Positions 1 to 64,000 of a stretch of DNA of 64,000 nucleotides are shown here, in pieces. Position 1 is the first letter of the stretch. Every line of letters starts with the position of its first letter. The notes beneath the pieces are model-generated. The model was not told the DNA's origin. It saw nothing but the letters and a program-made list of their open reading frames with translations, and did not search any database. Source of the stretch: Antedon mediterranea. Taxonomy: Eukaryota; Echinodermata; Crinoidea; Comatulida; Antedonidae. The position numbers and the translations under genes are program-made. The DNA lies in assembly GCF_964355755.1 (NCBI RefSeq), contig NC_092675.1, forward strand, positions 687,001 through 751,000, written 5' to 3'.

Positions 1-2070
1 AGAATTCACAAATAAAAAATTGGATATTAGGAATAAATAATGTATATTTAGCTAGTTTAATACAGGAATTTATAAATATCTTCTAATAACCGATTGCATT
101 ATTAACTTTTTTTGTTGAAACACATTTTGTATAAAACTGAGCAAAATATTTAAAATATACAGTAGAATAATAGGTTCTGAGGCCAAATTTCTAGAAAGGA
201 ATTTCATCAATTTATAATTTCTATCTATATAATTTTGATCCTTATTGTACAAAGCCTTATTCTTGTCTTAAAGAGACCATATACAGTATATAAACAGCAT
301 ATATTATGCATAGTAGGGTACCTACTGTAGTATAGTTACTTCTGATTCAGAAAAGAAGGGTTAACAAAATGGCTGCATGTGCAATTATGCAAAACTATCA
401 ATGAATACAAATAAATATTTGAACTCATTTGATAAAATCATTTTTGCTTTTACTGTAGTTCTCTGGATACATTAAATTGGCCATCTAATTAGCATAATTT
501 ATGCAATAAATTTTAAGCATAGCAATAATGACAAAACACACCATGATTTGTAAGTAGTCATGAGTATTGAAAAAACACTACTAATTTCTAACAATCACAT
601 TCTTACTGTATTATTCATTGTAACAGTAAAATTTCATGAAACATTTTTCGAAAATGTAAGTATGAATTTTACATAAATGTGAAATCATTTTCTTTCAGTA
701 TTTTCAAAAGGGGATTTTGTTCACATCCAAATTGATGGCTGAATGAAGATAAACAAGGACAATCAATATTAACATTTTGTAATGTACAAATACATTTGTA
801 ATGTACATTGAAACTGCTCTATCCTGTTCCTGTTTGCAAAAGGTGAGGGAATTTTCTGGTTTTTTCCTTCATAATAATCAGGTTAATTAACACTAAAAAC
901 GTGTTTTAATGTAAAGCTTTATACGATAACTAACTTTTTCTGGAAAAGGTTTGTCAGTTTTCCAAAAATGTAATCACTTGGATTTTTCTTACAAACTGAA
1001 AACCTTCAAATCCTTGATTTAAAATAAAAACAGCAAATGTTTTGTTGCTAATTATACAAATGTGCCAAGAAACTAAATCGTTTACTCAATTATGGCATTA
1101 CAGTACATTACAGTCCTAAATATATCACATGATTTTATGTTTTTCAGGATTATGGAAAAATTTGGGAATTTTAGAATTCAACTTTAAAACATCTGAAAAT
1201 ACACAAACCAAAAGTGGTTTAGTAGTCTATAAGTGCTAGTTTACCTGGATCATTGACCCATTCTCTCTGAGAAGAGAACTATGACTCGAATATATAAAAT
1301 TGTATGAAAAAACCCTATCAGATAATGGTACATTCCATGAATCCTGCCCTCAAATGGGAGCATCCCAACACACAACCATCATCATTTCTTGGACTTTAAC
1401 ATCCTTATATTTTATGTAATGTCAACAGTACTAAAATATGGAGCTATCGACAAACGACAACACCTTCATTGATTGACCTATAGGTTGGTCATCGGTCATC
1501 TTTCGTCGCAAATTGAATCCCTAATGAAAGACTGGATCATTTTAGAAATTACTGTATGTTACACACTGTTGGATATTATGATAATTACAACATTTATTAG
1601 CTCACTAGGTGGCAAGCTGACTGAATAATATGCCAATCTTTACAGGAGACTTATTTCAACAGCTTGACCATTGACAATCATTATTCTATTGTTTAATTAC
1701 AATACTTGATACACATCATCACAGTGTACACTAGGTAGTAAATTACGCCTTATGTCAGTGACATATTATTATTTTAAACTAAGGTGATAAGTTAATAATA
1801 TTGTTATCCATCAAATAGTCAGACTCTACTATTTTAAAAATATAATCTAATGCTAGCCAGAATAGTACCACTACAACTTTTTTAGGACCAATAATAATAC
1901 TATCTATATTTTAACGCGGAAAAGCTTGTATCGCTACAAAATCTGTTCTTCTACTGTACAAGGCAGTGATCAACTTGATGCATTACTAATTTAATTAATT
2001 TAAAAAATATTTGGTAGAGTTAAATTATAATTAATCAAATATAAAATATCTAAGAAAACCGTATTATAAT
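1..2070. other. AT-rich non-coding DNA
   Basis: No convincing exon, RNA gene or repeat array was found here. The stretch lies downstream (in transcript sense) of the last visible minus-strand sialyltransferase exon, so it may be an intron of that gene. A 22-nt segment at 1245-1266 on the minus strand has a good acceptor and a GTAAAC donor in compatible phase, but it is too short to support. Confidence 0.5.
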
Positions 2071-2452
2071 GGTTTTGTCCTATTGTAAATTGTATATTTA
2101 GACTATAGGAGTTAAATGTTATAGACATAGTATTGTATTGTATATTTAGACTATAGGAGTTAAATGTAATAGTATAATGCATGGTTTTGTCCTATTGTAT
2201 ATTTAGACTATAGGAGTTAAATGTAATAGTATAATGCATGGTTTTGTCCTATTGTATATTTAGACTATAGGAGTTAAATGTAATAGTATAATGCATGGTT
2301 TTGTCCTATTGTATATTTAGACTATAGGAGTTAAATGTAATAGTATAATGCATGGTTTTGTCCTATTGTATATTTAGACTATAGGAGTTAAATGTAATAG
2401 TATAATGCATGGTTTTGTCCTATTGTATATTTAGACTATAGGAGTTAAATGT
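2071..2452. repeat. 57-bp minisatellite, left block
   Basis: Tandem copies of a 57-bp unit whose core reads GGTTTTGTCCTATTGTATAT. Near-identical unit starts lie at 2183, 2240, 2297, 2354 and 2411, with a diverged copy at the left edge from 2071. The same unit resumes at 3386, so one array has been split by an insertion. Confidence 0.95.
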
Positions 2453-3370
2453 TATACAAATAATGAATGTTTATGAGTGTAATGGTACAAATAATGGCAC
2501 GAGGTGAATGATGAAAGGTTATATTTCAACGAGGCGATGAGCCGAGTTGAAATATAACCTTTCATCATTCACCAAGTGCCATTATTTGTACCATTACACG
2601 AATACAAAACATTCATTATTTGTTTTATATAACATCTAAATAAATTCTAGTTATTTGAATCAAATAAAAGGTAGCCCTAGCCAAAGTTTACTACATTTCA
2701 TTCACACACATTGATTAAAAACAGTAACATTTCGTTTTAAATAATTTTATATTAAATGTTATATTTATATGGATTTCGTAAACACACCTACTTTTGTGTT
2801 AATTATGTCAACAAACGACCAAACAATCCTAGGCCTAGCAAGGCTAAAACGCCTAGGCTAGGCCTAGCCTAATACTAGCATGGCCTAGGCTAGACCTAGT
2901 AGCCTAGTACTAGCTTGGCTGAAAGGCAAAACTTCGACAGACAATTGGAACTTATCTAAGCTAATTATGGTTTTTCCAACAATTCCACGTCCTGTAGGGA
3001 TGTCCCCATTAATTAATCAAAATCCTAAAAACGATCTAAAGCTAATTTAAATGCCTTTTTGAATGAAATTAGTACATAATGTCCAAATCGTACACAAATA
3101 TCTGCTGCTGTTGCATATCTCGCGGTGGTGTTTACAAATGAAACTCAGACCAGACGACAGGTGGCGCTGTTGTATTTCACAGTACATAGCCATATCATAG
3201 GATAATTTGTGTACTAGATTTTTTTTCATCCGCGAGACGTTTTTTTTTTCGTACACAAAAATGTTTCAAAAAGTACTATTTAACGATCGTTGAATAGTGC
3301 GTACTATTGCACGCCATGTGACCCACAATCGTCCAATCAAATGACAGGAATTTATTTAGGTGTTATATAA
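2450..3370. mobile_element. Fold-back element inserted in the 57-bp array
   Basis: About 0.92 kb of unrelated DNA interrupts the 57-bp minisatellite. Its left 185 bp (2450-2634) is one long inverted repeat: the arm 2450-2531 is nearly the reverse complement of 2548-2634, around a short GAGGCGATGAGCCGAG-like centre. The element begins and ends with GTTATA-type sequence. The inside holds TAGGCCTA-rich DNA (2820-2910) and no intact transposase frame, so it looks non-autonomous. The superfamily is not clear; end hairpins of this kind occur in several DNA transposon groups. Confidence 0.7.
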
Positions 3371-3505
3371 AATAGTATAATGCATGGTTTTGTCCTATTG
3401 TATATTTAGACTATAGGAGTTAAATGTAATAGTATAATGCATGGTTTTGTCCTATTGTATATTTAGACTATAGGAGTTAAATGTAATAGACATAGTATAA
3501 TGCAC
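3371..3505. repeat. 57-bp minisatellite, right block
   Basis: Two further copies of the 57-bp unit (starts 3386 and 3443) lie to the right of the insertion, followed by a degraded edge. The unit sequence matches the left block. Confidence 0.93.
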
Positions 3506-4151
3506 AGAATGTCATAACACATAATTTAGAATGTTATTTTAATTCCCTACAGTATAATGTATGTTTTCACTTTTGTGTTTTATTTCTTGTTATTGTTTGA
3601 CTTACATGACTCTGATCAACTAAATATCATTCAGCATTTATTTTGCCAACTGAAGACAGTTGTAGAGTAGTATCATATTTCTGTAATACTGTAGGTCAGT
3701 AGAAATAGTTCAGCCATGAACAGAATGTTTTAGCTACAGGATCAATGGATACTGTACTTGCTATTAAATTGACATAAATTAACATCAAATTTAAGAATAT
3801 GTAAAGATCTGCCTACAGTACACTATCAAACTAGTTTGTACTTACCAAATATGGTAGTGAGGTAATATATATGGGCACATCCCATTTTTACTCGGGGTAC
3901 CCGAGTCTAGTACTTACTCATTTTCTCCTCCACCATCTGGACACTATTGAGTAAAAAGTGCGATTTTTAAAGTACTACTCCTCCCTTATTAGTTGTAGTA
4001 TTGAGCTGGGATTTGGCATGAACATACTACAGGGACATGTCCTCAAAGCTATAGAGCCGGATTTTTAATTTTTTGTTAATTAATTTGTTTAATTAAGAAT
4101 CCACAATGTGTGACACACACCACAGCGTTATGTAGTTATATGGTTATATGC

Positions 4152-4223
4152 GGCTTCTTGGCGTAGTGGTTATCACGTTTGCTCAATACGCAGAAGGTAC
4201 CTGGTTGGAGCCCGGGCTAAACC
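4152..4223 (+). pseudogene. tRNA-Val-like pseudogene
   Basis: A 72-nt cloverleaf-like sequence followed at once by a run of T, the pol III stop. It aligns along its full length with the tRNA-Val-like gene at 4434. The anticodon loop reads TCAATAC, so the universal T33 is C and the triplet would be AAT. The acceptor stem also has mismatches. It is probably a decayed tRNA copy or SINE head. Confidence 0.75.
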
Positions 4224-4433
4224 TTTTTTTTTAAACTTTATGGTGAAAAGTACTGTATACGCAATATGATAATTATACACAGTATATCTTATTATTATTT
4301 TTTTAAATACTTATTTTGTGTAATCGGTAATTATCACTTTTACACATGTTTATTTTGCTTTGTGCTTATTACCATTTATTTGTAATTTAAATGGATTAAA
4401 AAACTTTCTGTAACCCACAATTTCAATGTAAGA

Positions 4434-4504
4434 GGTTTCGTAGTGTAGTGGTTGTCAAGTCTGCTTAACACGCAGAAGGTCCCGGTTCGAGCCCTGGCGA
4501 AACC
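4434..4504 (+). tRNA. tRNA-Val (AAC)-like gene
   Basis: A 71-nt sequence with a perfect 7-bp acceptor stem (GGTTTCG/CGAAACC), a D arm containing TAGTGTAGTGG, and anticodon stem CTGC/GCAG around loop TTAACAC, giving anticodon AAC (Val). A T loop TTCGAGC and downstream T-runs follow. Compared with animal tRNA-Val it lacks one base in the variable/T-stem region and has one T-stem mismatch, so it may be a slightly decayed copy. Confidence 0.7.
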
Positions 4505-4625
4505 TATTTTTCTTTAACTTTCTAACTGTATACGTCTGTATACAGCTTCTTTCGCTGTACCCCGAGTATTGCACATTCGTGCTTGTTTTGTCACATAAAG
4601 TTTGATAGTGTAGACAGAGCTTTTA

Positions 4626-4997
4626 CAATTGGTGACTGAAAGACGACAAATAAACAAAAAATATGTCATCTTAGACATGCTTTCCTTGGATTTATGCAAG
4701 TACAATTTTCGTTAGATATAATGGTACCAGTATTTTTTTTCAAATTTCAAAATTGGATTGTTAATCTTATACTTATTTTAATTCTATCCAAAATAGGAAA
4801 TAAAATTGCACATTGCTATATTTTATAGAAAAATTAAGATTTGAAAAAAGTAAATATGGAATATAATATTGGTATAAATACTGTAATATTATATTATCAA
4901 TATTGCAATACATGTTTATCTAATCAAAAAGTTGTTTGCTAGTGAATTATGACTGTGTATAGAAAAAAATGTAACAATATTCTTCAGAATGATTGTA
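4626..4997. other. AT-rich spacer
   Basis: About 370 bp of AT-rich DNA with no feature seen. Confidence 0.5.
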
Positions 4998-5748
4998 CAG
5001 TCGACTCCGCCTAAGTCGAATTCGCGTAAGTCGAAAAATCGCGAAAGTCGAATTTTTAGGAAAGTCCCAATTCTTTCCTATACATTACTGTGTAATTTTT
5101 ATTTGTAAGTCGAATTTTTCTAAGTCGAAATTCGTCTAAGTCGACGTCTTTTTGCGGTCCGAATACACACATTCTTTAGTGATTTATATCGTATAAGTCG
5201 AAGTCACAAATTACGCGGCAACAACGTGCTAAAAAAGCCGATGAAACGTACGTAATTCGAGGGGATAATGTGGGACCATATCGGTTCTCTCAAGCAGGTT
5301 GTATAGTATAGGCGGCGTCCTACAACTCGCGCTAGTGTATAGTGTATGAGTTGTTTGAGAGTTGAGAACTTGAGCGGCGTTTTGTGGGTACCTATTTTGT
5401 GATAGACAGATGGCAATAAACAATGGATACCGATTACGAATAAAAACCGAAATGTATTTATTATACGTTTTTGTATTGTTTCGGGCTTAAACCATAAAAG
5501 AAAATACAGTTTATCATTGCCGATAAAGAGGCTTAGCATTTATTAGGCCTAGCTAAGCAAACGCAATTCAAGAAGGCTCATCGCGTGGGCCGCGATCGCG
5601 ACAGGGCAGGGTCCACTAGGCCTAGCCATAGCGCGGCTAGTGAGTGAACCTAGGCCTAGCATTTTTTTGGCAAATCTGTAAGTCGAAGTTCACGTAACTC
5701 GAATTTTTATACCGGTCCCATTAGATTCGACTTAGGCGGAGTCGACTG
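4998..5748. mobile_element. Pogo/Tigger-like non-autonomous element
   Basis: The element is bounded by TA duplications (4996-4997 and 5749-5750). Its terminal inverted repeats start CAGTCGACTCCGCCTAAGTC and end in the complement. Sub-terminal AAGTCGAA words recur at both ends. CAGT ends, TA targets and repeated sub-terminal words are typical of the pogo branch of Tc1/mariner elements. The interior has no recognisable transposase. A 111-codon minus frame (5204-5539) is open but unlike anything I know. Confidence 0.8.
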
Positions 5749-5815
5749 TATTACTGTAATGTATGAACAAACACATGGAAAAATACTTGTATATTGCAGC
5801 TACAGTAAACAGCAC

Positions 5816-6950
5816 AGTTTGTGCTTTGACCTTAATAATAGCAAGGACCATACCAATTTGTACACCTGGGTGGAGACAGGCAGCTACTGTACAGTAAAGT
5901 TTGTGCTTTGACCTTAATAATAGCAAGGACCATACCCATTTGTACACCTGGGTGGAGACAGGCAGCTACTGTACAGTAAAGTTTGTGCTTTGACCTTAAT
6001 AATAGCAAGGACCATACCCATTTGTACACCTGGGTGGAGACAGGCAGCTACTGTACAGTAAAGTTTGTGCTTTGACCTTAATAATAGCAAGGACCATACC
6101 CATTTGTACACCTGGGTGGAGACAGGCAGCTACTGTACAGTAAAGTTTGTGCTTTGACCTTAATAATAGCAAGGACCATACCCATTTGTACACCTGGGTG
6201 GAGACAGGCAGCTACTGTACAGTAAAGTTTGTGATTTGACCTTAATAATAGCAAGGACCATACCCATTTGTACACCTGGGTGGAGACAGGCAGCTACTGT
6301 ACAGTAAAGTTTGTGCTTTGACCTTAATAATAGCAAGGACCATACCCATTTGTACACCTGGGTGGAGACAGGCAGCTACTGTACAGTAAAGTTTGTGCTT
6401 TGACCTTAATAATAGCAAGGACCATACCCATTTGTACACCTGGGTGGAGACAGGCAGCTACTGTACAGTAAAGTTTGTGCTTTGACCTTAATAATAGCAA
6501 GGACCATACCCATTTGTATACCTGGGTGGAGACAGGCAGCTACTGTACAGTAAAGTTTGTGCTTTGACCTTAATAATAGCAAGGACCATACCCATTTGTA
6601 CACCTGGGTGGAGACAGGCAGCTACTGTACAGTAAAGTTTGTGCTTTGACCTTAATAATAGCAAGGACCATACCCATTTGTACACCTGGGTGGAGACAGG
6701 CAGCTACTGTACAGTAAAGTTTGTGCTTTGACCTTAATAATAGCAAGGACCATACCCATTTGTATACCTGGGTGGAGACAGGCAGCTACTGTACAGTAAA
6801 GTTTGTGCTTTGACCTTAATAATAGCAAGGACCATACCCATTTGTACACCTGGGTGGAGACAGACAGCTACTGTACAGTAAAGTTTGTGATTTGACCTTA
6901 ATAATAGCAAGGACCATACCAATTTGTACACCTGGGTGGAGAGAGGCTGC
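5816..6950. repeat. 82-bp minisatellite, about 14 copies
   Basis: Units start every 82 bp from 5816 to 6882. Nearly all differences are single bases (for example GTGCTTTG against GTGATTTG, or TACACCTGG against TATACCTGG). The unit contains AAGGACCATACCCATTTGTA and ACCTGGGTGGAGACAGGCAG. Open frames of about 65 codons recur in each unit because 82 is not a multiple of three; these are shadows, not genes. A lone diverged unit lies at 13222-13278. Confidence 0.97.
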
Positions 6951-7045
6951 AAAGTGTCTTGCCTTGGGATTCAAGCAATGTGACTTATAGTCAAGATCAT
7001 TAGTCTTTAAGGTGTAACACACTGCACCACACGCCCTCATATAAA
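6951..7045 (-). repeat. Possible tRNA-derived SINE fragment
   Basis: On the minus strand the segment reads GTGTGGTGCAGTGTGTTACA, then GCTTGAATCCC, resembling spaced A and B boxes of a pol III promoter. It abuts the 82-bp array. No intact tRNA fold was found. Confidence 0.4.
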
Positions 7046-7099
7046 TTCTCAGCTCAATAAAATGATGGATATGATATATAAGAAGACGATAATAATAAA

Positions 7100-7216
7100 T
7101 TAATATTTAATATATCAACACTTAATTCAACACTAATTTATTGGCTGCAATCCAAATTAATATTTAATATATCAACACTTAATTCAACACTAATTTATTG
7201 GCTGCAATCCAAATTA
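7100..7216. repeat. 57-bp direct duplication
   Basis: Two nearly identical 57-bp copies (starts 7100 and 7157) containing CAACACTAATTTATTGGCTG. The sequence is unrelated to the 57-bp unit at 2071. Confidence 0.9.
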
Positions 7217-7299
7217 AATTATCAAAGGTTCATGTAAAGAAAGATGAATCTATGGCTTATAATTAATAAAAAAAATTATAGAATAAAAAATATTTCTTA

Positions 7300-7362
7300 A
7301 TGGTCAAGGTACCGTGTTGTCACGACCTACTGTGCAGATATAAGGTTCGAATCCTAAACCTA
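7300..7362 (+). repeat. Degenerate tRNA-like sequence
   Basis: Contains TGGTCAAGGTACCG (A-box-like) and a consensus B box GGTTCGAATCC about 40 bp later, followed by CTAAACC. Stems are poor, so it is more likely a SINE relic than a working tRNA. Confidence 0.4.
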
Positions 7363-7605
7363 TTGCAGAGATCATCAATTACATATTAATATTATAATAT
7401 GTAAATGTATTTAAAATCATTTGATATTTATATGTGCAATTAGTTGTAGCATAACATTAATTATAAATGCATGAAATATAATTTAATGATGTTATCAACT
7501 TCTAGCATCTAAACACTTTTCCAATTAATGAAATTCCTGAAATAGAAAATTAACATAAAAATGTATTGCACAAATTACATTGAGTCATCAGTGGATAATA
7601 CTTAC

Positions 7606-10600
7606 ACACAATATCGATGGCTAAGCATTCCATACACGTCAATCCTGTCACAAACATCTATTGCAAATAACATAGACATCCACCCTGTTGTAAACCAGGT
7701 TTTGGCTTCTTTCCTAAAAACAGCAAGTGAAAAAACATATTTAACATTCAGGATTTATTATTTTTTGGATATTCAGTAATTACTACTGTAGATGTGATTG
7801 TGAGAGATTCTTGAAGAGATAGTGGTCCAAAGTCCCTTTGTATTATTCCCAACTACTGTTGAGGGTAAGGGTGTTTCTACAAGCTTGTAGCCTAGATTTT
7901 TTTACATTCGTTTTACTACAAATGGGCAAACATCGTCATGAGCTAGGCTTAGGCCTATTTACCACACTTTCACTGGTGATCTCTAGTTTAGAAAAAGGCA
8001 CTTTCGGAAAAAAGAGGGGCTTCTTCAAACCCACAAACCATTTTATAATACTACAGTATGGACAATAAAATAATATCAGTATCACAAGGGGAACAGCAGA
8101 GGAAAAAACACTGCTTCAGTTTAAATAGTGCACAGACTATTTCAAAATATGAAATTGGTCAATAGGTCCATTTCATGAGGTATTATCGAATTGTCATGTA
8201 TAACTATTTTTACCCATAATTGTTGTTGTTACTTCAATATTATCTGAGCCTATTTATCTTAAGTATTACATCAAAATTCGTCAAAACAGATCCCAAACAG
8301 ATTCTAAAATGTTATGGAATTATTAAAAACAATTTCTTTGTCGTCATGATTAAATTGGAGATTTAATATTTTACAGCCAAAAGTTGAGGCTACATGCTAA
8401 GGTAAAAACAGTGACACATGTACTTTGTCCTAAGTGGTCTAGACTGTGATTAGCACCCATTGTATTCAAGGAACATACAAGGAAATATAAATGCCACATT
8501 TAGACAATCTTTAAAAACGTACAGTAGGTAGTCTAATTGTGGTTTATGAACTGTAGGCATATATACAATGTATATATACTGTAGTTTTCACATTCCCTAT
8601 GTTTTTTTAGATCTAATTTAAGGTCACAAACTACATTTAATGTACTGTATAAATAAATACTCTATGTTCCTATTGCGATAGCTTTTTTCCTCTTTGAATG
8701 GTTAGAGTAGCCATATTCTGACCGATTAACTAGACTGAATTTGATGACAGCTGAATCAAAACAAGATTGTTTTACCGGTATTTTTGTTACAAATATATTA
8801 TATAAATTACAGAATAGTTTTATTTTAAATATGTTGACTATCAATTGTAGGCATTTGGATGTTCTAACTTTTAAACATCTTGCATCCAAAACTGATAGTG
8901 GAAAGCATTGTATCCCAACACTAGATTTATTTGTTTGTGGAATACACTACCGGTCAATATTAAAGACGCCTTTGTATGCGGAAGTTGGGTACAATTTAAA
9001 AACATGCTAATGGACCACTTTAAAAATACTATGCCTCTTTAATGTACAGTATACAATTATGGTATTAATATTACATATTTACATTGTTTTATGTTTTATT
9101 GTATGCTTTGAGTGCTGGTGTGGCACGCCTTATGGCGACAGTGGTCCTTCGACCTCTTTTGCCACTTCTTGGCACACTCAAAGTTTATGTAATTGTTTTA
9201 ATGTTGCTAAAATTGATAAAATAAATGAAAAAAAATGTGAAAAAATACAGAGTTTCCCTCAATTTGTATACTGTAACAGATTCTGGCAAAAACAGAAAGA
9301 CAATTAATGCAGCAACTAAACGTCAGGCTAAGCCTATAGCTAGCGTACGATGTTCGTACATTACTGTTCACCAGCTAGGCCTACAAAACTAAGCCTAGCT
9401 AGGCTAGGCCTAAAGACCGTCCATGAGAAGAGACTCACAGCGAGCTACTTAGGTAGTTCATTGTTTCTCTCTTACCATAAAATTACCATAAAACGTACAT
9501 CTAAGACAAGGAATAACCTGGTTTAATGTTTGTAAAGTAATTTAGCTTTTTTGCGACCTATTTTAATGTCATTCCATTCCTCAGGGGTCCCTGTAAGCTC
9601 AGGGCCCCTAGGTTTAGACAGTGGGCGCTGATAGCCGTTACATCAATGGTCACAATACTCGACGACCACAACTACGCAATTTTGACACAAATAGTAGAGA
9701 AGTGAAATTCTGTAATATTTTATTTGGCATTATGGGGTTACTGTATATTACTATTCTGATATGAATAATGTACTATAGCCTGCAGGAACCTGTAACATGA
9801 AATGAATATACATCATTTGGAAGCAACGGTAGACGAAGGAGATGGTATAAGACAATGAGGCGTGAACGGATACACATTTTCACTTGTCACAGTCTGATAA
9901 ATTACGACTGTCGTCCCAAAACGAAAGCTTGCCGAAAAGGAAACATTGTTTTCAGAATATGAAAGATATACATGACAACATTATGAAGTTTATCTGTTCT
10001 TTCAATTTCATTTCTATTATTATTTTGGGATTTTCCCATTTCAACCTGTAGTTTTACAAAGGAAATAAAAAGTAGGGAAATTATATAATAACTACAAAAA
10101 TATTATGACATACCTTGTAAAACCAACCTCCTCCGTGAATATATTTTCAACGTCTTCTATCATTTTTGGAGATATAACAAAAAATTCAATGTCTGGATAT
10201 CGTAATGAAAAATTCCGAACTAGATCGTAATATTTATCAGAAGTTTTGTTAATTGTGTCATTGTATAGCCATGGTATAACTGCTTTCTTTGTACGTGTTC
10301 TAGTATCCACAAAAATCTCATCAACTCTTTCTGTCTCATTCATTTTCTCCATGTTAACATGACCAATCACGCGCACTGTTGTTCGTTGGCCAACATCCTC
10401 TTCAAAACCGCGTGTAGGTGCATCATTCATGCGTATAACACATTTTGAACTGTCTATTTTTTCACCAGCACTACGGTTGACTAATCTACCGGAGCTTGTT
10501 ACAAGGGCACACTGGCTGCATCTCATAGAAAGAGGCTAACAATACAAAATGTAAATAGCACAGTTAACAATCTCATTATAATCACATAATTATTTATAAT

Positions 10601-13600
10601 TAAATTATTAAAATTAATTAAACCCTCAACTAATGTAGATATGGCCTTGTTTGGATCTTGCCTTGTTAGCAAAAGGTTACGGTACAAATCCTGTGACCTA
10701 AGCGCCATAAGCACCATTGTAGGGCTATGCATATATAATAATAATAATAAGATTTATAGAGCGCACATATCCACAAAGAGTTCAAGGCGCTTACAAATTG
10801 CTCAATTTAATATATTTAAATTTATTAAATATTATTAATATTGTCTACTGTAGAATATAATAGCTTTTAATAATAAGCCTATTAATTTCCATTTTTATTT
10901 TGTAATGAAGGAAAACTAAAATCAGTGGAGGTATATCCTAAATGTTGTAGATTAGTTGACGACATGTAATGTAAATAAAATTTAGGCTTTGACTATTAAA
11001 ATATACTTCATAGTACTATAAACAGAAATACTTGAATTGTGGTCAAAATATATTCAATTTCCTATGTTGAAAGTACTATGATTTATGGTTTAGGTATTTA
11101 TTTTGTTCATCACAGATTTTAGTGTGGAAATATTTGTTTTATAGTTATCATAAATCAAAAGGTGAATTACAGAAAAAAAACCGAAGACTGTTACAGGAAC
11201 AGTAACAGTAACCCTTACCTTTTCTGTATCTACTTTATAATATCCATCAACCTGAAATGCGTCTGATGAATTTTTCGCTGATCTTGCTTTTTTTAAAGTC
11301 ATCCTGCGAACTATACTAGATATCAGGTTGTCCATTTTTTCTAAGCTAACCCTTTGTGTCGTGTTTGGTAACGCACCTCCTTTACGTATCCTTGATAATG
11401 TTTTATTCCTAAATTCCTCTTCTTTACTTAAAATATTTATGGGTATAAATTTACTAGATATATTCACTTTGGTTAAATTACTCAACGTTCTGAATTGTTG
11501 AACAGGTGGTTTGGAATTTTTAATATATGCATCTGGATTCTGAGCTAATTGCGATGCGAAGCCGACACCGGATGGTGCTGCTCGTTTGCGCTCTTTTTTT
11601 GCGAGTTCATTTGCAAGAATATACTCTTTTGACCATACTTGGACTATATGAATTCGTGGAGTTTCATTGTAACTGCTTGCCATATAAAGAAACAATGTTG
11701 CTATTAAAACTGCGTTGCACATTACTAAAAGGGTAAATGTTCGGAATGTCTGCAAACAAATAAAGAAAAGTAAATTAATTGGTATACTGTACTGCAAGTA
11801 TTTTATTAGATCAATAAATAAAAGTGGTGTTAGTGTACAGTACATACTGTACAGTGTACACTGACAGATAATACAATTCCTAATATTAAAATAAGAGACA
11901 TAATAAATAAAGTGTAAAGCCTCTTCACAATACAGTCAACTCTCCCAATACCAGACTCTCCCAAAACCGGAATTCACGAAAAACCGGACTTTTTTGGAGG
12001 GCCCAATTTGTCCCTATTCTAAATGTACTGTAATTTATTATGAAAACCGGAATACCCAATTCCGGAATCCGGACAAATTATGAAGTACAAAACACGAAAA
12101 TTAGTCTGAAAACCGGACTGACAGTTAAAAAACTGTCGCTGACTCGGATTCAATACATGCACAATGTACAAAAGCTTTTAACCATACCCTGACCATGCAT
12201 GAAGTGCGCGACGTTTCGCGGTACGATCAAATAATGTTGCCATGGAGCGCTACACTGTGATTGACAGGTCAGTTCATTGTTAACCCACGAGGCGGCAATT
12301 GCTTTGTTGCGTATCGAACTGCGGTGGGCTTTTTCACATCGAAGCGCTATTGTTTTTAGCAGGGAGTTGTTAACAACTCCCTCCCTGTTTTTTAGCATAT
12401 GAATTGTTTTTTAATAAAGTTCAATTTACATTCCACTTTGTGTCTTTGTTTTGTTTAAATCATTGTTAAATTCACAATTGCAATAGGACTTTAAAAAGGA
12501 ATGTTTTCACTAAAAATGTGCATCATTATAAATTTGGAAATCATTATGGCAAAACGGAATGAACTTGACTTAACTAGTGTTAATAAACTTTGAAATGTTA
12601 CTAATTAATTATTGTGTCACTATTGCTGGTCTCGTTTACCTAATCAATTTTCATCATTGCTATCAAATTACGTCAAAATAAAGGAGCTTAAAAAACATGT
12701 GGTCTAGGTGTGGGCGTTTTTATTTGATTATGACACCTCTGCACATGCACATCAATCAAAGCCCCGCTTTGCTATTTTTATCACCCCATGCTGCTGCTGC
12801 TGCAAGCTAGCTCACGAAAAACAATAAACAGACCGAAATTATGTTCACCGTACGTACGTAGGCCTTTTTGCCGTTAAAAACACATTGAGAAACAGTTTAC
12901 TATTGTAACATGTTTTATTGGTACTGTACAGTAAATAATGTAACTTTTAAAAAAGGTAATAATATTAATAAAGTAGGCCTAGGCATATCACTAGCTTGAC
13001 ACAATCATAGCCTAGGCCTTCCCTACGCTAGACCGTACCGGGCAGCATTCGGACCGGTGATTCAACGCATTTTCAGTGACAACGTGATGACTTTAAAAAT
13101 ATGTTTTCAGGAAACCGGACTTTCGAAAAACCGGAAAATATATGCCCGCCCAAGGGTGTCCGGTATTGGGAGAGTTGACTGTATTATCCCGGTCATTTTT
13201 TTATCAAACACATACAGTGTAGACTTTATACAAGGTACTGTACCAATTTGTACACCTGAGTTGAGAAAGGCAAACATAAGTACATAGCAACACAACAAGT
13301 TTTATTTTACCAAGTGAGTTGTTTGGTTTCTATAGTACAGTAGGTATTAGCAATACCTCAGGGAACTACAGCACTACAACAAAAATAAATGGAGGATTGT
13401 GTTGGTAAATGTCTTCATTGACATTGTGTATTGTGGTTTTGCCCCTGGGTTTACACTATTCTGTGTACATACATGTGGTAACAAAACAGGAATGGTTGAC
13501 TATACATATAACTGTTTGAACATTGGATCAATTTCAAAGTTACCGGTAGTGGATGTTTGGTGATGATGTTTTGTTGCCTAGAGACACAGTACACTGCTAC

Positions 13601-15701
13601 AGTTAACATCTTCCACCTCTTTTATACAGTACTGTACAGTTTTTCAATTGACATATTAGGTGTGTAGTACACTACATGATTCACTAACTTTTATGTCGGT
13701 TCGATGGGTTTGCTATGTTTTTTGGGGGTTTGCGGGGTTTAGCAATACCTGTGGTAGTACTGTACATTAAGTACAGTATAATTTACATTAAATGAATGCA
13801 TGAAGCAAGCAAGCAAGAAATAACACAATTTGTTATGGAGATGGTTTTCTATGAAAAAGTAATTAGTGATTGTTAATTTGTAACAGTTACCTAGTGTTTA
13901 ATGAATTATACATGCACTATATCAAACGCGGTTAAGTAATTGATGTGTTATCGTCTTGACTACAAGACAATAATTAACTCCCACTTTCCATATGTATCAA
14001 TCAAATTGTAAACATTCAGTATACTTTACACAGTACACCAATATAAATGTCAGTCATTTTTTTTTTGTGGCATTCATTCTGTAAATATTTTTAAAAGTAT
14101 CGTATTTAAACAAAGAATCTACAGGTATATGTTGCTTTTGGTTTTTATTTTTTTGTAATTTTGCAATATCCAGTAACTGATAGTGCTGTGTACTGTAGTA
14201 AAAGACCAAATAAATATTTGTTACAGTGTATGTGCATGTCCAGGAATTTACAGAGTTTTTTTTAAAATATTTTTTAAAATAATATCTTTTGTGATGTACA
14301 CACACCTCACTAAAGGATCATGCTATATTTTAATTTATAGAAAATTGAATGACCCCTTTCATTTGCTTCATTAATACTGAAAACCACCTTTAAAAAAAAA
14401 CCAAAACTATTCATGTGGCTCCTAAAAGTTATGAAGGCGAGAATGTGCCCTTATCCACCCCACCCCCTTCCTAAGCTTTCTTGCTGGTAATATGGGAAGC
14501 AGTGTCATAAATGTTAAAAACAGGGGGGGAGACGGGTGCGTACACAACCCCCACCCTCCAAAATTGCCAAAGGTCCACATTTTATAGGGTCTTAAAATGA
14601 AGAAGTACTCAATATTATGAAAATGGTTCAAAATATATTAATCCGCACCCACCCAAATAAAATCCTGCGTACGGCCCTGAATACTAGCTGCATTAATGGA
14701 AGTTAAAATTGACCCTCAACACAATTAGAAACATCAATTCAACATATACCACTATTGAAAATGTATGGGGGGAATTTATTTAAACGGTTATTATCGATTA
14801 TTTTTTGCAGAGGAAACAGAACCACAGATACTGGCAATAGCCTGTGAGAAAGGCCTTGCATTAATTAGACTGGATGGACATATAGGATGGGTGACCCTGC
14901 CCTGAACTGCTCTATTCCTTTCAAAATTACTGTGCAGTACTGGTAAATCTATTTGATGGTAAGGTCAGTGTAAATTTGATAATTAATATTCATATACGAA
15001 ACCAGTACATTCTATAATTAAGGAAGTATATGCATGAAAACCAATATTAAAATTGGTAAATCTGAATAATACAGTTAGGTACTAATTAATAACAAAATCG
15101 TAAAAAGGAGTGAACAAAGCACTTTCACTTAGTGTGGCTGGCAAGAAATCAATAAATAATTTTTTTCTGGCATTTTTGCCATGAAAACAAATATTATTAT
15201 TATTATTTTATGATTATTATGGCTTTGCATATAAAAGTATGCGGATAGTGCTGTACAAAAAGTGTTGTAATGGTGAAATCATTAACATACTGTACAAGCT
15301 CATGAACAACTTAGTTTAGTCCAAATGATTGGTTTAATATAGGGATTACCAACCATTCTTTCCCTTAACCAGTAGTAGACTACAGTGTATGGATGGGTGC
15401 TGTAAGTGTAAGTGTATGAATGAGAAAATACAAACAATACAATACAATAGTAACCTCTCAAACAACAGATTCTACAATTGTAAAACAAAAATTATAGTGT
15501 GTAAGCACACAATTTGTAAGCGTCAAATTAACAGTCAGATAAATCCGTTTATCCATTATTGTATTTAGTTTACAATCTTACCGCACATGACCGTCCACCA
15601 GGCCATTTTGTTCTAACGAGTTCATAAACTCTGGCTAAATCAACAAATTCATCGGGCGAGGCGGCGGTGATGGTGGACGGTAAATCCGAACGGCTTGCCA
15701 T
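7606..15701 (-). CDS. ST6GalNAc-type sialyltransferase (GT29), 3' end not in view
   Basis: A Golgi type II enzyme expected to transfer sialic acid from CMP-Neu5Ac in alpha-2,6 linkage to GalNAc on glycoproteins or glycolipids. Visible exons in transcript order: 15582-15701, 11219-11749, 10114-10535 and 7606-7713; phases agree at every junction. Exon 1 (MASRSDLP start) gives a 40-residue cytosolic tail; its link to exon 2 rests on strand, phase 0 and a good GTAAGA donor. Exon 2 gives the membrane anchor (TFTLLVMCNAVLIATLFLY) and a long stem with several N-glycosylation sites. Exon 3 holds sialyl motif L (CALVTSSGRL, CVIRMNDAPTRGF, DVGQRTT). Exon 4 holds motif S (KTWFTTGW, CDRIDVYGM). The EKPL...CALVTSSG context is typical of ST6GALNAC3/5/6. 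The motif III/VS exons, with the HYY-type signature, were not found and probably lie beyond base 1. Confidence 0.9.
8690..9310 (+). mobile_element. Decayed LINE 3' end
   Basis: Around 8930-9030 the plus strand encodes LWNTLPVNIKDAF followed by FKNMLMDHFKN and a stop. This resembles the WNxLP...FKxxL tail of non-LTR reverse transcriptases. Frameshifts and stops occur upstream. The rest could be 3' UTR, and an AATAAATGAAAAAAA stretch near 9220 could be the tail. It lies in a sialyltransferase intron, antisense to the gene. Confidence 0.5.
9318..9415. repeat. TAGGCCTA-rich patch
   Basis: Repeated, overlapping GGCCTA/TAGGCC/CTAGCT words, also found at 2820-2910, 30245-30320 and 57040-57235. They look like dispersed low-complexity palindromic DNA typical of this genome rather than a gene. 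Confidence 0.6.
10733..10800. repeat. (ATA)n plus AGCGC-type SINE/LINE tail
   Basis: An (ATA)n run is followed by GATTTATAGAGCGCACATAT and a TTCAAGGCGCTTAC end. This layout is familiar from short retroposon tails in marine animals. It lies in the intron between sialyltransferase exons 2 and 3. Confidence 0.45.
11933..13181. mobile_element. Pogo/Tigger-like element, 1.25 kb
   Basis: The element is flanked by TA (11931-11932 and 13182-13183). Terminal inverted repeats begin CAGTCAACTCTCCCAATACC and end in the complement, with AACCGGACTTT words repeated inside both ends. Its TIRs match those of the short element at 58467-58599, so both belong to one family. No intact transposase was seen. The interior holds a perfect palindrome at 12361 and a CTGCTGCTGCTGC run near 12790. 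It lies in intron 1 of the sialyltransferase gene. Confidence 0.85.
12361..12382. repeat. 22-bp perfect palindrome
   Basis: AGGGAGTTGTT followed directly by its reverse complement, with GTTAAC at the centre. A near relative with 9-bp arms (CAGGGAGTT/AACTCCCTG) occurs at 49023-49042. Confidence 0.9.
13182..15581 (-). other. Rest of sialyltransferase intron 1
   Basis: AT-rich intron sequence. It contains a diverged single copy of the 82-bp unit (13222-13278, around CCAATTTGTACACCTGAG) and a C/G-rich low-complexity patch at 14440-14660 (CCACCCCACCCCC, GGGGGGG). No exon was recognised. Confidence 0.5.
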
Positions 15702-18628
15702 CGATGTTTCACGCTGCGAATTCCTCCCCTCTCAACACACCGTTTCCCACTTATTTTTAAACAAATAAGTCTGTATAGTATATCCAAAATAAATTTTAAA
15801 ATCCAACAATAAACCACGTTTTATTACAGTTAAAATGGCAGTCCATTTACACCTTATACTTTCACTCATGCTCAGAAACTGAAAAGTCCGTGTTGAATGC
15901 TGGGAAGCAATAACAGTATTCGCATATCTCTCTGCTGTATACGTACGTGAGTCCGTACTCAACTCTGCATTCTCGGGTCACTTTATTTGTGGGTCACTGC
16001 GGTATGACGCTCCGAGGTTCTCAATGCTAAATTATTTGGATTTCTTTACATTTTAGTTAATTAATGTCTTTGAATTAATTTTGCATATACTGCATATTAT
16101 TAAAATTGCCAAGGGTATATTATAAGTAGATTATAATCTAATAGCAGCCAGTAAAAATCACTGCCTAAAGTCGCCAGAAACCACCAAAACAAAGACAGTA
16201 GTTGACTTGTCATTTGTTCTTGATAATAATAATTGGTAGCAATCAGTCAAAACAATAATATAAAAGTGGAATATTACGTAAGATTATTTATTTATGATGG
16301 TATATAATCATGACTGTGACATCACATTTAGAACATTTTCATTATAATTAAGTACGCCTATCTAATTACTTTTTTTAAGACAATTGGGTAATGCAGTGTG
16401 ATCAACTTTCATCATGATTAGTTTTCTTTATTTTTTTATAGGCATTTTAAGTACTTTAAAAAAGCATTTATTTTGTAAAGTCACTGCTGAATGTTCAATG
16501 ATCAGAAGAAAATCCCTGATAATATATTCATAACTGTCAAATAGTAATTTCTGCTATTGGATTCATTGATGTAGAAAAGTGATTGATTGAAAACAATTGT
16601 TTAACAGAGGATGTGAGTATTGATCAATATAATCAATACCGATTAATAATCGGAGCCTATATTATGAACGCTTTTGGTCGTAAATCAATTGGGGCTCAAC
16701 AAATAGGACATTGGATACGGCATGGAAACAGTAAAATTACAATACTTTTTATTGACACTCAAAACAAAAATGAGAATGGGTCTCAGTGGAAAACGTTTAG
16801 TTTGAGCCGCTACCGTTGTCTAGTCGAGTGGCGGCAAAACAATCGGAGCATTTCAATTGTCATATCCTGATTTGGTCATAAATAAACCCACGTACTATTT
16901 ATTTTCGGCTTTACTCATAAGCACAAAGCTCTGACGTCATAGTCGAAAGTCCAAAACACATCATGTCCTTCGTGTGTCGATAGACGGCCCAATAATATTG
17001 ATATCATTGATATTGATTGTGGATTGGCGGGTACAGACCGCGGCTATAACATTTTCTAAATGACACAAAAACCTGTTTATACTCCTAATAATAACAACAA
17101 TACTAGGCAGAGCAACTAACAACAATATATAAACAACATTCCTCTGAATTTGTAAAATAGTACATTTTTAATAAATTTTAATAATTAAACTTTATTTTTT
17201 AGTTGACTTCCGTTTTGTAGACTTACCCGGTAGTCTTAATCAACATCAAACCATGGACCTAATTTATAGATCCATTCTCCACTTTGAGTTAAGTATTTGC
17301 TGCAATTCTATTTTTATGTAGGCCTATTTAAATCTACTTGCTGACCGTTTTTATTAATTTAATTTTGTTTATAGTTTTGATGTAATTTTATTTTTTAACT
17401 GTTTTATAAACGTGTGCCGCTGATCCAAAAACGTTGTTCGAATAAAGTTTGACTTTTTTGAGGCGATTACAGAACATAATAGCGATATTGCATTCTACTC
17501 TATAAAGTGCGCATAGTAAATAACAAGGATAAATAGATAGAATAGAAGTAGATTAAAAGATAATAAGCTGCACAATACGGAAATCGAAACAGTACAAAAT
17601 TAATATTTAACTGGAGCAATGAAACACGAAAGAAACCTGTAAACATCCTTTAGGGATGTTTTCGAGATGGGCTTCTTTTCGAGTTTACTTTTTCAAACTA
17701 AAGAGGAGCTTCTTTGGGAAATGAACGTTGCCAATTTCGTGAATTAGGCTACCACTACAATAATAGAATTTTTTAAACATTACCTGCGAATTTTACAAAA
17801 ATATGTGATCAAAATACCATTATAAACTGTAAAATAAATGTATGACAAAGCCGATCATACAATATATCTGCATCACAAGTTACCGAGCATAAAATCACCC
17901 TTTAAATCACCAAATAGTCCATACTATCTTAAACTTAGCTCATGAGATGGGCTTCTTTTCAAGGTTTTATGGTAGCTATGGAGGCTAATGTTTGCAAAAA
18001 CAGCAGCTGACTACTAACTAATGTAATAGTATGTAGTACTGGTAAATCTAGACTACTAGGCCTATAATGTTTCCCCAGATGCATTAATAATGAAGGATGA
18101 TGTTGTAGCCACTATCTGGAATCCATATTAAGAAGCAATAGAAATTTAGAACATCACAGAAATAGTATAAAAAATATGAATTATTATTATTATATTATGA
18201 AAATGAACAATTTATTTACAAACTCCTAGATGTATACAACTAAAGAGACATAGTGAGCTGTAGAGTCGCGATTGCGTGTGAATAAAAATTGAAACTCAAA
18301 TACCAACAGATTATTTGAAAGTTATTAAAATACTTTAATCATTAAACAAATTTAAAAGAAAAAAGAAATATACAAAAAAACACAAGTTTTGATTCTTATT
18401 AGTCTATTAAGCTCTGTTTACACTATCAAACTAGTTTGACAAAAGTGTGATTTGCCCAAATATGGTAGTGATATGACATCATCATGTCAATACAAGTGCA
18501 CATCACATCACATTGTTTGTCATATAAAGTTTGATAGTGTATACAACATGTATTCTGAAATCATATTGTAATGAAAACACATCAGGGTCGCCATAGAAAT
18601 GTGGATTTACATTACTTTTGTCTTTACA
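15702..18628. other. Intergenic DNA upstream of the sialyltransferase
   Basis: Separates the sialyltransferase start (15701) from the MTREX 3' end on the same strand. The first few hundred bases should hold the sialyltransferase promoter, but no TATA box stands out. A 95-codon plus-strand frame at 16583-16870 has no recognisable domain. Two copies of ATGGGCTTCTTTTC lie near 17667 and 17946. A small hairpin (ACATCC TTTA GGATGT) sits near 17643. Confidence 0.5.
18409..18545. mobile_element. MITE, ACTATCAAACTAGTTTG family
   Basis: The left end AAGCTCTGTTTACACTATCA and the right end TTTGATAGTGTATAC are inverted copies. The inside carries the family word AATATGGTAGTGATATGACA. It lies just past the MTREX 3' end. 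Confidence 0.88.
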
Positions 18629-18634
18629 TTTATT
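18629..18634 (-). terminator. MTREX poly(A) signal
   Basis: AATAAA on the minus strand, 180 bp after the MTREX stop codon. It is the best-placed canonical signal, though other A-rich options exist nearby. Confidence 0.55.
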
Positions 18635-18813
18635 TTATATAATAAAACGTTAAAATATTTCAAATTCATTCACAAAATAAAAATCCCCACAAGGTGGGTG
18701 AAGTTGATAATAAAACTGAAAAACATCAAGAAAGTGTAGTAACATAGTAGATATCTTTTTCCAGGAACATAATATTTAAAAACGTCATAAAAATAAGAAA
18801 TTAGTTTGTTTGA

Positions 18814-21800
18814 TCATAAATACAAACTGGCAGCAAACACAATGTCTCTTTTGATTTTTGTGATACCATCAGCAAATTTATTCTCCAGTTCTGTGTTGCC
18901 GATTGCCTTAGCTGCCTGACACATTTGTCTCATTAACTCCTCAAGGCGACGCATTGCTCGAATGATGCTTCCTATAATGAAGACAATATCAAAGTTAAAA
19001 GAATATGAGGTAAAAAAGAAAAACACATCAGCAACAACTCAAGCTTTGACAGCCGGTTATGGAGGCCTACCATTTAAAGATGTATTGTCCCCCAAAAACA
19101 TGAAAAATAATAAAGTATTTTGTAGTTTTATTCATTTTCGTAGAAAAAAAAACCGGACAAAATAAATATTTTCACTTAAAATAACAAAATGGTTAAATTC
19201 AACCAAAAACCCATTGGCATGTGGCCTCCTAAATTTTTCAATTTGTAATGCAAAAGATAGGACACTAATTTCAGTTCAGCACCTAAAATTTGCCATTTTT
19301 AGGCCTTGGGCCCCACTATTTCAAAATCTTGGATCCGCCACTGCATCAGGTCACCAGTGAAATAGGTCTGTTGACTGAGGTAAGAGTTTGGATAAATTGT
19401 CAACAAGCACAGAATCAAAACGCATTATACAGCAAAACAAATTCTCCTTCATTTATTACTAGCTTTGTAGAGTCACAATTTTATCTTTACAAAAGGGAAA
19501 TATGAAACATAATTGTTATCAAAAAACGATATTATAAATAATATAAACTCTACCTTCAAATACATCAGTCATTTGACATAATTGTGAAAATGTTGCCCCT
19601 TTACACCACTCATAGACAACATCCATCAAAAATGGCTTAAATGATTCCACATACTCTTCTTCATCTACGTCTAACTTTGCTTCAGCGCTCACTTTTGCAA
19701 TCCTCCTTGCCGAATCCTGAAAAAGTCAAAATGTATTTGCTTCCAGTATTCTGGATATAGGAAAGAGAAGGGATGGGGGATTTGAGGATACTGGCCTGAG
19801 CCTCCCCTCAACATTGTGAAAATTACAGTGCAAACAATAGGACATTGAGTTCAGCCCTTTATATCATGAAATAAAAGCTTAAGAAAAGCATTTCCTTTCT
19901 TTGTTGGGCGTCGCAGTTAACAGTGCAAGGTTTTTCTTCAATGGCAATAAAAACTCCGGACGCAACTCATTAAAAATGGAAAAATTAACAGAAAGTGATA
20001 TTCATCTTCAATCAAGCAGTGTGTTGTTGTAATGTAAAATATCATGTTTATTGTTGGGACATCCTTATTAATATTTTTATAAATCCAAAGGCAAATTACT
20101 GAAAAAAATGACAATGCTGTGGGTATCAGTGGCTGATCTCAATGGATACAAAATAAAATAATCAAAAAGTTAAATCATAACGATAAAACTAAATAGCGAA
20201 AAAAATTAGTAGAGCTTTTGAGCAACACTAGCCCTTCAACACTAGCCCTTCAACACTAGCCCTTCAAAAGTACATTTTATAAATATATCTTTATACTTAC
20301 TTGCATTTGCCGCAGTGGTCCGGCCAAAACGTCCGATAATCTTGGCATTTCTTTTACTTTTTCTTGAAATACAAAACAACTTAACAATGAAACTGTTTGT
20401 TCAACAGTCAACTCATTGAAAACACCATTGAATACCAACTCAGTTATCATCAACTCATCACCACTGAAAAAGAAGAATTGAGAAAACATTATTTTTTTCA
20501 TTATTAAAGATATATTGTCCCCATGAAAAAAATTTATTTTTTTTTGTTGAATCTGCCATGTTAATAGTTATTCACTTGACCAAAAATTGGATCAAGAAAA
20601 AAATTAGCAAAAGCTATTTTTGTTTGCTCCTATTTGCTATTTGTGAAAAAATAAGAAATTAATTATCTTATGCGTTCATCTTCCTTAGAGATTTAAAGCA
20701 ATGTTTCTGTTATAAAGTGCTTATGTACTTTAACAACATTACAATTAACAGACTTTCTGATAACATAAACTTCTTCAAAAAATTGTTTATGTAATTATTT
20801 CCAGATAATATAAACATTTTATGTAATTTTGTTTATCTTTTAACAACTTAATGAATTTGAGTTCACTGGACAGATTATATTCAGTTGTCACTGCATGTTC
20901 AATATTCTAAATGTTTGGTGCAGGTGCAGGTTACAATGCTTGCATACTAACTCCATGGTCACAAGCTCTTAAAACACCTCTATTTATAGTTTGGCCATTT
21001 GCTAAACTACAGGGTACCTTAAGCTTAGCTTCAGCAGGATGGAATACTTTAAAAATGAACATAACAGTTTAGTGGTCATTTTGTTTTTATGAAAATCTAA
21101 AGGTCAAGATGAGTCATATCTAATGATTGTACCAAAAACTGGGGTTGTCCATTTTCCAGATATTGTCCTAGTTTAGTATTTGTAGGTGTGTTTCTTCTAT
21201 AAACTTGTTGACATGAAATAGAGACTCATGTCACTATAATCATCTTTTAAAGTAGTATTACTGTTTTGATGGATAACTGTAAACATAATGACAGTACATA
21301 ATAAGACAGAGAAAATTAACTTCAAGTAAACCTAACAATAAAAACATTATTTGTTTTTCTACTCACGTGCTAACTTCACATGCCACTCTTCCTTTCACCT
21401 CAATAACATCCGCTGAAGTTGCGTAGCCCAGTCGTCTCAGGACACGTTTTCTACATTTTAATTCATCCATTTTAATCACTGTTTTTACTTTTTTCAACTC
21501 TTTCTTTGCTTCTTTGATATCTAAAGCAATCTTTAACATAAATAAACATAGAGAATAAATAAATGTTGTTGAATAGAGTTTGAAATACTAAGTGAATGGA
21601 AAAAAGTGTTTTATTTAGTACTATTTACATATTGATATTTTTATTACAGTCTATTGTTCGGGAATGCTTTCATAATGTCTACCAATATTAATTTTTCCAA
21701 GATAAAGCCTGTTTTCCAGTTAATATTTACACATTTTTACCCGATTGGTTTTCTTGGTTCATATCAATGCATTACAAAGCAACTCGCTGCAACTCAACGT

Positions 21801-24800
21801 CGACTGGAAAACAGGCTTTAGTACTAGCCAGTACTTAAATAAGTTCACAGACAGCAAGTAAATATGCAATAGCTTACTAGGGCTTTCTTTTCATACTCTG
21901 CAAATATTTCTTTCACATTTGGATCCTTGTGTAACGGGTGCTCAACCAGTCTTTTCTCAAACGCTTCAACTTTCTGAAAGTTTAATCGAAAAGTTATTTA
22001 CTAGGCGTACCATTAATGGATAAAACATGCTTTTACCTAGCTAAGAAATTTAATTGATCAATAAAAACAGAACAATTAAACAATCATTAAATCAAACTGT
22101 CAATAAATCAATCACTGTATTATACACTTGATATTTCTTAATTCACATAATATAAAAGTAGTAAAGAGATATAGCTAGAGAAAAGAGAGAGTTAAGGTGG
22201 TGGCGAGTTATGGGTGGAAACAATCAAAACAGTAATCAAGGTATATAGAGGTTTGTTGGGTGGGTACTATGTTGAAATGTGAGGAGCTTCAGGCTGGGTT
22301 GAGACTTTGACGCTGGGTGTCCTGCCCACCTAAAAAAAAAACAATTACATAAATAAAATAATAAGTTGTGACAGAAAGAAAAATAATTTGTGTTACCTCT
22401 ACAAGTTTCTTCAGTCCACTGTCCTTAATTCCCATGTCATCAATTGGGTCTAAAAGTGGTAAACCATCTGGAAACCTTCTTATTACCTCCTGCGAAAACA
22501 AAACAAAACATTTAAAGTAGCACAATAATTCCTAAGTAAATAATTAGTTGAATACTAGTAGAAGATTACTTTGTTTTTCTGATCTGTATGGCTATATGTC
22601 TGGCTTCCATGAATTTTTAACTACCTGATACGTTAGACCAAGAACTACAATGTGTTTTTGCTAGTAAACATTTTTTATTGAGAACATAGTTTTATGCCTT
22701 AAAACTGATTAATCTGAATCTGAATTACCTGTATAGATTTTCCAACACTCTGTCTATTGTCTGTAGGTCTTAGATCCTTTGGTATATACAACCGGACACT
22801 ACTCATTTTAGTTATTAAATGCAGCATAATGGGAACAACCTAAATAACACAAATAATAATATACAATAACCCATTACTTAATGAAACTTAAGTGTGTGTT
22901 GAATTTCTCTGTCCTCTGCCGTACCGAAATCAGAGTTACGATATTCGTGTGAAATTCCTATGTAATGCATATATCAAATTCAAATAGGCCTAAAATAGCC
23001 TACATAATACAAATTGTATGAGTATCTTAGCTACAGCATACATTATAAATAATCTGTAGAATTGCAATATATATATATGAACAATACCATAAAAGCCCCA
23101 GTGGTCTAATGGTTAGGACATCTGCATATCAAGCAGGCGGTTCGAGTTCGAGTCTCGGTTGGGGCGACTTTTTCTCATTCTCAAAGATTTCCTCATCTTT
23201 ATCGTTTCAAATTAATTAAACAAATTTCAGTATTTTCACCGAGCGGTTTAGAATTAATGTTCTTTGCCTGATTTGTTTATATATAAGTTACAATTTCAAA
23301 ATGGTACACTAAAGACTGTTTCATGAAGGAGATAAAATTATCAGAGGCTAGGCTCTGAGAAAAATATATGAAGTATAATTCACTGTTTGATTTGTGAAAA
23401 CATCCACAAGAATACAAACATATGTTTTTATTTATTGAACTTCATATCATAATGTGACAACATTAATCTACACTCACAGTCATTTCGCCTCTTTCACCTT
23501 CCGCAGGAGGTCTAGCAGACTCTGTGACGGCATTCTTGATGCTCTCTTTCGATACATTCAGGAGCACCTCACCAACATATAGTGGAGAGTCATCTGTTGG
23601 ATTTGCCATCTTCTGGTTTGCTTTTTTCCTAAAATTAATGATGACGCCCCAACCAAAGTCATCATTAGCATTTTTTACCTGTTAAAAGAAAACATTTTTC
23701 AAAAGAATAAATATGGGACACAGAATGGAGTATCATAAAAATTAACATTGTAATTAGCATGTATATGAGTACTTATTAAAACACTTAACTCCTATTAAGG
23801 GGACATTTTCAGGACCCAAAAGGGTGTCCCTTTAATAGGCATGCCAAGCTGAATGTATCTTGTTCCTCATTAAGTTCAAAGGAAAGTCTTCCTAATAAGG
23901 GTGTCCCCTGAATAGTCTTAAAGGAGTGGTTATGTATTACGAACATTGTCACTCACATGAACAAGCCTACCAGGCTGCATAAATGGAAGACAATTCTTTG
24001 GCTTGGTTAACACTGCCTGTATCTCAATTCTTAACCTTTCCAGTTGTTGGCGTATCTTATAATATGTCTCAACATTCTCCTCATCTTCTATACTCCTGCT
24101 GTTGTAGTCCTTTTCAAGTTGTTTCAATTCTAATTTCAATAATAAGAGAACATGGTTGATATTCTATAAAGCGGAAGATGTTATTTAACTATTTTTATTA
24201 TTTATTTATGCTTGGTGACCTCTTTAGTCAATAACTGGTTCGTTATTATCAGTGGCTGTGAGTGACAGTGGCTGTGAGTGACAGTAGCTGTGTGTGTACT
24301 AGTACACTGGGGTAACCACTTACTAGTCTCAAAAGATGTACTAGTTTCTTTAAAGTGCACATGAGCTAGTTGTGTGCACTGGACCTACGGTTTATAGTCC
24401 TTATCCAAGAAGACTTGTTGTACCACCAGAACCATGGAGCAAGTGAGCCTCGATGTTATTGTTAGTAATTATGGCCCCACCGCTCGGCCACTCACTCACT
24501 TTGAACGTGACTTACTATCTATGAGTTGTGGTATTGCAATGTAGTTCTGGAATTGGTAAAATGATTTCTCCAACATGTATTCTGGATTGATCTCTTCGAC
24601 TCGTAATAAATTTAACACCATGTTGTATGTCAAATGAAATGCACTGTTTAAAGGATCGGGTAATCCCTGAAAAATCAATCAACAAAAACGGTAATCATTT
24701 CTGAAAACAAAGTATCAGTTATTAAAATAAATACAATAGCGTAGTTATGTTACAAAAGGAGTTTAAAAAATAGTCTTAAGCTCTGTCTACACTATCAAAC

Positions 24801-27800
24801 TTTATGTGAAAAAAACAAATGTCATGTGCCCATATATGGACAAGATGACATCAATATATGACAAGATGACATCACACTTTTCTATCAAACTGGTTTGATA
24901 GTGTAGACAGAGCTTTAAGTCATGTGGTATCAATGGGCTTGAGCTTATCCCTAGCTTCTGTAGCATGAAGCAGACAAGAGAGTATCCTTTTACCTTGGAA
25001 ACATAAAAAAGTAACGTGGTATAATGAATTGAATGTCATAATGTATAAGAATTCATATCCAAATTGAATAAATTTAAAGGTTTCATACCTGTACAATATT
25101 CTTGCCAACACTTGGACTCATCTTCTCATCCACCATAAGAATAACAATACCACGATCATCCAAGCCTCTTCTTCCTGCACGACCACTCATTTGAATATAC
25201 TCACCTGATGTAAGCTTTTAGAAAAAGGTGCAAACAAATTAATAAAATGAAAGTCTAACTCTCTCTACCAACATTAAGGCGAGTCCCGTGTTCATTCTGA
25301 ATGTAGGGAAGGAGGTCATTTTACCAAGCTTCTGCATTATGTGGTAGGGTGGCCAGTTCCTTTCCATGCTACCTTATCCTCACTAGTATTTTCAAACAAG
25401 TACTCAGTGAGTGGATTGTACTACTACTACTACTGTATGTACACATGCTTGGTCTGGTCAGCAACAGTAACTTATTCTTACTACTTTGGAACTTTTACAA
25501 AAGGTTTTAAAAAACACTAACCCATCTAAACATTTTGCCATCAAATTTCCTAGCATTGGTGAAAACTACTGTCCTTGCTGGCATGTTCAACCCCATTGCA
25601 AATGTCTCTGTCGCAAACAAAGCTTTCAAAAGTCCCTCAGAGAAAAGGATCTCAATTACTTCTTTTAGCAGGGGGAGTAATCCTGAATGATGGATTCCAA
25701 TTCCTCTTTTTAACAGAGGGAGTAAATTTTCAACCTGCAAGTAAATTATAAATAAAATCAAGTTCCTTATTACTTACTGGTTAAAAAAAACAACAAAAAA
25801 TAGGAGTAGGATGATAAACCATGTGCAGTAAAAAACCAATATTATCAAATCAGGAAGTAAAAGAATTCACATAAAACAGAACAGAAATTCATCTATTTCT
25901 GCTACCCTGTACAATGTCAGTGTTCCCATATATGGACATGATGTCATTTCGATACCATATTTGGGAATTTCACTACCATATTTGGGTACATCACACTTTT
26001 TGTCAAACTAGTTTGATAGTGTAGACAGAGCTTTAGACTCAGGAATATAAACTTCCTACAGCCATACTGATGTTTTCTTACTTGCGGAAGTGTTTTATCT
26101 TCGTCTGAGAGGGCATCAGTGGCATTATCAAAGACTTCTTGAACAAGCTTCTTCTCTTCTGGAGTGTTGAAGTCTAACTTAGCAAGAGTGAGGGCGTACA
26201 CCTCACACTCTTTCTTACTAAAACTAAAGATTATCACTGGCTGAAAACTCTTCTCCATTATCATCTTTACAATCTTATAAATATTAGATGGGCCTGAAAT
26301 TAACAAATTAATTAATCGATGGTAACTAACAAATTCCTTTAAAACAAGCAAAGAGAGTATTTAAGAGCAATTTTAGTTTTTAAAGTATTTTTTTGTATAT
26401 ATTTTGATTTAATTTTAAAACTGGACCTCACGGGAGACAAGTACTTATGTATTGAATGAATTTCCCAGAATAAAGAAAGATATGAAGAAAAAAAAAGAAA
26501 ACCTACAGCTCCACAAATACTATACCTTTCGTTCCTCCTTTCCTTCCTCTATTTGACATATCCCCCTTAGAAGCATCTCCTGCGTCTCTTAGCACTGACA
26601 TTGCTGTGTTGAAATTATTTTGACGAAAATCACCCTAAAATAATAAACATAGTTGACAATTTCTTTAAAAAAATCAATATTATTATGGAACACATACAAT
26701 AACATAAATAGCTATAAATTGTCCTACCTTTTCATCAACAACAAGGTGGAGGCCATCTCCACCAGCGGGAAAGATGTAGTGCTGTAGAGGAACTGGTCTA
26801 TAATCTGTATACACAACATGACACGGCTAGGGGAAAAAATCAATAGTTACATGAAATTCTTTTTTGTGTATTTAAAAAAAAATAAAAATTGGCAATACTG
26901 ACATTAGATGTAAAAAAAAATTATGTTCCACAAAATAAACTCACTCAAAATTGTATTTAAAATCTTAGAGTCTCCCTTTATTTAGTCGGTTTATGTATGT
27001 ATCTTTTTAATCGGAATTGCTGACAACCGACATTTCTTTGTTTTTTAACGAAGACAAATGAAGTTTCTTATATCTTGTAACTTTTTCAGTAATTGGAAAT
27101 TCAATTTTTTAGTTGAAATTACATGCATGAGTAAATTTTCTATAGCTCCCTAAGTTCGTAATTATTTGTTTTACAGTATGTGAACTGACTTGTTTGTGAA
27201 GATGACAAATCCATTCTGCAAACTGCCTTGCATTTGGTATCGTAGCTGACAGGAACACATAATGAACATTATCCGGCAATAAGATAATTGTTTCTTCCCA
27301 TACAACACCTCTCTCTACATAAACCAAAACAAAATTAATGAATATTGTAATGTTTTATTACTTATTTTCGTATAAAAAGCTGTGAACTATACTAAAACCA
27401 ACCTTTATCTCGCATGTAGTGAATTTCATCAAAAATTACCCAGCCGACCTCTCGCATAATTTCTGATCCTCTGTACAACATACTTCGAAGAATCTTGAAA
27501 AGTAAACAACCAAATTGTGAATGGAAATGTTGTTACCAACATTTATTTTATAGAAACTTCTATTTTTTTTTAGAAACTATTACTCTATACTGATGGGAAA
27601 TAACTAATTACATTATTTTTATGAAATTAGAGAATGCCTTTGTGGCACAAAGTTTTGCTAACACCATTAAGCTCTGTCTACAATATCAAACTAGTTTGAC
27701 AAAAAATGTGTGATGTACCCAAATATTGTAGTGATATGACATCATCATGTCCATGTACGAGCACATCACATTTTTTTTCATATAAAGTTTGATAGTGTAG

Positions 27801-30604
27801 ATAGAGCTTTATAGTATGATTGTTACATTATACATATGATTGTTCTTACACTATATACTCACTCACCTCTGTCGTCATAATAAGGCAACTAGCAGTTGGA
27901 TTGATTGTTACGTCACCAGTCATCAAGCCTACATCTTGAAACTCCTCAAACATCTCACGATACTTTTGGTTGCTGAGCGCTTTGATTGGCGTTGTGTAGA
28001 TGACACGCTGTTTGTCTCGAAGGGACATCGCTATTGCATATCTAAAAATAGCAACAATGAGGAGCATGAATAATCTCGCTTGACAACAGATAAACAAATT
28101 CGTGATCGATGTGAAAGCATGCTCATCATTCGCGATATTTCTCTCAGGGCGTCGGAACAAATATAAGCACGATGTGAAAGTAGGTTTTAAAGTTTAAAAA
28201 AAGAACAATTTTTGTCTAGAAATTGAGAGATTTGTTTGTTATGAAAATTTTGTTTTGGTTTTTATATATTTAGACAAATTGCCAAGGATAACCATAGGCG
28301 AATTCATTCACTATCCTTCTTAAAGGTGGCAATCCTGTTCACAAGACAAACATTATACACAAGATGCTATACATAAAGAAAGTCCCATTCCAAGTCTTTG
28401 GGAGTGGAGTTTTAGTTTTTCATTAGAAAAAATCCTGACATATAACAAGACCCTTGGATTGGTAGCCAAGCATCATAACCACCAAGCCACAACTCCACTC
28501 CTACAGTACATGTTTACTATAGCATGCATACATCCATACAATTTGTCCTGGGAAAGTTTTTAAACTATATTTTGGTTACAGGTAAATGTGCTCTTTAGTT
28601 TTTTTTCTTACTCTGCTACCACTGTTTTGCCTGCTGATGTGTGAGCAGACACCAGTACTGATTGGTTGTTCTCCAGACATTTCAGTGCTTCCTTCTGAAA
28701 CGGATCTAAGATAAAAGGATATTCCTGCAAGAAAGAAAGAAATTAAAATCATTGTTTTGATATAATATGCACTGTAACACTAAAATGCACTAATAAATTT
28801 TCTCACATACACCCTGATTCAGGGGACACTTTCCATGTCCATGAAAAGCAATGTATGTTTCACACTAAAGCTCTGTCTACACTATCAAACTTTATGCGAC
28901 AAAAATGTGATGTGCCCATATGAACATGATGACATATCACTACCATATTTGGGCACATCACACTTTTTTGTAAAACTAGTTTGATAGTGTAGACATTACG
29001 TTAGGCTACCTCTAATTTAGGGAATGCTCTATTAAGGGCAAAATCGTTTATACCTTAGCAGGTTTAGAGCCATCCGGCATTGGCTTCAACTCCTCATATT
29101 GCTCATCTGTAGGTACAGCTACTTCATGTGTACAACCTGAAATAGTGCCTTCAACAGGATGTACAGACACCTTTGGTAAAATTGACTCTAGGCTGTAAAC
29201 AAATTAACAGTGTAATTAACGAATACCCAGGTATACATTTTTTTTTTTAAAGTCAGTCAATTCCAAATTGTTATTTATCCTACAGCAAATCTGCTGGGCA
29301 TAGCTGTAGTTTTCATTGAGAAGTAGTTTTTTTTAATTCGATTTAGCATTTAATATTTAGCTTTATTAAAATTATTTTATTTCATATACAACATTTATTG
29401 TCATGCCTGGACAAAGATGTCTTTACTTTGTATATATAAACCCATTACATTTTTACTGAAACTATTATTATCTATTACTCAAATAATTTAAAAAAAGAAA
29501 ACATGATTATTATTTATTAAGCATTTTAAATAGTTGCATAATAATAACATTTATTTAAAATAGTAACATATGCACCTTAAATCATCCTCTGTAAGTCCAA
29601 CTCGGACTCGCTTACTAAATTCTTCACTTTCTTCAGTATCTGATAGGGGGCGCTTTTCTGCAACACCTGTAGTGATGGTGGCCTCAGAAAAGCTATTAAG
29701 GGGAAAGTAAACAAAAAAGCACATAGCATAAAAAATTGACTAGATGTACCATACATCAATAAACAGACGTCTATTACTTAGTAATTACTGACATACACTG
29801 TGACAGTACAAAGATAGGCTGTAGATTCTAGTTACTTTACAAACAAAGACTAGTTAAAATAACAATTGTTTGAAACAAAAAAGGCCTAGTATTAATAATC
29901 AAATATTTAATATATAATTAATTCAAAATTAAATATTGTATGAAATTGAATGCAAACTTGTTTGTAAAACTAAAAGTGCAGTGAATTTATAACAGGTTTA
30001 GTCTGGAAAAAAAACCCATCAACTTAGCAAGGTCCTAAATTGTTTTTTGACCTAGGACTAGCCTAAGTAGACTAGAAGAATTTATCAATAAATAACATCA
30101 AAAAATATTATTACTCTGAGTTACTGTATAATTATTATTAATTAGGCTAATAAGTAATATAATACAGTTCTGTTTTTGTGATTATTATATAATCCTTCTT
30201 TTAGGTATTTCCAGTACTAGCTAGACATATTAAATGTAATGTGGACGTCCTAGGCCTACTAGGCAAATCAGTAACATAAGTTTTAATGCAAATCCTGGCC
30301 AACAGCTAGCCTCAGTTCCAGGCTAGGTTTAGGCGGTGATGAATAGCTTCTTCACTGGGGAAACGGACAGGTTGGGGTGGATCGGCCGACGTGCACACGT
30401 CACACACATTGCAAAAGCAATAGGGCCTAGCTTTTAGTCGTTAATTATAAACGTCCTAAAACATTTGGACAGTTAATAAATCACATAATTTACAAACCTA
30501 TCCATGTCTGAAGTCCCTGGCAGATCGTCATCTTGCTTTTCAATCCCCTTGGACTCCACCGGTTCGTCAAAAACACTAAAAAGATCGTCACCGAACTCGG
30601 CCAT
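18814..30604 (-). CDS. MTREX: MTREX/MTR4 exosome RNA helicase, complete
   Basis: A nuclear 3'-5' DExH-box helicase (SKIV2L2) that feeds RNA to the exosome in TRAMP, NEXT and PAXT complexes. Twenty-two in-frame exons, minus strand: 30498-30604, 29576-29692, 29054-29192, 28612-28724, 27867-28041, 27403-27493, 27190-27314, 26728-26826, 26526-26634, 26082-26293, 25522-25734, 25089-25214, 24516-24666, 23957-24129, 23478-23678, 22729-22839, 22397-22489, 21878-21973, 21367-21530, 20301-20463, 19554-19716, 18814-18971. They total 3,099 nt (1,032 aa); the human protein is about 1,042. In order: N-terminal [11 protein letters not shown], Walker [14 protein letters not shown] box, SATIPN, motif [16 protein letters not shown], arch/KOW region (FGWGVI) and the conserved C-terminus [10 protein letters not shown]. 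No key motif is missing. Start chosen by match to the conserved N-terminus. Confidence 0.97.
19222..19345. repeat. Dispersed repeat with TTGTAATGCAAAAGATAGGA
   Basis: This intronic sequence shares CAATTTGTAATGCAAAAGAT and a following GGGCCCC/ATTTCAA region with 40228-40380. A weaker relative lies at 19795-19870. It is a dispersed family with no coding capacity seen. Confidence 0.6.
20223..20264. repeat. 14-bp tandem repeat, 3 copies
   Basis: CAACACTAGCCCTT three times in a row, about 35 bp from the donor side of MTREX exon 20. Confidence 0.9.
21713..21820. mobile_element. Short MITE, AAGCCTGTTTTCCAGT ends
   Basis: Inverted ends AAGCCTGTTTTCCAGT and ACTGGAAAACAGGCTT are flanked by TA on both sides. 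It is about 106 bp long and lies in an MTREX intron. A related left end without a matching right end starts at 33239. Confidence 0.82.
23095..23166 (+). tRNA. tRNA with anticodon ATC, antisense in an MTREX intron
   Basis: A complete cloverleaf: acceptor GCCCCAG/TTGGGGC, D stem GTCT/GGAC, anticodon stem TCTGC/GCAGG, loop ATATCAA, T stem TCGAG/CTCGG with loop TTCGAGT, discriminator G, then TTTTT terminator. The anticodon at 23128-23130 is ATC, formally Asp (GAT). Animal tRNA-Asp genes normally have GTC, and the body looks closer to tRNA-Glu or Asp types. All stems pair, with a few G-T pairs, so it may be expressed, but isotype and function are uncertain. Confidence 0.75.
23785..23925. repeat. 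Dispersed repeat with AAGGGGACA / GGTGTCCC words
   Basis: CTATTAAGGGGACATTTTCA with partly inverted GGTGTCCCTTTAATAG and GGGTGTCCCCTGAATAG. The same type of sequence is at 46985-47120 and in a short piece near 28811. It is probably a decayed inverted-repeat transposon in an MTREX intron. Confidence 0.5.
24778..24915. mobile_element. MITE, ACTATCAAAC family
   Basis: Both TIRs are present: AAGCTCTGTCTACACTATCA on the left, GATAGTGTAGACAGAGCTT on the right. It lies in the MTREX intron between exons 12 and 13. Confidence 0.93.
25909..26034. mobile_element. MITE, ACTATCAAAC family, left end decayed
   Basis: The right TIR (CTAGTTTGATAGTGTAGACA then GAGCTTTA) and the central CCATATTTGGGTACATCACA are clear; the left end is diverged. 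It lies in the MTREX intron next to exon 10. Confidence 0.85.
27669..27811. mobile_element. MITE, ACTATCAAAC family
   Basis: TIRs AAGCTCTGTCTACAATATCA and GATAGTGTAGATAGAGCTT bound the element. It is in an MTREX intron between exons 5 and 6. Confidence 0.92.
28385..28503 (-). repeat. tRNA-derived SINE fragment
   Basis: On the minus strand: GTGGCTTGGTGGTTATGATG (A-box-like), then CTTGGCTACCAATCCAAGGG and a tail ending AACTCCACTCCCAAAG. Layout and tail match 53468-53592, so the two are copies of one SINE family. Confidence 0.65.
28867..28995. mobile_element. MITE, ACTATCAAAC family
   Basis: Left end AAGCTCTGTCTACACTATCA; right end CTAGTTTGATAGTGTAGACA, slightly truncated. It lies in an MTREX intron between exons 3 and 4. 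Confidence 0.9.
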
Positions 30605-31297
30605 GCTTGTTAGTTTTTTGTCGTGTGCTATTAATACGGCCGCCGTGTGTACTGTCCAGCAAAGAATTTTATACCAGTCATTGTCTCACTCTCTTTCTTA
30701 TATTTCATTTTTTTTCCATTCCATATATTATTATAAAAGGTCCTTAATGAAAAAGTAATATATTAAATATGAAATTAGATTTTAAAAAGATATGCCCTGT
30801 TATGGGATGCATAATTACTTCCATTTTAATATTTTAATATCTAGATCTTATGCTCTAGAACCAATAAGCTGAAAGAAATTGTAAACAGAACACATTAAAA
30901 TACAAATCTTTAATATAGAATAACCTTTTTTACATAATTAGCGCCACCTCTTAAAATAAAAAAGGTGGCAAAAAAACAATTTACATTAGCGCCACCACTA
31001 GACAAAAAGTTGGCAATATTCTACATAATATAGTCGCCTTGTGTTTTTTAGTAACAGCTGAAATGATTCAGCTGTAATGTGTAGGAGGAAAAATTTACGT
31101 ATCCAGGCCATTTCTGTCATTAATAAGTACGTCAAGGTTGTCATAACGATTGCCGGAATTTATTTCAAATTACACAACATTATAAATATTAAAATCACAA
31201 GTGGAAACTTTATTATTGTGGCTCTGTATAGGACAACGAAATTGATAAAAGTCTCTTCAGAGACAATAAAATATTGTGAAATTATTGAGCGGAGAGA
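30605..31297. promoter_or_regulatory. Shared head-to-head promoter region
   Basis: MTREX (minus) and the receptor-like gene (plus) start 693 bp apart and point away from each other, so both promoters must lie here. No TATA box is obvious at either start. TTAGCGCCACC-like words occur twice (30940-30955 and 30985-31002). A bidirectional promoter is plausible but inferred from spacing only. Confidence 0.55.
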
Positions 31298-34200
31298 ATG
31301 GACTCAATCAGAAGATATGTCGTGATGTCCGTTTTGTTAGTCGTTTTATGTATTTTCACATCGGCAAAACAATGTGGGTAAGTAAATTCCACCTTTTTCG
31401 GTTGCACTTAGGAAAAATATTAATGTGGATACTAGAATGCGTTCATGGCTTATTATTTTCATTTATTTTTTTGTATCGAATGTACAGTATATTTATTTTT
31501 TTATGCATATTGTAAATTGTTTTGTATTTTTTTTATCTGTAATGTAACTTTTTATTATATGTACTACAATAATTTCAGACTTGTTCTGCTTTTTGTAATG
31601 TTTTTATTTACCGGAATAAAAAAAAAAAAGAATGATAACTTATTCTAAGAATGAAAACACTAGATGATGACGATGGCAATGTCTCTCATCTCTAAACATG
31701 TTGCCCGGTTGTTGTCCTGTTATATTGTGCACCCATGTAATGAATACACTAGATGACGACGATGGCAATGTCTCTCATCTCTAAACATGTTGCCTGGTTG
31801 TTGTCCTGTTATATTTTGTGTACCCATTTAATATTGTTGTGATTTTATTACTCGTGTTGTCAGTCAGTCCTCTTCCAAACATCCTAAAGTAAAACGAAAA
31901 TGTAACAATATGACGATCTCGATCAACGAAGACATTGAATGTCAAATTAAGATGGCAACCGATACACCGGTTCATAGGCAAATCTAAAGCTCTGTCTCAC
32001 TATCAAACTTTATGTGACAACAAATGTACTTTTCCCAAATACCGGCACATGATCATGTCATATCACTACCATATTTGGGTATATCATTACCATATTGGGC
32101 AAATTACACTGATTTTGTCAATCTAGTTTGATAGTGTAGACAGAGCTTAAAGATGGTTTAGGCCTAATGATATCGCGAACGAATCAACCAAACCGATTTT
32201 ATATATAAACTTATTTTTTCCTCAGAAACATGTCATGTGATTGGAATGCTGATGATGAATGTTATTTGTTCTACACCTATAGAGGATCGTGGTACTACCA
32301 GTCAAAATACAAGGTTCAACGAGGCTTCGGTATTAATTATTCATATCATAAGCTATAGTAAAAAAAAAACCTTCTTTAGGATACCCATACCGGTGGTAGG
32401 GCCTGGGACACTTTGTTGGGTCCCGAAGGTGTCCTCTTGGTTCTAGCAATTTGTCTGTACATTGCTTTCTAATCTAACAAGTTTTCCTTTGTTGTATATA
32501 GTGATTGATAATACAAAATGTTATATTGCATTCTATAGGCCTAATGGGAACCAATATATAGTCGTAGAGACTAAACCCAATTACGAGCCTAGATTTAATG
32601 AATTACGAATATACTATTAGTCAATAAACTTCTAAATTTGTTGTTTGTAATCATCTTGCGAACGAAACATTGACGTTATTGTATAGATGAATTACCTTAT
32701 TCTCTCAGTGCTCTATGCAAAGGTTACAGAGAGCTTATTCGAGTCTTATTCGAGTCTTATTCGAGTCTTATTAACACATCACTAAACTTTTGTCAATATC
32801 TTCGAAAAAACTTACTTCAAGGATAAGAGTGGGTAAAATTTGTGATGCAATTAAAACTGTTCATTTCCTATTGCAAAATACATTAATTCTCAGGAAATGT
32901 GGTGTGGAGGCCCTATACTATCTATGCCCCTACTTGAACAGAAGAAGACATTATGTACGTGCATGAGTGTGAATGTTATTATATTTCTAATTATGATATA
33001 TAATTATTACTTCCGTGATCGTCAATCGTGATAACATACTACAAGGTTGTGTAATTGTCACATGTGGCAAAAAATGCACGTCAGAACCCCATACTTATTG
33101 GATACAAGTATAATAAATAAATTACTTAAAAAACAAATTCCTTCGGAGTAAAAACATTGAAAAGCATTCATTTTAAACTTTAACTTAAACGTTGCGGTCG
33201 CTTCAACGTAAACATTGTGGTCGCTTCAACGTAAAAATTAAAGCCTGTTTTCCGGTCGACGTTAGTCGACGCTATCGTTAACAATAATGTTTAATTTACT
33301 ACATTGCGGTGGCCTCCAGCGTGACGTTACGGCTGCGTTGGCAGGAACGTTGATGTAACGGTAGGCCTACCGGTGCTGACAGTCATGAAACGATGTTAGG
33401 CCTACCGTATTATTACTGATGTAACTTTCTGCACCAAAAACTATATACTATATAATTTAGAAAGTTAAATCACTCACTATGGAAGAATGCGTACCTGAGC
33501 AACTTCTCTGTTTTTATTGAAGTTGACTTAGTAATGCTATTAATAACGCATTGCCAAATTCGTATGATGGTTAGTTTCCAGACTTCACGGTCGCAAAATA
33601 GATTTAGTTACTCAGGTGTGGGTCTATGTCTCAAAAGCATTACGATTTTTAGTGGTTTCCTGTCTCTCATAATAAACACTGCCTTGAGCAAGTTACGTTT
33701 CATGAGCAGGAGTACCATGCACAGAAAGACACAACACCCATCATCTGAGGATTAGCAGGTAACCACATATTAACGTGATTTTCAATTCATGGTTTCGATC
33801 CTTGTTCACTTGTTTTATTTAATACAAGACTTCCTATTTTGTTTTGCCGGGGGCCTTCTCTCAGTTGGATTTGAATTGTTATAGCATACATATTGTAGAT
33901 ATTAGCTTCGCGTACATGCGTGCACGTATAGGCATAGTTCGGTTATTGGTCCCACTAAGTAAGCGTCACACAAAAACTTAAGTTAGACAATTACTAATGT
34001 GAAACAAACTTTATTGTAGGCCTAGACTAAAACTTAAAGTTATACTTTATAATACTGTTTAGGCCTAATCAAATCAGTAACATCATTTACACTCTGTGGT
34101 TTTCAATACACACATTAGTATTCCAAATGTCCGATTCCACATGCAGCAACATACTATACATTAAACAAATTAAGATAAAAGAACATTTTTATATTTATTT

Positions 34201-37200
34201 TAGAGTTTTATTTGTATAATGTGACAAAGTTTGTTGATTAGTGATATTGTCTATTATGTGACATTAACTTTATGTGACATATTCTTTAGATGTTTTTGAT
34301 GAACTGTTCTAAATCCGTTTGTGGAATTCAACATTGACAGCAGTTTACTTGTATCTCACTACTTTCAAATTCATGTTATTTTATAAATAATTTCCGATAT
34401 TAGCTGTTGGGAATTGAAAAAAAAATAACGGAGTAAATGCCCGGGGCCAACGTAAAAGTAGTTTGAAAATTGATTTTTAGAAAAAAATGGGCCTTTATTC
34501 AAATTTATTGACCTCCCTTAGGAGAAACATATAAAAACTGCCAACCAACACATCAAAATGAAGATTCACCCGAATCGAAAGATTAAAATGGTTTTAACAA
34601 GTTAAATAAAGTGTCAAAATCATAGTGAAAAAGGGAACTTGACTTCGCTGCTTTTCCACTTTTTATTACTCATAATTCGTCAATGTTATATAAAATGTTA
34701 GAAGGACGGTAACACAATTTAAAATAAAAGTAAAAAGGCCTTACACTACAAACAAGTAAACTTTTTGTATTATACAGATAAATGCAGATTATTTTTTTTT
34801 TTTAAGTGTAACAAAGATAGTATATTTCTATTTCAAATGATTTACCATTAAATAAGCATATATCACACACTGCTTAAATAGGCATATATCACACACTGCT
34901 TAAATAGGCATATATCACACACTGCTTAAATAGGCATATATCACACACTGCTTAAATAGGCATATATCACACACTGCTTTCAAGAAAAACATTTTATTAC
35001 CGTTAGGCCTTATTGTAATTACTAAACATACGGTAATAAAGAAACGATTTTGCAAGCGCAGCAGATGGAATTTAATTTAGTACGATGGATATAGGCCTAG
35101 ATTTATCGACCCTTCGTCTGATGTGGTGATGACGTAATATCACGTTGTAAAACGTACAAAAAAGTTCTACAAAAATAATTTACCCACTTCTAAGAAATTT
35201 ACAATACTAAGCGTATAATAATCTACTCATGTTGTCATGTTCTATTGAGTAAGATGTTACGTGTAGGCATGTGGAAATTATGACTATTGATCAAAACTAA
35301 CTCATAACTATAATATGGGAATATATTTCAAGTTTTCTTAAGAAGCGGCAATGTGGAAAAAACGGCAAAAGAGATACAACAGCACCTGTTGAATCTCCAC
35401 CGAGGAAACATAATAATTACATTTGAATATATTTAATTTAATTTACTTATAAATATTGAAACGTCAACTCATGGTGATTTTAAGGAAGTTATTATTACAT
35501 GTGTATGTGTGGACAAGCGTCATGCTGTATCAGTCTCTCCTTAGCTTCACAAACATCGAATTTGTTTTAATGAAAATTATCAAAGTTGTTAGTGTTAAGA
35601 TGTTAATTCTGTAATTATACGCGTTTTATAAATCATTATTTTAATAACTTTAATTTAGTATTCTTTCTCAACAAAAATTATTACAGCACTGGCTTTGTCT
35701 TCTTATTGTATTGTTAAAATGATATAATTCAACAAATATGATTCATAAAGTTTATAATCTTAGTTCAATTACTTATATTTTTTCAACAAAAGCCATTAAC
35801 TCTAACTACACAATTTGATTAATTTAAAAATCTTTTTACAATTACAGTTTATTAATATTTTCAACAGATAACATATAGGCCTATTTATAAATGATTTTCC
35901 ATATCAACATTCATTAGCGTCATTTGCGGTTATGTATATAGGCTACAAATTGTTATTAGTATTTCAGCTTCTTCGAGTGGGCTAGTGTCTACAATTTATG
36001 GGCCCTGATTTTATAGGCCTATTTAACGTCAGTTGAACCGTTTGTAGATATTATAAGGATTTGGGTGCTGGGCACCACTTTAAAAAAGAGAAAACACTTT
36101 CTAACACTACTAACCGTAAACAGTATTTTGTCATTGTTAACTCTACTCGACGCCGCACAATAAAATTTGCAAATCTTGCAGCTAATAATATTTTATATTG
36201 ATATTCAGGATTTAAAAAAAATCTATTTATATGTGTTAATATGTTGAAAAGTGGCTCTATATTTAGATATCGTGCGAAGTTATATTTAAGATACTCTAAC
36301 CCCAGTAATCCCACAAGAATTAACGGTTAACGTCCAAAAAGCGAAACAACAACCAAAGTCTAGAAGTTAATTAAAAAGCATCCATCTCTCTCATTTCGAA
36401 TAGCATTTATTGTGGACTTAAAACCGCATTGCTTCCGCTTAGTACTCAAGATACTTGGCTCATTAATGCGTGGCTATGTTTGAGAAATCAGGCACGGTTT
36501 TATGCGACTGGGACAGGGAGTAAAACAGGAACTGACGCCTCGAAACACTTATCGTTGGCTGTCACGACTGCTACCCTGGCTAGGCCTATCATCCGTCTTA
36601 TATCTGCAACATCCAGTTGCTTATTTTGACCTTAATAATCCAGTTTATTGCTGACAATAATTGTATTCAGTTGTGTTAATTATTTTATAATTAAGTTTCA
36701 TAGAATTCATACAGCAGAAAATATGAATTGACGTTATTATAGAAAAACGGCCTTAATTAACAGGCGCAGTCTACAGATCCATACGCGTATAAGAGTTTAG
36801 GTTTGTGCGCGACTCTACAGCTCACTATGTCGGTCGGTCGGTTGGCCGGTCGGGGTCGGTAAACACTAACTCAGATTTACGCACACGACTGCAGCCATGT
36901 ATATGGCCTTGTTTATGCGTAGCGTCGGTAAAAACACGTTTCAATGCAGACAATATGTAAATTTATCTGCGTAATTATGTTTACGTACTTATGTACTTAA
37001 TGCTGCACAATCATAGAATAAAATCTAAACTGAGGTGATATCGATGACCTGAATGACCTAATGAACACTCTTCTAGACGTCTAATAAAACCTAAACTAAA
37101 AATAATATTTGGATCAAAAAGTCAATGACATTTGTATAAAAACATTTCAGAGAAAAATGAGTATGTTAATTTTGATAAAACATGCAGGTTATCTTTCTCA

Positions 37201-39723
37201 GAAATCAGGTACAAACGTTTTTGGATCAATTGATTTTGAGTAATAGCTTTTTCCACACTTTTCTTTAAAATAAAAATGATTATGACTTATATAAAGACAA
37301 TGATATTACCAGTATTTCAAAATAAGTTTTAAAATTATATAGGATAGGAATCAACACTTGGTGATACTGGAAATGTTTCTGCTTGTAGTAATGTAGGCAA
37401 CAACATTCATATAGATTAATTTTATTTCTTCTACAGTAAACACTGCCAAATCAGAATCATGCTATAAATACGTGGTAAAGCGGAATATCATATCAACATC
37501 TTGTCTAGATATGGAGAAATATTGCAAGGAATCCGGGGGAGCTCCAGCCGTCATCAACAGCCTCCGAGAGTACCAAGAGTACAATGAGTTCGTACTAGAC
37601 GTAACTAATCTCAAAACATTTGATCCGGTTTATCGCAAGTTTCTTGTACATGTGGATTCTTTACCGATGGCTGGTTTGAATAGGACATGCTCTCAGGTTT
37701 TTGTGAAAGATGGCTGGCTGACAGATAACGGAGGATATATACTTAATCAACCATGTGCAGAGAAGACAATCGTCAACAGTATATTATGCGAATATAGTAA
37801 GCTAAAACATTTTATTATGATAATAAGGCTTCTAAGAAAAAAGTTGAAGAATTACCTATATAACATAATAAACCGCATAAGAACTAGATTTAAACTCTGT
37901 TGATTATTATCTCTATCCATATTATTACACAATAGGCCTACAGTTAAAAATGTACCTCGATTCAGTTTAAGCCTACTCTTGTAAACATTTTAATTGTGTA
38001 TGTTTTGTTATTAGATTCAAAAATTAAAACGGAACCAATATGTGCAATACCAACACCAACACCAACACCAAAGCCAGCGACAACAACCTTACACACGACA
38101 ACGACTCTAACACAACAGGAAAACGTTACCATTCCCATGATGTCATCCACTATGTTCCCCACTCCAAATCGTGATGTGCGTGACGACAGAAAAACCATCG
38201 GTTTTGCCGCAACCACAGTAACGATCATTGGGCTTCTAATTATGATAATCGCCTTACTCTCTTGTATGTTACTCTACATTGGTAAGCAAAAACACAAGCG
38301 AAAACAAGAGAGATATGTAGTCAGGTAATTTGACATGAACACATGTTTTTATTATAGTTCTTAACACAACTATACATTGCCAAATTTCCTTGTTTACCCA
38401 CTAAGCCTCTTTGGAATCTTTTAATTTTATTATATTAAATTTAACCTACTATAATATACCTGTCTCATTTGTATTTCTTATTACCACCTTCGTGCATTTA
38501 CTATTTTGTCACTAATAATCTACTATATGACCCCCTATGAAACATTCCTATTATCTTTTAGGGCTCATCAGGAGATAAGATCTGTTCATCTATACGACTC
38601 TCCCTTGGGTAAGTATAATTGACAAAAAACTTCCTCAATAATGAATGTCAATTTTGTGTCGAGATGAAACATTCTTTCTTTTTTATAACATAGCGAAAAT
38701 TATTCAATGACTTTTTTTCTTTATTGGCAAACACGGCGCAAACAGCAAAAACATTAACAAAAATTTAAAAAAATATTTCAAATAGAAAAAATGTATTCAA
38801 CCATTAAAATTGTCCAGTAAAAATGGAAAAGAAGAAACAAAATTAAATATTCTTTATTTTTTTTTTTTAAATTGTATAAAAACACTTGTTTTTATAATCT
38901 TTGTAAGACTATTCCATGCTTTAGGCCTATTAATACTTTAACGATATAAGGGTCTTTTTTCTTTGTAGCAATTTCCAATTCAATTATTATTCGATTTATT
39001 TTTTGTAAATTGAGAAAAAAATAACAAGAAAAACATTGTCATGGTTTTGTTTACTTCATCCATTAATAACTTTCTATTTTAGATGACTGGATGGATAAGC
39101 CGTACTTAGTTGCTAGTCAAAAACAAACACTTTATTCAAATTCTGACGAAACCAATTCCACCAGGCTTAGCGATGTCACCGACGAAACAAACAAAGATCA
39201 TTACATCACAACGTCCACATCGAGTACGAATAGTTATGAAAACCATCATCCCACGAACGATGATAACGAATATTTGTGCCCAATATCTCGAAACCAAGAC
39301 CAGACAAAGGAGTACTATAACGTATCCAGTTGTTCAAACCTAGACACGCTAGACGCGAGCATCATCAAACGGATTTACAACCCTCTTCGGCCTCAGAAAG
39401 ATCTAGTTTCTGAGACGAGTACAAATAAATACAAGCCTACTAAACCAGTTAAATACAATTACGACAAGTTATCTAGAAGTTCAACAATGGTGTCAATGCC
39501 AAACCAATTCAAGTCAAAACCCCCCAATGTTAGACCCCCAAATGTTACACCATGTAGACCCCCTAAAGGCATTGGACACTGCAACATCGCTGTGCAATAT
39601 ATGCAGCCAGGTGCCGTAAAAACGGGATATCACCACCTGGAACGCCGCTGTGCAACTATGAACATTGGGGGTACGAATGACCATGATTACTCACGACTCG
39701 CAATGAGTGACACTGCAACATAA
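31298..39723 (+). CDS. Receptor-like type I membrane protein, CTLD-like ectodomain
   Basis: Six exons joined in frame: 31298-31377, 32226-32329, 37437-37796, 38015-38324, 38562-38608, 39083-39723; 1,542 nt, 513 aa. A signal peptide (about residues 1-23, VLLVVLCIFTSA) is followed by a Cys-rich ectodomain. Exons 2 and 3 give DECYLFYTYRGSW, SCYKYV, CKESGGAPAVINSLREYQEY and NSILCEY, resembling a divergent C-type-lectin-like fold; no QPD/EPN sugar-binding triplet was seen. A Thr/Pro mucin-like stalk precedes one membrane span (about 243-271, TIIGLLIMIIALLSCMLLY). The 240-residue tail is basic next to the membrane and Tyr-rich, including Y352-E-N and Y378-Y-N (Grb2-SH2-like YxN) and NEYLCPI. I do not recognise an orthologue. 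The exon 2 donor (G|GTATTA, before a 5.1-kb intron) is the weakest junction. A cell-surface recognition or signalling role is inferred. Confidence 0.75.
31652..31830. repeat. 89-bp direct duplication
   Basis: Two copies (starts 31652 and 31741) sharing GATGGCAATGTCTCTCATCT and ACATGTTGCC(C/T)GGTTGTTGT. It lies in intron 1 of the receptor-like gene. Confidence 0.92.
31985..32150. mobile_element. MITE, ACTATCAAAC family, long variant
   Basis: Left TIR AAAGCTCTGTCTCACTATCA, right TIR GATAGTGTAGACAGAGCTTA. The centre contains an extra repeated CATTACCATATTGGGCAAAT block. It ends about 75 bp before exon 2 of the receptor-like gene. Confidence 0.9.
34855..34979. repeat. 25-bp tandem repeat, 5 copies
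   Basis: Units of GCATATATCACACACTGCTT plus TAAAT repeated five times with one-base variation (AAGCAT against AGGCAT). Confidence 0.95.
36800..36905. repeat. Dispersed repeat with GGTCGG run, copy 1
   Basis: GACTCTACAGCTCACTATGT is followed by repeated GGTCGG/GGCCGG and TAAACACTAACTCAGATTT, then CTGCAGCCATGTATATG. An inverted relative is at 41185-41265, and a small piece (CATAGTGAGCTGTAGAGTCG) lies at 18255. Confidence 0.75.
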
Positions 39724-40227
39724 CTCATCAAATAATCTGAACATTTTAAACTAATTTACTGATGTAATATTGGCATTTAAATAAGTAATGGTTTACATAC
39801 TGTTGCATGAGTTGACGCTTCAATCTCCAGATGCCAGGTGCCTAACTCAAATTATGCAAATTATGTACAAATTGTAAATACGAATCAATGGACGCTGTCT
39901 TTTATGAAGCGTGAGTAAGCTATTTGATATCTTCGCTTCGATATTTTTAAATTCTTAAGTTTGTATAAGGCTTTTTATGCGTGTTATGTACCTAATTAAA
40001 ACGTTGGTGAAGTATATAGAAGAAGAATATTTAAAAATTCTTCAGCAACTTATGATAACATTGCATTTTTTTTCCCATCACCGCTTCTCGAAATTCCTAA
40101 ATGACATTCACTGTCTATTCAAACTGCTAGTCTTTGAATTCTCACTGAATTCTTTGTACTAAGAAATTTAAAAAAAATAATATATACATTTGATCAGATT
40201 CAGCGCGCTTCGGGGCAATGGTAATCC

Positions 40228-40380
40228 AGTGGGGGTGGGGTTCTAGCCGGCCTGGGCCCCCTAAATTTCACAAATTGTAATGCAAAAGATAGGACATCAA
40301 ATTAAGCTTCATTTTACCATTTTTGCCCTCGCCCCGCCCTATTTCAATCAAATAATCAATGTGGTTACAAAGTTTCAAAT
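40228..40380. repeat. Dispersed repeat, second copy of the 19222 family
   Basis: Shares AATTGTAATGCAAAAGATAG and a GGGCCCCC/CCCTATTTCAA setting with 19222-19345. Confidence 0.6.
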
Positions 40381-40552
40381 CCGGAATTTCTACCGTTTTT
40401 TTTCATCAGCCATACAAGAGCTCTGTAATTTATTTGAAAGACATGTTTCATTAGTTATAATTAACTAGTTATTAAACAAATAAAAGATATTATTAAGCGA
40501 TATTTATCATGTACTAAATATTTGTAAATAATGTACAATACAAACACATTGA

Positions 40553-40558
40553 AATAAA
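40553..40558 (+). terminator. Candidate poly(A) signal
   Basis: AATAAA on the plus strand about 830 bp after the receptor-like stop codon. It is the clearest of a few candidates. Confidence 0.4.
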
Positions 40559-41184
40559 GTAAAAATATATGAAAGTGATTTGTAACTTTGTTCAGCGACT
40601 GGTTTATGGAGATTAATTTTGCACGAATCTTTCATCAATAAATTCAATTTGTAAACTATTAATTTAAACTCGTCTCTCGTTTATCAATAGTAAAACACCT
40701 AATAAACTTAATTAAATACTTTCTTAATTTGGTAGTCTTTTATTTGTACCGCGTGTTTAACTTGTTCAAAACAAAGTAGGCCTAATCGTGAAAGCGGGGT
40801 TGTTATCGAGTTCTCTCGTGTGGGTTTAATCTATCCCTACCCACCAAGCTAGCTAGGTAAGGTGGAGTACATTGGAAATCAATGGTTTACTCACATCCTC
40901 TAGGAGAACATAGTTTGGCATTTATCCACATTTGATGAACAGAAAGGTAAGGTAGGCCTGAACGTAGTATGTACTTCAAAGAAAAACTTTCTTTCTTTCG
41001 AACTTTACTATAACAAATTGCTTATGGTACGAGACAAGTTTTAACTTCTAGAAGGAATCCATGATAATAATGACTACCAATTACTGCTTTATCTATGTTC
41101 ACTTTAATATCTTTTTTTTCTATTTTGTATATGTTCATTCAATTATCTGAATAAATGTTATCTGAATCTGAATTTCAAATTTAC

Positions 41185-41265
41185 ATATACATGGCTGCAG
41201 TCGCGTCCGCAAATTTGAGTTAGTGTTTACCGACCGACCGGCCGACATAGTGAGCTATGTGAACG
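41185..41265. repeat. Dispersed repeat with CCGACC run, inverted copy
   Basis: CATATACATGGCTGCAGTCG, then TGAGTTAGTGTTTACCGACC and GACATAGTGAGC: the reverse complement of the 36800-36905 repeat. Confidence 0.75.
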
Positions 41266-41776
41266 AAACTACATGTATAATAAAGTCTATATCAAAGCAT
41301 AAATAAATTATCAATAAAATCTAAATACTATTATGTGAGAAGTTTAAAAGGGAAATAGCGTGGAAAATCTTGAATCTTTGTCAAGTGTTAGCGGATGTAA
41401 ACATCTTCAATCGTAATAAAATGACAATTGTGGAATAAAAGTATAACAAATTCGATGAAGCTTATATCAAAGAGTAGATGTACTTCAAAGCATAATTATG
41501 TAGAAATTATATATAAAACCTAAATACTATTATGTGAGGTGCTTATGAGCGGAATAGCGCGGGAAATAGGGTGAATCTCTGTCAAGTGTTATATTAAGCT
41601 ACTGAATATTGCAAAGTGATTAGGCCAGGCAAGTTACACTTTTTTGGGGGTTATTTAGAAATGTTACTTGGAACGTCATGACTGGGTAGCCTAATGTTTT
41701 GAAAACTTTACACATATAACATATTATATGTTTTATTTAAAATAGGTACTGTTATAATTATGTACACAAGACAGGA

Positions 41777-41791
41777 GGGGGGGGGGGGGGG
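41777..41791. repeat. G15 homopolymer
   Basis: Fifteen consecutive G on the plus strand in an otherwise AT-rich intergenic stretch. The length may be uncertain for assembly reasons. Confidence 0.8.
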
Positions 41792-42023
41792 TTCTACCAC
41801 ACATAATACAATACAGTATACGTAATATGCACTTCTTTATGATTTACAAGTTTTTACTTATTTATTTTTTATCTCCCACTTAAATTAGCCTAACTAACTA
41901 AACTGTTAAATGAATTATAAAAAACATGTGCACTAATAAAGAGTATTGCCAAATACAACTAATTATCTTTTCTTCATGTCATTAAGTTATCTTGCATCTT
42001 GAGCTATCATTACATGATGTGCC

Positions 42024-42168
42024 TAAAGTTCTGTCTACACTATCAAACTTTATATAACAAAAAAATGTGATGTGCCCATATGGACATGATGATGTCATAT
42101 CACTACCATATTTAGGCACATCACACTTTTTGTTGTCAAATTAGTTTGATAGTGTGGACAGAGCTTAA
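42024..42168. mobile_element. MITE, ACTATCAAAC family
   Basis: TIRs TAAAGTTCTGTCTACACTAT and GATAGTGTGGACAGAGCTTA bound a 145-bp element with the family centre CACTACCATATTTAGGCACA. Confidence 0.93.
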
Positions 42169-42427
42169 CTAAAGAAATACATCAAATACAATGATGTTAA
42201 TACAAATTGCATTTTAATCTTAGGTGTGAACACACTACATAACAATTCGTCCAAAACAAATTTACGATTTTAACAATTAATTATATTAATAATTATAATC
42301 AAATACATTAATAGTAAATATACTATGATTAGATATTGTAAGGTTCAAATTATATTTGAATTTCATGGAACAATTAATAATATGATGGAATTTGTCAAGC
42401 AATACGATTAAATACAAACACTGATAA

Positions 42428-42945
42428 TAGTACAGTACCAAGTCTACGGATTTAACCAGGAGAGCTACAGTATGGAACCCCAAGTTCCAATACATTAGTA
42501 TGTACCAGCCATTACCATAAGTGTACTTAAATACCATTATATTTAAGATACATGAAGATTAGTCCATGGTACTATGGAAAGCCAAAGAGCTACAGTACGG
42601 AACGCCAAAGAGCTACAGTATGGAACGCCAAAGAGCCACAGTATGGAACGCCAAAGAGCCACAGTATGGAACGCCAAGTTGCAATACATTAGTATGTACC
42701 AGCCATTACCATAAGTGTACTTAAATACCATTATATTTAAGATACATGAAGATTAGTCAATGGTACTATGGAACGCCAAAGAGCTACAGTATGAAAAGCC
42801 AAAGGGCTACAGTATGGAACGCCAAAGAGCCACAGTATGGAACGCCAAAGAGCTAAAGTATGGAACACCAAGTTGCAATACATTAGTATGTACCAGCCAT
42901 TACCATAACAGTACTTAAATACCATTATATTTAAGATACATAAAT
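42428..42945. repeat. 194-bp tandem repeat with nested 20-bp units
   Basis: About 2.6 copies of a 194-bp unit (ATGGTACTATGGAA at 42570 and 42764). Each unit ends in CATTAGTATGTACCAGCCAT and carries an inner array of GCCAAAGAGC(T/C)ACAGTATG. Open minus frames of 62-83 codons are by-products of the repetition. Confidence 0.93.
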
Positions 42946-43119
42946 CTTTTTTATAATATTACAAAATTGCACTCTATTCATATATAAACCCAAGCATTAA
43001 TTAATGTAAGTGCATTAAACTTACTAAGTACATAATTTATTAGTCAAACAACATAATGCCAATATACATAAAAAAACAATAATTACACATCAACACACCA
43101 ATTAAAGTAAAGTTTAACT

Positions 43120-43225
43120 AACAGGCTATACATGCATAAGCTATGCAAGTACTGGCTATGAACAGGCTATATGTGTACAGGCTATACATGCACAGGTTAT
43201 ACACACACAGGCTATACACGTATCA
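43120..43225. repeat. Degenerate ACAGGCTATAC repeat
   Basis: Six or more imperfect copies of ACAGGCTATACAYGCA spaced about 15-18 bp. Confidence 0.75.
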
Positions 43226-43639
43226 AGTAGGTGGTATATTGTTCCATAATAAGGATTCTACTGTAATTTGAAAGTAAACATATTATCCCATGATCACAAA
43301 TACAGTATAACTTTCTTTTTCAAATTTAACAATCATAAATGTCCTTTTTGTCAAGGTTCTTAATAATAAACTGCATTTAATTTAAAAAAAAAACATTATT
43401 AAGAAATTTAAGCAAAATTCTACATTGCATTATTAATTGAAAAGAAATTAAAAAACATTATGTCATGCTTGTTCACCAATTTGTTTTTATACCTTTATGC
43501 TATACTTTTATAATAATAACATTAAAATATACTTTGTTCTTTGTTACAGTTATAAATAAATATATCTATCTATATAAATGTCATAGAGTTGTTAAAAATG
43601 TAGCATAAAGACTACATATGTTAAAAAATCTCTATATTA

Positions 43640-44152
43640 AAGATACCTCTATATTAGGGACTGCCTCTATATCAAAGAACACCTCTATATCAAAGAACAC
43701 CTCTATATTATATTAGGGACTGCCTCTATATCAAAGAAAACATCTATACCAAAGACAACCTCTATATTAGAGACTCCTATATCTGCAAAAAACAACCTCT
43801 ACTATATCTATTTTAAAGACTACAGTACCTCTAGAGATTACCTCTATAAAGACATCTTAAGAATCCTCTATTATCAGAGTCTGCCTCTATAAAGACTACC
43901 TTTATATCAGAGTCTGCCTCTATAAAGACTGCCTTTATATCCGAGTCTGCCTCTATAAAGACTACCTTTATATCAGAGTCTGCCTCTATAAAGACTACCT
44001 TTATATCAGAGTCTGCCTCTATGAAGACTACCTTTATATCAGAGTCTGCCTCTATAAAGACTACCTTTATATCAGAGTCTGCCTCTATAAAGACTACCTT
44101 TATATCAGAGTCTGCCTCTATGAAGACTGCCTTTATATCAGAGTCTTCCTCT
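43640..44152. repeat. 33-bp minisatellite, left block
   Basis: Degenerate CTCTATAT...AGA(G)AC units at the left become a regular 33-bp unit (CTATAAAGACTACCTTTATA plus TCAGAGTCTGCCT) between about 43870 and 44150. The array is split by a foreign segment at 44153. Confidence 0.92.
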
Positions 44153-44372
44153 ATCCTTCGGATGGGATGTAAAGCCGTTGGTTCCGTGTACTTAACAATG
44201 CATGTTAAAGAACTTGGTACACTATTCGAAAAGAGTAGGGGATCGTCTCCCGGTGTGCTAATCTGGTAGGCGCTGCACTGCTGGCTGCCGTGGGTCCGTG
44301 GAGGGCCTAATCCGAATTTCCTCAGTTTCCAGTTAAGCTTGAGGACAAATATGAAATACCTTTACCCTTACC
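44153..44372 (+). mobile_element. SINE-like insert inside the 33-bp array
   Basis: About 220 bp of higher-GC sequence (GATGGGATGTAAAGCCGTTG, TGTTAAAGAACTTGGTACAC, GTGGGTCCGTGGAGGGCCTA) ends in a short CCTTTACCCTTACC tail. The minisatellite resumes on the other side. The body is reminiscent of retroposon cores in marine invertebrates, but I cannot name the family. Confidence 0.55.
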
Positions 44373-44600
44373 TAAAGACTGCCTTTATATCAGAGTCTGC
44401 CTCTATAAAGACTGCCTTTATATCAGAGTCTGCCTCTATAAAGACTGCCTCTATATCATAGACTATCTCTACTACATCTGTATTACAGACAACCCCTATA
44501 CTACTACCAAAGACTATCTCTACAGTATCAGACACTACCTCTATAAAGACAACCTCTATATTTGATATTATGTCTATAATATCAGAGACTGTGTATCAGC
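44373..44600. repeat. 33-bp minisatellite, right block
   Basis: Resumes with AAAGACTGCCTTTATATCAG units, then decays to irregular CTCTA...AGAC words by 44600. Confidence 0.88.
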
Positions 44601-45827
44601 CTCTGAATCGAAGAACATTTATTTTTGTTATTACTAGTAACCAGTGACATAGAAAAATAAGTATTTTATAATTAATAATAAGTATATTATAGTACTTTAG
44701 TCTAAAGATAGAAATAGTAATTTTGCATAGATTAAGTACAGGTAGTATCAATTATATAATAGAATTGTTTTAATATAAATTAATGATTTGACATTAGGTG
44801 GGTTTTGAAAGGAAAGCGAAAGCCAAGAGACACAGTGGGTGGTGTTGTATTATTTTAACAATTAATATCACAAATTTGTCATAATCTAATTTTTCATATA
44901 GTATACGTAGCTGCCAGGCGAGATATTATACAATTAAAAATTATATATGTTTAGTGCATTTGTGATTATGTACATTATAAATTGCATATAAATAAATTAT
45001 GTATATTTGATTTCTTTCTAAAAACATTTTCCAAAAATGTTATTCATACAAAAAATTTATCTTTCTAAAAAACTACAAAAATGGTAATTAAATTTATTGG
45101 AATAATCATTCCTAATTAGTATATAGAATAGAGTACAAAAATTACTTTTATTTAAAAATACATTTTTATACATATTCTTTATTTAATGTATTTCACGGCA
45201 TGAAATGGGTGGGCCTTACCTTTCTGTTATAGCAGATTGGTTTCAGCAAAAGAAATGTTATAGTAATTAATAATTTATTGTTAATTAGCAATATAATTTA
45301 TATTAGTAATTTTCAAAAAACAAGTTTGATTTTTAAAATAAATTATATCATTAATATTTCATGTTAATATTTTTTATTTTATTTTTGTAACATAAGTCTA
45401 CTATATAGTAACTGCTACTCTGAGCTGGTATTAAATGCTTTAAATTGTTAAGAAAGAATATAAAACAAAACAAACAATAGATATATGAACCCTGAAATAT
45501 AGTATTTCTTAGCTAACCACTGTCCACTGGTCTGTGTTATTCTTTAATAAAAAATAAAGTTATTTCTGTCTGTGTAAACCAATTTAATATTGAATATTTA
45601 ATGAATATTTATGAGTGGAATGGATATTAGTATCTATCTATCTAAATATCTATCTTTCAACTTTTAAAATATTCTATCCATTCAACAAATAAAAATGCAT
45701 TATTTGTTTTATAACACACCTACTGTGAATGTCAAAGGCCCATCCATAAATACAGGTTTTGGAATTGGCTGTGTAGTAGAGCTATTATGGATGGTGTACA
45801 GGTTGGTCTGTATGTTAGTGTCTGTTG
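44601..45827. other. AT-rich intergenic DNA
   Basis: No gene was seen. A decayed inverted repeat at 45598-45720 (GAATATTTATGAGTGGAATGG against CTATCCATTC...GCATTATTTGTTTTATAAC) resembles the hairpin arms at 2450-2634. Confidence 0.45.
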
Positions 45828-45950
45828 TCATGTTAACTTGGTTGTTGATATATCTTCACTTGTTACTGCCATAACTTTCTGGTAGTTATATAATAATAAT
45901 TCCTCTTGTATTTGTGTTACCATTAACATGTTGATAATTAAGCCAAAAAT
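45828..45950 (-). CDS. Alternative last exon of the tetraspanin (distal)
   Basis: A 123-nt open exon with acceptor TTTCATTTCAG and its own TGA stop. It starts in phase 0, matching the donor of tetraspanin exon 7 (50768). It encodes IFGLIINMLMVTQIQEELLL, then YNYQKV and a polar end KLT (40 aa). This completes the fourth membrane span and resembles the TSPAN33 end (VGILLSQILVNQIKDQ) more than the proximal last exon does. The tail contains YQKV, a YxxPhi sorting motif absent from the proximal exon. It is 3.6 kb downstream of the proximal exon on the same strand. Alternative use is inferred; an unrelated gene fragment is the other option. Confidence 0.7.
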   Translation of the reverse strand: MFGLIINMLMVTQIQEELLLYNYQKVMAVTSEDISTTKLT

Positions 45951-46984
45951 CTGAAATGAAAGGCAAAAGGTATAATAATAGTAATAAATTATGATGGTAG
46001 ATAAAAACAATAATTATTATATACTGTATGAATATTATTTAATTTAGTGGGGTTTGAAAGCACTGGCATTAGCCTAGGACAATAGTAATGGTAATAAATT
46101 ATATAAAGAAAAAAGAGGTATGTTACAATTTGTTTACACTTTTTTTTACATTTTATTTCAAGCTTTTCTTTTTCATTTTTGGCTCATTTTCTAAAATGAT
46201 ATTCGAACGCTAGAAATCTTTTCTAAGCAAAATAAAGAGAAACAAACTCAGAACTTTGCATTAAATTGTTTAAGAAAGACGATAGTAACTGCAATACACA
46301 CTGAGAAAAAGAAAAACACATTAGTGTTCAATTTTTGTTATTGCAACTTTATAAAACTTTTTTGGTTTTCTTTATAGTAGCTAATCATCATTACTAAATT
46401 CCTCTTTTATTAAGTTTTATAGACATTTTTATTTGTTTTATCTTTGATATCTTCTATTTTAATTTATTTTTTTTTTCTGTTTTATTTTTCATTGTATTTT
46501 TTGGATATGGAAATTATTTTGTGACACTAACTGATTTCTGTATTTTCACTAAAGTTAGTTATAGCGATCAGCATAATATAACTTTCAAGTCCAGTAAATA
46601 CTGTTATTAACTAATTTTGATATTGTTAATATTCAGAAAAGCAATATTGAATATTTTAAGTTTTAGAATATTAATTTGCAAACCAATATGTACTGCAGCA
46701 AATATAAAATGGTTAAATCTAAAAAATGAGTAAATATATAAGTATATAATAATAAGTATGAAATACTTATACTGGTCCAGTGAGTTTAGTATGAAATATT
46801 CTATATAAACATTAATAATACATCTACCAAATGAATGTATTAATTATTAAACCATACAAAGGATTTAATAAGAAGCAACAGTGCCAGTTATTGAATGTAA
46901 ACAAATGAAAGATACAATTAGATGATATATATATATACATACAAATATTGTGAATTACAGATTTTCATGCAAAAGTAACATATT

Positions 46985-47120
46985 ACACTACAGTAAAAGC
47001 CTTTCTTTGGGACACCCCTGAAGAACGAATGGAACAATCTATGTTTGAATACTACAGTCAACTCCTACCTACACTATGCTGGGGCCTGAAAGTGTCCCCT
47101 TCATAGGGGTTCAAGTGTAA
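46985..47120. repeat. Dispersed repeat, relative of 23785-23925
   Basis: Contains TTGGGACACCCCTGAAGAAC and GAAAGTGTCCCCTTCATAGG, i.e. the inverted ends seen in the MTREX intron copy. Confidence 0.5.
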
Positions 47121-47786
47121 TTATAAATAATTAAATATAATTGCTTTAGATTACTAATTTACTTATCTTTGTACATAGCGGCCTTTATATGACCATTTTT
47201 AGCATGCTTTCTATAATGTAGTCTGGTCTAGCAAAATGGAATGTGTGACACGTCCAAAACAAGTATGTATGAATACATCCTACTGGTCCAGTGATCGAAG
47301 CCTGAATATACTTGTATGTAAACAATGCATAAGGATAATTTACACAGACAAGCGGTTACGGTATAAGTGGAAAGCCGCATAGCTTGTACTACATAGAATC
47401 TGTATCCTCAACGGAAACCGCCTCACCGCTCCACGTTTGTGTACATGGAGGAATAACATAGATTCTATATTTTTATTATCATTACCGCTCATCTGTGTAA
47501 ATTGACCTTCAATCATAGTACTTACAAACTTCTTTTATTTGTATCTCCATTGAGATCCAGCCATGGATACCCACAGCATTGTCATTTTGTTTGTAATTTG
47601 CCTTTTGATTTTTATAGTATAGTAAAGAGGAAATGTTATTAAAGCTATTTAAGAGTTTCACCTAGATTAAATATTCCATCAATAAATGAAATGGTATAAC
47701 ATGAAAATGAACCACTGAATATTAATATTTAAAATTTGACAATCATAATATTCACTGTGAACAAAAATAATATTTTTTAGTTCCAC

Positions 47787-47918
47787 TAAAACTCTGTCTA
47801 CACTATCAAATTAACTCTATGTGACAGAAATCTGATCTGCCCATTTATGGACATGATGATGTCATCAACATTTTTGTGACAAACTAGAACTAGTTTGATA
47901 GTATAAACAGAGCTTTAT
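47787..47918. mobile_element. MITE, ACTATCAAAC family
   Basis: TIRs AAACTCTGTCTACACTATCA and GATAGTATAAACAGAGCTTT with a shortened centre (GGACATGATGATGTCATCA). Confidence 0.9.
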
Positions 47919-49340
47919 AAGCAATTTGCTTCTAATTTTCGAAAAATTAAATCAATCAACATTCATACACAAGTAATGACTGCTATATTTTCCAGTGTCT
48001 CAACCTAATTGTAAAAATCTATTAATAGTAACCTAGCTTTTCAGATTCTTAATTTTCTTTTAAATTTTTAGATATCGTCACTTTTAATTTTAAAGTTTTA
48101 TAATTTTATTTCTGTCTAATGTCAATTATGTAGTTATCACCTATGAATAAATCCTATTTTTTTTACACTAATCCCTCAAATATTATGTTAACTGTTTCAA
48201 ATTTGTTTTTGCGGGTTACCGATAAATCCACATTTTAAAATGAAAGATGTTAAAATAGATGTATGCATTTTCTTATCAATTATAATTTTAGCTTAAATTC
48301 CTCTTAATATAGAAATATAAAACTATTATTCAATTAAATGTTGGAAGTTGGCAGGGCTTGAACATTGTAAAATGAAATGTAAAATAATTATCTTTGTGTT
48401 GCATTATATTTATGTATAAACTTAATAAATAAATATTAAAAGAATATTTATGAATGTTAATATGAAGCTATTTTATATTTTTATAATATAAATAAAGCAA
48501 ACAATTTTATTAGCACAAAGAAAAAATAATAAGTTTCCTTCCTCTTATAAAATGAAATATAGAAAAGATATTTTTAATGTAATATAGGAAACATTAAAAT
48601 TCTAACAGCAAAATAATTAAATGAAAACAAATTAGTTGATGAGTTTGAATAAAATAATGAATATACTGTATGATAAAAAGAAATCAACTTCAATATCAAT
48701 CTGATATTTGGTTATATAATAAATAGTAAGTGTTAGGCAATCCAAGATGCACAGTAGTGGCATTCATCAGTCACATGATACCTAGAGTGCATTCAAAGTA
48801 AACAAGTTAGTGCGACTTAAGTGCTGCTTATCGTGGCCATCACCAGCAGTGGTTAAACCCCACAACGGCTACTGCTGCAATATATCATGGGTTTTTAGTA
48901 ACAGATTAGGAAATGTTTTTTTTCAATGGAAAATTGGTTTCAAGTTGAAGAAAAAAAAGAGGAAAAGAAATGTGATTTTTAATAACATTTGGAGAATTGA
49001 TTAAATAAGATGATGGTAATAACAGGGAGTTACAACTCCCTGGTAATAATAGATTGATAGGGCAGTGATTGGTTGAAGTTGAATATAAGAGCACAAAATG
49101 ACGCAATCTTTTTCATATGATCATGATGACAACTTTGGATATGTTACCATGGTTAGTTACTCCACTCTCAATTTCAAATAAAATTTGTAACCCCTTTCTC
49201 CCGACAGCTTTAGAAATAATTACACAAAATAAGTTTTAATTAAAATCAATTGCCTTTTTGTAGGAAAAAAAACAGAAAACATTTATTTGTGTGACAATAA
49301 CAAAATAGAAATGAAATTTAGGAAGAATGACCCATATTAA

Positions 49341-49502
49341 GAATGACCCATGTTATATTGCAGTAGTAAATGATAAGGTAATAAGGTGTCACTGTGCAGT
49401 GTGCTGCCCCCACGTGTTGGAAGAATGACCCATGTTATATTGCAGTAGTAAATGATAAGGTAATAAGGTGTCACTGTGCAGTGTGCTGCCCCCACGTGTT
49501 GC
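49341..49502. repeat. 82-bp direct duplication
   Basis: Two nearly perfect 82-bp copies (starts 49341 and 49423), each with GTGTGCTGCCCCCACGTGTT, which includes a CACGTG E-box. It lies just 3' of the proximal tetraspanin stop and is probably in its 3' UTR. The sequence is unrelated to the 82-bp unit at 5816. Confidence 0.95.
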
Positions 49503-49554
49503 ATTTCACCATGAACTTACGCACATGAGAAGAAAATAATGAATTAAGCAGAAA

Positions 49555-52500
49555 TTATTCTGTGGTTTTGTCTGGCAATTCAGCCGCATCTATCATATCA
49601 GCTTCCGCATACAAATTCTCATCTTTTATTTGCTGGATAAACCCAAAGGTCATCCAAATCCCTGCCACCTGTAAAGATTGAAGGTTAAAGGTCGAACGAA
49701 GTGCAAAGAGTAAATGTTTGAAATGACTGGATTTGAGCAGATACAAAATCATCTAATGATTGATTCATCAGTGACAATGTTCAAAAGTATTTAAAAACCA
49801 TTTTAAAATGATGACAAACCATACATTACTAATCAATGAGTTAAACAATTTTAAAAAGTGTAACCCAAGTGTATAGGCTACGTATGTGCTAGTTCGACAC
49901 AAATAACACATGTTGTTGAAAATGATTAATTATGACAAATTTCAAATATCTTTATTATTATTTGTTCTCATGTCTTAAGAAGTTTAACCACCACCGCAAA
50001 AAGAAAAATAATAATTGTTAGTTTCTGCATACCAACCAATACATGCCATTCAAAACCCAACATACTCATTTTAAAACGTAATGTACATATAGTACAGTAT
50101 ACGTTTTTAAGACAATATGAAGTTCTCCAAAAAATACAGAACCTGTGTTGCTTTTTGAAAGTTAGTAACAATGTTTCCATAAAATCTCTGCTGTTGCTAC
50201 AAGTTAACGATGTAACTGTGATCGATCAACCAAACAAATTGAGAAAGTTGTTTTCAATTTGTTTGCAATGATTTGCAACATTGGCCAATCACAAGTTTAG
50301 TTAACGTACGTGGTGTATATGCAATTTTTAGCTGAGCACTGCAAGATCAATCTAGAAGTATTTCCATGGAATCTCTACTCACTATCACTGACAGGCAGTG
50401 TAGCAATTATATGAAAACCAGTCTTATAGTAATTTGATCAAACCAGTGTATATACAGTAGTACATGTGTTTAGAAACAGCTATATGTTTGTAACTTTTTC
50501 TTTATTCCACGGAAACATGATTGAAAACCTGGTTTTCATATGCACACTACACATAGGATTGATATTTTTTCCTGAAATATCTTAAATCTTTCAAAATGTC
50601 CTAAACAATGGTTACCAAAACAAGTAAGTAAACCTTGATAAAGACTGCAAACCATACATCCCTATACTTCATGCTGAATTTCATTCAGAACCAAAAATTG
50701 GCAAAACATTATTTTCATTCGATTAGTAAACCATTCTAGATTATTAAAATAAATCAGTAATGTATACCTGTGGCAGGGCGAATCCAAGTATGACACCAGC
50801 TATGAGGGCTAAGTTGTCCTCTAACCAAGTACTAAAAGCGTCTACGCATCCACTGATGTAGATTTTACCTTGTAACTCAAGCCGATTAGTAACTCCTTCA
50901 CGAATTCCATTTCCACATTGAGTGTTTGGTATCATTTCATCCTATGGAAAAAAAAATACATTTCAGATACAATACAAGATTAAATATTGAAAATACAGAC
51001 TTGTTTAAAAGGTTGATTACTTTTTAATTATAAAATACAAGCATTTGATGACTACCACTGTAAACATTGCATCACATGTGACTACCACTGTATACATTGC
51101 ATCACATGTTCATTCGTCACAAATATTGCATTTAGGAATTATAAGCTGTGTCTACACTATCAAACTTTATGTGACAAAATAATGTGATGTGGCCATATAT
51201 GGACATGATGATGTGATATCACTACCATATATGGGCACAACACCCTTTGTTGTCACATAAAGTTTGATAGTGTAGAGCTTAAGAGAATCGGCTACAGTGA
51301 TGAGTCCCATTTTGAAAAATTGGTGCCACAGGACATTCTGGACTGGAACAATTTCAAGAAGTGTAGCAGAACAAACAGATCTTAATAAATTATGAAGAAT
51401 TTGTGTTGAATTAAACCACTTTAGTTTAAGTTTCTATCTTCAAAAATAGCATTAATAAAGAAACATCAAACAAATTGTGCAAAATTAGAAGATAATACAG
51501 AATAGGCATTTTATTTTGAAAACAGCATAATATCCAGTATGTGCTCAGAGAAGGAATTAAATGTGATAGATGGTGATTTTATAAATATAGTCGACGAATT
51601 AGTGAAGTGTGCCTAACAAGATGTGAAAAATCTCCACATCACTACAGTAGCTCAAAACTCCTGGTGGAACTAAGGATACACACAAACTGATGGTTATAGG
51701 GCTAGTGATCTACAGGTTGGGCCGGCCTCAAACCATCTTATTCAAAGGCATTCTCATAGGGCTAGTGATCTACAGATTTGGCCGGCCTCAAGTTCAAATG
51801 AAAAATCAATTTTATTCAAAGGCATTCTCATAGGGGTAGTGATCTACAGGTTGGGCCGGCCTCAAGTTCAAATGAAAAATCAATCTTATTCAAAGGCATT
51901 CTCATAGGGCTAGTGATCTACAGATTGGGTCGGCCTCAAGTTCAAATGAAAAATCAATCTCATTCAAAGGCATCCTCATAGGGCTAGTGATCTACAGGTT
52001 GGGCCAGCCTCAAGTTCAAATGAAAAATCAATCTTATTCAAAGGCATTCTCATAGGGCTAGTGATCTACAGATTGGGCCGACCTCAAGTTCCAATGAAAA
52101 AACAATCTTATTCAAAGGCATTCTCATAGGGCTAGTGATCTACAGATTGGGCAGACCTCAAGTTCCAATGAAAAACAATCTTATTCAAAGGCATTCTCAT
52201 AGGGCTAGTGATCTACAGATTGGGCAGACCTCAAGTTCCAATGAAAAAACAATCTTATTCAAAGGCATTCTCATAGGGCTAGTGATCTACAAATTGGGCT
52301 GGCCTCACGTTCCAATGAAAAACCATCTTATTCAAAGGCATTCTCATAGTACATACTGAATCTTTAGTATACAATTCACTCAAATACAACAATCTAATTA
52401 GTAAAGAACAACAATGTTTAAGAAGTTAAACCAATGTGATGATTTTATCATCTTACTTGTTGTTCCTGCAGAAGGAAAAATAAAATAATGTGAAAATAAT

Positions 52501-55500
52501 GTAATAATTACAAAAACATGTAAGTAATAAACAATAATATTAATAAAAGCATTTATAATACACCATATCAATGATTGTTCATAGGTGCAGTACATACATG
52601 TATTAAACCATTATATGAATTAAAATATTTAAAAAAAATTGTTATTTTACTGTTTTAGCAAGTTTTTATGCATGTTTTTAACCTTTTATTTTCTATAAAC
52701 AGGACCATATATAAAACAGGTGCTACATTCATCTATACCTGATATGTTTTATCCTGTATAAATATGTTTTTAAATAAATAAATAAAATATAAATTAATTA
52801 AGTAAAGTATAAAAAATGCAATGAAAAATACTAAGTTGTAGATTAAGATGTAAATGAGATTGAGTGTGTTGTTGATTCGAATACCTTGGGTACAACACAG
52901 CATGTGTATGGCACGCCACAGGAACTTGCAGATCGATGTGAATCGGTACACATGAAGTAAATATTTCCGTCCCAGTCATTAAAGTCAGCACCACCACAAC
53001 ATTCAAACTATATCACAAAAACAAGAAATAGTACCATATGTATTTGTATTAAAAAATATATTCTGATATCATAATCATAATAATTTCTAGTTTCAGTTTA
53101 TAAGTATATTCTATATAACAACAACAAAGCATAACATTATTTATTATAATATAAAATAATATAAACCATGATGCCATTGTGTTAAACAATTGTATAACTA
53201 ATGACCCCAGTGTTACATGAGAATTAGGAATTAAGTATACTTATGTGGCACAACAACATCCTGGTAAGACAATACCAGAGACCTTCACAAAAACAACAGT
53301 ATGAAACCTATAGAACAACCTTTCAATCCTGTATAACAGGATTATTGTACATATGTTATATTATTATTTAAAGAAAGGATTTTATGACTTTAAAACACTT
53401 TATAAACAATTGAAAGCAAGAAAATTGCAAATTACAGTATGAATAAACTATCATACAGTACTTGCCTTGTTTGAGGCTTTGGGAGTGGGGTAGAGAAAGT
53501 GAGTTATTTAAAGCCACTAGGTCAGGATTGAACCATAGACCCCGGGATTGGAAGGCAAGCATGTTATCACCAAGCTTCAACTGCACTACCATCACAGTTT
53601 ACTGATTGAATGCCTCTAGATACATTTCTGTTTAAGGAAATTGTTTTTTTTCAGTAAAACAGTTTTTATGCTGAAACTCAAGGATCTTCTGACAAAGACA
53701 AGTACATTGTGAAGGTAATCCACAGTGAGGAATAATAGAATAACAACAATGGGTTGAAAGGTTTAAAATCATAGATTTCCTACACCTGAGGTAATCCACA
53801 GTGAGGAATAATAGAATAACAACGATGGGTTGAAATGTTTAAAATCATAGATTTCCTACACCTGATCTACAAACAATAATAAGTTATATATACAAAATGG
53901 CCATAACAACAACAACCACTAAACAAGGATATTACAGTTGATATTAAATGTGTACAAAACTGTTTCATGGTGTGTATTAATAAACATCCACTGTACACAA
54001 ATTAAATTTCCTTTCGGACTACTAAATAATATTTGCATATTTAAATGCATAAAAATTCATATTTAAATGTATGCAAATTCATATTTAATTGTATGCAAAT
54101 TTATATTTAATTGTATGCAAATTCATATTTAATTGTATGCAAATTCATATTTAATTGTATGCAAATTCATATTTAATTGTATGCAAATTCATATTTAATT
54201 GTATGCAAATTAATATTTAATTGTATGCAAATTAATAAACAGATAAGTACCTACATTTGTTTGCATTGCATCTACAGCAAACTGAATATCAGGATCATTG
54301 TAATAGTTTCTGATAGAGTGCTGAAGCCCATCTTTTACAAGTTGTTGAGTCTAACAAAAAATACCACCATCTTTTAAATGAATTATTTACATGTAACACA
54401 ATCTCATTACTGTATACAAACAATTTAATCTCAGCACTAATTTAGACTAAATTTAGACATAATTCCATTGTTATATAGATATATTTCTCCCTTTGAAAAA
54501 ATAATTGTTTTAAATGTTTTTCCATTTTAATGTCACCTAATAGTTATTCACTTTGACAAAAATTTTGGATTGAAAAACAAATAATTTTCCTGAAAATTTT
54601 AAGTGAAAAATAGTCAAGATAGTACAATTTAAGCATTTATTTTGTCTTTTAATAAATGAAAACTTCATATTTTTACCGTTACAACATTTCACTCTAGTGA
54701 ATATTTCCAAGTGACTGTTGGTGAAATTACAAATTAAATGTTAGATACAAACTTACTTGACCCCTGAATGCCAACGCAAGAATAGCACCAATCAACTGAA
54801 GCGCAAACACAACAGCCAGTGTAATACCAAACTAACAAAAAACAATTAATGCAAAAATCAGTCGGTTATAGGATGGAAAAGTGATGCATTTAACAAAACA
54901 ATGAGTTTAAAATCACAAATTTCAAATGTTTAAAATAATATTTAAAAACAAATAATGTTTTTATATTTGTGCAATGGAACCAATATTTTCTTCCGCTTAA
55001 ATTAAAGGCGAAATGTTGAATTTTTACATCATGAAAATATTTGTACTATTGTACTCATTCATTATTTGTATAATATAAGAAACACTGCTGTGGTTATAGG
55101 AGTTCTATTGCATAATCAAAGTTATGAAGTACGAGGTTATAAATCTTGTTTGTATAGTGTAGATGATATGATATGAATGGATCTACTCTGTATTATTTTT
55201 TTAGTTTAGTGAGATAGGATGCTGTTTGGTTTGTTTGAAAGAGACCAACATGATATAAATGTTTGCTGAGCCTTTGTTCGGTTATCTTTGCCTTATATTG
55301 TTTACTTTCATTTTTTGTTAAATAAACAATCTTATTTACCCGTCTTTTAAATAAATTACAGTATAGTGGGTCATACAATTGACATGTGCATAACAATTTA
55401 ACAAAACTTACAATTCGTAGCAAAGTAATATTTTCTCGTAATGCTCCTATGCAGCCAATGAAGCCAAGAATAAACATGAAGGAGCCGACAACAATCATGA

Positions 55501-56604
55501 AAATAGTCGGGGTAAGAAGGACATCAACGACTGCTTGGTAGTCTTTCTTTTCTATTTCAGCATAAATACCCACACCTAAAATAACTACACCAATCAGCTA
55601 TGATAAAGAAAAAAAAAAGAGTTACTAATCCATGAAAAAGAAGTTTAAAAGGCCAGGTGCGGGCAAACAATTTCTATTGATCATACATTCCAATAATTAT
55701 CGATCTATAATTTGCCCTATGTTTAATAATTTTGGGGATTTTTGAGGTTGTTGAAAATAAGCACTTTCTTATCAGTGGGGGGATAGTTTAAATTACAATG
55801 TAAAATCTCTATTCTTTTGTACAGAAATTTTGTAAATAGAAAGGCACTTTAAAAAGCTATGAAAAATAAACAGTGTTGTAAAAAATGTTATCAGGTGACT
55901 AAAATAGGCAATATAACTTGAATTTTACATTTCTGGTATTTTTATTCAACTTCAGATTTTTATTTTCATGCTATAGCAAAAATTATCCACTGTATATCCA
56001 CCATCTTTTTTCACTTTCTAGGGAGTCACCAGACATGTTATTACATTAGGTTAAACTACCTAACTACTGGAAAAAGCCTTCCTGGTTTTTATGGCAGAAT
56101 GTTGCCAAATTTTATATTTGACCATATTAAGGAAAGGTTTTTCGTCTTGATTTCTGTTACAATTTGATTTATGTACAATTAACCATATTATATTTAAAAT
56201 TCATGCATGTACCGGAGCTTTAAAAAGTTACATACAGGTATGAATCCATTAAATAATATTTCTGACAAAAACACTTTTATTGCATGTTTAATAACATCCA
56301 GAAACTGAAAAATATTCTAATTTCAATTTTCTAAAAACTGTATTTGAATAAACGCCTGGATGGTTTTTAGGGGATATTCAGGGAAGGCGTTTATTTAAAG
56401 TGGGCGTTTATTCCAAATAATATGTTATTGGGGACGTTTATTCAAGGGAAGCGTTTTTCAAAGCAGGCAGGGTGTTTCTTCAAATAAATACGGTACTTGT
56501 GAGTTGTCACTACTTACCCAAAATCCTACATCATATAAAAATAGTATAATTCGCAAAATGCGATGACCACAGCTTGGTCTTGGAAGACGTTTCAAGGAAG
56601 GCAT
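49555..56604 (-). CDS. TspanC8 tetraspanin, TSPAN33-like
   Basis: A four-span membrane scaffold of the TspanC8 group, whose vertebrate members regulate ADAM10. Exons in order: 56518-56604, 55412-55597, 54757-54831, 54255-54350, 52885-53007, 50768-50941, 49555-49668; all phase 0; 855 nt, 284 aa. TM1 spans about residues 17-43 (RIILFLYDVGFWLIGVVIL). TM2 ends GFIGCIGALRENITLL. TM3 is LAVVFALQLIGAILALAF. The large loop has eight cysteines: ECCGG, YFMC, SSCGVPYTCC, NTQCG, SGC. TM4 is ALIAGVILGFALPQ. The spacing CC-x12-C and VILGFALPQ favour TSPAN33. The proximal tail ends ELPDKTTE. The start is the first ATG of the exon entered from acceptor 56668. An alternative last exon is at 45828-45950, and a possible microexon at 52457-52465. 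Confidence 0.93.
51142..51282. mobile_element. MITE, ACTATCAAAC family
   Basis: TIRs TAAGCTGTGTCTACACTATC and GATAGTGTAGAGCTTA; the right TIR has lost a few bases. It lies in the tetraspanin intron upstream of exon 7. Confidence 0.92.
51693..52350. repeat. 74-bp minisatellite, about 9 copies
   Basis: Units of CTCATAGGGCTAGTGATCTA, a CAG(G/A)TTGGGCCGGCCTCAAG block and TTATTCAAAGGCATT. Moderate divergence and small deletions occur between copies. It lies in a tetraspanin intron. Confidence 0.95.
52457..52465 (-). CDS. Possible 9-nt microexon of the tetraspanin (EQQ)
   Basis: GAACAACAA sits between a strong acceptor (TTTTTCCTTCTGCAG) and a strong donor (GTAAGA) in the intron between the exons at 52885 and 50941. 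Phase is 0 on both sides, so inclusion would add Glu-Gln-Gln between the CC pair and NTQC in the large loop. Skipping gives the family-typical 12-residue spacing, so inclusion would be an optional variant. This is inference from splice signals only. Confidence 0.4.
53468..53592 (-). repeat. tRNA-derived SINE
   Basis: On the minus strand: AAGCTTGGTGATAACATGCT (A-box region), CCTTCCAATCCCGGGGTC, B box GGTTCAATCC, then CCCCACTCCCAAAGCCTC. The family matches 28385-28503. Confidence 0.72.
53712..53865. repeat. 76-bp direct duplication
   Basis: GGTAATCCACAGTGAGGAAT starts at 53714 and again at 53790, followed both times by GGGTTGAAAKGTTTAAAATC. Two copies with few changes, in a tetraspanin intron. 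Confidence 0.93.
54042..54236. repeat. 22-bp array carrying eight POU octamers
   Basis: The unit TATGCAAATTCATATTTAAT plus TG gives a perfect ATGCAAAT octamer at 54071, 54093, 54115, 54137, 54159, 54181, 54203 and 54225, exactly 22 bp apart. The array ends about 20 bp from the donor of tetraspanin exon 4 (54255). ATGCAAAT is the classic Oct/POU binding site; a regulatory role is inferred. Confidence 0.93.
56338..56500. repeat. Dispersed repeat with GCGTTTATT words
   Basis: GCGTTTATTTAAAGTGGGCG, GACGTTTATTCAAGGGAAGC and related words repeat in both orientations. It is probably a decayed inverted-repeat element, ending just before tetraspanin exon 1's donor. Confidence 0.5.
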
Positions 56605-57400
56605 GATGTCCGTGTCCTTTAATAATGGTTAAGTAATGATGTCTTTGGTTGTTCCTAGGCCTAGACTCTGAAAATTGGAAAATAAAAATGTTTCAAGTTT
56701 ACTGAAGTGAATGATTGTAATTGTAATACTTATACTGTATATATTAATATCTACTAATTAGCTACTAATAATGGTTTTGTAGTATTATTGTACACCAACC
56801 AAGTAGTCAATTTAACACGCATTAAAAAATGAATACAAATAAATGTCAAAATTGTTCATAATAAATAGAAATGCAATTTGTTTTTTTAATTACTGTATCT
56901 CATCACCGGTATGCACGTACCCACCTGTCCTTAATAAATAGCGCTCTAAACTAGCCTAGCTTTAGTTTATGCAGATATTTTGTTCACTATTATTATTAAT
57001 AATAATATTATATATCTCTATAGTTTATGGTAGGCTTAACTAAAGAGACTCTAGGCCTAGCAAGGCTGTGGTATAGCCTCCTTTCCTAGCCCTCTCCCTG
57101 GTCACTGGTGGCCTAGGTCCGGCCTGGCCTCTTTCTAGTACTACACTACCAGCCTAGAGGCCTAGCCTAGTTAGGCCTAGGCCCTCTAGCCCTGGCTACT
57201 AGCAAGTAAACGCTAGGCTAGCGACGTACAAGCTAGACAAGCATGGGTTTACACAACCAACTCTTACCGTTATTTTTTTAGCATATTTATATCATCAATC
57301 AAACCAATAATTATACTTGTTTACATTCATAAATGATGGGTGGGGTATAAATTACAGTTCGTCGTTTTTTACGTCGTCTTCGTTGGTGGTTCGCTCGAGT
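56605..57400 (-). promoter_or_regulatory. Tetraspanin 5' UTR, first intron and promoter region
   Basis: The coding exon is entered from acceptor TTTTCAG at 56668, leaving 63 nt of 5' UTR. A likely non-coding first exon ends at donor ACG|GTAAGAG (57268) and may start near 57390. A GGCCTAG-rich patch (57040-57235) fills the intron. No TATA box was identified. Confidence 0.5.
57040..57235. repeat. TAGGCCTA-rich patch
   Basis: Dense GGCCTAG, CTAGGC and CCTAGCC words over about 200 bp in tetraspanin intron 1, the longest such patch in the window. Confidence 0.65.
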
Positions 57401-57659
57401 AACACCACCACCACAACATGACCTTGGTTTCCTTGACCTTGATTATACGTCAGAATATTCATATTTTCAAATATTAAATATGCATTAGGTAGTTAGCATA
57501 AAACAACTGCTGTATGCAAATTTTTATAACATTACTGGTTACTAAAACAGCAATGAAGAATAAAAACGAATGGTAATTTTATATACTAAAGAAGTGAATT
57601 TTCTTTTTTGTTCATCCAATTAGTATGATATAAATACAAAATAAAAAAGTATTTACGGC

Positions 57660-58130
57660 AAAAATAAAAATTTTTGTCGACATGGAACTCAACTGTGTTG
57701 ATATAAAGTGCAACTTAACGCAACTGACAACGAGGCACAACAAAAATGTTGACATATAAGCTTAGTTGCTTTCAGTTGCCTATGTTCTATTTTTTTAAAG
57801 GAAAGGACTATGAAAGGAACTATGAATCGATTACACGCTTTCAGTATGGGTAACCACGACCAGACACCTTCAGTTCGATTTTACAGTAAAGTGCTCACGC
57901 ATACTGGTTCCTATACAACCATGACTATTACAATCAGTTCCAGTGTTGACATACGTGCTTGCACACTGGTTCATTTCAGTTCCATTCAGTTGCTCAAAAT
58001 GTTGACATAAGCGCTGTCGCACAACCAGTACCTTTCAATTGAGTAGAGTTCTGTGATGACATAAGGGTTCCTTTCGGATCCAAATTATTTCACGAATATG
58101 CATGAATGTTTACATTCGCACTGGTTGCTG
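57660..58130. repeat. Irregular TTCAGTT/TGTTGACATA repeat
   Basis: TTCAGTTCC/TTTCAGTTG and TGTTGACATAWG words recur at irregular spacing. A 66-codon plus frame at 57810 arises from this sequence and has no recognisable domain. Confidence 0.45.
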
Positions 58131-58466
58131 TAGTAAGAATCACAGAAGCGTTTAAATCCGGAATAAAACAATCTACCCATTGTTACAGGGAGAAAAAGAC
58201 AACAATGCTTTAATTAAAACAGAATGACTAAATAACTGATTTATCTTTGTAAAATTTACTTCAAAATTCTACAGAATAAAATAAGGGAGTAACGAATATT
58301 AACAACATATATATATTGATAATATATTACAGGAAAAAAAAATGTCCACACATGCACTAATTTATTCACAGCTTTAAATCAAAAGTGTCATTGAGTCAAG
58401 TTTTGGAAATTATGAAAATAAAGACAGGAGGTCTACACCTTTTACCAAATAATAAATATCTAGGTA

Positions 58467-58599
58467 CAGTCAACTTTCCCAATACCGGACACCTTTGAGC
58501 TGGCTAAATATGTCTGGTTTTCCAGAAAGTCTGGGGATGTGTTTTTAATGGTAAAAAGAAATTTGAGAGAGAGAGGTCCGGTATTGGGAGATTCAACAG
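58467..58599. mobile_element. 133-bp pogo-like MITE
   Basis: Flanked by TA (58465-58466, 58600-58601). Ends CAGTCAACTTTCCCAATACC and GGTCCGGTATTGGGAGATTC...CAG match the TIRs of the 1.25-kb element at 11933-13181. The inside is short and non-coding. Confidence 0.85.
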
Positions 58600-58601
58600 T
58601 A

Positions 58602-60630
58602 TAAGCAGTGAAGCCAAGTTGTACAGTTGAGATGGAGATGGTTGAATTTTACAACCAATGCTCAAAAAGGAACTTCAAAATGCATTATGATGTTAAGGTA
58701 TCTTAATTATGATATTTCAATATTTTGACATAGCCATTTCTTTCTGCACCTATAATTAAAAAAGTGAAAAGTTTCAACTCAAATCTAATACTGCTAGTTC
58801 ATTGGATAAAATATCTGATACAAAAAATGATGAAAATTCTAATTACGGGTGTCTCCCACAATTAAATCCTTGACGAATAAGCCCATCCCCAAATGTTCAT
58901 ACAAAAAAAGACCAAGATAATATGCACACATTAAAACGCATATGCAAAGTGATCATAATAATGTCATTATATATTTTACATAAAGTAGAATGCCATGTTA
59001 GCAACAAGTTTATTTTAGTAATTATTAATTAACAAATTAGTGAGCACAGATTGAAAATAATTCTTAAAATCATTATTAAACGTGAATAACACAAATTATA
59101 TTTTAAATTACATACACTGTTACAAAAAAAAAACTTACATTACAAAGATAATTAATGAACTAAACCTTTATCAATAAGTAACAAAGGATATGTATATCAT
59201 GAAATATTAAATAAAAAAAAAAATTAATAAATATAATTTATAGTTTTATAAGACATAATAAAATAAACGACAATTAAAACAATTATTATATTTAACGCTG
59301 TAATTTCATTTTACTTTTTATTGATTGTTTTATGTACTTTAATTTTTTTATTGATTTATTACACTTAATTTTTAGAGGGTTACCTTAATAGCGTATGATG
59401 AGTGACAGTGGCTGTGTGTATACTAGTACATTAAATATGTTTTTCTGTGGAACAATATATATTGGTAAACAATATTATTGAAAATAAAGGTATCGCCAAA
59501 TATAGATTTACAGTAATTTTTGGGTACCAGGGGAATTTAATAATTTGCACCCCATTGTTCATCATTACCATCACTTTGTTTCAATTGTCATTCCAAATAA
59601 CATAATTCCTAAATATTTAGCTACACCACAATAACAATATTGCACATGAAAAACAATATTCAATGACATTTGTCATTATTAAAACACAAAACAAAATATA
59701 AACAATAATTATTATATATTAAATTCAGAATATTTTTCAATATTATGTTTCTATATAACATAATGATCAATTATCATTTAGTTATTATAATTTATTGGAA
59801 TGAATTTGTTTTTTACCCCTTTTATGTCCGATAAACACCTTTTATTCATCAACTTTTTAGACCAAAGTTTTACTTTTACTTAATCTCTCCATACATCAGT
59901 TTTAGCACGATAATATGCAAAACAATAAAACACTAGCTCTATTCATCAATCACAAAATGCACAGTACTTAAATACAAAAAACCCATCAAACATCATTGGT
60001 ATCAAATTTAGAAAAGTGAATCAAATTTGTTGCAATATTGGAAGCACAAGCATCTGAAATATGTAGTTTATTTGGATTTAAAACATGTTTGATTACGAAA
60101 TAAAATAATTATAATCATAGTAGTATCTTGCAGAAGCTAGGGGATGATGTACTACTTTTTATCCAAAGCAAACGGTACAGGTCAAATCAAGGTACTATTA
60201 TGAATTGAAATGCACTCTCTACTTTAAAAATATTTGATGTTAATTTGTACCTAATATTTTAGTCTGGCCCAAAGTCTCCAGATTGTCTATTTCATGTTGT
60301 TAATATTTATTCACAAGCGTCACAAGCAGATCGTTTTAATTTTTTTTTTGTGTCAAAAACTCACAGCTCATCTCAGCTTTATCAACAGTTTATTTTTTTA
60401 GGAGGTAAAATTACTATTTGAATATAATAGAGTTAAACATTTTATTGAACTATTTAAATCATAGTAGGGCCTATATTTATTTTATAAATACACTAAATTC
60501 TATTTAAATACAGAAAATCTTTTATAATGAGCACATTACAGGTACAATAGTAGTGTTTAATCTTCACTTAACTTTATTCCCTTTTTAGAGTCAGTTTAGA
60601 AGAAAAGTATAATCGTATTTATTCTTTCAG
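58602..60630. other. Very AT-rich non-coding DNA
   Basis: No gene was seen. A GAGTGACAGTGGCTGTGTGT segment near 59400 also occurs near 24260 in an MTREX intron, a small dispersed match. This may include 3' UTR of the gene ending at 61823. Confidence 0.45.
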
Positions 60631-60777
60631 AACTAATACACGTGGTGTACCGCAAACTAATACACGTGGTGTACCGCAAACTAATACACGTGGTGTACCG
60701 CAAACTAATACACGTGGTGTACCGCAAACTAATACACGTGGTGTACCGCAAACTAATACATGTGGTGTACCGCAAAC
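60631..60777. repeat. 24-bp repeat, 6 copies, with E-boxes
   Basis: The unit AACTAATACACGTGGTGTAC plus CGCA contains CACGTG at 60639, 60663, 60687, 60711 and 60735; the sixth copy has CATGTG. Because 24 is divisible by three, a plus frame from 60642 reads as repeated VYRKLIHV. I see no sign it is translated. Confidence 0.95.
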
Positions 60778-61822
60778 TTTATATCAACGTATTTATAAAG
60801 TTTATTTTTACAGTTAAAACTGAATCTGCAGTCGAACATCATTTGTCTGGCAAAAAATATTCAATTATTTCGTAAATTTACCTGTTTTAGCAAAACTCTT
60901 AATTACACTTATAGTTGAAATAGGATTAATATACATTGCAATAAAACTGAATAAATAATTTAAATTTATAGGTTATATATTATTTTAATATGAAAGAAGT
61001 ACATTTTTATTTGATTTTATTATAAGCAAATAGGTATTATAAATCATTATGTGCATGGATCTAATACAAACATAAATATCAGGCAATGACCACCATGGCC
61101 TTTCATCTCAAAGGCATCATCATGTACTGTATGTCTTAGTAGGTACAGTGATATTCTAATGCAGTGTGATACTGTGCAGTTTAATCAACTACACCGCAAA
61201 TATTCAACTAAAGTACTTAATTCAATTTTACAACTGTACCATGTACTGGTAAATCATTATATGGTATTCTTATGCACTTGTAAATTGTATGAACCACTAT
61301 ACGGCCTCTGTGAGAGGAGCGTCATGGGTGCATCATTTACAAATAATTATTGACGCAGGGGTGCATCAAAAAACCTAAGATTCACCTTTGAAGGCTGTAG
61401 TTCTTGAATGGGAAATATGTGATTCCAAAAATAGATGCAATGCTATATGATATCAGTTGTTTGATGTGCAAATGTCTGCAACTAAAAATTGTGACTAAAA
61501 ATCAGATCAGTTTTGTGATGTTCTAGTGAACAAAAGCGAAATGCGATACTGGCAATGAAGATGGTGTAAATTTGACGACGATGTAATAAGTGAGATTTAT
61601 CGGAGTGCTTTAAATACAGGCATGATGTAATCTTGAAAGCAAGACGTAAACCAAGATCGTAAGTCCCACTCAGCATGTATGATTCTGTAGTGAACTCGCA
61701 AACCAAACAGCGTAATATGTTCTGTCTTTTCACATAGTACAACGATAAGCAGATTGGTGATACTACAATTGTGCAACTTGTTAATTTCAATGTTACATGG
61801 GTCACATTATCATTTTTTCCAG

Positions 61823-61912
61823 CTACAAATACGAATCTTCATCATTTAGGTTCAGCAGAAGCGGTGGCGCTACATTCTTCAAGCGTCCTGGAGATGAGGC
61901 CAGTCTAAAAAC
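61823..61912 (-). CDS. Last coding exon of an unidentified gene
   Basis: The acceptor TGCTACAG is followed by a phase-0 open stretch of 29 codons and TAG. It encodes VFRLASSPGRLKNVAPP, then LLLNLNDEDSYL. The sequence is far less AT-biased than its surroundings and reads like a conserved cytosolic C-terminus with an acidic end. I cannot name the family. No convincing upstream exon was found up to 64000, so the rest of the gene is probably beyond the window. Confidence 0.5.
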   Translation of the reverse strand, partial: VFRLASSPGRLKNVAPPLLLNLNDEDSYL

Positions 61913-63773
61913 CTGTAGCACAAAATTAAAAAAGAGTGTCAATTGAAAAAATATGTATTGTCATTGGCATTTTATCACAAAAGTTTCTTTCTAAAAACTT
62001 AATAAACAAAATAGTAAATGTGGTTATGTAATTAAAATAGTTTAAACAAATTAAATTAAAAACATTTATTTTATTTGAATAAAAAAAGATAATGTTTTAA
62101 TATTATATGAATAATTCAACTTAAACTATCCAAAAAATGACATAAAAATTAGATTAAAATGATAAAATAGAAATGAGAAGTACAGTGTTATTGTGGCACA
62201 TACAGTACATAGATTTCAAGATTTTGATTTAATTTGTATTTTTATGTCCAAATGTTTAATTTTGGTTGTTAAAACTGTCCAAATTCATTATAATTACTAT
62301 TTAATTGCTGAGTAGACACCCCTTCAGTAAATGATCAATAATTAAAAACCTTGGTCCCCGCAGGGATCTGGTTATAAAAATAACAAAAGTAAATTGGAAA
62401 TAGATAAATTAGCGTATCTTTCAATCATTTGAAATCTTACAAAATCTTTGTACGGTTCAAAGCCTATGAAAACATTTTGATTCAAGTTGAGAAGTGAAAA
62501 CATTCCAAATAACCATGTCACATAATTCACATTATTTACCTGTTAGAATTTGAAAATTGCTAAATCTAATTATTTTTCAGAGAAAAAATAAGTAAGTTGA
62601 ACATTTTATACAGAATAGGGTGCAAGGGTGCAATTGTGACTATGAATATTATGGTAAATATGGAATCAATGGCAGGATATAAGAATATGCCATTCATTGA
62701 GGAATATCTCTATGATTATGGAAGCATGGGTGTATTATGGTACTTAGCATAGGAACCAACGGTGGGACTGTAAGTATAACTTCTGACCTTAATATTAAAT
62801 ATCATGCATAACCATAACATGCAAATTAAGCGCAGTTTTTAAATAAAAGTGGAAAAATTCTAATACAAGAACAATAAAAAAAAAATTACTTAAAAAGAGA
62901 ACATTTACTATAAATGACAAAATAATTAAACTGTTGATAAATGCATTGTTTGTTAGTCTTGGTTACCATTACAAAATCAGACGTATTTGTGTTTAGTGTA
63001 GTTAATATTTGTTTATACTGTACTAAATGCGAAAAAACATCCAATTCTCAATGTATAAAAAATGATGTTGAATGTTGAAAAGATATAAACTATAAAGGTT
63101 TACTCATTGATATTAGCAAGTAACCCATCAATAGGATGAGATAATTATTTAGTTCTTGCACAATTCATGCTATGAACACATAAAACATTACAATTATCAT
63201 GATTATGCAACATACTAAAGCAACATTAAACAAAGCTAATTAAGAATAACAACTATGAAAAAAATGTTACAATAATGACTAGAAAAGGGGAGCATGCTGT
63301 CCTTATAAACCATTAAAAAATGTTACCTTAACATGAAAATAAAAACAACATGCGGCACTTACTTGGGGTAATACTTTTACATCTTGAATGACATTGTCAA
63401 TAAATTGAAGCATCAAAATAAAATGGTAGATATGTTGATGTTGTGTTCAAATAAAATTGTAAAAAAACTCTTTTTATAATGTTATATCTAGGATACTGTA
63501 GTATATCATAAGTACAAAACCTGTTCACATTTTAAAGAGAAATATTTGTATCGGTCTTTGACAAAACTTACTATTCAAATCGCGGTCTTTGATTTGGACT
63601 AGGACTAGAAATATTATCTCTAATTTACAGGAACAAATGATCATAACTTTTTGCTTTAAAAATCTACAATTTAACTGTAAAATTTAAAAAAAATCTAAAA
63701 ACATTAAAGAAGTAAAGCAATAAAAACCAACAATATTCATAAATTCACAATTTGGCAAACAAAAGCAAACGTA
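61913..63773 (-). other. Probable intron, AT-rich
   Basis: No exon could be supported. A good donor CAA|GTAAGT occurs on the minus strand near 63360, but only a very short candidate exon (DVKVLPQ) would precede it. Confidence 0.4.
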
Positions 63774-63863
63774 ATGGCCAAAGGGGTTTTACTGGCCAAA
63801 GGGGTTTTAATGCCCAAAGGGGTTTTAATGCCCAAAGGGGTTTTAATGCCCAAAGGGGTTTTC
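63774..63863. repeat. 18-bp tandem repeat, 5 copies
   Basis: TGSCCAAAGGGGTTTTAA five times in a row with small changes. Confidence 0.95.
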
Positions 63864-64000
63864 AAAGATAATTTCACACACAACAGGATGAATTGAAGCA
63901 AAACTGTGGGTTTTAATAGTAATCCTTGGTTAATATTATTATTATTTACAATTTATAACAGAAACAAGGTGTTAAAAACAATGTGTTATAATACACTAGA

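Follow-up and report, generated by a model that had tools for sequence, protein, structure and literature searches.

TspanC8 proteins affect where ADAM10 acts, a protease essential to Notch signalling. In chimeras of Tspan5 and Tspan15 (T5C15 and T15C5), part of TM4 and the tail were exchanged, with reported effects on the surface level or the internalisation of ADAM10 or on signalling through Notch; the cytosolic domains thus have a part in this, and other domains count too (PMC6892437). The tail of Tspan33 binds the WW1 domain of PLEKHA7 and anchors the Tspan33-ADAM10 complex at junctions, a function that requires its last two residues, Trp-Tyr (PMC7363125, available in part). The importance of tail identity for ADAM10 trafficking by TspanC8 proteins is independently supported (PMC6892437, PMC7363125). 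Human Tspan15 is listed with a single last exon, and its sole other isoform in Table 1 of the human tetraspanin isoform paper lacks exons 2-3 (PMC6773723, available sections). The same table lists splicing that alters the coding end and stop codon in Tspan16 isoform 2 and Tspan17 isoform 3; these variants are marked as shifting the frame and acquiring a new stop, and of the two Tspan16 products one is called a trispanin. In the accessible part of that paper an exchanged last coding exon is found for Tspan16 only, with a frame shift (PMC6773723). The TSPAN15L group is defined, in the section available, by an eight-cysteine loop pattern, CC-C-C-CC-C-C, and the TSPAN15L intron group has phase-0 introns 1, 2, 3, 4, 4b, 4c and 6 (PMC2650405).

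The window, which is the whole 64,000-nucleotide stretch of Antedon mediterranea DNA that was analysed, carries on its minus strand a gene whose sequence marks it as a Tspan15-like TspanC8 tetraspanin. The gene is predicted to have mutually exclusive alternative last exons, a reading that we consider the best explanation of the locus as a whole, with a probability of about 0.7. All features described below lie on the minus strand. Coding exon 1 (56518..56604; ATG to GTAAGT, open frame MPSLKRLPRPSCGHRILRIILFLYDVGFW) provides the start codon, the N-terminal tail and the start of TM1. Exon 2 (55412..55597; phase 0, AG/GTAAGT) completes TM1 and encodes the small loop and TM2, and is where the Pfam Tetraspanin match falls in the genome search, while exon 3 (54757..54831; phase 0, AG/GTAAGT) encodes TM3. 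The large extracellular loop begins in exon 4 (54255..54350; phase 0, AG/GTAGGT) and continues in exon 5 (52885..53007; phase 0, AG/GTATTC) with ECCGG and loop cysteines 1-6. Exon 6 is a candidate 9-nt microexon encoding EQQ (52457..52465; CTGCAG|GAACAACAA|GTAAGA); on the minus strand, the 64-kb window holds no other YAG-9nt-GTRAG arrangement in which all three codons are open. Exon 7 (50768..50941; AG/GTATAC), supported by the protein search of the genome, contributes cysteines 7-8 and the first half of TM4.

With the microexon counted there are seven introns, all in phase 0, the comparison with the TSPAN15L set being by number and phase. The loop contains eight cysteines in the order CC-C-C-CC-C-C, which bears out the TspanC8 identity proposed in the first-pass annotation and agrees with the TSPAN15L loop pattern. 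For the Pfam, PDB and genome searches we used a protein that omitted the microexon. The core scored 156.6 bits against Pfam Tetraspanin (PF00335), rising to 160.2 with the proximal last exon and to 163.9 with the distal one, so that both ends pass the curated cut-off of 32.1 bits. The top match of solved structure was human Tspan15 (210.6 bits for the protein with the proximal end and 214.1 bits for that with the distal), the best of nine PDB sequences matched in a list that holds no Tspan5, 14, 17 or 33 chain. The alignment to human Tspan15, a TspanC8 protein of the TSPAN15L intron group that shares the CC-C-C-CC-C-C loop, covers residues 17-266 and runs through TM4 for both ends. The Tspan15 loop (92.9 bits) scored above that of Tspan10 (79.3 bits).

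Exon 7 ends with ...LALIAGVILGFALPQ, at LPQ, in phase 0 and within TM4, and is followed by GTATAC. From this donor the intron would measure 1,099 nt to the proximal candidate last exon and 4,817 nt to the distal one, which is 3.6 kb farther off. The proximal exon (49555..49668; 114 nt, acceptor TTAACCTTCAATCTTTACAG) starts in phase 0 and encodes VAGIWMTFGFIQQIKDENLYAEADMIDAAELPDKTTE*, 37 residues that form the second half of TM4 and an acidic tail before the stop. The distal exon (45828..45950; 123 nt, acceptor CCTTTTGCCTTTCATTTCAG) also starts in phase 0 and encodes IFGLIINMLMVTQIQEELLLYNYQKVMAVTSEDISTTKLT*, 40 residues that form the second half of TM4 and a tail containing YQKV before its own stop. 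Reading of the sequence confirmed the coordinates, strand, phase, separate stops and YQKV motif that had been claimed for these exons. Both acceptors had been called good; the distal acceptor is the stronger, with 5.25 on a small nine-site matrix, and the proximal acceptor, at 1.24, is moderate, since 1,526 of 8,843 AG sites (17%) score equally well.

To obtain a TM4 score, every phase-0 ORF of at least 20 amino acids that follows an AG had its first 18 residues compared, under BLOSUM62, with TM4 last-exon sequences. The scan took in the window and 10 paralogue loci, each on both strands (184,620 bases, 8,843 AG sites, 2,334 ORFs). The distal exon scored 17.0 and the proximal exon 15.2; the three ORFs above both are every one a reference tetraspanin exon, and the next ORF of the 2,334 scored 7.8. 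In 8 Mb simulated with the local composition, one of 102,205 ORFs reached at least 15.2 and none reached 17.0. Both exons thus match TM4 last exons beyond chance, as ranks and not as formal probabilities, the score having been built once the exons were known, and the earlier claim that each finishes the membrane span is upheld. The proximal and distal exons also resemble each other, with a BLOSUM62 score of 20 over 22 residues, a value reached by only 2 of 1,425 ORFs against the proximal exon and 3 of 1,425 against the distal, in a set that includes both exons.

The place of the junction is shared with paralogues. In L001 and L002, which are multi-exon and TspanC8-like, the last exon begins at the same phase-0 point in TM4 (AAFQ|ITG and LLVE|IFG), and reading downstream found a single last exon in each, which weighs against two ends at the present locus. 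The chimeras T5C15 and T15C5 exchange part of TM4 plus the tail, as would the two exons here. Their swap sites, as printed in the available part of the report (LLPQFLGICLAQN and ALLQIFGVLLTLL), may be read as a join at a shared G approximately three residues past the point homologous to LPQ|IFG, a position that is our interpretation (PMC6892437). The chimeras were, however, man-made from two genes, whereas both ends here are predicted from sequence within one gene, and the second need not be a Tspan5 tail. Human Tspan15, with its one last exon in the available sections of PMC6773723, differs from the two candidate last exons at this locus. The Tspan16 and Tspan17 variants are alike in that splicing changes the C-terminus and stop, as proposed here, but they shift the frame, whereas both exons of the Antedon gene are in frame and both complete TM4. 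The Tspan33 tail ends in Trp-Tyr; neither tail here does.

Codon use favours the proximal exon, whose codon score exceeds those of all 441 null ORFs, and is neutral on the distal exon, whose score lies within the non-coding range (39.7% of the 441 null ORFs score as high). A codon test restricted to synonymous sites had no power, since the sure exons themselves scored from -1.24 to 2.81. With a GC content of 0.276, the distal exon is about as AT-rich as its intron (0.279). With this composition and a codon use that is not coding-like, it could therefore be a relic: the proximal exon alone would be used now, and the distal, with its frame still open, would be an unspliced leftover, either the former last exon or the product of an exon duplication. 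Such an origin would agree with the likeness of the distal exon to the surrounding intron in composition and codon score, in which the proximal exon differs, with its greater distance, and with the scores of the proximal exon over the distal against the paralogues L006 (7 vs 1) and L007 (10 vs -1), the two being about equal against L001 (25 vs 24). We consider it unlikely, as the distal exon has the stronger acceptor, retains 40 open codons out of 40 despite a GC content of 28%, and is nearer than the proximal exon to human Tspan15 and to L002 (31 and 30, against 19 and 15).

That nearness in TM4 to human Tspan15, and the stronger acceptor, would also fit a distal exon that is the constitutive last exon, the proximal being a rare, premature and functionless one. 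The proximal codon score above every null ORF argues against this, as does an intact second half of TM4 that a functionless exon could dispense with, and we find this explanation very improbable. The least probable of all is that the distal exon is part of a different transcript or is a chance match in AT-rich DNA prone to encode hydrophobic residues. The AT-rich locus and the low GC of the exon would permit it, but the distal score was beyond all simulated ORFs and far from the next real one, and the position and phase of the exon agree with the paralogue junctions. Moreover, an exon-by-exon protein search (36 of 36 candidates scored), whose loose first look a short exon may escape, listed no tetraspanin match between 45950 and 49555 as a possible host.

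Since that search listed no tetraspanin match between the two exons, a tandem gene is an unlikely source of the distal exon. A repeat origin of the exons is also unlikely, each having been found once in the genome by protein searches. A DNA search around the proximal exon returned only the self-match, and in one around the distal exon (40 of 148 candidates scored) the other listed matches fall at approximately 45650-45750, past the stop. Rfam over 38000-60000 gave nothing at gathering thresholds, and of 40 pattern-matching stretches in bacterial and archaeal genome contigs none was confirmed as a relative. A match to bindin, a protein family of echinoderms, fits an echinoderm source, and a COX1 search aimed at the mitochondrial code gave no hit. 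Among the titles listed for alternative last exons of tetraspanins, echinoderm tetraspanin splicing and Tspan15 C-terminal exons, none concerned this gene.

If the two last exons are mutually exclusive alternatives, as we favour, the exon 7 donor would join the proximal exon, with cleavage and polyadenylation there, or would skip it and join the distal exon. Both products would share one large extracellular loop, and presumably one contact with ADAM10, the putative partner in Antedon mediterranea; what would set them apart is the inner half of TM4 together with the entire cytoplasmic tail. The proximal tail would end acidic and the distal less so, with YQKV, and the likely effect would be an altered location and surface residence time of the tetraspanin and its partner protease. 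It is tempting, if on balance doubtful, to see here a tail swap that occurs naturally and under regulation within one TspanC8 gene, made possible by an ancient duplication of its TM4-tail exon. If so, cells would choose between two ADAM10-tetraspanin complexes with a common ectodomain and distinct membrane halves and tails, an in-gene counterpart of the Tspan5/Tspan15 division of labour, achieved by splicing or polyadenylation and not by gene choice. A gene with two in-frame ends about three residues from the chimera junction would be a natural experiment on the role of the tail, the extracellular loop being constant.

The YxxPhi pattern (Y-x-x-[LIMFV]) occurs once in the distal exon, as YQKV, and is absent from the proximal exon. 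It is present in 25.8% of 383 non-coding tails with a mean length of 17 aa; the distal tail is longer, and its own chance of containing the pattern is therefore higher than 25.8%, so that YQKV does not stand out from chance. The lysosomal signals of CD63 and the LAMPs are short and C-terminal. YQKV, by contrast, is internal to the distal tail and is followed by 14 residues, which makes "lysosomal" the least secure element of the sorting reading. The dileucine pattern [DE]xxxL[LI] was found in neither the proximal nor the distal exon. A putative tail-dependent sorting switch, as suggested in the first-pass annotation, is thus partly supported: the effect of the tail on ADAM10 in the TspanC8 papers, as far as available (PMC6892437, PMC7363125), is consistent with it, and the motif itself is weak evidence.

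A possible poly(A) signal, the first AATAAA after the proximal stop, lies at 49282..49287, 267 nt beyond that stop, and is weak evidence against a background of approximately 3.8 A[AT]TAAA per kb on the minus strand. In the 1,500 nt past the two stops there are 7 and 10 such hexamers, which as bare counts correspond to 4.7 and 6.7 per kb, a density somewhat above the strand average after both stops.

The tetraspanin gene lies on the minus strand with its start codon at 56604, and it most likely yields two proteins with a common extracellular loop and two inner ends. Exon 1 (56518-56604), exon 2 (55412-55597), exon 3 (54757-54831), exon 4 (54255-54350), exon 5 (52885-53007), a candidate 9-nt microexon (52457-52465) and exon 7 (50768-50941) all have lengths divisible by three, the series has AG and GT borders, and exon 7 ends with LPQ within TM4. 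The loop contains eight cysteines in the order CC-C-C-CC-C-C, an arrangement that PMC2650405 also assigns to the TSPAN15L group. Of 9 solved sequences matched by the protein, human Tspan15 ranked first (214.1 bits over residues 17-266), and since Tspan5, 14, 17 and 33 were absent from that list, the protein is only likely to be the orthologue of Tspan15 in particular. The candidate microexon, encoding EQQ in the loop directly after cysteines 5-6, has a pyrimidine tract of 94% and the donor GTAAGA, and no second YAG-9nt-GTRAG arrangement with open codons occurs on the window's minus strand; its inclusion or skipping would alter the extracellular loop. In the intron between it and exon 7, a 74-nt unit is repeated in tandem (51735-52349; 8.3 copies, 94%).

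Two candidate last exons on the minus strand follow exon 7, each with its own stop: a proximal exon (49555-49668) encoding VAGIWMTFGFIQQIKDENLYAEADMIDAAELPDKTTE, after a predicted intron of 1,099 nt, and a distal exon (45828-45950) encoding IFGLIINMLMVTQIQEELLLYNYQKVMAVTSEDISTTKLT, after one of 4,817 nt. Both complete a hydrophobic span (top 19-residue mean hydropathy 2.15 and 2.36) and neither encodes a cysteine. The first-pass annotation had described two exons after exon 7 that each finish a membrane span and carry a stop, and its coordinates, strand, phase and stops proved correct. The net charge from residue 14 onward is -6 for the proximal exon and -2 for the distal one. If the intron that follows exon 7 were left unspliced, it would encode VYITDLF and then a stop, a possible third end of the protein. 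Just beyond the proximal stop, in the presumed 3' UTR, are two identical 81-nt tandem copies (spacing 82, 49339-49501); the only match listed in a genome search with this stretch was the window itself. Beyond the distal exon a 33-nt unit is repeated in tandem (43872-44154; 8.6 copies, 96%); because its frames are open it produces long ORFs on either strand, which probably do not represent genes.

All AG dinucleotides in the window and in ten paralogue loci, on either strand (184,620 bases, 8,843 AG sites), were treated as would-be acceptors. The homology of phase-0 ORFs to TM4-encoding last exons from human Tspan15 and the paralogues was then measured across 18 residues, with a score devised only after both exons had been seen. 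With four references, from which paralogue locus L002 was excluded, and with homology and acceptor limits fixed by the weaker exon, four ORFs passed both limits: those of paralogue loci L001 and L002, the proximal exon and the distal exon. L002 is a fair positive control because its last exon, unlike that of L001, was not among the four references. With five references, the 2,334 ORFs were headed by L002 (37.6), the paralogue L006 (36.0) and L001 (32.6), all three being references themselves, followed by the distal exon (17.0), the proximal exon (15.2) and the next ORF (7.8). A score of at least 15.2 was reached by 1 of 30,730 ORFs in 40 simulated windows and by 1 of 102,205 in 8 Mb simulated with the local AT-rich composition, where none reached 17.0. 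The proximal and distal exons resemble each other with a score of 20 over 22 residues, matched by 2 of 1,425 ORFs against the proximal exon and 3 of 1,425 against the distal, in a set that contains both exons. An old exon duplication would be a fair reading, not proof, of the source of both.

Some of the evidence weighs against the exons. Codon content is coding-like in the proximal exon, which beats all 441 null ORFs, and is not coding-like in the distal exon, which 39.7% of those ORFs equal or exceed; the GC content of the distal exon is 0.276 versus 0.279 in the preceding intron. A codon test confined to synonymous sites is without power, since the exons that are beyond doubt range from -1.24 to 2.81. 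The acceptors score 1.24 (proximal) and 5.25 (distal) on a small matrix whose nine training sites range from 8.18 to 14.88, and 1,526 of the 8,843 AG sites score as well as the proximal one. A[AT]TAAA occurs after both stops, first at 267 nt (proximal) and 225 nt (distal), with 7 and 10 copies within the first 1,500 nt versus 3.8 per kb on the strand. The distal exon is unlikely to belong to a neighbouring tetraspanin gene, because the protein search of the genome, in which all 36 candidates were scored one exon at a time, listed no tetraspanin match between both ends. Each exon was matched once by the protein searches. A DNA search around the proximal exon matched only itself; around the distal exon, with 40 of 148 candidates scored, the other matches listed fell at about 45650-45750, past the stop, in a dispersed repeat. 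The genome around the window comprises 354 Mb in 18 contigs and gave a single match (107.2 bits) to bindin, an echinoderm family, which indicates an echinoderm. Convergent with the tetraspanin gene are plus-strand open frames (37415-39723) that by eye resemble an ectodomain of lectin type with a TM span and a tail containing tyrosine; the two pieces searched against Pfam gave no match.

ADAM10 endocytosis is reported to be affected in opposite ways by Tspan5 and Tspan15, a difference for which loop swaps fail to account and to which cytosolic domains contribute along with other parts; Tspan15 no longer inhibited Notch signalling once its N or C tail was replaced (PMC6892437). The C-terminal swap sites are printed in that paper as LLPQFLGICLAQN and ALLQIFGVLLTLL, and can be read as being joined at a shared G about three residues beyond the point homologous to the exon junction of our gene. 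The C-terminus of Tspan33 was by itself enough to direct Tspan15 and ADAM10 to apical junctions (work cited in PMC6892437), PLEKHA7 is bound by the Tspan33 tail (PMC7363125), and AP4 by the Tspan5 tail (PMC9934860). Because tails matter in this published work, a tail switch would be a reasonable function for the two ends, and to that extent the sorting switch suggested in the first-pass annotation is partly supported. The distal YQKV (YxxPhi) as its putative sorting signal is the weakest piece of the case, since a YxxPhi turns up in 25.8% of 383 non-coding tails, whose mean length is 17 aa.

Alternative tetraspanin ends are already known in human genes: PMC6773723 tabulates a Tspan16 form in which the last coding exon is exchanged, with a frame shift and new stop, a Tspan17 isoform 3 that uses an alternative splice site in exon 8 with the same consequences, and a Tspan6 isoform 3 that lacks TM4's C-terminal half and acquires a different C-terminus. 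The rows of Tspan5, 10, 14, 15, 17 and 33 in that human table contain no exchanged last exon. None of the papers listed by our literature searches dealt with such a tetraspanin exchanged-last-exon case.

The TspanC8-like paralogues L001 and L002 of the same genome each have a single last exon, joined in phase 0 at the same aligned place as the exon 7 junction (AAFQ followed by ITGIVLAYVLCREIENEK, and LLVE followed by IFGVCFSQSLVNDIQHQK). In the paralogues L006 and L007, TM4 lies within one open frame together with part of the loop. The TM4 junction probably corresponds to the ancient intron 6 described in PMC2650405. Three further tetraspanin genes (L003, L004 and L005) lie near each other at G000:C10:15744600-15754200, each consisting of one unbroken frame of 289-314 aa.
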